A stretch of 24,512 nucleotides of DNA, taken from IMG/VR virus record IMGVR_UViG_3300044701_003679, positions 1-24,512 of that record; one strand, 5' to 3'. Source of the stretch: a virus. Numbering within the stretch: the first letter of the stretch is position 1; each line of letters opens with the position of its first letter. The position numbers and the translations under genes were made by a program. This document shows positions 1-24,512 of the stretch, piece after piece. The notes under the pieces are model-generated. The model saw only the letters and a list, made by a program, of their open reading frames with translations. It was not told the origin of the DNA and searched no databases.

Positions 1-142
1 AGGTTGATTTGGACTGCTTCCGTGAGATTTCCTCGATACCCTTTGCTTCGCCAGGCACAAGATCGTTGTAGATCGGGAAACGGAAGGGGCCGATCTCGTG
101 ATACTTGTCTGGTGCGAAAAGAAGGCTTGCGTACTTACTCAT
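1..142 (-). CDS. Probable tail assembly chaperone, N-terminal part (runs off the left edge)
   Basis: The ATG at 142 opens a frame that continues to the window edge, giving 47 visible residues that begin MSKYASLLFAPDKYHEIG. The visible part contains FRFPIYNDLVPGEAKGIEE followed by a K/Q/S-rich stretch, a pattern I associate with tail assembly chaperones encoded just after major tail proteins in siphoviruses. Such chaperones guide tail-tube assembly on the tape measure. The start overlaps the stop of the upstream 77-residue gene by 8 nt (ATGAGTAA), which suggests translational coupling. Position supports the call, because major tail protein and terminator lie immediately upstream. The 3' end, where chaperone genes often carry a -1 frameshift site, is outside the window. 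The family assignment is from memory of pattern and position only. Confidence 0.5.
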   Translation of the reverse strand, partial: MSKYASLLFAPDKYHEIGPFRFPIYNDLVPGEAKGIEEISRKQSKST

Positions 143-368
143 CAGAAAGGGGGAGGTCTACTTCCCAGGCTCGTGTTGCGTCCGGGAGGTTGAGCAGCTC
201 AAGCGGAAGTTCTACGTCCAGACTAGCGTCGTTATACGCTAGGCGTATATGCTGTGAGGGGATCAGGGGCTCCAGGTACAGGGCACCACAGTGGAGCGTG
301 GAGCCCTCTACCCGGCAGTTCACTGCGTAGACCGTGTTGATCGGGTTGAGCAGGAGATCGTGGTGCAT
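135..368 (-). CDS. Small conserved-looking protein between major tail gene and chaperone
   Basis: This is a 77-residue frame from the ATG at 368, starting MHHDLLLNPINTVYAVN and ending in an acidic tail (DLPLSDE). The frame is open further upstream, but those residues are Pro/Ser/Arg-rich antisense-type sequence lying over the end of the major tail gene, so I chose the ATG just downstream of the terminator. It has no Cys pair or membrane segment that stands out and I do not recognise the family. It sits between the major tail gene and the probable chaperone and overlaps the latter by 8 nt, so a role in tail assembly or an accessory tail function is a positional guess. Because a strong terminator precedes it, this gene may depend on read-through or its own promoter. 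Confidence 0.6.
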   Translation of the reverse strand: MHHDLLLNPINTVYAVNCRVEGSTLHCGALYLEPLIPSQHIRLAYNDASLDVELPLELLNLPDATRAWEVDLPLSDE

Positions 369-377
369 GACGGCATG

Positions 378-402
378 AAAAAGGCCCCGGAGTTCGGGGC
401 CT
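378..402 (-). terminator. Intrinsic terminator after the major tail gene
   Basis: Read on the minus strand, the site is an 8-bp perfect stem (AGGCCCCG / CGGGGCCT) with a 5-nt loop (AACTC), running directly into five T residues. It begins 25 nt after the major tail stop codon at 427. This is a textbook rho-independent terminator and should set the level of the downstream chaperone region relative to the highly expressed tail tube gene. Confidence 0.85.
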
Positions 403-426
403 GGAGGTAAAGAACCGCGCTCGGGA

Positions 427-1437
427 TCAGGCGGTGCGGAAGGTGGTGGTGAAGCCCTGCAGCGGACGCTTGATGCCAGAGGCAGAAGCGTTGCCGTTGG
501 CGTCCACAGCCTGGGTGATGGCGCCGTCGGCGACACGCAGGCGGTAGATGGTGGCGGCCGAGAGGTTCGCGCTCGGGTTGATAGTCACCACGTTGCTGGC
601 CAGGGTGACGGCAGCGTCGACCTTGGCACCGGTGGAGGCCACTTCCAGGCGGAAGCCGCTGCCATCGGTCTGGCCGAGGGCCAGTTGGGTCAGGGCGGCA
701 GTGCCGTCGGAGGTGTAGGTCACGGTCAGGTCGTTGCCCACCACCACAGCCGAAGCGTTGTCGGCAGGGACCACGGCGTAGCGGCGGGTGCCGCTGGAGG
801 GTGCGGTGAACAAGAGGCTGGACTGAACGCCGCCGAAGCTGATCGGGGTGGAGCCACCGTCGTAGCGGCCGAAGACGGGGCGGGCGCGGGACATGAGGTC
901 GAAGGTGATCTCGGTGAGACCTTCGGCGTTCATGGACTCCTGGTAGTTCTGGATCACCGCGTTGAAGCCGGTGAAGTCGTAGATGTAGTTACCGGAGGAG
1001 CCGTTGGCCTGGCCCAGTTCCTTCAGGAATTCGATGTAGATCTCGAAGTCCTTGTTGTAGCGGGCTTTTTGGATGAGGTTGAAGCCCTCGTCGTAGTTGC
1101 CGCGGAAGGTGGGGCAGTTTTGGCCGGCGGGGATTTCGGCGTCCTTCAGGAAGTAGGCGGTCACCGATGCCTGCACGGAGGAACCGGTGATGACGCTGTC
1201 CATCCAACCGTCGTCACCGAGGAGACGGAACTCCTGGTTGTTGTCGTTGATCTGGAAGCTGGTCTGGGTGATGCCCTGCAGTTCGACGTAGCTGGAGCCG
1301 GCGTCGAGGGTGGGCAGGGTGATCATGCCGGCGGCGTCGCGGGATGCGAAGTAGCGGCAGGGGGGTGTCAGGTCCACGGCACGGACGATGGTCCGGTGAG
1401 CCTTGTGGAACGACAGCCCGATGGCGTAGTCGGCCAT
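427..1437 (-). CDS. Major tail (tube) protein with C-terminal Ig-like domain
   Basis: This 336-residue protein starts MADYAIGLSFHKAHRTIV. The N-terminal about 200 residues look like a siphovirus tail-tube subunit, mixed beta with motifs such as GITQTSFQINDNNQEFRLLG. From about residue 205 the protein changes to a Ser/Thr/Ala/Gly-rich beta domain (VTYTSDGTAALTQ, ASNVVTINPSANLSAATIYRL, FTTTF), the signature of a Big/SbsA-type Ig-like domain. Ig-like domains appended to tail-tube proteins are common and decorate the tail surface. The start has the strongest Shine-Dalgarno in the window: TTAAGGAG about 9 nt before the ATG, with the TAA being the stop of the upstream tail terminator gene. High expression is expected. 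An intrinsic terminator follows. The tail-tube call rests on position, size and domain pattern. Confidence 0.8.
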   Translation of the reverse strand: MADYAIGLSFHKAHRTIVRAVDLTPPCRYFASRDAAGMITLPTLDAGSSYVELQGITQTSFQINDNNQEFRLLGDDGWMDSVITGSSVQASVTAYFLKDAEIPAGQNCPTFRGNYDEGFNLIQKARYNKDFEIYIEFLKELGQANGSSGNYIYDFTGFNAVIQNYQESMNAEGLTEITFDLMSRARPVFGRYDGGSTPISFGGVQSSLLFTAPSSGTRRYAVVPADNASAVVVGNDLTVTYTSDGTAALTQLALGQTDGSGFRLEVASTGAKVDAAVTLASNVVTINPSANLSAATIYRLRVADGAITQAVDANGNASASGIKRPLQGFTTTFRTA

Positions 1438-1449
1438 TGTGGTGACTCC

Positions 1450-1923
1450 TTAAGGGATCGGGGGGTTCAGAACGGCTCCGCGGATGCGGGCCGTGAGGGC
1501 CTCGAAGGTGACCTCGGTCCGGGCCATGTACGTGACTTGGTCCCGTGGGAAGGCGCGGGCCAGACGGCGGCTGATGTCCAGCAGCGAGACCGGCATTCGG
1601 GTGCCTTCCTTGGTGCCGTAGTTCGTGAAGCGGACCGTCCAGGTCTCGAAGGACAGGACTCCGCTCATCGAGCCGGGGCTGGTGATCTCGGGAACGTCCT
1701 CGATGACGCACTCGATGCCGGTGATCGCCCAGTTGGAGGGGACCATCGTGGCGCCGGCGACGTAGACCGCAGGGACGCGGCTGGTATCGGGGAGCGTGTA
1801 GTACCCAGGCCAGGCGGTGTACGCCTTGAGGGTGGAGCCGTCGTCCTCGAAGAGATCGAGGATGTGGCGCTCAAGGGTGCTCCGAAGAGCAGTAACCGGG
1901 GGGCAGTGGGTCGAGATCGTCAT
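1450..1923 (-). CDS. Tail terminator / tail completion protein
   Basis: The protein has 157 residues and starts MTISTHCPPVTALRSTLER. Its features fit tail terminator proteins, which cap the tail tube and join it to the neck: an N-terminal helix (ALRSTLERHILDLFEDD), then a beta-rich core with VPAVYVAGATMVPSNW and a central conserved-looking LSFETWTVRFTNYG. The start codon overlaps the upstream stop as ATGA at 1920-1923, and GGAG lies about 8 nt upstream. It sits between the gp10-like neck protein and the major tail gene, exactly where tail terminators lie in lambda-like gene orders. The sequence family itself is not one I can name with certainty. Confidence 0.7.
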   Translation of the reverse strand: MTISTHCPPVTALRSTLERHILDLFEDDGSTLKAYTAWPGYYTLPDTSRVPAVYVAGATMVPSNWAITGIECVIEDVPEITSPGSMSGVLSFETWTVRFTNYGTKEGTRMPVSLLDISRRLARAFPRDQVTYMARTEVTFEALTARIRGAVLNPPIP

Positions 1924-2294
1924 TGCTGCTTCTCCAAGGCAGAGCGCAGCAGTTGGCCGAACTTGGAGGCGGCTCCCTCAAGGGGGGCTTTGGTCCAGGG
2001 GCGGCCCGGGAAGCGCATGCCGGTGGTGGATACGCCGCCCTCGTGGACTTGTTGGGCGTAGTCGACCGGCCAGGTGAAGGTGACGGAACCGTCAGAGTTG
2101 ACGGTGCGCGTCTGGCTGGCGCGGAGACGGCCGGTGTCCACGATGTCCCGCACTTGGGGCGGGGTGGGGTATTCCCATTTCACGGAGGAGATCTCCTCGG
2201 TGAAGCGGGCGTCGAGCCAGGTGCCGAGCTCGCGGACCGCTTGGGCGGTGGCAAGTTCGAGGGCTTGGCTGAGGTCCGGATTGCGGCGGGCCAT
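1920..2294 (-). CDS. HK97 gp10-like neck / head-tail joining protein
   Basis: This 124-residue protein starts MARRNPDLSQALELATA. It carries the pattern typical of the HK97 gp10-like family: a basic N-terminal helix, then DIVDTGRLRASQ, a beta segment VTFTWPVDYAQQVHEGG, and FPGRPWTKAPL near the C-terminus. Proteins of this family join the connector to the tail or act as tail completion factors. The start overlaps the upstream TAA by one base (TAATG), and its end overlaps the next gene as ATGA. Its place between the head closure candidate and the tail terminator matches this role. Confidence 0.8.
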   Translation of the reverse strand: MARRNPDLSQALELATAQAVRELGTWLDARFTEEISSVKWEYPTPPQVRDIVDTGRLRASQTRTVNSDGSVTFTWPVDYAQQVHEGGVSTTGMRFPGRPWTKAPLEGAASKFGQLLRSALEKQQ

Positions 2295-2692
2295 TAGGTC
2301 GGTCCCCCCACAACGCGGAAGGTGCCTTCGATGGATTGGCGCAGGTCACGCCGGTGGGCGCTGTCCATCGCCAGGTCGAAGATGAGCTCGAATCGCCCTC
2401 GGTAGCCGTTGATCACGCAGTCGGCTTGGGAGCCGTTGGTGATGCGAGGGTCGAGGATCGCGGGGCTCAGCAGACGGCCTCGGCAGGAGTAGGTGGTGGA
2501 GTCGACTCCGCTTTCGGGTCTCCAGCTGGGGGCTTGGAGGGTGAAGGCGGCGAGGTACTCCAGGGTCTCGGTGGTCTGGATGGCGTTGCCGGTGGCGGGA
2601 TCCGTCGTGGCAAACCCCGTGCCAACTTCGAAGGCCAGCTGGGCGTTACCCCAGGGGGCGTAGTTGGCGATGGTGGATGCCGGGATGGCCAT
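2294..2692 (-). CDS. Putative head closure protein
   Basis: The protein has 132 residues and starts MAIPASTIANYAPWGNAQLA. The sequence is beta-rich, with FTLQAPSWRPESGVDSTTY and a C-terminal RGRFELIFDLAMDSAHRRDLRQ segment. I do not recognise a named family. It lies between the DUF4054-type adaptor and the gp10-like protein, the slot usually filled by the head closure (stopper) protein, and its length fits. It starts 3 nt after the stop of the adaptor gene. The function is inferred from position only. Confidence 0.6.
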   Translation of the reverse strand: MAIPASTIANYAPWGNAQLAFEVGTGFATTDPATGNAIQTTETLEYLAAFTLQAPSWRPESGVDSTTYSCRGRLLSPAILDPRITNGSQADCVINGYRGRFELIFDLAMDSAHRRDLRQSIEGTFRVVGGPT

Positions 2693-2695
2693 GGC

Positions 2696-3004
2696 TCACC
2701 AGGCGAAACCGCTGAGGGGAAGGCTGTTTTGGAGCCTTTGGTACTCCTGGCCGTAGAGGGTCGACTCGATCAGGCTCCCGCTGGGGGAGCCGGATGCAGT
2801 GCCGACTTGGAGGCCGATTTGGATGGTGCGTGATGCCAAGAGGTGGGCGGCCAGGTAGCTGACGGCCTCGGTGTGGAGGGTGCCCCAGGTGGTCGCAGGA
2901 GTGGTGCGACCGGCCTCGGCCAACGCGCCTTCGATCACCGAGAGCGATTGCTCGCCGAACTCGGGGAAGCGGAGGAGGAATGCGTTGGCGGAGGGGACAG
3001 CCAT
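2696..3004 (-). CDS. DUF4054-like head-tail connector (adaptor) protein
   Basis: This 102-residue protein starts MAVPSANAFLLRFPEFGEQ. It matches the pattern of DUF4054 proteins: an opening F..RFPEF, a helix beginning with SVIEGALAEAG, a Trp-Gly followed by an alpha-helical AHLLASRTI, a Gly/Ser-rich turn (TASGSPSGS), and a closing T.YG.EY..L. These proteins bind below the portal and prepare the head for tail joining. The start codon shares one base with the upstream stop (TAATG at 3002-3006). The family call is from pattern recall, and position supports it. Confidence 0.75.
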   Translation of the reverse strand: MAVPSANAFLLRFPEFGEQSLSVIEGALAEAGRTTPATTWGTLHTEAVSYLAAHLLASRTIQIGLQVGTASGSPSGSLIESTLYGQEYQRLQNSLPLSGFAW

Positions 3005-3441
3005 TAGCCGTTGCCTTCAGTGATGGCGCTGATGCGCTTGGCAATCGCGTTCTTCACCCGGATGCGGGACTCTTTGGCGTCCCACCGACGGAGCTGCTCC
3101 AGGTCGAAGCTGTCCTCAACCAGGCTCATGGCCTGGGTGATAGGCATGTCGGCGATGGAGTCGCTGGCTTCGCGTGGAGCAGCTTTGGTTTCCGTCGGCT
3201 CCTCGGTCTCGATGCGCAGGGCGCCGAGGGAGAGGAGGTTTTTGACCACGTCGTACTCCTTGATCTGGTTCCAGACGCTCTCGGGGAAGTCACGGGTGAC
3301 ACCTGAGTTGACCTGGATGTGATCGGAGAGACCGCCGCCACCAACGAACGAGAAGCCGATGGAACACTCCTTGTCCATCGGAGGGTTTTCGAGCTCGGGG
3401 CGGTAAACGATGATCATGACTGGGTGAAGATGATGTGCCAT
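3004..3441 (-). CDS. Hypothetical protein after the capsid gene
   Basis: The frame has 145 residues from the ATG at 3441, or 137 from the in-frame ATG at 3417. The upstream ATG lies inside a perfect hairpin, so the start is uncertain. The N-terminal half contains a Gly run (FVGGGGLSDHIQ) and the C-terminal half is helical and charged (SFDLEQLRRWDAKESRIRVKNAIAKR). I do not recognise the family. Small proteins between capsid and adaptor genes in this gene order are often minor virion or connector components, but nothing in the sequence decides this. Its expression may be limited by the two hairpins in front of it. Confidence 0.65.
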   Translation of the reverse strand: MAHHLHPVMIIVYRPELENPPMDKECSIGFSFVGGGGLSDHIQVNSGVTRDFPESVWNQIKEYDVVKNLLSLGALRIETEEPTETKAAPREASDSIADMPITQAMSLVEDSFDLEQLRRWDAKESRIRVKNAIAKRISAITEGNG

Positions 3442-3460
3442 CCCATTCTGTCTGGGATGG
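3438..3460 (-). promoter_or_regulatory. Hairpin over the start codon of the gene after the capsid gene
   Basis: There is a perfect 8-bp inverted repeat, CCATCCCA / TGGGATGG on the minus strand, with a 7-nt loop. The possible start codon at 3441-3439 lies in the second arm, so folding would hide it and would favour initiation at 3417 or reduced translation. Confidence 0.55.
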
Positions 3461-3486
3461 AAAAGGCGAAAAGATTACGCCTTTTC
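3460..3486 (-). terminator. Terminator-like hairpin at the end of the capsid gene
   Basis: There is a perfect 9-bp inverted repeat, GAAAAGGCG / CGCCTTTTC on the minus strand, with a 9-nt loop that contains the capsid stop codon TAA (3477-3475). The T-rich end of the second arm gives a short U-tract, as in compact or bidirectional terminators. It would be a leaky terminator or an mRNA 3'-end stabiliser for the capsid transcript. A second hairpin follows directly. Confidence 0.5.
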
Positions 3487-4386
3487 AAGCACCATGGCGC
3501 TCTTGGGGTAGTAGAGCGCGAGACCACCGATTCGGGCGTGGGCGGCCACGCTGAACTCGAGGGCTTGGCGGAGGGGAGGCAGGAACTCCAGGGGCTGGGG
3601 GATGTGCAGCTGCAGCTTGTCGGGGCTGCGGTCGTACACCACGATCCGGTCCTTGGAGAGGGAGCCGCCGGACTTGCTGGCTTCCAGCTCGTTGATCGGC
3701 TCGATGGAGCTGATCATCGGGTTGGTGCGCAGGAAGAACTCCATCACCGTGGTGTCCGAGGTGCTCGAACGGGGGGTGGTGGAGATGATGCGGTACACGT
3801 TGTAGGGCACCAGCATCGTGTTGGGCATCTCCTTCATGTTGGAGTTCTGCACGAGGCGGGTAGGCGCTTCGTTCAGGAGCTCCAGCATTTCGTCAGTGGT
3901 GGCCGTATCGAACCACTTGTTCGGCACGGTCTTGTCGACCTGATCGTTGTTGAAGAAGCCCTTCATGCCGGAGGCGGAGTCGCCGAAGTAGGCGATCTCT
4001 TGCACCTTCTCCTCGTAGGCGCGGCGCACGGCGTTGGCACGGCGCTGCTCCAGGTTCATGCCGGGCACCATGGCGGCGGCACGGGTTTCCTGGATGGTGT
4101 AGGCGAAGGAGCCACCGATACTGCGAACCGGCAGGGTGACTTCCTTGCGGAGCACGTCAGCGCGGGGCAGATCTTGGGCTTTGTCACCAATCACCTTCAT
4201 CGAGCCTTGCTTGTCGAAGACGCGATAGGTGAAGGAGTCAGCACCGTTCCCGACCTCGGAGGAGAGGGGGATCAGCTGGCTGTACTTGATGTCGGCGTAC
4301 TCGACCTCGAAGGTGCGAGCCAGGATGGTTTCCAGCTCGCGAGCGAGGAAAACGCCGACCTCGTCGTTACGGATTTCAGTGGTCAT
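3475..4386 (-). CDS. Major capsid protein (DUF2184-like)
   Basis: This 303-residue protein starts at the ATG at 4386 (MTTEIRNDEVGVFLARELE). An in-frame TTG at 4407 would add 7 residues, but GGAG about 11 nt before the ATG favours 4386. The N-terminal helix, the ARTFEVEYADIKYSQLIPLS segment, and the downstream LPVRSIGGSFAYTIQE and RRANAVRRAYEEKVQEIAYFG segments fit DUF2184-type encapsulins and capsid proteins, which have the HK97 fold. The protein builds the capsid shell. It follows the cement protein and the protease/scaffold gene, the standard order. Two hairpins follow the gene. I am confident in the capsid role from position and pattern, less so in the exact family name. Confidence 0.85.
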   Translation of the reverse strand: MTTEIRNDEVGVFLARELETILARTFEVEYADIKYSQLIPLSSEVGNGADSFTYRVFDKQGSMKVIGDKAQDLPRADVLRKEVTLPVRSIGGSFAYTIQETRAAAMVPGMNLEQRRANAVRRAYEEKVQEIAYFGDSASGMKGFFNNDQVDKTVPNKWFDTATTDEMLELLNEAPTRLVQNSNMKEMPNTMLVPYNVYRIISTTPRSSTSDTTVMEFFLRTNPMISSIEPINELEASKSGGSLSKDRIVVYDRSPDKLQLHIPQPLEFLPPLRQALEFSVAAHARIGGLALYYPKSAMVLEKA

Positions 4387-4403
4387 GGCAGGAAGCTCCG
4401 TGA

Positions 4404-5018
4404 TCAAGCGTCGGCGGAGTAGGTCATGCCGGGGATGTCAATCTCCAGCAGGACCAGGCCGGCAGCCGAGGTTTCAGACAGCCAGCGAGCACCTGCGGTG
4501 ATCTCGACAGTCTTGGTGGCAACGGCGGTTTTGGTGAAGCGACCCAGGAAGGCGCCGGCGACGGTGCCGCTGTGGTCAGCTTTGAAGAAACGCACGGCAT
4601 CGCCGAGGGCGATGGCGGCGGTGGAGTACACCCACACAACACCTTTGGAGACCACGTTCACGGTCTCTTTGTCGGGGTAGCCGTAGCGGCCGTCGCTGTA
4701 CACCGGGGTGGGAACCGGGGTGTAGCTGGAGCCGAGGCTGGCGCCCTCGAGGACCTGAGAGCTAACGGCCATGCCCTGGATCAGGGTGGTGCCGGTCGCG
4801 ATCTCGACGGCCAGAGGATCGTTGCTGGTGGGGGTGTTGTCGGTGGCAACCAGCACGCCGTAGGGGAGGGCGGCGCCGGATTGGTTGCGGTAGCTGCGGC
4901 AGACGTAAGCCTGCAGGTCAGCCAGCATGCCCTCGTGACCCTTGACCAGGGAGAGGGGATAGCTGCCTTGAGCCCCGGAGGGGTTCGCGACAGTGGTGGC
5001 GGTGAAAGTAACGGCCAT
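4404..5018 (-). CDS. Capsid decoration / structural cement protein
   Basis: The protein has 204 residues and starts MAVTFTATTVANPSGAQGSY. It is beta-rich and poor in charged residues, with many Gly, Ala, Ser, Thr and Val residues. Its opening (SYPLSLVKGHEGMLADLQAY) and the GVLVATDN...GTTLIQGMAVSS region resemble cement or decoration proteins encoded next to capsid genes. Such proteins bind the outside of the capsid and stabilise it. The ribosome-binding site is excellent: TAAGGAG about 9 nt before the ATG, with the TAA being the stop of the protease gene. That implies high expression in step with the capsid gene 17 nt downstream. The role is inferred from position and composition. Confidence 0.7.
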   Translation of the reverse strand: MAVTFTATTVANPSGAQGSYPLSLVKGHEGMLADLQAYVCRSYRNQSGAALPYGVLVATDNTPTSNDPLAVEIATGTTLIQGMAVSSQVLEGASLGSSYTPVPTPVYSDGRYGYPDKETVNVVSKGVVWVYSTAAIALGDAVRFFKADHSGTVAGAFLGRFTKTAVATKTVEITAGARWLSETSAAGLVLLEIDIPGMTYSADA

Positions 5019-5030
5019 GGAAGGTGCTCC

Positions 5031-6335
5031 TTACTTGGTGGCGGTGAGGGGACGCTTCCAGGCATCCGCCATCCGCGAGCGGTAGGTGTCTACCGGGGAG
5101 GCGGTGCCACGGCCGGCGCCTTTCAGGGCGTCCCGGAGGGAAGCGGTGCTGTCGGCGCGGTCTTCCTTGGTTTCGGGCTCTTCGCCTTCAGCCTCGGGAG
5201 CTTCTTCGCCGGCTTCTGCCTCTTCACCCTCGCCTTCTTCGCCGTCCTCGTCGGAGCGGGCGGCAAGGATGCCGTCCACCACGCCTTGGATGTAGGCGGG
5301 TTCAGCGTCCTCACGCGGCGCGTTGCCGGTGAGGTTCTCGAAGGCTTGGGTGTAGAGGCTGGCGTCGTCGATGCCGTCGAACTTGAAGTCCTCGGCGAAG
5401 GCGGGGGCCAGCTTTTGCAGGGTCGAAAGACGAGCGGCGACCAGTTGGTCGAGCTCGGCTGTGTCGATGCGGGGAGCGCCGCTCTCCAGCTCAGCCATGC
5501 GCTCTTCGAGAGCGTCGGCCCGGCCTTCGGCGGCTTCTTTTTCGTAGGCGATGGAGTCGAGGTCGCCCTGGAGCGAGTCGAGCTTGGAGTTCAGCTCGTC
5601 GCGCTCGGCAGTAACAGCTTTGAGTTGGCGCTCCATGTCCCGTGCGAAGGACTGGACCGCCGTTGCTGCTTCTGCGGGCAGATCGATCTCCAGGCCGTCA
5701 AGTTTGACGGTGGCCATAACGGGAGATTCATGTGTACAGGGCTGGAGCGCCGACCCGGAAATTCGGGCCAGATCTGAGTCGAAGGCCACGGCGTCAGCCG
5801 CATCCATGCGATCCAGAAGGAGACGTACCTCCGGGCCAGCCCGGCCGCGGGGGACGATGGCGATGTGGTTCACCCGGATGTTGCGCTGGATGCCGGCGTA
5901 CTCCTCGCCCTCGGGGGTGAGACCGGGGGTGGGGTCGAAATCGACCTTGTAGCCAGCAGACACCTCGGTGGCGTCTTTGCGCTTGATCCTCTCGATGGCG
6001 TCCGCGTCGGTGACGACGAGGGCGACCTCCACGAAACCGTCGTTGTACCGGACTTGGCTACCGGAGTAGCCGATTTGGTACTGCTTGGTGTTTGCGGCGT
6101 CGAGAAGAACGGGCGGGTGACCCCACGTTGCGGGTTTCATGCCGAACGTGGAGAGCGAGTCAGGGTTGCTCACCTCCTCAGGGGGGCGATATTCCCGGAC
6201 TTGGGATCCATCTGCACGCCGATAGAGCTGCGTGCCCGTGCGCGCTGCACGACACCAGACGCGGAGGTAACCCTCCTCGGTGGTTTCGCTTCCCGTTATG
6301 GGCGCGAAGTCGTAGCGAGAAACAGATGTTTCCAT
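5031..6335 (-). CDS. DUF2213-type prohead protease fused to a coiled-coil scaffold
   Basis: The protein has 434 residues and starts METSVSRYDFAPITGSETTE. Residues 1-190 match the DUF2213 family pattern, with GHPPV near residue 73, DATEVSAGYKVDFD near 140, and a closing NHIAIVPRGRAGPEVRL. This N-terminal part is regarded as a capsid maturation protease. From about residue 205 a separate block begins (MATVKLDGLEIDL), continues as a long coiled coil (LKAVTAERDELNSKLDSLQGD and following heptads), and ends in a very acidic Glu-rich region and a basic tail, as in scaffolding proteins. The in-frame ATG at 5717 could give a separate 228-residue scaffold, like lambda C/Nu3, though no Shine-Dalgarno is evident there. 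Its start faces the divergent regulator gene. Confidence 0.8.
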   Translation of the reverse strand: METSVSRYDFAPITGSETTEEGYLRVWCRAARTGTQLYRRADGSQVREYRPPEEVSNPDSLSTFGMKPATWGHPPVLLDAANTKQYQIGYSGSQVRYNDGFVEVALVVTDADAIERIKRKDATEVSAGYKVDFDPTPGLTPEGEEYAGIQRNIRVNHIAIVPRGRAGPEVRLLLDRMDAADAVAFDSDLARISGSALQPCTHESPVMATVKLDGLEIDLPAEAATAVQSFARDMERQLKAVTAERDELNSKLDSLQGDLDSIAYEKEAAEGRADALEERMAELESGAPRIDTAELDQLVAARLSTLQKLAPAFAEDFKFDGIDDASLYTQAFENLTGNAPREDAEPAYIQGVVDGILAARSDEDGEEGEGEEAEAGEEAPEAEGEEPETKEDRADSTASLRDALKGAGRGTASPVDTYRSRMADAWKRPLTATK

Positions 6336-6342
6336 GGCACCA

Positions 6343-6365
6343 CATTACGGGTCCTGCGTGTAATG
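6343..6365. promoter_or_regulatory. Inverted repeat between the divergent regulator and protease genes
   Basis: The half-sites CATTAC and GTAATG are separated by 11 bases and centred between the minus-strand protease start (6335) and the plus-strand regulator start (6422). The geometry suits a dimeric Cro/CI-like repressor. It is a candidate operator for the neighbouring helix-turn-helix protein, inferred from position and symmetry only. Confidence 0.4.
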
Positions 6366-6421
6366 AGTAGCCTTAAACGGTGAGCGAGTAGATCTCTGTG
6401 GCGATCCACAGGCAGTTGGCG

Positions 6422-6613
6422 ATGTGTCGTCGCATTAAAGGCTTAAGGGTGCATGCTGGACTGACACAGATGCAGGTTGCAGAGGCACTTTGTGTCAGTC
6501 AGGCTGCATACAGCAGGTTGGAAAAGGGAGAGGTTGAGATTTCACTCACAAAGTTGTTCGTTTTAGGCGAGCTTTATGGCGTTTCGCTCCACAAGTTGAT
6601 CGAGGGGATCTAG
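6422..6613 (+). CDS. Cro/CI-like helix-turn-helix regulator
   Basis: This 63-residue protein is on the plus strand, opposite to its neighbours. I chose the ATG at 6422. A GTG at 6398 would add 8 residues but lies closer to the candidate operator. The HTH_3 pattern is clear: GLTQMQVAEALCVSQAAYSRLEKGE is the helix-turn-helix, followed by EISLTKLFVLGELYGVSLHKL. It is a minimal DNA-binding repressor or activator with no second domain. It sits alone inside the head gene cluster, in a stretch visibly poorer in GC than its surroundings, which suggests a later insertion. Its TAG stop shares the palindrome CTAG (6610-6613) with the stop of the convergent 67-residue gene. It may regulate itself and the divergent protease gene through the inverted repeat at 6343-6365. 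Confidence 0.85.
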   Translation: MCRRIKGLRVHAGLTQMQVAEALCVSQAAYSRLEKGEVEISLTKLFVLGELYGVSLHKLIEGI

Positions 6614-6813
6614 GCGTTGTAGACCTCGGTGTGCCAGACGATGGCGCCCTCGGAGAGCAAGCGCTGGCGGATATTGGCGGCTTCGTGGGCGGGGCAGAGC
6701 AGGGTTTGGGCTCCGGCGAGGTTCCAGAACCAGATGCGGGTGTAGGCGTGCTCGGGCAGTGGGGCCGGTTTCACGTCGATGTCCTGCACACGCGCTCGGG
6801 GAACTGAGCCCAT
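6610..6813 (-). CDS. Small hypothetical protein
   Basis: This 67-residue frame starts MGSVPRARVQDIDVKPAPLP at an ATG 10 nt after the stop of the frameshift-extension ORF. The rest reads as a small mixed fold with RIWFWNLAGAQTLLCPAHEA and ends EVYNA. A single Cys and His are present but there is no metal-binding pair. I do not recognise a family. Its spacing suggests it is translated with the upstream head gene. Its stop codon overlaps the stop of the convergent regulator gene through a shared CTAG. Confidence 0.6.
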   Translation of the reverse strand: MGSVPRARVQDIDVKPAPLPEHAYTRIWFWNLAGAQTLLCPAHEAANIRQRLLSEGAIVWHTEVYNA

Positions 6814-6823
6814 TGTGTGGAGG

Positions 6824-7696
6824 TCAGCCCAGCGGTGTTTTGGAGCGACGCGGGCACCGGCTGGCCTCTAAAGCGTCGGAACGGCCTGTAGCCCGTTTAA
6901 TGAACTCTCCGATTGAGACTTGTGTTTCGAGTTCACCCATTGCGGATTCGGGGTCAGGTCTGAATCCATAACGACGGTAAATAGCAGTGCGGCCTCGGCC
7001 TCCCCCGTCTGATTCAACAGCGGACGCGACTAATGCGGCCTCGGGCGGTAGGTGCTGTACGTGGTCCAGCATCATGGAGGTAATTCGTTTCTGGATCAGG
7101 CGCGTTGAAGAGACGGATTCTTGTGGTGGAGGTGGCTGATTCCACTTTCGTATGGTAGGGCGCGTCAGGGACCGGTCAATAGTGAACTGCACCTGCCAGC
7201 GGTCCGAGAATCGGCCCTCCTGCTCGACCCGAGTCTCGATAACCCGACCATTAAGTGTGCTTAGGCCGATGTGCTCGTTGCTCCAACGACCACCATGGTT
7301 TTCAAATTTAGCTATTACATAGTCTTTGGTGGGATTGACGCTAATAATTTGCAGAGGGCTGTGTTCGTGTTGTTGTAGAAGTTCACTTTTTGTTGCTTCT
7401 GACAGTTTTGAGATATCCCGCTTAAATAGATCCGGCACAAAAGCGAAACGCTCATCAATCGCTGAAGCCGGTGCCAAGCGATGCAGGGCTTGAGCGGCTG
7501 GGCGCGCTTTGACAGAACTGACAATCGCCGCTGTTATCCCAGTCGCGACTGCACCGGCGACTAACCCGGCGGCGATGCGTCTAGCACTGCTGCCTACCTG
7601 TTGTTTGTTGCACGTATGACTCCGAGGGATATGAGACTGCCCGCAGGGCTTTCCGTTTCCGCCCTCGGGGGCGTCGGTTAGCGCTAGGCGGGCGAC
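6824..7696 (-). CDS. Frame -1 extension of the 261-residue gene: Cys module, hydrophobic segment and possible GNAT-like domain
   Basis: This frame is open for 290 codons after the GGGAAAG heptamer at 7702-7696 and ends with TGA at 6824. It has no ATG, GTG or TTG for its first 73 codons (the first candidate is a TTG at 7477), so it cannot be started normally in full. Its residues 18-33 read CGQSHIPRSHTCNKQQ, close to CGQGHIARGKTCHKRG in the upstream gene, and a hydrophobic stretch follows (IAAGLVAGAVATGITAAIV), close to IAAGLTAGAVAALTF upstream. The C-terminal half is mixed alpha/beta and ends with ALVASAV...GRGRTAIYRRYGF, which resembles the last motif of GNAT acetyltransferases; this is weak. 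The middle part is clearly AT-richer than its neighbours. The best reading is a fusion product of 548 residues made by -1 frameshifting. A decayed gene or an assembly error is the alternative. Confidence 0.7.
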   Translation of the reverse strand, partial: VARLALTDAPEGGNGKPCGQSHIPRSHTCNKQQVGSSARRIAAGLVAGAVATGITAAIVSSVKARPAAQALHRLAPASAIDERFAFVPDLFKRDISKLSEATKSELLQQHEHSPLQIISVNPTKDYVIAKFENHGGRWSNEHIGLSTLNGRVIETRVEQEGRFSDRWQVQFTIDRSLTRPTIRKWNQPPPPQESVSSTRLIQKRITSMMLDHVQHLPPEAALVASAVESDGGGRGRTAIYRRYGFRPDPESAMGELETQVSIGEFIKRATGRSDALEASRCPRRSKTPLG

Positions 7697-8469
7697 TTTC
7701 CCGGCATGAGCGCAGCGTCGCGGCGCTGGCGGGCGGGATCGATGTAGGTCGTGGCGTAGGTATTGATGTAGTTGTCGCGGCGGGGCTTGCGATAGCCGGG
7801 CTCGTGTTTGCGGCGGAGCGCTTCGAGGGTGAGGTTGTGCCGGCGGATGCCACCGGGGATGCCGGTGTTCTTGAGCTCTTTCTTGGCCTCGTTGAACGCC
7901 TTGGGGGTCAGGCGCATCGAGGGTTCGGGGGCGGTGGCTTTGTGGACGGCCTCGGTGACGGCGCGTTGCGCTGTGCGGCGAAGTGCAGCGGGGCTACCAA
8001 GGATCGCCTTGCGACTGCCCTTGAAGGTCAAGGCTGCAACGGCACCGGCGGTCAGGCCAGCGGCGATGGCTTTACCGGTGGGGAAGGCGCCGCGTTTGTG
8101 GCAGGTCTTGCCTCGGGCGATGTGGCCCTGGCCGCAGGCTTGGCCATCGGCATCGCGGCGGCTGGTCTTACCGGAGCACTTCCACTTCGCCCGGGACAAG
8201 CAGAGCGGGGTGTTCTTCTCAGCGCCGGAGCAGTCGTACCCCTCGGATTTCATGTCACCGAAGCTGCGGGCGCAGTAGCGGTCACCTTTGTCGGTGCCGG
8301 GGGCGATGCGGTAGCCCTTGGCGCCGTAGCGGACCTTGTTTTTGCGGCCGGTCTCGGGGTTGGTGACGACCTTGGTGTACTTCTTGTCGTCCTCGGTGTC
8401 CTTCTGGGCACGGGGCTTGGCAACGCCCGAGGAGGCGTCGATGCGGACGGTGGCCGGGGTCAGGGCCAT
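7684..8469 (-). CDS. Cys/Lys/Arg-rich head-region protein with one hydrophobic segment (261 residues)
   Basis: It starts MALTPATVRIDASSGVAKPR. Residues 30-105 form a Cys/Lys/Arg-rich block: KNKVRYGAKGYRIAPGTDKG, then DRYCARSFG, and further Cys at 80, 90 and 98. I recall such a block (DUF6321-like) from cyanophage and other viral proteins, but the name is tentative. Residues 112-127 carry CGQGHIARGKTCHKRG, followed by a hydrophobic segment (about 134-149). The C-terminal part is basic (KKELKNTGIPGGIRRHN...RRKHEPGYRKPRRD). It is encoded between the MuF-type head gene cluster and the capsid protease, so it is probably a virion or ejected protein; that is inference. The final codons carry the GGGAAAG slippery site that would extend the protein to 548 residues. 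The start lies 3 nt after the stop of the 311-residue gene. Confidence 0.75.
   Translation of the reverse strand: MALTPATVRIDASSGVAKPRAQKDTEDDKKYTKVVTNPETGRKNKVRYGAKGYRIAPGTDKGDRYCARSFGDMKSEGYDCSGAEKNTPLCLSRAKWKCSGKTSRRDADGQACGQGHIARGKTCHKRGAFPTGKAIAAGLTAGAVAALTFKGSRKAILGSPAALRRTAQRAVTEAVHKATAPEPSMRLTPKAFNEAKKELKNTGIPGGIRRHNLTLEALRRKHEPGYRKPRRDNYINTYATTYIDPARQRRDAALMPGKSPA
7696..7702 (-). other. Candidate programmed -1 ribosomal frameshift heptamer (GGGAAAG)
   Basis: In the zero frame the codons are CCG GGA AAG TCG CCC GCC TAG, so the heptamer is G GGA AAG, a canonical X XXY YYZ slippery site. After slipping the codons are GGG AAA GTC. GGGAAAG is the heptamer used in the lambda G-T tail chaperone frameshift (established knowledge). 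The zero-frame stop comes only four codons later. Downstream, GGGCG at 7664-7660 can pair with CGCCC at 7673-7669 or with CGCCC at 7694-7690, giving alternative small stems. Confidence 0.65.
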
Positions 8470-8472
8470 GGC

Positions 8473-9408
8473 TCAGATGGCGAGTTGGTCGAGCTCGGGG
8501 GAGAAGCCGGCGGCGTAGACCGAGTCGCGGCGGCCGGGGCGGTTATACATCCGCTCGAACTGTGATTTGGCTGTGCGATAGGTGACGTTGCTCTTGGCAG
8601 CAGCAGCGCGCCCAAATGTGTTGCGCAGCCCTGCAGCGGCATTTGAGGCTGCAGATTTGGCACCGGAGAGGTTGGCCTTGTTCAGATCACCGGTGAGCGC
8701 GGAGCCGACTAGGGCTGAGACTGCTCCCGAGCCAAGGGAACGTTTGGCTTGTTGCTTTAAGGCTTTGTTGTTGGTGCGGTTGCCCTTGGCGGCCATACCG
8801 GCAGCTCCAAGTGCTGCAAAAGCTCCTTGTGCCTGGAGTGCGCGGCCCGCTCCTTTGAGGTCGCCGGACATGCCCTTGGCGACGCTTTGGGCGTAGTTGT
8901 ACAGGGTGCCTGCGGTGCCTGCGATAACAGCGGCGTTCTCAAGACCCGCACGCACACGCGATCCGGCTTTCTGTGCCGTGCCCTTGGTGCATTTCTCGCC
9001 CTCGGAGATGCTGCCCTTGCCGCACTTGAGGTCCAGGCGCTCGGCGGCGTCCAGCCGAGCGCGGATGTAGGCGCGGGAGCGGTGCTGGATGCCCAGGTCG
9101 CAGGCGGCGAGGTACTCCTGCGGGCTCAGGGCATCGTTGCGGTCCATCTTTTTGGCGTAGCTGCCGCAGCTGCCGTCGCAGGAGGCTTTGCCCTTACGGC
9201 CCTTGCCCATGCACCCGCAGTCCCCGTCCATGGGGGCTTTGGTGTTTTTGACGTTTTTGGCGCTCCGTTTGCGGCTGTGCTTGGCCTTCTGGGCATCGTC
9301 GGGTTCGGCACCCTCGCGGGTCTCTTCCTCAGGGGTTTCGCCCATTTCGTGGGCTTTTCCTTCGCCGGGCTCGAGTTCGAGGGGACGGCGCTTCTTGGTA
9401 GCGGGCAT
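8473..9408 (-). CDS. Cys/Ala-rich head-region protein (311 residues), paralogue-like to the next gene
   Basis: It starts MPATKKRRPLELEPGEGKAH. Domains in order: a highly charged N-terminus (1-58); a Cys cluster with Cys 64, 66, 77 and 81 in a Gly/Lys-rich setting (DCGCMGKGRKGKASCDGSCG); a short helical region with another Cys at 103; the module CGKGSISEGEKCTKGT at 129-144; and hydrophobic Ala/Gly-rich helices from about 152 (LENAAVIAGTAGTLY and AFAALGAAGMAA). The C-terminus ends RRDSVYAAGFSPELDQLAI, faintly like the RRDAALMPGKSP end of the neighbouring gene. The Cys module plus hydrophobic helix is shared with that gene and with its -1 frame extension. The low-complexity helical part suits a membrane-active or DNA-associated ejection protein. 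No family is known to me. Confidence 0.75.
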   Translation of the reverse strand: MPATKKRRPLELEPGEGKAHEMGETPEEETREGAEPDDAQKAKHSRKRSAKNVKNTKAPMDGDCGCMGKGRKGKASCDGSCGSYAKKMDRNDALSPQEYLAACDLGIQHRSRAYIRARLDAAERLDLKCGKGSISEGEKCTKGTAQKAGSRVRAGLENAAVIAGTAGTLYNYAQSVAKGMSGDLKGAGRALQAQGAFAALGAAGMAAKGNRTNNKALKQQAKRSLGSGAVSALVGSALTGDLNKANLSGAKSAASNAAAGLRNTFGRAAAAKSNVTYRTAKSQFERMYNRPGRRDSVYAAGFSPELDQLAI

Positions 9409-9460
9409 GGCAAGCAGGGCGCGTCCGCCCAGGCTGTATAAGCCAGGCTATGGAGGGCCG

Positions 9461-10330
9461 TTAGAGCGGAACTGGCGCGATCTGCTCGAAGACGGCGGCC
9501 TTGTTCAGAGCAACAGGCTCGATGCGCGTTGCTTTCAGGGCACGGGCTACATCGCGCTGGTGTGATTTCTGCATGGAGGCGTAGTCCGGGTCGAGACTGT
9601 CGACCTCGTTTGTCCACGGGGCGAGGTAACAGCGGCAGCGCGGGTGCAGGGGGACGCGGATCTCTGGGCGGCGATAGATCTGGCCCGCTCTCGGGGCGCA
9701 ATAGGCGCAGCTGCGGTCATCTGCTGTGGCGTAGTACATCACCAGATCGATGCCCTGGGCGGCGTAGTACGTGTTGGAGGCGTCGTTGTAGGCCCGCAGG
9801 CTTTCGGTGCGGACGATGACGTCGGCACGGGATTTCACAACGCCGAGGCGCGAGCGCATGTCGTGGACGATGGCGTCGGTGGCGCGGCCTTCGACGATGC
9901 CCTGGGTGACGATCTCGGCAGCGCTGCTGGCGAAGGTCTCACCGTGTTTGCGTAGGAAGCCCCGGGCCTGGGCGGCGGAGGCGAAGGCGGCTTCGATGGG
10001 GATGGTGGCGTCGACGCGGGGGCCGGTTTGCACCAGGCCGGTGAGCTCGTCGGCGACGGTCAGGCCGTAGCGGCTCGCTGTTTGGACAAGGTTGCGGAAG
10101 ATCCGGTCGTAGGCGTCGACGCGGTCGGGGCGGTAGGCCGGGACCAGTTGCCGGAACTCTTGGAGAAGGGCCAGGTTGCGCTGCGTGGGGTCCGCGGCTC
10201 CGGAACGCATGTGGATGCGAGCGTGGCGGACGAGGTTGTTGAAGCTGGTGTCGAGGACGCGGTTGAGCAGGCGCAGCGTGCCGTCCTCGGCTGTACGCAG
10301 GGCCTGGTTGTAGCGCTCAATCAGCTCCAC
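9461..10330 (-). CDS. MuF-type minor head protein
   Basis: This 289-residue protein starts from a GTG at 10330 (MELIERYNQALRTAEDGT), with the first 14 nt inside the upstream gene. The MuF (SPP1 gp7-like) signature is clear in the C-terminal half: RTESLRAYNDASNTYYAAQG at 174-193, the metal-like Cys pair at 208 and 211 (SCAYCAPRAGQIY), and HPRCRCYLAP at 229-238 with His 229, Cys 232 and Cys 234. These proteins bind the portal, are carried in the procapsid, and act in head morphogenesis or DNA ejection. The C-terminal tail after residue 240 is short. It sits downstream of the portal with one large gene between them, a variation on the usual adjacent order. Confidence 0.9.
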   Translation of the reverse strand: MELIERYNQALRTAEDGTLRLLNRVLDTSFNNLVRHARIHMRSGAADPTQRNLALLQEFRQLVPAYRPDRVDAYDRIFRNLVQTASRYGLTVADELTGLVQTGPRVDATIPIEAAFASAAQARGFLRKHGETFASSAAEIVTQGIVEGRATDAIVHDMRSRLGVVKSRADVIVRTESLRAYNDASNTYYAAQGIDLVMYYATADDRSCAYCAPRAGQIYRRPEIRVPLHPRCRCYLAPWTNEVDSLDPDYASMQKSHQRDVARALKATRIEPVALNKAAVFEQIAPVPL

Positions 10331-12077
10331 GTTGTCTGCGCTCGATCAGGCGGCGGGCCTCGCGCTGGGCGGCGGCGCGGGTCATGCCTTCATTGCCGGG
10401 GCGACCGAGGATGTCGCGGGTCAGTTCGGTCAGGTTGCGCAGTCGCTCTGGAGCGCGGCCGGTGGCGGGGGCGCGGCGGCTGAGGCGGGGGAAACCGTTC
10501 TCGTTGAGGATGCGGAAGGCGGAATCGGTATCCGGCAGCTCGGTGCTGCGGCTGATCTGCTGCGCCACGCGGCGGGCCGTGCCCTCGCCGATGGTGAAGT
10601 CGTTGTTCAGGCGCATCACACGGGTGTGGTAGTGGTTGCGCAGGACCAGATCGGCGTGGTCGCGGCTCAGGATCTGAGTGGGCTGGTTGGTGGTCCGACC
10701 GACATAGCGGGCCAGACCAGCAAGGCCGTCACCGAAGGGTGAATCGGATGCAGCAGCATTGCGGCGCATTCCCTGCGCGACGCCCTCGAAGTAGGTGTCG
10801 TACTGGGCAACGAGACCGCGGCGGATGCTGCGCGCTTCACCGGTCATGTTGGTGCCGTTGATGGCGGAGCGCATCAGGCGGGTAGCTTCGACCCGAGCTT
10901 GGTTGCGCTGGCCGACCGAGAGGCCCGCAAAGCGTGAGTTCAGGGTGCTGTCACCGACCTCGCGGATGTAGCGGTTGACGTCCTCGGTGCGGATGCCGCC
11001 GTCCGGGCCGACGAAGCGGCGTAGGCGCATGTCTTGACGCAGAGTTTCGCCCCAGCTGCCAAGGCGTTCGGCCAGCTGCGTGTCCACGAGAGCGTTGCGC
11101 GCTGCCATCGAGAACTGACCTTGGCTGCCGACTGCGCCGGTGCCCCGCAGGCCGAACTGCGAGACCAGGAATTCGTTGGCAGCGTGCTCGGAGAAGATGC
11201 TGCCTCGTTGGCTGCCGGCGCGGGTTCCCGGGCTCTTGGCGCCGTAGAGGGTTTGGACGGCTTCCTGCCGCCAGGTGTCGTAGGTCAGGGAGCCAGAGCG
11301 GGCGCGTGCTTGCAGCGTGTCCAGGTTGGAGCGCAGGTTGCTGGCCTCGTAGTCGGCGGCGTTGGGACGGAAGCTCAAGGGACCGATGCGCCCGAGGTTG
11401 CCGGCGGCAGCGGCCTGCGTTGCTTGGATACGGGAGCCGCGGTTGACGGCGGTTGCGATCTCGGCAGCGGCGCCAGCTGCGGCGGCCCGGCGTGATGCGC
11501 GGACGTCCGCAACACCGGGGATCCGGTCAAGGACGGAATCGACCGCCCGCACAGCAGCACCATCAATCTGAGCGCCAACACCGTTGCGGTAGGACGCGAA
11601 GCCCCGCTTCAGACCGGCGTGGGCGCCGAGGCCCACCAGCGTCACACCGAGGACAGCCATCACCGGAGTGCTGGCGGCGGTGAGTTGGCGCTTGAGCTGT
11701 TTCTTTTGTTCGAGGTTGTCGCCAGGGGCGAGCTTGACCGCGCCTCGGATCAGGGAGTTGCGCCCTCGCTGGACACGGGAGGGGTTGAGGGTGACCACGC
11801 CACGGGCCAGATCCTTGGCACCGCGTTGGATCGAGGCGATGCCGGCGAGGGGATCGGTGCGGTGGGCCTGGAGCTCAGAGTTGGTGCCTTTGCCCTCCAG
11901 GCGACAGTCCCAGTTGGGCGGGATGCAGCGGTTGCCGCACTTCTTGTTGGGTGGGGTGCATTGGACGCCGCGACGGGTTTTCCCGGTACGGGTGGTGAGG
12001 GCACCCCGGGCATCGTTGCGCTGCTGCGCTGCCAGGTAAGCCGCGGTGCGGATGGTGGATTGCTCTTGGCTGTCCAT
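10317..12077 (-). CDS. Large Ala/Arg-rich head-region protein with an N-terminal four-Cys motif
   Basis: The protein has 586 residues from the ATG at 12077 (MDSQEQSTIRTAAYLAAQQ). An in-frame TTG at 12092 would add five residues. The ATG is favoured because GGGAGG lies about 8 nt upstream and TGATG couples it to the portal stop. Residues 40-58 hold Cys 40, 47, 51 and 58 in the motif CTPPNKKCGNRCIPPNWDC, a probable small metal-binding or disulphide unit that I associate with cyanobacterial phage proteins. A hydrophobic segment follows at about 135-152 (TPVMAVLGVTLVGLGAHAG). The long remainder is Arg/Ala-rich and helical, with no visible catalytic motif. Large helical proteins between portal and MuF may be internal or ejected virion proteins; this is inference. 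Confidence 0.75.
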   Translation of the reverse strand: MDSQEQSTIRTAAYLAAQQRNDARGALTTRTGKTRRGVQCTPPNKKCGNRCIPPNWDCRLEGKGTNSELQAHRTDPLAGIASIQRGAKDLARGVVTLNPSRVQRGRNSLIRGAVKLAPGDNLEQKKQLKRQLTAASTPVMAVLGVTLVGLGAHAGLKRGFASYRNGVGAQIDGAAVRAVDSVLDRIPGVADVRASRRAAAAGAAAEIATAVNRGSRIQATQAAAAGNLGRIGPLSFRPNAADYEASNLRSNLDTLQARARSGSLTYDTWRQEAVQTLYGAKSPGTRAGSQRGSIFSEHAANEFLVSQFGLRGTGAVGSQGQFSMAARNALVDTQLAERLGSWGETLRQDMRLRRFVGPDGGIRTEDVNRYIREVGDSTLNSRFAGLSVGQRNQARVEATRLMRSAINGTNMTGEARSIRRGLVAQYDTYFEGVAQGMRRNAAASDSPFGDGLAGLARYVGRTTNQPTQILSRDHADLVLRNHYHTRVMRLNNDFTIGEGTARRVAQQISRSTELPDTDSAFRILNENGFPRLSRRAPATGRAPERLRNLTELTRDILGRPGNEGMTRAAAQREARRLIERRQRGAD

Positions 12078-13909
12078 CAGTACGCCTCCCAACCGGCACG
12101 AAGGGCTTCGAGTTCGCCCTCGGGGACAGGGGAGAGCCCTGCCACAGTCTGCCGAGGGAAGAAAGTCGCCACGGCGCTGCGAGCAGCACGCATCGAAGCG
12201 AAGCCAGTGGCGTAGGGCCCGTCGACGAGGGCGCCGTCGCAGGCGAAGCGGGCTCGGTAGAGCTTGTAAGCCCGGGTGCGATTGGGCCCGAAGATCATCA
12301 GCGGGGCCGAACTGCTGGCATCGGTGCGCTGGCCGTCGGGACCGACGAGGTAACCAGCGCGGATGTCACCGCTGCGGTGCGTTACGTGGATACGTAGGCC
12401 CTGGGCTTCGTAGCGGTCGAAGGCGTCGGTCTTGGCGGCTGGGCTGGGTTGAGGGGCGTCGTCCTCGGGTTCTTCGGGGTCTTCCTGTTCAGCAGCGGGC
12501 TGCTCGGGCGGGGCAAGAGCGGCCTGAGCCTGCGCCTCGTAGCCCATCATTTGGCTCTGGAATTGGGCGTCCGTGGTCGCGATCAGCTGCTCGGTGACCG
12601 CTGGGTTGAGCGTCGTCTCCAGGGTGTATTCGGTACCGCCGAAGCGGGCTTCGCGCACTTCCAGCGGGTTCAGCACACCGAGGTTGATGTACTGGGCGTC
12701 GACCTGGGCCATCTGCAGGCGCAGGGCGGCGTCCTCGGCTTCGGTCTGCGTGAAGACGTTGGGGAAGTGGACCGTCCAGGAACGCGGGGCGCGGCCTCGG
12801 GTCGGACCTTCCTTGGAGAGGAGGATGTACTGGAAGACTTCGGTGATCGGGGTGCGGCAGTAGACCTCCTGCCACTGCTCGACCAGGGAGGCCCAGACCC
12901 GCTCCTCGAAGCGACCCTCTTTGCCGAGGCCACCGGGGGAGTCGCCCATCAGGATCGAGGCCGGCCAGCCGGTGGCGGCTTGGAGGTCCTTGATGAAGGG
13001 GTCCGTGGCGGAGGCGATGTTGCTCAGGGCGCGGTTGAGGAACTGCAGGTCCTCTTCCACGTCGACGACCATGCCGCCGTAGACACTGCGGCTGAGGCTG
13101 TTGGCTTCGAGGCGCTTGCGCAGATCGCCCTCGTTGCCGGAAGCGATGCGCTGGAACAGACCGGGGATCTTGTGGACGAACAGGTCGGCGTCCGTCGTCA
13201 TCGACTCCAGGCCGGCCATCGCCGACTCGTAGCGCTTGTACGCCTCCCAGATCAGCTGGAGGACGGATTGGCCCCAGCCGGTGTTGCGGACCCGGACGTT
13301 CCAGGGCAGGTACAGGCCGTCGAAGCGGGCGATGCGGCTGCTGTGGATGCGGACGTTGACGTAGGAGCCCTGCTGGTCGGGGGTCAGGCGCTGGCTGGTG
13401 GTGATCCGGTAGTGCGAGGGCTTCGAGTAGTCGGTGATCGAGAAGTCCTCGGGGATCAGCTCGTGACGGGACAGGGGCACGTAGCCGCGGATGGCGCGGA
13501 TGCGCTCAGGCTCAACAGGCTCGGCTGGGTCAAGACCGTCGTCGATCAGCAGGACCAGGCCGGCGCCGCCGTAGAGACGCTGGAGCTTGACGACCTCGGC
13601 CAGGGCGTGGTGAAACTGCGTCGCCTTCAGGAACTCTTCGAACCCGGCGATCAGATCGTTGGCGTTGGCCTCGTCGTCAGTGCCGAGGGTGATCGTTGGG
13701 CGGTGCCGGAGGATCTCGTCACCAATGGCGTCGACGTAGCGGCGGGGGATTCCGTGGCTGTAGAGAGCTTCAAGTTCTGCTTCTCCAAGGAAAGCCTTTG
13801 CGCCTATTGCCGTAGAAACTGTCTTGTCTCTCGAAGGAACTCCCATTCCAGTGAGAATGTTTACGAGTGCCCCGTCGTTCCGGAACTCTTCAGTAGCTGC
13901 GTTGGCCAC
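12077..13909 (-). CDS. Portal protein (DUF1073-like) with an acidic linker and C-terminal extension
   Basis: The protein has 610 residues and starts from a GTG at 13909; no ATG, GTG or TTG exists between it and the upstream in-frame stop. The N-terminal about 460 residues follow the DUF1073 portal pattern: an opening DGALVNILTGMGVPSRDK, YGGAGLVLLIDDGLDP, RIHSSRIARFDGLYLPW, a central GWGQSVLQLIWEAYKRYE, and ATGWPASILMGDSPGGLG. Portals form the ring through which DNA is packaged and ejected. Residues about 466-495 are a Pro/Glu/Asp-rich linker, followed by an extra domain (496-610) containing GLRIHVTHRSGDIRAGYLVG and ARFACDGALVDGPYATGFAS. The first about 55 codons are visibly poorer in GC than the rest, a composition seam next to the HNH module. 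The stop is coupled to the next gene by TGATG. Confidence 0.88.
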   Translation of the reverse strand: MANAATEEFRNDGALVNILTGMGVPSRDKTVSTAIGAKAFLGEAELEALYSHGIPRRYVDAIGDEILRHRPTITLGTDDEANANDLIAGFEEFLKATQFHHALAEVVKLQRLYGGAGLVLLIDDGLDPAEPVEPERIRAIRGYVPLSRHELIPEDFSITDYSKPSHYRITTSQRLTPDQQGSYVNVRIHSSRIARFDGLYLPWNVRVRNTGWGQSVLQLIWEAYKRYESAMAGLESMTTDADLFVHKIPGLFQRIASGNEGDLRKRLEANSLSRSVYGGMVVDVEEDLQFLNRALSNIASATDPFIKDLQAATGWPASILMGDSPGGLGKEGRFEERVWASLVEQWQEVYCRTPITEVFQYILLSKEGPTRGRAPRSWTVHFPNVFTQTEAEDAALRLQMAQVDAQYINLGVLNPLEVREARFGGTEYTLETTLNPAVTEQLIATTDAQFQSQMMGYEAQAQAALAPPEQPAAEQEDPEEPEDDAPQPSPAAKTDAFDRYEAQGLRIHVTHRSGDIRAGYLVGPDGQRTDASSSAPLMIFGPNRTRAYKLYRARFACDGALVDGPYATGFASMRAARSAVATFFPRQTVAGLSPVPEGELEALRAGWEAY

Positions 13910-13997
13910 GACGGTGAAAGCGTGGGAGTTCAGTTCAAATTTTATGGAGGGAAATCTAAACCTTTTCGAATTGGCGAAGATTCAACTCTTGGACGAT

Positions 13998-14071
13998 AAA
14001 ACTTAGAGTGCAGAGGCCAAAACTTAGAGTTGCGACGACATAATTTAGAATTTCTGCCGATAACTCAGCTT
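13998..14071. repeat. 12-bp direct repeats at 21-bp spacing (iteron-like)
   Basis: AAAACTTAGAGT occurs exactly at 13998-14009 and 14019-14030. A diverged copy, ATAATTTAGAAT, lies at 14040-14051, again 21 bases on, and a weaker one (ATAACTCAGCTT) begins at 14060. Spacers of 9 bases are unrelated and GC-rich. The 21-bp period places copies on the same face of the helix. The array lies in the AT-rich region between the divergent portal (minus) and HNH (plus) genes, where it could be an operator array. Confidence 0.7.
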
Positions 14072-14144
14072 TTTGGTGCAAAGTGTTGGGGCATGGGGTA
14101 TCGCGCTCGGGGGTTCGTAGCCTGGGACAGCAGCCTTGTGCGGC

Positions 14145-14471
14145 ATGTTGGACCATCACATCGATGGCTCCCTCCTTTGCTCGAAGCGCACGGCCAAGCT
14201 GAGATTTCGTCAGGGGATCCTGGATTCCTGGGGCGGGGCGTGCGCGTATTGCGGCGCTCCGGCAGGGACGTTGGATCACGTCCGCGCTCGGCGGCGCGGC
14301 GGTGCCACGGTGCAGCGGAATCTCGTCGCGGCGTGCGCCTGCTGTAACCGGGCCAAGGGCTCGGAGGAGTGGACTTGCTGGTTCCGGAGCCAAGCGTTCT
14401 GGGATAGCACTCGGGAGCAGCGGATCTGGTGGTGGACTCAGACCCCACTGGATTTACCCCTCATTGCCTAG
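14145..14471 (+). CDS. HNH endonuclease
   Basis: The protein has 108 residues from the ATG at 14145 (MLDHHIDGSLLCSKRTAKLR); a TTG at 14136 would add three. It is on the plus strand inside a minus-strand packaging block. The HNH fold is clear: first zinc pair CAYC, catalytic LDHVRARRRGGAT, then NLVAACACCNRAKGSEEW with the second zinc pair, and a Trp-rich C-terminus (CWFRSQAFWDSTREQRIWWW) typical of the cyanobacterial HNH subgroup I recall. HNH proteins near terminase genes can cut DNA for packaging in HK97-like phages, but the reversed strand and AP2 neighbour fit a free-standing homing nuclease better. It converges on the AP2 gene with an 18-bp overlap at the 3' ends. Confidence 0.88.
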   Translation: MLDHHIDGSLLCSKRTAKLRFRQGILDSWGGACAYCGAPAGTLDHVRARRRGGATVQRNLVAACACCNRAKGSEEWTCWFRSQAFWDSTREQRIWWWTQTPLDLPLIA

Positions 14472-14726
14472 GTCGTTGATCAACGCGAAGTCCCCGATGA
14501 TCCGCAGCGCCGCCTCGTTGTAGGCGCGGGCGGCTTCGAGCTCGGTGGCGTAGTTGCCTAGGTAGTAGCGCTGGCCTTTGTGAGTCAGGCAAGCGCGGTA
14601 GGGGTGGGTGGGCGTGCCCTTGGTGACGCCGCGGAAGCGGGAGAACTTGCCGCTGGGCAACGGCCTGCGCGCCTGGGACAGGTAGAAGTCGCGGTCTGAG
14701 AGGCGCTTGCGGTAGTAGCTCGGCAT
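14454..14726 (-). CDS. AP2-domain DNA-binding protein
   Basis: This 90-residue protein starts at the ATG at 14726 (MPSYYRKRLSDRDFYLSQAR), one base after the terminase stop. A TTG at 14741 inside the terminase gene would add five residues. The single AP2 domain is clear: SRFRGVTKGTPTHPYRACLT, then GQRYYLGNYATELEAARAYNEAALRIIGDFALIN, with the YLGNYATELEAARAYNEAA core. AP2 domains in phages and cyanobacteria occur mainly as the DNA-recognition part of HNH homing endonucleases. Here the AP2 gene and an HNH gene lie tail to tail on opposite strands, as if the two functions of one such enzyme had been split and one part inverted. A role as DNA-binding partner of the HNH is inference. Confidence 0.88.
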   Translation of the reverse strand: MPSYYRKRLSDRDFYLSQARRPLPSGKFSRFRGVTKGTPTHPYRACLTHKGQRYYLGNYATELEAARAYNEAALRIIGDFALINDLGNEG

Positions 14727-14727
14727 C

Positions 14728-16209
14728 TCAGATGTGGGCAAAGAAGCCGGCTGTGTTGGGCACCTCTGGGATGAGGTGGCAGGCGAAAGCTAGGGCCATC
14801 ACCGTGTCGTCGTGGGCGCCGGAGGCGGCTTCGCGGTTGCCGGATTCCTTTTGCTGGAAGGCGCGGAGCTCGTCGCTGATCACGCCCTCGGGGAAGATCA
14901 GCTCGTCGTGCTCCATCAGGAACAGGATCCGATCTGTCGCCACGATCTTGCTGGGGCGACTGGTGTTAAAAGTTTCGATAGCGTAGTTGGGCAGGATGTT
15001 TGACAGCGCCTCTGCGATTACGGCGCCCATTGCCTGCTTCTCCACGATTACCCGCTCCGGAAGGTAATCCTCGATGAGGCTTTTGACGTGCTTCAAGCTG
15101 TACTCGGTGCTGCGACCGTTCTCGCGGTACATGCCCACGACCTCGTAGGGCTTTTCGGTGATGTCCAGGACGACCGCTGTGAAGTAGTCGTTGCCGCCGG
15201 CGTTGGGGTCCACGCCAATCACGTAGGTGCGACCGATGGAGCCGCACTCGCGCCAGTGGCCTCGGGCGGCGCGGCGCACCAGATCCGAGGGGAACACCTG
15301 GGTGTCAGTGGCGCCAAACGCCAGCTCGTACTCGGAGTCCCATGCGGCTTGGGTCATCCGGCGCGACTCGCGGGTGTTGCGCGCCCAGTCCGGGTCGTGG
15401 CCGTAGAGCGGATGCTGGCTGTAGTGGATCGCGACGCGGTTCCAGGAGTCCTTGACCTCGGCGAGGCGGGCGTTGAGCTCCTCGATGCGCCGGCGCCGGA
15501 CGTACTCGTACCAGTCGGCTGGCGTGCCCTGGTGCCAGAGCTGGCCGAACCAGTCGAGCTCGGTGTCGGGCGTCGAGGTGACGATCACCTTGGCGTTCTC
15601 GCCCACCATGGACAAGGTGGGCATGGCGCCCCGGTAGATCTCGGCGGCGCCGTCGAGGAAGGCGCCTTCGTCCATGAACAGGACGGAGCAGCTGGGGATA
15701 CCCCGCGCTGCGCGGGGCGACGCGGGTAGGAAGTACAGGGTGCCCCGGCCTTCGATGGCGATCTGGGTGTTGCTGTCTGTCAGGTAGCGGATGGATTCGC
15801 CCTCGATGCTGTTGGCCATGGCGCGGACGCGGCGGCCGAGCTCGGAGGCGTCCTGCTGGGTCTTGGAGAAGACCACGGCGGCGAAGCCGCGCTCGGTGAG
15901 GGCACGGCAGAGCAGATAGGAGCACACCGTCTCGGAGGCGCCCATCTGGCGGGACTTGTTGATGATCGTGTTCGGGTGCTCGTTGATCGAGCGCACGAGC
16001 TCGACTTGGTAGGGGTATGGGTCGAAGGGGGCGACGGTGCCGCCGGTGCGGATCCAGGTGCGTCGTGCGAACGACGGCCAGTCCTCGACGCCGGGGAGCT
16101 TGGTGACGCGCACGCCGGGGTCGAAGTTGGCGGAGCGGGCTTTGCGCTTGGCCAGTTCGAGCCGGAGCTTGTCGGCGCGGCGTTGGAGCTGGGCGAGGGA
16201 GGCGGTCAC
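14728..16209 (-). CDS. Terminase large subunit
   Basis: The protein has 493 residues and a GTG start at 16209 that overlaps the small-terminase stop as GTGA. It is the ATP-driven DNA packaging motor with nuclease. The ATPase part has an adenine-binding YPYQVELVR near 66-73, a Walker A variant KSRQMGASE at 85-93, Walker B VLFMDE at 176-181, and the coupling motif VTSTP at 210-214. The nuclease part has the RNase H-like acids: Asp 334 in VIGVDPNAGG, Glu 390 in VIVEKQAMG, and Asp 467/468 in GAHDDTVMALAFA. Length is normal for the family and all key residues are present. The gene is followed directly by the AP2 gene, not the portal, which points to an insertion. Confidence 0.95.
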   Translation of the reverse strand: MTASLAQLQRRADKLRLELAKRKARSANFDPGVRVTKLPGVEDWPSFARRTWIRTGGTVAPFDPYPYQVELVRSINEHPNTIINKSRQMGASETVCSYLLCRALTERGFAAVVFSKTQQDASELGRRVRAMANSIEGESIRYLTDSNTQIAIEGRGTLYFLPASPRAARGIPSCSVLFMDEGAFLDGAAEIYRGAMPTLSMVGENAKVIVTSTPDTELDWFGQLWHQGTPADWYEYVRRRRIEELNARLAEVKDSWNRVAIHYSQHPLYGHDPDWARNTRESRRMTQAAWDSEYELAFGATDTQVFPSDLVRRAARGHWRECGSIGRTYVIGVDPNAGGNDYFTAVVLDITEKPYEVVGMYRENGRSTEYSLKHVKSLIEDYLPERVIVEKQAMGAVIAEALSNILPNYAIETFNTSRPSKIVATDRILFLMEHDELIFPEGVISDELRAFQQKESGNREAASGAHDDTVMALAFACHLIPEVPNTAGFFAHI

Positions 16210-16679
16210 TCGTCCTCGGGATCAGCGGATTTCAGGAGGTCCAGGTCGTCACCCTCGGTCTCGGGTACGGGCTCGGCTGGGATCTGGAGCAGGCCGTAGA
16301 TCTGATGCTCCAGGTCGGACACCGTGCGCTCGAGGAGCTTGCGCTCTTGGTAGGCGGCGGCACCGTTGAGCAGGGCGCGGGAGGCGGCGATGCGGTCGCT
16401 GGCGCGGGCGTTTTCGTCGTTCATGATCGACGTCAACGTCGCGATGGCCTCGGGCATCAGGGCGACGTTGCGCGACTGGGAGCTGTCGATCAGCTCCTGC
16501 TGCATGTTGTAGATGGCGCGCTGGACGGCGGGCCGCTTGCGCCAGTTGTAGAGGGTCTTTTCGGCGATGCCCAGGGCGCGGGCGACTTCTCGGCAGGTCT
16601 TGCCGCGGGCCAGAAGGTCGGCGGCGAGGCGTTCGTTCTCGCGGAGCCCGTCGACGTAGTTGGGATTGCGCGCAATCAT
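16206..16679 (-). CDS. Terminase small subunit
   Basis: The protein has 157 residues and starts MIARNPNYVDGLRENERLAA. A helix-turn-helix at about 23-50 (LLARGKTCREVARALGIAEKTLYNWRK) would recognise the packaging site. A helical middle part (MPEAIATLTSIMNDENARASDRIAASRALLNGA) serves as oligomerisation core, and a coiled segment (YQERKLLERTVSDLEHQIYGLL) precedes an acidic C-terminus (LLKSADPEDE), the usual layout of small terminases. It overlaps the large subunit by four bases (GTGA). A 79-base gap upstream of the start is the likely place for a promoter of the packaging genes, though I see no clear consensus. Confidence 0.88.
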   Translation of the reverse strand: MIARNPNYVDGLRENERLAADLLARGKTCREVARALGIAEKTLYNWRKRPAVQRAIYNMQQELIDSSQSRNVALMPEAIATLTSIMNDENARASDRIAASRALLNGAAAYQERKLLERTVSDLEHQIYGLLQIPAEPVPETEGDDLDLLKSADPEDE

Positions 16680-16758
16680 GGCCGGATCGTTACTGACGGG
16701 AACGGGTTTTTACCGCTTCTGGGCACAGCGTAACCAGTTCAGGACAGGGCGGAAACGG

Positions 16759-16995
16759 CTACGCGCTCGGGGGTTTTGGCGTGGTGGCGTAGTCCAGGCC
16801 GGCGGCAAATTCGTACAGGGAGCGGTGGTCGTAGCGGTCGAGGTTCGCCGCGATGGCGTGGCGCGCTTCGTTGGCGATGTGGGCGAGAACTGCCGCGAGC
16901 CCCGCGTGCGTAGGGGAGGCATGCTCCGACGGGGCGTGGGTCGCTCGGATGTAGGTGTCGACGAGCGCGTCCAGGTTGGGGTTGATCTCGATCAT
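16759..16995 (-). CDS. Small hypothetical protein upstream of small terminase
   Basis: This 78-residue protein starts at the ATG at 16995 (MIEINPNLDALVDTYIRATH). The open frame extends upstream over the dCTP deaminase gene, but that part is Ser/Pro/Thr-rich antisense-type sequence. The visible protein is helical, with HAGLAAVLAHIANEARHAIA and DRYDHRSLYEFAAGLDYA, and contains no Cys. I do not recognise a family. It begins 4 nt after the deaminase stop, so it belongs to that operon. A short gap follows before the small terminase. Confidence 0.6.
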   Translation of the reverse strand: MIEINPNLDALVDTYIRATHAPSEHASPTHAGLAAVLAHIANEARHAIAANLDRYDHRSLYEFAAGLDYATTPKPPSA

Positions 16996-16999
16996 CAGC

Positions 17000-17581
17000 T
17001 CAAATCCGCGCGGTGATGACGCTCTCGGGCTGGTCTTGGTACTTGCCTGAGCGGGTTTCGTAGGAGACGGCGCAGGGGTCGCCTTCAAGGAACAGGGCTT
17101 GGACAATGCCCTCGCCGGCGTAGATGCGGCAGTCGGCGCTGGAGCTGTTGCTGAACTCCAGGGTGAGGTGGCCGCGCCAGCCGGCCTCGCCGGGGGTGGT
17201 GTTGGCGATCACGCCCATGCGGGCGTAGGTCGACTTGCCGATGAACAGGCAGGTGATGTTCGGCGGGATGTCCAGGTGCTCCAGCGCGACACCGAGGCCG
17301 TAGCTATGGCCCGGAAGGATGAAGTAGGAGCCGCGCTCGTCTGTGTGGAGCTCGACGGATTCGAGGTTCGCCGGGTTGAAGTCCTTGGGGTCCATCACGG
17401 TTCCCGGGACGTGGCGGAAGACCAGGAACTCGCGGGGGCTGAGGCGTAGGTCGTAGCCGTAGGAGCTGCAGCCGTAGCTGAGGACCTTGCCGGTGGGCGC
17501 TTCGCGGATGAGGTTTGGCTCGAAGGGCTGGATCATGCCGCCGGCGGCGCGCACGCGGATCCAGATGTCGTTCTTCAGCAT
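17000..17581 (-). CDS. dcd: dCTP deaminase
   Basis: The protein has 193 residues and starts MLKNDIWIRVRAAGGMIQPF. It converts dCTP to dUTP (or to dUMP in bifunctional forms), feeding thymidylate synthesis during phage replication. Family motifs are in place: SYGYDLRLSP at 40-49, the nucleotide-binding GKSTYARMG at 115-123 with Ser 117 and Arg 121, a PGEAGWRGHLTLEFSN block at 130-145 with the catalytic Glu 142, and a C-terminal YQDQPE that closes over the substrate. Length is typical of a complete enzyme. The start shares one base with the upstream stop (TGATG), so it is coupled to the zinc-ribbon regulator gene. Confidence 0.93.
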   Translation of the reverse strand: MLKNDIWIRVRAAGGMIQPFEPNLIREAPTGKVLSYGCSSYGYDLRLSPREFLVFRHVPGTVMDPKDFNPANLESVELHTDERGSYFILPGHSYGLGVALEHLDIPPNITCLFIGKSTYARMGVIANTTPGEAGWRGHLTLEFSNSSSADCRIYAGEGIVQALFLEGDPCAVSYETRSGKYQDQPESVITARI

Positions 17582-17922
17582 CAGACGTGAGTCCAGGTTT
17601 TGCGGGTGACGATGCGGGAGACGGTCTCGGGGGCGATGCCGTACTCGCGGGCGAGGTTTTTCTGAGGAATGCCTGAGGCGGCCTGACGACGGAGGCGGAT
17701 GACGTCGTCTTCTGTGAGCACCGAGGCACCGTTGCGTGAACCCATGGGACCGGGGACGGGTTTGGGGGTACCGGGCTTTGGCCCTGGCTTTGGGTGGAGG
17801 TAGGTCTCACAGGTGCGCGTAAGCGCCTCGCACTTCAGACAGCGGAGCCAGCGATGGGTTACGTCGTGTTCGTGCTCGGTGCAGACGACTCGGGTTCGAG
17901 ATCCGCAGGAGCGGCAGCGCAT
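17581..17922 (-). CDS. Zinc-ribbon plus helix-turn-helix protein (NrdR-finger-like)
   Basis: This 113-residue protein starts MRCRSCGSRTRVVCTEHEHD. The first about 42 residues form a Cys-pair zinc ribbon (CRSC and, after 25 residues, CLKC) ending TRTCETY, much like the zinc finger at the start of NrdR, the repressor of ribonucleotide reductase genes. The ATP-cone that follows in true NrdR is missing. A Pro/Gly linker (HPKPGPKPGTPKPVPGP) instead leads to a helix-turn-helix at about 68-108 (LTEDDVIRLRRQ...GIPQKNLAREYGIAPETVSRI), as in resolvase-like or homeodomain-like phage proteins. It is translationally coupled to the dCTP deaminase. A regulatory role in nucleotide or early gene expression is inference. 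Confidence 0.8.
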   Translation of the reverse strand: MRCRSCGSRTRVVCTEHEHDVTHRWLRCLKCEALTRTCETYLHPKPGPKPGTPKPVPGPMGSRNGASVLTEDDVIRLRRQAASGIPQKNLAREYGIAPETVSRIVTRKTWTHV

Positions 17923-18092
17923 GGGTCTTTGTGGTTTGCGGCGTATTGGCGGAGCAGCTGGATCTTGCGCTCGTCGATCAAGTGGGCGGAGCTCACGATT
18001 GAGCAGGGACCGCCCTCGGGGAAGCAGATCCGGTAGCAGTCGTGGCCGTGGCAGTCGACGTAGTAGTCGACGGTGAGGTCGTCGGGGCTCAT
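17859..18092 (-). CDS. Small hypothetical protein
   Basis: This 77-residue frame starts at the ATG at 18092 (MSPDDLTVDYYVDCHGHDCY), which overlaps the upstream stop as ATGA. It contains YVDCHGHDCYRICFPEGGP near the start, with three Cys and two His, and an acidic, Ser-rich end. The last 64 nt overlap the start of the zinc-ribbon gene in another frame, a longer overlap than elsewhere in this block. I do not recognise the family. The longer frame upstream is basic low-complexity sequence and is not counted. Confidence 0.6.
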   Translation of the reverse strand: MSPDDLTVDYYVDCHGHDCYRICFPEGGPCSIVSSAHLIDERKIQLLRQYAANHKDPCAAAPADLEPESSAPSTNTT

Positions 18093-18427
18093 CGCATTCG
18101 GGTGTAGGCGGCGCGGCGCACTCGGATGCGGAAGAAGTCGCGGAGCTCGGGCTCGTTGGCCATGAGCATGCGGGCGTAGAGCGCGGTGTAGTTGTTGTTC
18201 AACCTCCACTCGGCGCACTTGTCATGCGTTTGGAGGGCGCGGTGGAAGCGGACGACCTCGAACAGGGCCTTGATGCCGTAATGGCTGCGGCCTTTGCTGC
18301 GCAGGTGGAGCGCGTGGTCGCGGAGCTCCGTGTAAACGCGGGGGTTGCTGATGTGGAACGCCCAGAAGTCGCGCTCGATGCGGTCGGGTTGCGTGCCGAG
18401 GAAGTTGCTGGTGGGGGCGAGGGTCAT
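18089..18427 (-). CDS. Conserved phage protein of unknown function
   Basis: This 112-residue protein starts MTLAPTSNFLGTQPDRIERD. It follows a pattern I have seen in other phage and cyanobacterial proteins: IERDFWAFHISNPRVYTELR, a basic SKGRSHYGIKALFEVVRFHRA, then LNNNYTALYARMLMANEPEL and DFFRIR. It has no membrane segment or Cys cluster and looks like a compact helical domain, possibly DNA-binding. ATGA overlaps join it to both neighbours. The function is not known to me. Confidence 0.75.
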   Translation of the reverse strand: MTLAPTSNFLGTQPDRIERDFWAFHISNPRVYTELRDHALHLRSKGRSHYGIKALFEVVRFHRALQTHDKCAEWRLNNNYTALYARMLMANEPELRDFFRIRVRRAAYTRMR

Positions 18428-18624
18428 GGCAGCGGTGCCTCGTCCGTGCAGGGCTCGTTGCCGTAGGCGATCCAGAGGCCGGTGTAGGTCTGGTGCGCCG
18501 GGTGGCTGGGGTCGTGGCGCCCGTCCTGCTCGTAGAGCGCGTCGAGGCGGTCCTGACGGGCTTGCTGGACCAGGGGGTTGCAGCCGGGCATGAAGCGGTG
18601 GGGTTGGGTGGCTGTCGCGTTCAT
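18424..18624 (-). CDS. Small hypothetical protein
   Basis: This 66-residue frame starts at the ATG at 18624 (MNATATQPHRFMPGCNPLVQ); a longer in-frame start at 18645 would add seven residues. Its end overlaps the next gene as ATGA. It contains a short helix (LVQQARQDRLDALYEQD), then HPAHQTYTGLWIAYGNEPC. It is probably a small phage accessory protein. The family is not recognised. Confidence 0.55.
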   Translation of the reverse strand: MNATATQPHRFMPGCNPLVQQARQDRLDALYEQDGRHDPSHPAHQTYTGLWIAYGNEPCTDEAPLP

Positions 18625-18670
18625 GAATGAGTTGGTGCGGGGCAAACGATAAGGGTGTTGGGCGGGGTTG

Positions 18671-18934
18671 TCAGCACTCCGCGGGGTCGCGGAGGAGGCG
18701 CTTGAGCCGACGGTTGAAGGCTTTGGCGCGAGCTCGGTCGTAGCTGGTGTGATGCCAGTGGCCGCACCAGGGACAGAGGTAGGGGGTCACGGTGTAGCCG
18801 CGGCGTTTGGCGAGGGCCATGGCTTCGGGGCGGGTGGTGAAGGCCGCCTTGGTGGAGCACATGGCCTCGGCTTTGGAGAGAAAGGCGTCGTCGTCGAGAT
18901 CGAGGGGGTTGATGTGGTCTGGGGTTGTGGTCAC
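18671..18934 (-). CDS. Small zinc-ribbon-like phage protein
   Basis: This 87-residue protein starts from a GTG at 18934 that overlaps the upstream stop as GTGA. The core is an N-terminal Cys and helix (MCSTKAAFTTRPEAMALAKR), then YTVTPYLCPWCGHWHHTSYD, the pattern of small zinc-ribbon proteins common in phages (C..K, then Y.CP.CG.WH.T). A basic tail follows (RARAKAFNRRLKRLLRDP). It probably binds nucleic acid or a host protein. The role is unknown. Confidence 0.75.
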   Translation of the reverse strand: MTTTPDHINPLDLDDDAFLSKAEAMCSTKAAFTTRPEAMALAKRRGYTVTPYLCPWCGHWHHTSYDRARAKAFNRRLKRLLRDPAEC

Positions 18935-19098
18935 TCGTCCTCGGGGCTCTCCAGGGCGACACGCTCCATATGGAGATTGTCGGACGCGGTGGCAAGGCTG
19001 TGGGCGAGGTTGCCGAGGGCTTCGAGGAAGGGGCCCACGACAGGGGCCAGGGCGAAGCTGTAGGTCTCGGTGAGGCGGAGGGGGTCAGGTCGGGTCAT
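18931..19098 (-). CDS. Small helical protein of 55 residues
   Basis: This short frame starts at the ATG at 19098 (MTRPDPLRLTETYSFALAPV) and ends SPEDE. Its start lies 14 nt inside the upstream gene and its stop overlaps the next start as GTGA, so both junctions match the packing of this operon, which is the main support. The middle (VVGPFLEALGNLAHSLATAS) is a single amphipathic helix. No family is recognised. Confidence 0.6.
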   Translation of the reverse strand: MTRPDPLRLTETYSFALAPVVGPFLEALGNLAHSLATASDNLHMERVALESPEDE

Positions 19099-19276
19099 GG
19101 AGAGAGGGCATGTGGAAGGTGCCTGCAGGGATGAAGCGGAAGCTCAGGCCCCGCTCGCGCAGGTTTGAGTTGGCACGGAGGATCTCTTGCTCCGTGGCGC
19201 AGGTGGTGTAGAGGGGGATCCCTGTTTCGACTTGCATGAGTTCGTACGCAGCAAAACCAGCCATGGAGATGTCCAT
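19085..19276 (-). CDS. Small hypothetical protein
   Basis: This 63-residue frame starts MDISMAGFAAYELMQVETGI; Met 5 is a possible alternative start. It reads as a small mixed fold: YELMQVETGIPLYTTCATEQ, a helix (QEILRANSNLRERG), then LSFRFIPAGTF. The end overlaps the next small gene by 14 nt. It is not recognised. A 105-base gap without clear signals lies upstream. Confidence 0.6.
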   Translation of the reverse strand: MDISMAGFAAYELMQVETGIPLYTTCATEQEILRANSNLRERGLSFRFIPAGTFHMPSLHDPT

Positions 19277-19381
19277 CTCGAAACGGCTGCCGGAACAGCG
19301 CGGGGCGGGTTGGGAAAAAGGGCGGGCTTCTACCGGCTCAGGCGGGAGAAGCGGACGCTGTTTCCAGTCTGTCGGGGTTGG

Positions 19382-19792
19382 TTAGCCCCTACCCCTCAGC
19401 AGGTAGCGAAGGGTCGTGGGATCCCTGTCGTCGTCTGAGTCGAGGCCGGGCAGCGGCTCGAGGGCGACGAGGAGGTTGAGCAGGTACTGGTCCATGCGGG
19501 CCAGGTGGGTGGCTGCGTCCACCCATTCGGTGTCGATCTCGTCCTCGGAGTCGATCAGCTGTGCGTTGTTCAGCAGGACGCTGGTGTTGAAGCTGCGCCA
19601 GAGGACGAGGACGAAGCCGACGAACTGCTGGAAGGTCCGATCACAGAGCTCACCCTTGGTGAGTTCGGTGTGGAGGAGGCGGACCAGCTTCTGGTTGCGG
19701 GGTTCGAGCTCGTCGTAGCGGGGGTAGAGCTCGCGGATGGAGGAGTCCGCGAGCGCTTCGAACAGGGCTTCCGGAGAGTCGGGGATTTGCAT
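19382..19792 (-). CDS. Hypothetical helical acidic protein
   Basis: The frame has 136 residues from the ATG at 19792 (MQIPDSPEALFEALADSSIR). The frame is open 12 codons further upstream from a start at 19828, but the ATG gives a better N-terminus. It is mostly helical: ELYPRYDELEPRNQKLVRLLH, then FQQFVGFVLVLWRSFNTSVLL, then WVDAATHLARMDQYLLNLL, with an Asp-rich stretch (LDSDDDRD) before a basic end. The VGFVLVLW stretch is hydrophobic but short for a membrane span. No family is recognised. Upstream lies a non-coding stretch with a plus-strand terminator. Confidence 0.65.
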   Translation of the reverse strand: MQIPDSPEALFEALADSSIRELYPRYDELEPRNQKLVRLLHTELTKGELCDRTFQQFVGFVLVLWRSFNTSVLLNNAQLIDSEDEIDTEWVDAATHLARMDQYLLNLLVALEPLPGLDSDDDRDPTTLRYLLRGRG

Positions 19793-19885
19793 CGGACTGG
19801 TCCGGCTACACCAGCGTATGAGGGGCACTCCCGTGGAGAAGGGAGCGCTGGGCGCCAGTGGTTGGGCGTGGGAGAATGGTTGTGC

Positions 19886-19921
19886 ATGGGCAGAAGTTCA
19901 CAGCGCTGTCCGTGTGGATGA
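19886..19921 (+). other. Possible 11-codon leader peptide on the plus strand
   Basis: The frame reads MGRSSQRCPCG and then stops, with GGGAGAA about 9 nt before the ATG and the strong plus-strand terminator starting 2 nt after the stop. The layout resembles a leader peptide and attenuator, but no regulated plus-strand gene follows. It is offered only because the terminator needs a transcript. Confidence 0.2.
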
Positions 19922-19923
19922 TT

Positions 19924-19954
19924 GGACCTGGGGGTGAGAGCCCAGGTCCTTTTT
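19924..19954 (+). terminator. Strong intrinsic terminator on the plus strand with no obvious gene in front
   Basis: There is a perfect 9-bp stem (GGACCTGGG / CCCAGGTCC) with an 8-nt loop, followed at once by TTTTTC. On the minus strand there is no T-tract, so it acts on plus-strand transcription. It lies in the non-coding gap 19793-19961 and implies a short plus-strand transcript. Confidence 0.85.
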
Positions 19955-19961
19955 CATGGAT

Positions 19962-20165
19962 TCAGTTCAGGTGAGCTGCGATCCGTGAGCGCAGATGTTC
20001 TGAACGTTGGCGAAATGTGGAGTACTCCACTGTTTCGCAAAGCCATTGCTGCGTGGCTTCATCTGTACTGTCCAAGATGATGTCGAGCGCATCAAAAAGC
20101 AGACAGAGATCGTCACCCCCAAGGTCAAGGGTGAAGGAGTGAGAGGCACAGGGGGTAGGCAGCAT
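19962..20165 (-). CDS. Small acidic hypothetical protein
   Basis: This 67-residue frame starts MLPTPCASHSFTLDLGGDDL, 11 nt after the stop of the Csx16-like gene. It is helical and acidic: DLCLLFDALDIILDSTDEATQQWLCET in two pieces, then FRQRSEHLRSRIAAHLN. Base composition is lower in GC than most neighbours. It is likely co-transcribed with the Csx16-like gene, so a linked function is possible. It is not recognised. Confidence 0.65.
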   Translation of the reverse strand: MLPTPCASHSFTLDLGGDDLCLLFDALDIILDSTDEATQQWLCETVEYSTFRQRSEHLRSRIAAHLN

Positions 20166-20176
20166 TGACGGACTGA

Positions 20177-20470
20177 CTAGATAGAGCGGACTCGGTAAGT
20201 CACGAGCTCGGCGCCGGCGGCATCCATCTCCTGGATGGTGATGTTGCCGCGGAGGAAACGCTCGCGGGAGGGGCGATCAAGGCCGGGGACGTTGACCTCA
20301 GTGACGCAATCGGCGAAGGCGGCAAGCCAGTAGGGAACGGTCCCGTAGACGTGCTTGTGAGCAATGTCGAGAGGGGCGACGTGTTCGAGGACAGGAGCCT
20401 TGATGCCCTTGTCATGGAGCCAGTCGATCACTGCTGGGTTCTTCGAGATGATTACGGCGTTTGAGGTCAT
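20177..20470 (-). CDS. Csx16-like protein (type III CRISPR accessory family, possible ring nuclease)
   Basis: This 97-residue protein starts at the ATG at 20470 (MTSNAVIISKNPAVIDWLHD). A longer frame to 20683 runs through repeat-rich non-coding sequence and is not counted. The pattern matches Csx16 (VVA1548) as I recall it: an opening beta strand plus NPAVIDWLHDKGI (about 11-23), VYGTVPYWLAAFADC (41-55), an aligned LD/RP region, then ITIQEMDAAGAELVTYRV (77-94). Csx16 proteins occur with type III CRISPR systems and have been predicted by comparative genomics to degrade cyclic oligoadenylate signals. In a phage, that would be an anti-defence function, by analogy with viral AcrIII-1. No cas genes are present here. 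The function is inference; the family match is from memory. Confidence 0.6.
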   Translation of the reverse strand: MTSNAVIISKNPAVIDWLHDKGIKAPVLEHVAPLDIAHKHVYGTVPYWLAAFADCVTEVNVPGLDRPSRERFLRGNITIQEMDAAGAELVTYRVRSI

Positions 20471-20491
20471 GTTCGGGGAGAAAGAACCGCT

Positions 20492-20511
20492 CGCTTGGGG
20501 TGACCCAAGCG
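20492..20511. promoter_or_regulatory. Perfect 8-bp inverted repeat upstream of the Csx16-like gene
   Basis: CGCTTGGG and CCCAAGCG flank a 4-base centre (GTGA), 22 bases upstream of the Csx16-like start. There is no T-tract on either side, so it is more likely an operator or a 5' UTR hairpin than a terminator. Confidence 0.45.
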
Positions 20512-20597
20512 CTGCGGGATGAGCAGTATGCATCAAATGCAAGTTGAAATGCGGCAAAACGCACGGTGTGCAGCAGGCTGCCGCAGAGTGCAGCGGT

Positions 20598-20631
20598 GCA
20601 TAAACCAGGGCGTTATGCACGTCTTGCATAA
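20598..20631. repeat. Three copies of TGCATAA, two of them as a tight inverted repeat
   Basis: TGCATAA lies at 20598-20604, its complement TTATGCA at 20613-20619, and TGCATAA again at 20625-20631. The last two form an inverted repeat with a 5-base centre; the first two form one with an 8-base centre. They sit in the 254-base non-coding gap upstream of the Csx16-like gene. The arrangement suits an operator for a dimeric regulator. Confidence 0.5.
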
Positions 20632-20683
20632 GACATCCGAAAGTCGACGAAAGAGGGCGACGGACTGAAAAACAGTACCCCAC

Positions 20684-20715
20684 AAAATCGCGCGCTAGAT
20701 GTAGAAACTAGCGCG
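20684..20715 (-). terminator. Probable intrinsic terminator after the DUF932 gene
   Basis: On the minus strand, CGCGCTAG and CTAGCGCG form a perfect 8-bp stem with a 9-nt loop starting 10 nt after the DUF932 stop, followed by CGATTTTGTG. The U-tract is short, so termination may be partial. Confidence 0.55.
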
Positions 20716-20724
20716 ACTAACGGT

Positions 20725-21801
20725 TTATACGAGTGCCAGACAGGCTTCTCGGGCTCGGGCAATTCGTCGAGATGCGTCACCACCCCACAGGGACTCGAGG
20801 CGGGCACGGGCGCGCTCGGTTTCGTCCTTCGCACGGCCGGCGTCGTGGGTCTCGAACTGGGTGATGGCGTTGAACAGGCCGTAGGCCGTGCCAGGGATCC
20901 CCTGGATTGAGCGGATGCCCAGGCCCGTGTCACCGGTGTAGTGGCTGCGGATGATTCCGATCTCGGGGAGGTCGTTCAGCGCGCGGTCTCGTTTATCGCC
21001 GGTGACCTTGTCCTTGATAGGGATGGCGAGCTTGTCGGCGTAGGTGGCTTCGAGAACGCGGCGGGCGACCTCGGCTGTGAGCTTGGTGTGGGCCAGGTCG
21101 CGGAGCTCGTCGATGGAGCGCCGGAACGACTGGCGTTCGAGATCGATGAGATGCGGCAGCCGCTCTGCAAATCCGGTGACGGAGGTTGTGTGCTTCATGC
21201 GCAGGCCGTGTCCTTCGTTGGAGGCGCGCGTCGCTGCTTTGCCGGTGAGGTAGCTGAGCTGATTGGCGCAGGCCAGGCGGACGTCGGAGAAGAACACCCC
21301 GAAGGAGCTGGAGCCGTCGAAGGAGTTGAAGGCGTGGAGGTAGCGGCGGACGCGGTCGCCGGGGACGACTTCGTCCTCGACGCGGATCGAGGCGGTGGCG
21401 AAGACTTTGCGGCCGTCGCGGATTGAGAGAACGTTCTCGATCTCGATGTCCTCGCGCAGGTAGTCGAGGAGGTTGATCAGCGAGGAGTTCTGGACCGGGG
21501 TGTAGCCCGAGCCGTGGATGCCGAGGAGCTGGTTGGTGTCGCTGCGGACGATGGAGCAGTGCTCGGGGGATTGCATCGGGCCGTCGGGGCCCATGAAGAA
21601 GGCGGGGCGCTTGTCGGCTGACCAGTTGAGGCCGGCGATGGCGAAGGCTTCGGAGGCCGAGGCGTTCTCGGTGATCATCGTGCCGACGCGGCCGATCAGC
21701 GGGTTGACGGCGTAGCCGCGGTCTCGGTAGCGGCCGTAGACCATGGGGCCCTTGCCGTCGGCGGCGTAGGCGGTGGTGACGCGGTTTGCGGTGAAAGTCA
21801 T
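20725..21801 (-). CDS. DUF932 / TIGR03299 phage-plasmid protein
   Basis: The protein has 358 residues from the ATG at 21801 (MTFTANRVTTAYAADGKGPM). A GTG at 21867 would add 22 residues of Arg/His/Ala-rich sequence unlike the family, so the ATG is preferred. The protein follows the TIGR03299 pattern: an N-terminal block with AIAGLNWSADKRP, a central RSDTNQLLGIHGSGYTPVQN, then a helical DNA-contact-like region (RRYLHAFNSFDGSSSFGVFF; SDVRLACANQL). It ends with GTAYGLFNAITQFETHDAGR. Such proteins are widespread in phages and plasmids, and their role is not settled. A promoter candidate lies about 100 bases upstream and a terminator follows, so it may be its own transcription unit. Confidence 0.85.
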   Translation of the reverse strand: MTFTANRVTTAYAADGKGPMVYGRYRDRGYAVNPLIGRVGTMITENASASEAFAIAGLNWSADKRPAFFMGPDGPMQSPEHCSIVRSDTNQLLGIHGSGYTPVQNSSLINLLDYLREDIEIENVLSIRDGRKVFATASIRVEDEVVPGDRVRRYLHAFNSFDGSSSFGVFFSDVRLACANQLSYLTGKAATRASNEGHGLRMKHTTSVTGFAERLPHLIDLERQSFRRSIDELRDLAHTKLTAEVARRVLEATYADKLAIPIKDKVTGDKRDRALNDLPEIGIIRSHYTGDTGLGIRSIQGIPGTAYGLFNAITQFETHDAGRAKDETERARARLESLWGGDASRRIARAREACLALV

Positions 21802-21902
21802 TGCATGGGGTGAGAGAGCAGCGGCGAGCGCTGGGTGGATGAGGGCGCGTTGATGACCGAGGCGCACCCCTCGGGAGGACGGGCGTGCGGCCCACCTAGG
21901 AG

Positions 21903-21931
21903 AAGGTAGAGCGGATGGGGCGAGAGGTCAA
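21903..21931 (-). promoter_or_regulatory. Sigma-70-like promoter candidate for the DUF932 gene
   Basis: On the minus strand, TTGACC (21931-21926) is followed after 17 bases by TACCTT (21908-21903). The -35 matches at five of six positions and the -10 at four of six. Transcription would start near 21896, upstream of both possible DUF932 starts. It overlaps the palindrome at 21913-21938. Confidence 0.5.
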
Positions 21932-21950
21932 CCCATCCAGGACAGGATGG
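21913..21950. promoter_or_regulatory. Overlapping palindromes at the DUF932 promoter (operator or alternative hairpins)
   Basis: On the plus strand, GGATGGG (21913-21919) pairs with CCCATCC (21932-21938), and the same CCATCC (21933-21938) can instead pair with GGATGG (21945-21950). The three elements enclose the TTGACC box. Binding by the adjacent ribbon-helix-helix protein or an attenuator-like switch are both possible; neither is shown. Confidence 0.4.
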
Positions 21951-21956
21951 CGGGTC

Positions 21957-22136
21957 TTAAGCGAATTCGTCCAAGGCGCGCTCCAGGTAGTAGGCCACGC
22001 AGTTGGAAACGGAGCGGCCTTGCTCGCTGGCGAGCTCGTTGACGCGGCTAATCACCGAGTACGGAACCGTGATCGTGATGCGCTGGCTGGCGCGGAATTG
22101 CAGGGGGATGTCCCGCCTGTAAGAGAGGTCAGTCAT
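21957..22136 (-). CDS. Ribbon-helix-helix DNA-binding protein
   Basis: This 59-residue protein starts at the ATG at 22136 (MTDLSYRRDIPLQFRASQRI), overlapping the upstream stop as ATGA. Residues 18-58 fit the CopG/Arc ribbon-helix-helix fold: the DNA-contacting beta strand QRITITVPYS, helix A (VISRVNELASEQG), the turn, and helix B (SVSNCVAYYLERALDEF). Such dimers are small transcription repressors. It is the last gene before the DUF932 promoter and its overlapping palindrome, so that operator is the natural candidate target. Confidence 0.85.
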   Translation of the reverse strand: MTDLSYRRDIPLQFRASQRITITVPYSVISRVNELASEQGRSVSNCVAYYLERALDEFA

Positions 22137-22408
22137 GGAGCGTTGTCGAGTTGTTCGTAGTGCCAGTAGGCCGAGGCCCATTCGGCGTAGTCGGCGTCCT
22201 CGGGGAAGGGGAGGCCGTCCAGCTCCCACTCGGAGGCGTGGACACCGTCGGGTGAGAACCAACCGCCTTCATCGGTGGTCCAGCCGGCGGCGCGGCGGAT
22301 CCGATCAATGCGGTCGTCCTCGGCCATGGCGGCCTCGACGGCGGGGAGGTGGTCGTACCAGTTGGGGCGAGTAGCAAGCTGCGCGAGGTTGAAGGCGGGG
22401 TCAGTCAT
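22133..22408 (-). CDS. Small acidic hypothetical protein
   Basis: This 91-residue protein starts at the ATG at 22408 (MTDPAFNLAQLATRPNWYDH), which shares a base with the upstream stop (TGATG); its end overlaps the regulator gene as ATGA. It is acidic and Trp-rich, with RIRRAAGWTTDEGGWFSPDG and PEDADYAEWASAYWHYEQ. No Cys is present. It is probably a small early phage protein and the family is not recognised. Confidence 0.6.
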   Translation of the reverse strand: MTDPAFNLAQLATRPNWYDHLPAVEAAMAEDDRIDRIRRAAGWTTDEGGWFSPDGVHASEWELDGLPFPEDADYAEWASAYWHYEQLDNAP

Positions 22409-22680
22409 CAATCCACGGAGAGGTGCAGGAGGTGGGCCTCCAGGTATTGCTTCAGGGCGCCGAAGTTGGCGCGGGCTCGGTCGCGCTCGGTGCGGGCCGC
22501 GTTGTAGGCGTAGTCGCCCTGGACGTAGTAGTCGCGGGCGTTGAACTCGATGTCGGCGAAGGCATCGGCGGCCGCGCAGAGCAGCTTGTAAGCGGCGTGG
22601 TAGTCGGCGAAAAGGCGATCTCGGCCGGTGCCGTTGAGGTGGATCGACGGCAGGGGATAGCTGGGGGCTGTGTGGGCCAT
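22408..22680 (-). CDS. Conserved phage protein of unknown function (helical)
   Basis: This 90-residue protein starts MAHTAPSYPLPSIHLNGTGR. It follows a pattern common in phage genomes: HLNGT near the start, a long helix (LFADYHAAYKLLCAAADAF), the motif NARDYYVQGDYAYNAARTER, and a second long helix (RARANFGALKQYLEAHLL). It likely forms a helical hairpin. The role is unknown. It begins 3 nt after the previous stop and is coupled to the next gene by TGATG. Confidence 0.75.
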   Translation of the reverse strand: MAHTAPSYPLPSIHLNGTGRDRLFADYHAAYKLLCAAADAFADIEFNARDYYVQGDYAYNAARTERDRARANFGALKQYLEAHLLHLSVD

Positions 22681-22683
22681 GGG

Positions 22684-22884
22684 TCAGTACTCGGTTTCGT
22701 AGAACCCGGAGCCGGGGGCGTAGTTGGCCAGGACGTGGGCGAAGGCGGCCTCGATGCGGCGCTTGTTGCCGGGGTCGGCGAGGTACCAGGCGCCGGCGAG
22801 GGCTCGGCAGAAGCCGCCGCCGTGGCGCTCCATTGAGGCCACCGTGCGGTGGAGCTGGGTGGGGGAGAGCTGGACGACGGTCAT
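22684..22884 (-). CDS. Small hypothetical protein
   Basis: This 66-residue frame starts at the ATG at 22884 (MTVVQLSPTQLHRTVASMER), overlapping the upstream stop as ATGA. The frame is open much further upstream, but that part is Arg/Pro-rich shadow sequence. It contains a helical GGGFCRALAGAWYLADPGNK and KRRIEAAFAHVLANYAPG. It is one of a series of small early-type genes; the family is not recognised. Confidence 0.6.
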   Translation of the reverse strand: MTVVQLSPTQLHRTVASMERHGGGFCRALAGAWYLADPGNKRRIEAAFAHVLANYAPGSGFYETEY

Positions 22885-23246
22885 GACTCGCTGTGCGTGA
22901 GGGCGACGTAGTAGGTGGGGTCGTTCTGGGCGATGCCTTGCTTCTGCTCCCACTTCTGGGTGACGGCGATGGCCTGCATGTCGCGCTGGGTTTCGGGGCT
23001 GTAGGTCCAGCGGCTGCGGGATTTGAGGGTGCAGCGGATGGGGCCGAGCTCGAGGGTTGCCAGCGATTGGCCGGACATGTGGGTGCGCAGCCAGTCGCGC
23101 TCGGCGTCGTAGAGGGCCGTGAGCTCGGCGATCTGGGCTTGGAGTTCGGCGGCGCGGGTGAGGTGACGGCCGACGTCGCCGCTCGGGACGTAGGCGCGTT
23201 TGCGCCGGACGCTGGGCGCGGGGGCCCGGGTGATGGTGGTTGTCAC
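22881..23246 (-). CDS. Small coiled-coil protein, unknown function
   Basis: The protein has 121 residues and a GTG start at 23246. A basic N-terminus (TRAPAPSVRRKRAYVPSG) is followed by a helix suited to a coiled coil (LTRAAELQAQIAELTALYDAERDWL, in pieces) and then LGPIRCTLKSRSRWTYSPET. The layout faintly recalls Gp157/Gam-like proteins that protect phage DNA from host nucleases, but the match is too weak to name. It ends with YYVALTHSES. Confidence 0.65.
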   Translation of the reverse strand: MTTTITRAPAPSVRRKRAYVPSGDVGRHLTRAAELQAQIAELTALYDAERDWLRTHMSGQSLATLELGPIRCTLKSRSRWTYSPETQRDMQAIAVTQKWEQKQGIAQNDPTYYVALTHSES

Positions 23247-23276
23247 AGCAGTGAGGGATGAGAGGGATGGAGGCGC

Positions 23277-23480
23277 TCAGTCCTCGATGAGGAGCTGGCG
23301 CAAGGTGAAGGGGGCGCCGCGGAGGGCGTAGGCGGCGAGGTGATCGTCGACCTCGGTGGGGTCGTCGATCCAGTGCTCGTGGTCCCAGTCGTCGGAGAGG
23401 AAGTGCCAGACGGGACGGGGCGCGGGCCACGGCGGACCGTCTGGCGGAGCCAGGGAGCGGGGGTCAGGGCAGTAGGTCAT
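23277..23480 (-). CDS. Small acidic hypothetical protein
   Basis: This 67-residue frame starts at the ATG at 23480 (MTYCPDPRSLAPPDGPPWPA), coupled by ATGA to the upstream membrane peptide. It is acidic, with WHFLSDDWDHEHWIDDPTEV, and ends LRQLLIED. The longer upstream frame is shadow sequence. It is not recognised. Confidence 0.6.
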   Translation of the reverse strand: MTYCPDPRSLAPPDGPPWPAPRPVWHFLSDDWDHEHWIDDPTEVDDHLAAYALRGAPFTLRQLLIED

Positions 23481-23614
23481 GGGCCGGGGTAGATGGCAGG
23501 GGTCGGGGGGAGGGTGTTGGTGGGGTGCTGCATTCCGTGGTCGATGGCCATGGCGGCGAGGGCCAGGCCGAGCAGGAAGCCGGTGACGTAGTCGGCGATG
23601 CGCCAGGGAGCCAT
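23477..23614 (-). CDS. Small single-span membrane protein (45 residues)
   Basis: This short frame starts at the ATG at 23614 (MAPWRIADYVTGFLLGLALA) and ends with a Pro/Thr-rich tail (NTLPPTPAIYPGP). Residues 9-24 are a hydrophobic span (YVTGFLLGLALAAMAI). Its stop overlaps the next start as ATGA, as elsewhere in this block, which supports it as real. A small phage membrane protein could act in lysis timing or host interference; nothing in the sequence decides. Confidence 0.6.
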   Translation of the reverse strand: MAPWRIADYVTGFLLGLALAAMAIDHGMQHPTNTLPPTPAIYPGP

Positions 23615-23675
23615 GGGGGGACGGCGACGCTGACAGCGTGGATGGGATCGGGGCATGAGTCAACTCATTCAGGAA

Positions 23676-24380
23676 TCAGTTACGCAAAGCCACGCGGGAA
23701 GCGCGGGAGCCGTGGGCGTGGATCACGACGTTGGCGGTGGCGCCGTCGCAGAGGGTGCAGGCGGCACAGGTGGTTTTGTGGCCGCGCTCGGCAGAGGCGG
23801 CGCAGTGGACGGTGCCGGCCGGGGCGGGGGCGTCGGCGGGAGTGACGAGGAAGGTCGACCAGCCGTGGGCGGTGGCGTCGAGGTAGTCGGCGAAGCCGTC
23901 GCAGCTGGCTTGAAGCACGCCCCGGGCCCAGGCAGCGACGGGGTTGCGCCACTGGTGGGTGTACCCGGTGTGGGCCGCTACGCGGCTGATCAGTGGAAGC
24001 CAGACGTGCTCGGGCACAGCGCATGGGTCACCACCGGAGCCGATGCGGAGGAGCACGTCGTCGAAGTCAGCCGGCGAAGCCGGGGCGTAGCCGGCGCCGT
24101 GGTGCCAGCAGTTCCAGACGGCGAGCGGGGCTTGCCACCAGGAGACGTAGCAGGTGTCGTTGAGGCGGTGGGAGCAGTCGCCGCAGACCGAGCCGCCCTC
24201 GGTGCCGCGGAAGGCGTGGTGCGGGGGGATGTCGGCGCGGAGGATCCAGGTTTGGATCATCGAGCCTGTCTTGGCATTGGCGGTGCGCTCGGCGAAGCCG
24301 GTGGCGATGACGACGATGGGGGCGCCATCGAGCAGGGACGGGCCCTCGTAGAGGACTCGCCCGTTGGGGTTGGTAGCCAT
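23676..24380 (-). CDS. Cys/Trp-rich hypothetical phage protein
   Basis: This 234-residue protein starts MATNPNGRVLYEGPSLLDGA. An N-terminal beta part (PIVVIATGFAERTANAKTGS, then MIQTWILRADIPP) leads to Cys pairs in VCGDCSHRLNDTCYVSWW and VWNCWHHGAG. The C-terminal part has CAACTLCDGATANVVIHAHG, a second Cys group, and a basic end. The order of beta domain, Cys pairs, helical middle and Cys-plus-His end recurs in phage proteins I have seen annotated only as domains of unknown function. Metal binding is likely from the paired Cys; the role is unknown. Confidence 0.75.
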   Translation of the reverse strand: MATNPNGRVLYEGPSLLDGAPIVVIATGFAERTANAKTGSMIQTWILRADIPPHHAFRGTEGGSVCGDCSHRLNDTCYVSWWQAPLAVWNCWHHGAGYAPASPADFDDVLLRIGSGGDPCAVPEHVWLPLISRVAAHTGYTHQWRNPVAAWARGVLQASCDGFADYLDATAHGWSTFLVTPADAPAPAGTVHCAASAERGHKTTCAACTLCDGATANVVIHAHGSRASRVALRN

Positions 24381-24386
24381 AGCAAG

Positions 24387-24512
24387 TCAGTAGGCGTTGA
24401 AGGCGTCTTCGGGGATGCACTCCTCGATGTGGAAGGTGCAGTCCGGGTTGCGGCGGGTTAGGCCGGCGAGTTCCAGCACGAGGTCGGCACGGCTCCACCC
24501 CCAGATGCCGGT
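24387..24512 (-). CDS. C-terminal end of a protein running off the right edge
   Basis: The frame is open from the window edge to the TGA at 24387, giving 41 residues beginning TGIWGWSRADLVLELAGLTR and ending IPEDAFNAY. Two Cys are spaced by eight residues. The next gene starts 6 nt after its stop, so it belongs to the same operon. Too little is visible for a family call. Confidence 0.6.
   Translation of the reverse strand, partial: TGIWGWSRADLVLELAGLTRRNPDCTFHIEECIPEDAFNAY

Follow-up and report, generated by a model that had tools for sequence, protein, structure and literature searches.

A predicted -1 frameshift that would join interchangeable enzyme-like domains to a head-region protein of tailed phages

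Introduction

Programmed frameshifting in tailed phages is discussed mostly for tail chaperones and for a few capsid genes. One example is the G/G-T tail chaperone frameshift of phage lambda, which uses the slippery heptamer GGGAAAG and yields a short and an extended product from one start. In addition to the lambda tail chaperones, frameshifting has been described in the major capsid genes of T7/T3 (gp10), Lactobacillus phage A2, and Listeria phage PSA, and several of the frameshifted capsid proteins, although not that of T7, gain Ig-like domains in this way (available text of PMC5009743). The same text describes how the -1 frameshift of retroviruses provides a minority of carrier proteins with the enzyme and can thereby bring the enzyme into the particle (PMC5009743).

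A second group of related systems comprises phage polyvalent and MuF proteins, in which swappable domains of the ADP-ribosyltransferase (ART), kinase, GNAT, and peptidase types are linked to head-region proteins that, in the portions of the sources available, are thought to be injected (PMC5512222; PMC12226406). VIP2-MuF fusions have been described (PMC7302621, in part), and fusions of MuF with an effector in a single gene are already known (PMC5512222 and PMC7302621, as far as their available text goes). The word "frameshift" does not occur in the main text of PMC5512222, to the extent that this text was available. Across the literature searched, which consisted of open-license papers with partly available text, we found no frameshift by which a head-region protein of a phage gains enzyme domains, nor any described case in which a head-region gene keeps one conserved frameshift junction while the enzymes behind it are exchanged; such a search is weak evidence of absence.

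Here, we analyze a viral locus (hereafter, the cassette) in which a head-region carrier gene overlaps a -1 frame encoding a linker and an enzyme-like domain. The cassette resembles lambda G/G-T in its heptamer, GGGAAAG, and in the pairing of a short with an extended product from one start. However, the lambda site lies in the tail chaperone gene preceding the tape measure gene, whereas the cassette lies in a head operon between the genes for MuF and the protease, and its extension, unlike that of lambda, is a variable enzyme-like domain. With the frameshifted capsid proteins, as far as they are covered by the available text of PMC5009743, the cassette shares the feature that a head-operon protein would be extended at its C terminus in a minority of its copies; in contrast to them, its gene does not encode the major capsid protein (MCP), and its extension is enzyme-like and interchangeable. 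In MuF polymorphic toxins, the effector is fused to MuF or portal domains, whereas the cassette encodes it behind a separate carrier, in the -1 frame. The likeness to retroviral Gag-Pol is one of proposed logic; the cassette belongs to a DNA phage, its proteins are unrelated, its packaging is a prediction, and no downstream stimulator is established.

Gene order and the predicted frameshift site

The window (i.e., the whole stretch of DNA analyzed, a 24.5-kb virus record from IMG/VR) carries a head operon on its minus strand, to which all coordinates below refer. The operon includes genes for the terminase (16209-14728), the portal (13909-12077), the 591-amino-acid protein g10317 (12092-10317), MuF (PF04233; 10330-9461), and the 311-amino-acid protein g8473 (9408-8473), which lies between MuF and the carrier. 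The zero frame of the carrier gene encodes 261 amino acids (8469-7684). Beyond the cassette are a small open reading frame (6813-6610), the head maturation protease gene (DUF2213; 6335-5031), and the MCP gene (4407-3475). Annotation by Pfam and PHROGs thus places MuF on one side of the cassette and the protease on the other, with the MCP encoded by a separate gene. Among named phages, the nearest MCP is that of Synechococcus phage S-CBS4 (56%), which has different genes at the place of the carrier, as judged by annotation only. The nearest terminases are from a Cylindrospermopsis phage (35%) and a Nodularia phage (30%). A cyanobacterial host is likely for the window phage.

The heptamer GGGAAAG at 7702-7696 is read as ccG GGA AAG in the zero frame, which terminates at a TAG 9 nt past the heptamer after three sense codons (7686-7684). 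Open from 7993 onward, the -1 frame ends in a TGA at 6826-6824; counted from the GGG of the heptamer, it comprises 292 codons plus the TGA (7702-6824). The predicted fusion product has 548 amino acids and would read ..MPGK-VAR.. across the junction, where relatives would have ..LTPGK-VLGL.. instead. These values agree with the heptamer, overlap, and fusion length that a preliminary description of positions 6824-8469 had proposed, and its claims that the -1 frame lacks a start codon and that lambda uses GGGAAAG in its tail chaperones were also right. No ATG, GTG, or TTG occurs in the -1 frame for 75 codons from the heptamer, the first being a TTG at 7477; the earliest CTG lies at 7486, and an ATC at 7630 is the first near-cognate codon. 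GGGAAAG was observed once in the window, compared with 3.1 occurrences expected by chance. Because the heptamer is no commoner than chance, the evidence lies in its conservation among relatives, not in the heptamer itself. Both frames are 100% identical at the amino acid level in a second IMG/VR contig (L003; 12,812 bases), which may not be an independent sample. Transcriptional slippage was set aside, the runs being only three bases long.

The carrier begins with MALTPATVRIDA.. and continues with a Cys-rich domain (KKYTKVVTNPETGRKN..CSGKTSRR), a CGQGHIARGKTCHK module, and a hydrophobic segment before ending in ..ALMPGKSPA*. Neither the carrier nor the -1 frame matched a family in Pfam or PHROGs, and the structure model of the carrier (pLDDT of 49) showed no recognized fold and is too poor to use. 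The Cys-rich part of the carrier is present in 17 named-phage records, including those of cyanophage S-TIM5 and Vibrio phages; searches of the named phages with the -1 frame and with the kinase product of L083 gave no match. Before any start codon, the -1 frame encodes the Cys module once more (GKPCGQSHIPRSHTCNK; 7604..7654), accompanied by a hydrophobic segment delimited by eye from the translation (RRIAAGLVAGAVATGITAAIVSSVK; 7508..7582). The 261-amino-acid carrier matches positions 7663-7466 of the -1 frame with an E value of 2.3e-9 and 41% identity, which bears out the likeness to the upstream module noticed earlier. By this comparison, the CGQSHIPRSHTC segment in the -1 frame is a real copy of the carrier's own module. 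The carrier is not present in every locus, since the zero frame ahead of the cassette in L199 has no Cys-rich domain and the carrier of L163 is seemingly cut to a leader of about 18 codons, with the site retained.

Conservation of the junction among relatives

A search with the carrier yielded 247 relatives, and the best 80 of them were taken. A heptamer-containing pattern recovered 32 stretches, including six that are not cassettes (L086, L088, L090, L102, L103, and L106), and a heptamer-free protein pattern (DA, five residues, GKPCG) recovered 77 stretches. Applied to all collected loci, a pool that also took in 47 chance stretches (L115-L161), a heptamer-free regular expression for the module gave 43 distinct module sequences. 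In 27 of them, the module and the carrier are in different frames, and GGGAAAG stands in the -1 register in all 27; each of the 27 includes a locus recovered by the heptamer-free protein pattern. No out-of-frame module without GGGAAAG was present among the 43. The zero frame stops no more than 12 nt past the heptamer in 27/27 modules, a distance for which no filter was applied, with TAG at +0 (n = 7), TAG at +3 (n = 1), TAG at +9 (n = 13), or TAA at +12 (n = 6). Across these modules, zero-frame termination is kept even though the stop moves. The remaining modules comprise two with GGGAAA in a continuous frame (L021 and L189) and 14 others, i.e., the continuous L036 and L047, three in L067/L068 that are likewise continuous but without the linker, and nine elsewhere inside single frames.

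At the last zero-frame third position ahead of the site (-3), all 27 modules agree, and the eight third positions preceding it agree in 33 to 74%; those at 0, +3, and +6 are also fixed but belong to the class-defining heptamer. The heptamer itself served to locate the 30 representatives used for alignment, as well as those used for the synonymous-site, folding, and dN/dS analyses; its invariance among them arises by construction, and the independent count is the 27/27 given above. GACGCCCCCGAGGGCG shows unusually strong conservation at its synonymous sites. A final pattern scan returned 35 contigs, all known before, which together with the contigs of L013 and L170 makes 37 besides the window. 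The -1 frame is open in 36 of these 37, the exception being L107, where it has decayed to 30 codons. All cassettes found use the single heptamer GGGAAAG. In the genome collection, the heptamer-containing pattern had 10 matches (Devosia and others), and the linker was absent from the 20 codons after the site.

Programmed -1 frameshifting on G GGA AAG is a very probable explanation of this pattern. The comparison of relatives supports the preliminary description in proposing it, including the conservation of the heptamer, present in the -1 register in 27/27 modules, and of the start-less downstream frame, both of which the description had named as supporting evidence.

The usual spacer between a slippery site and a stimulatory structure, which not every site needs, is 5 to 9 nt. 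A possible stem-loop in the window (CGCCC-CCGA-GGGCG; 7660..7673) begins 22 nt past the heptamer, a longer distance. The corresponding 5-bp stem, CGCCC-N4-GGGCG at +29 to +42, is common in relatives and paired in 93.8% of cells; among the aligned relatives, no pair had changed on both sides, and folding energies were like those of shuffled sequences (z of -1.3 to 1.9). Given this shuffle-like stability and the absence of covariation in the stem, no stimulator is established.

Interchangeable enzyme-like domains behind the junction

The domains encoded behind this one junction include kinase-like (two types), ADP-ribosyltransferase-like, GNAT-like, and HExxH-protease-like domains. The L011 product matched Kdo, APH, and ABC1 above the Pfam cutoff, and that of L101 had Pfam matches to RIO1, ABC1, and Pkinase. 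In L104 and L091, the domain matched the ADP-ribosyltransferase exoenzyme family (ADPrib_exo_Tox; PF03496) above the cutoff. L037 encodes a HELGH-bearing domain whose peptidase matches were weak and below the cutoff, and L034 appears by eye to encode a domain like the ADP-ribosyltransferase of L104 followed by a kinase, with no Pfam match of that kind reached. What varies among the cassette loci is the C-terminal effector domain; the N-terminal part ahead of it is constant. This swappable enzyme slot went unnoticed in the preliminary description, which was made from the sequence of the window only.

The domain of the window itself (-1 frame; 6899..7432) is acetyltransferase (GNAT)-like according to a structure model, Foldseek, VIA, and its relatives. 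It had no match in Pfam. L059 and L019 each encode a related domain, again following this frameshift junction, and more distant relatives lie inside a large gene before MuF in other phages. The structure model has a pLDDT of 77.6 and a pTM of 0.70. The best Foldseek match was a lysine acetyltransferase (E value of 3.5e-3; TM of 0.31), with none at an E value of 0.001 or below; VIA gave Z scores of up to 8.4, barely above the range of 7 to 8 that the tool terms "common," and nearly all of the 50 matches listed were acetyltransferases. The window domain probably has a GNAT fold, a statement that concerns the fold only and not the function.

A comparison of closely related phages indicates that the domain has been swapped. 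The window and L011 are 98% identical in the MCP and 90% identical in the portal, yet they encode unrelated enzymes (acetyltransferase-like and kinase-like, respectively). The last six codons of the window's -1 frame, SKTPLG (6827..6844), align with the ..RPFGTPLG end shared by the kinase version of L011 and the cassette-less L004; in L004-L009, which have no cassette, the carrier ends directly in ..RPFGTPLG. The nearly identical MCPs, the different enzymes, and the common ..TPLG tail together argue for a swap, of which the SKTPLG tail may be a relic.

A proposed route for the enzymes into the virion

We propose that some ribosomes slip by -1 on G GGA AAG and bypass the carrier stop, and that the slipped product would thereby gain a C-terminal module in which the Cys-motif linker and the hydrophobic segment are joined to an enzyme domain that modifies the host. 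The frameshift would fix carrier-enzyme at a low level relative to plain carrier, and the carrier would take the enzyme into the capsid, from which it would be delivered together with the DNA. Slippage and its efficiency, packaging, injection, and the activity and targets of the enzymes are all predicted steps of this scheme. The position in the head operon and the match of the enzyme classes to injected polyvalent and MuF effectors make the loading of a minority effector the most likely use. We assign a probability of roughly 0.55 to the reading that the frameshift adds a minority of effector enzyme to a virion-entering head-region carrier in a Gag-Pol-like manner. That the cassette is a full DNA-phage counterpart of Gag-Pol (i.e., a universal socket for enzymes in a capsid-associated carrier, with the slip rate setting how many copies each virion carries and injects) is a tentative proposal, held at slightly worse than even odds.

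The frameshift may instead be real but serve merely to limit the enzyme dose late in the infected cell, e.g., to exclude other phages or alter the host, with a product that is neither packaged nor injected. All of the evidence for frameshifting applies equally to such a role, and L163, in which the site is still kept behind a carrier of seemingly about 18 codons, fits it. A kinase encoded between the portal and MCP genes of Gratiaviridae has been read as a late immunity function (PMC8008677, in the text available). The gene order points the other way. A tblastn search with eight window genes detected MuF in 24 and the protease in 17 of 35 loci (the representatives, L107, and the continuous L021 and L189), the loci missing either gene being mostly too short, and the cassette lies between MuF and the protease in all 10 loci with both. 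In L063, MuF was undetected by tblastn although the portal and g8473 were found. The enzyme classes, moreover, match those of the polyvalent or MuF effectors proposed to be injected (PMC5512222, as far as available). Dose limitation within the cell is a serious possibility but the less probable one, and we favor loading of a minority effector into the virion.

Readings without programmed frameshifting

The -1 frame might also be a second gene that begins at an internal or nonstandard codon, aided by termination-reinitiation at the carrier stop. In 26 of the 28 representatives, the first ATG, GTG, or TTG lies 42 to 179 codons past the heptamer; of the other two, L199 has no start codon in the 31 codons up to the contig edge, and L183 has a GTG at codon 6. 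Outside the representatives, codon 6 is a GTG in L017 too, and the start lies at codon 30 in L028 and L037. The GTG overlaps the zero-frame TAG in L183 and L017, where reinitiation is therefore possible. Of 20 first starts examined, 4 have a Shine-Dalgarno (SD)-like motif, which two separate genes would lead one to expect, but 16 have none. The place of the first start varies, and it falls inside the enzyme domain in L104 and L019. Selection also acts on the -1 frame of the start-less stretch. Between +18 and the first start codon, over 30 codons at most, dN/dS was 0.22 in the -1 frame, compared with 1.33 and 1.87 in the other two frames, both of which contain stops; these values derive from all pairs of the 28 representatives, and the pairs are not independent. 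By this measure, the -1 frame is under purifying selection ahead of any normal start codon. Separate initiation would also give the heptamer no reason to be retained, and we consider it very unlikely.

Another possibility is that the sequence is conserved chiefly as a patch at which recombination swaps domains and that the break in the frame is tolerated, not programmed. The different domains behind one junction and the unusually conserved synonymous sites noted above are compatible with such a patch, but it leaves unexplained both the in-register heptamer (27/27) and the early stop at four positions. The relatives with a continuous frame bear on this point; four of them read the linker continuously (L021, L189, L036, and L047), and the more distant L067/L068 are continuous without it. 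L021 has one extra G, CCGGGGAAAG, which retains GGGAAA and joins the frames; L189 also retains GGGAAA, and its upstream frame joins the module directly. L036/L047 have neither the heptamer nor an alternative-frame stop, yet they keep the same amino acid junction (LTPLTVLGLAHLDAP, versus LTPGKVLGLVTLDAP in the predicted frameshift product), which argues against a patch conserved for its nucleotides. The continuous frames of L021 and L036/L047 are colinear with the predicted frameshift product. A tolerated break is even less likely than separate initiation, and programmed frameshifting remains the preferred reading of the junction.

The preliminary description had taken relatives with one continuous frame to point to an indel error. 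Such relatives do occur, as listed above, but they are a minority, and L021 and L189 lie inside frameshifting clades. In a midpoint-rooted tree of 22 kinase-type products, the continuous L021 pairs with the frameshifting L057 (100/100), and the continuous L189 falls into a group with L083 and L111 (99/95); L067/L068 sit apart on a long branch, and the placement of L036 is poorly resolved. Unless cassettes were exchanged, frameshifting lineages probably gave rise to continuous reading at least twice. A sequencing or assembly indel, or a broken gene, is the least probable reading: the continuous L021, L189, L036, L047, L067, and L068 and the decayed L107 could be cited for it, but the cassette recurs in 37 contigs besides the window and keeps an open -1 frame in 36 of these, which refutes it for the family, and the four different stop positions, the purifying selection past the shift, and the nesting of L021 and L189 among frameshifting relatives show that the frame break is not an indel error.

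Implications

The frames that encode these enzymes have no start codon, which suggests that gene callers may cut or miss them. The continuous L021, L189, and L036 and the cassette-less L004 offer natural controls. Because the junction is conserved while the enzyme is exchanged, the frameshift looks like a device for dosing effectors relative to a structural partner. With a predicted junction peptide and a seven-base target, the loading of virions with host-modifying enzymes, both its occurrence and its route, becomes testable.

Variants of the probable frameshift cassette in related loci

The cassette (the slippery heptamer GGGAAAG, the zero-frame stop, and the module encoded in the -1 frame) varied among the relative loci compared with the window. 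The C-terminal end PFGTPL recurred in products of the kinase type and in some others; it closes the -1 frames of five loci (L011, L034, L059, L083, and L111) and was also found in L036, L068, and L004, the last of which lacks the cassette. The -1 frames of L017, L028, and L037 contain an additional module immediately behind the junction (STAYYRTHPKARRRKVRHQAAINRQP.. in L028). This module makes up nearly the whole -1 product of L017, where a Pfam search returned no match for it.

Near position 9318 (+) of locus L163, the carrier, i.e., the zero-frame protein preceding the shift, has apparently shrunk to a leader of ~18 codons (VSLTPASLRRDGALTPGK), which retains the frameshift site and is followed downstream by a kinase-like product. 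In L183 (8940, reverse-strand coordinate) and L017 (7083, +), the zero-frame TAG is overlapped by a GTG (TAGTG; codon 6 of the -1 frame), so that re-initiation would be possible at these two loci. The cassette of L107 (3226-3315, reverse-strand coordinates) is decayed: the heptamer is retained, the -1 frame meets a stop after 30 codons, and one Cys of the module is missing.

Other ORFs and relatives of the acetyltransferase-like domain

Within the head operon of the window, directly upstream of the protease gene, an ORF on the opposite strand (6398-6613, +) encodes a small helix-turn-helix protein (PF01381; E = 3e-13). Neighboring the terminase gene are an HNH endonuclease-like ORF (14136-14471, +; E = 7.6e-9) and an adjoining AP2-domain-like ORF (14454-14741, -), the latter with a match below the cut-off (E = 7e-6). 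The window also encodes a dCTP deaminase-like protein (17000-17581, -; PF22769, E = 1.2e-23).

Domains distantly related to the acetyltransferase-like one of the window lie within a large ORF between the portal and MuF genes of other phages (L204, L072, L044, L163, and others). Because these relatives sit in the large pre-MuF gene, head genes may share effector domains.

Follow-up and report, generated by a model that had tools for sequence, protein, structure and literature searches.

A viral DNA fragment carries a gene for a 97-residue protein that is homologous to Csx16, with a similarity beyond chance, and that belongs to a clade of viral proteins in which residues invariant in ordinary Csx16 have been replaced. 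The fragment, an IMG/VR record carrying terminase, portal and major capsid protein genes, is 24,512 bases long, and this whole stretch is called the window here. The best explanation, to which we give about even odds (0.5), is that the gene encodes an accessory Csx16-superfamily (putatively CARF-like) protein that would remove a host nucleotide defence signal during infection. Phage-borne Csx16 has already been published and is not itself new. What is new is what this clade has changed: the replaced motif residues, an HxHV motif, a four-residue insertion and a long branch.

Family membership and distribution

The original prediction described a product carrying NPAVIDW, VYGTVPYWLAAFADC and EMDAAGAELVTYRV; the ORF is real (Table 1), and the motifs are present as quoted. 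It also likened the product to Csx16, a claim on which the profiles divide. PF09652 (Cas_VVA1548, Csx16) matched the protein with 30.4 bits (E=4.6e-7), above the Pfam gathering cut-off of 25, and the match covered almost the entire protein and profile; the PADLOC Csx16 profile also matched (E=7e-8). The NCBI Csx16 equivalog, TIGR02620, gave only 20 bits, below its cut-off of 46.35. Two features of that equivalog are likewise missing, namely the [TS]RHxGA motif after strand 1, which the clade lacks, and a location in a type III CRISPR locus. NPAVIDW, which aligns with the RHPGAIEW of Csx16, lacks the conserved Arg-His. All 40 rows of a combined alignment matched PF09652, while two clade relatives scored 22.9 and 24 bits in a six-frame search, so that the clade straddles the cut-off of 25. 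Searches of PHROG and of PDB sequences with the 97-residue protein retrieved no match.

The clade comprises 28 viral contigs, the window and 27 others from IMG/VR. Twenty-six IMG/VR contigs were retrieved with the first profile, and one more (L134/L166) through its terminase and a wider profile. No relative was found in GTDB bacterial genomes in a search limited to the clade's own patterns. Csx16 with the ordinary motif was present in 17 further viral contigs (L189-L191, L193-L194, L196-L199, L204, L206, L207, L210 and L212-L215), three of which have terminase genes near it (L190, L193 and L199). This brings the total, window included, to 45 viral contigs. A tblastn search of a phage collection matched only Methanobacterium virus Drs3, in two records, where the protein is annotated as Cas_VVA1548. 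An earlier survey of 28,114 phage genomes detected Csx16 in two of them (Hoikkala et al. 2025, PMC12409355). Given the 17 further contigs and the terminase near three of them, phage-borne Csx16 is wider than published: two genomes stand against the 45 contigs reported here, which include one clade with rebuilt conserved residues.

The prediction that no cas genes lie near was borne out. Ten cas and CARF proteins, used as tblastn queries, matched none of 153 viral sequences, window included, and matched 34 out of 40 bacterial Csx16 loci; this is a similarity search with gammaproteobacterial queries, which could miss distant cas genes. A Pfam scan of those window genes that were scanned likewise detected no cas gene. 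The survey of phages for stand-alone copies that had been proposed thus found the gene in 28 clade contigs with cas genes undetected.

Csx16-like proteins also occur on plasmids. Among its conjugation genes, Allomeiothermus silvanus plasmid pMESIL02 encodes a single protein (L016, 7638-8423) in which two Csx16-like domains lie in tandem; the motif His is retained in the first, and the second has diverged. Csx16 with the RH motif is encoded on Paenibacillus polymyxa pSC2 (L017, 7728-8276) and on the archaeal plasmid P-10H_0 (L044, 5995-6288), with no cas gene annotated within the stretches shown, and these may be plasmid anti-defence copies.

In phylogenetic trees, the 15 clade sequences included formed a monophyletic group with 100/100 support, whose stem is 1.7-2.2 changes per site long. 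The clade adjoins viral Csx16, separate from the CRISPR-locus group, with weak support for deeper placement and a CRISPR-locus sample that was almost all Pseudomonadota. RH-type viral Csx16 proteins are intermediates, with 34-38% identity to clade member L134. Pairwise dN/dS was 0.05-0.25, which shows that the protein is maintained under purifying selection. It is therefore highly improbable, unless the alignments are artefacts, that the ORF is spurious or decaying and present by chance, a reading for which only small size and non-essentiality would speak: it would have to account for 28 contigs, for these ratios and for 37 columns invariant across 8 divergent rows.

A variable slot in phages of probable cyanobacterial hosts

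The host is probably a cyanobacterium, since the nearest relatives of the window's capsid and portal proteins are those of Synechococcus phage S-CBS4 (55.6% and 40.5% identity) and the nearest relatives of its terminase are those of phages of Cylindrospermopsis and Nodularia; to judge from the closest phage proteins, a picocyanobacterium is most likely. S-CBS4 is a 69.4-kb phage of Synechococcus CB0101, and the longest gene-carrying clade contigs are near it in size (70-72 kb). The annotated stretches of S-CBS4 that were read hold no DUF932 or Csx16 annotation, and tblastn with the Csx16-like protein gave no S-CBS4 match. The photosystem gene family PF00124, taken as a host marker, was absent from 12 relatives, and megablast of the window against phages and plasmids gave no match, and hence neither a spacer nor a close relative among them. 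Between the terminase and portal genes, reading of the sequence suggests an HNH-type ORF (14136-14471, plus strand) and an AP2-like ORF (14454-14741, minus strand).

Among phages related by their terminase, the Csx16-like gene lies between the DUF932 gene and the 148-residue ORF (Table 1). The same slot is occupied by an unrelated small ORF in L108, L109 and L120, and by an HNH gene in L127, and it is almost empty in L145, L152, L155 and L159, where the gap is -23 to 22 bp. No PF09652 match was found anywhere in the contigs of 13 Csx16-negative records, these eight included, and each of six positives of 60-72 kb contains exactly one. On the terminase tree, the presence and absence of the gene requires at least two changes. 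Such a pattern is typical of cargo that a phage can do without. Phage cargo often consists of counter-defence genes, and an accessory counter-defence role is supported because the slot holds other genes or nothing in sister phages. The small ORFs of L108 (6184-6435), L109 and L120, which encode 82-109 residues unrelated to Csx16, are candidates for alternative cargo or counter-defence genes.

The slot also bears on a somewhat unlikely alternative, in which a Csx16-derived nucleotide- or RNA-binding protein serves the phage outside defence, for example by regulating expression beside the DUF932 gene. Wherever the neighbourhood is covered, the gene adjoins DUF932 in an otherwise syntenic region, and the long stem and the replaced motif suggest a changed function. 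However, sister phages that retain DUF932 and the flanking genes lack it, which makes it dispensable, and unrelated cargo also occupies the slot.

The gene had been credited with its own regulatory region. There is indeed a 254-bp gap upstream with a hairpin, conserved in the nearest relative, but a search for a sigma-70 promoter found none, and the gap is about 57-142 bp in most other relatives. The hairpin lies inside a 31-bp block identical in L087 and probably sets the Csx16 unit apart from DUF932. The terminator-like stem-loop past the 67-residue ORF is also conserved in L087. Together the two hairpins bracket the unit formed by the Csx16-like gene and the 67-residue ORF, and the stem-loop is followed, in minus sense, by a TCATCCACACGGACAGCGCTGT block shared with the nearest relatives. 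As for the predicted co-directional partner, the 67-residue ORF is real, with homologues in L087 and in L091-L093. It is missing, however, from most relatives that carry Csx16, and we reject it as an obligate partner.

Table 1. Features of the window discussed in the text
Feature	Position	Strand	Basis or remark
Csx16-like protein, RH-less phage subfamily (PF09652)	20177..20470	(-)	97 aa, ATG start, 20470..20177
K10-N11 (S-K-N-P), in place of Csx16 Arg-His (R8-H9)	20438..20443	(-)	Alignment-column comparison
H38-K-H40-V41, gained by the clade at the Csx16 Gly-Asp position	20348..20359	(-)	H38 in 15/15, H40 in 14/15 clade rows
R69-E-R-F-L-R-G75, Csx16 R72-G73 region with 4-residue insertion	20246..20266	(-)	Alignment
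DUF932 protein (PF06067), upstream anchor of the slot	20725..21867	(-)	Family match and synteny
148-aa ORF, downstream anchor of the slot	19382..19828	(-)	Comparison with relatives
67-aa ORF, lineage-limited companion, no known family	19962..20165	(-)	Downstream of the Csx16-like gene
Hairpin CGCGCTAG-N9-CTAGCGCG	20691..20715	(-)	Directly past the DUF932 stop
Terminator-like stem-loop past the 67-aa ORF	19924..19949		One found; shuffles mean 0.8, weak alone

Replaced residues and predicted structure

Residues were compared in the 40-sequence alignment, which consists of 25 rows of ordinary Csx16 from bacteria and viruses and 15 clade rows. Three positions are invariant in the former and replaced in the latter: His9 by Asn (15/15), Gly11 by Ser or Ala (15/15) and Gly73 by Asp, Glu, Gln or Thr, mostly Asp or Glu. 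Arg8 (24/25 Csx16 rows) is most often Lys in the clade, His29 (24/25) is Tyr in 11 out of 15 rows, and Gly38 (23/25) is His in all 15. The clade has also gained a second His two residues past H38, the four-residue insertion and the invariant residues W48, E58, R66 and R71, while W15, V41, G43, P46 and R72 are retained.

The comparison set was chosen in part by patterns containing the RH motif, and the His is also kept by sequences found without that pattern, namely L015 and L042-L045, retrieved by tblastn, and L189-L191 and L193, found independently of patterns. It is not absolute in Csx16, because one of the two tandem domains of the Allomeiothermus plasmid protein lacks it. Judging from its conservation, the RH motif may be catalytic in Csx16.

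The AlphaFold2 monomer of the Csx16-like protein was confident (pLDDT 95.1, pTM 0.83), and a model of canonical Nitrosomonas europaea Csx16 was equally so, with its elements in nearly the same order. Going by the strand listing, H38 and H40 would fall where strand 3 begins and face the motif that follows strand 1. The best PDB matches of the window model were Cad1 CARF domains with cA4 or cA6 (Z 4.3) and the ring nuclease Sis0455 with substrate (Z 3.9), low values close to those of unrelated Rossmann folds, and a structural search of BFVD gave no match below E=0.1. For the canonical Csx16 control, serine resolvases came top, with ring nucleases below them (Z 4.0-4.7). Comparison with Csx16 and ring nucleases thus gave a Csx16-like order of elements but weak ring-nuclease and CARF matches (Z 3.9-4.3), which are consistent with a CARF-like site and no proof of one.

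Possible function and comparison with known systems

The gene was originally proposed to encode a phage ring-nuclease anti-CRISPR. The homology to Csx16, the stand-alone phage location and the accessory pattern agree with this, whereas the replacement of Csx16-invariant residues, the motif His among them, and hosts that rarely carry CRISPR do not. In its ordinary form, in which Asn11 and the new His or Arg residues stand in for the lost motif and the protein cleaves cA4 to shield the phage from type III CRISPR, we consider the proposal unlikely. It has in its favour homology to a family whose cA4-specific ring nuclease activity is proven (PMC12409355), the conservation of W17, V41, G43-x-x-P46 and R69, and the putative type III system reported for Synechococcus lacustris Tous (PMC9361551). 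Set against these are the loss of H9, G11 and G73 (25/25 each in Csx16), G38 and H29, the score under the TIGR02620 cut-off and the rarity of CRISPR in picocyanobacteria, the likely hosts (PMC9361551, PMC11265339). Because the clade has replaced residues invariant in ordinary Csx16, cA4 cleavage cannot be deduced from homology alone.

A remodelled nucleotide-signal protein, either a sponge or an altered nuclease, fits better than a standard anti-CRISPR ring nuclease. The lineage apparently derives from ordinary viral Csx16 with a [TS]RHxGA motif. In the course of remodelling, Arg and His would have been lost from this motif, four residues added to the RG loop and the HxHV motif acquired. The present protein may have kept the ability to bind a cyclic oligonucleotide, as a dimer with a Rossmann-type site, and the bound signal would be either sequestered or cut by a relocated catalytic set. 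We infer the dimer, the ligand binding, the counter-defence role and the identity of the signal, cA4 or another. Counting against this explanation, the changes affect just those parts of the sequence from which the ligand could have been recognised, the structural Z-scores are low and near those of unrelated Rossmann folds, and the likely hosts seldom carry CRISPR.

A doubtful extension is that the clade has been retargeted, having lost the cA4-cleaving site and now sequestering or cleaving a different cyclic-nucleotide alarm (CBASS-like or other) in picocyanobacteria. If so, it would suggest that these bacteria, which are largely without CRISPR, possess a nucleotide-signalling defence as yet unrecognised. 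More generally, if the protein of this rebuilt clade, which occupies an accessory slot of probable cyanophages, acts on a nucleotide signal, it would offer a handle on the signalling defences used by picocyanobacteria, a group believed to be poor in defences and in CRISPR.

Among known systems, the viral ring nucleases AcrIII-1 and AcrIII-2 are small proteins shown to remove cA4 (PMC12409355, PMC12751052). We found no sequence relationship between the window protein and AcrIII-1 (viral Crn2) or AcrIII-2 (viral SAVED), and an AcrIII-2 entry (9r8s) matched the window model only at Z 3.0. Csx15, a CARF-family relative that binds cA4, cuts it very slowly and has not been seen in phage genomes (PMC13148439), gave no sequence match to the window protein; together with phage cyclic-nucleotide sponges, it is a model for reading a member without the usual conserved residues as a sponge. 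CRISPR-locus Csx16, the only form proven by experiment to be a cA4-specific ring nuclease (PMC12409355), shares with the window protein the full-length PF09652 match, W15, V41, G43xxP46, R72 and a similar predicted order of elements. Unlike the window clade, it has R8, H9, G11, H29, G38 and G73 intact and cas genes near. Viral RH-type Csx16, the group nearest the clade in the trees, resembles it in standing alone in phage or viral contigs and in its VxGxLP and often MDxxGA motifs, but keeps [TS][RK]HxG and, nearly always, RG.
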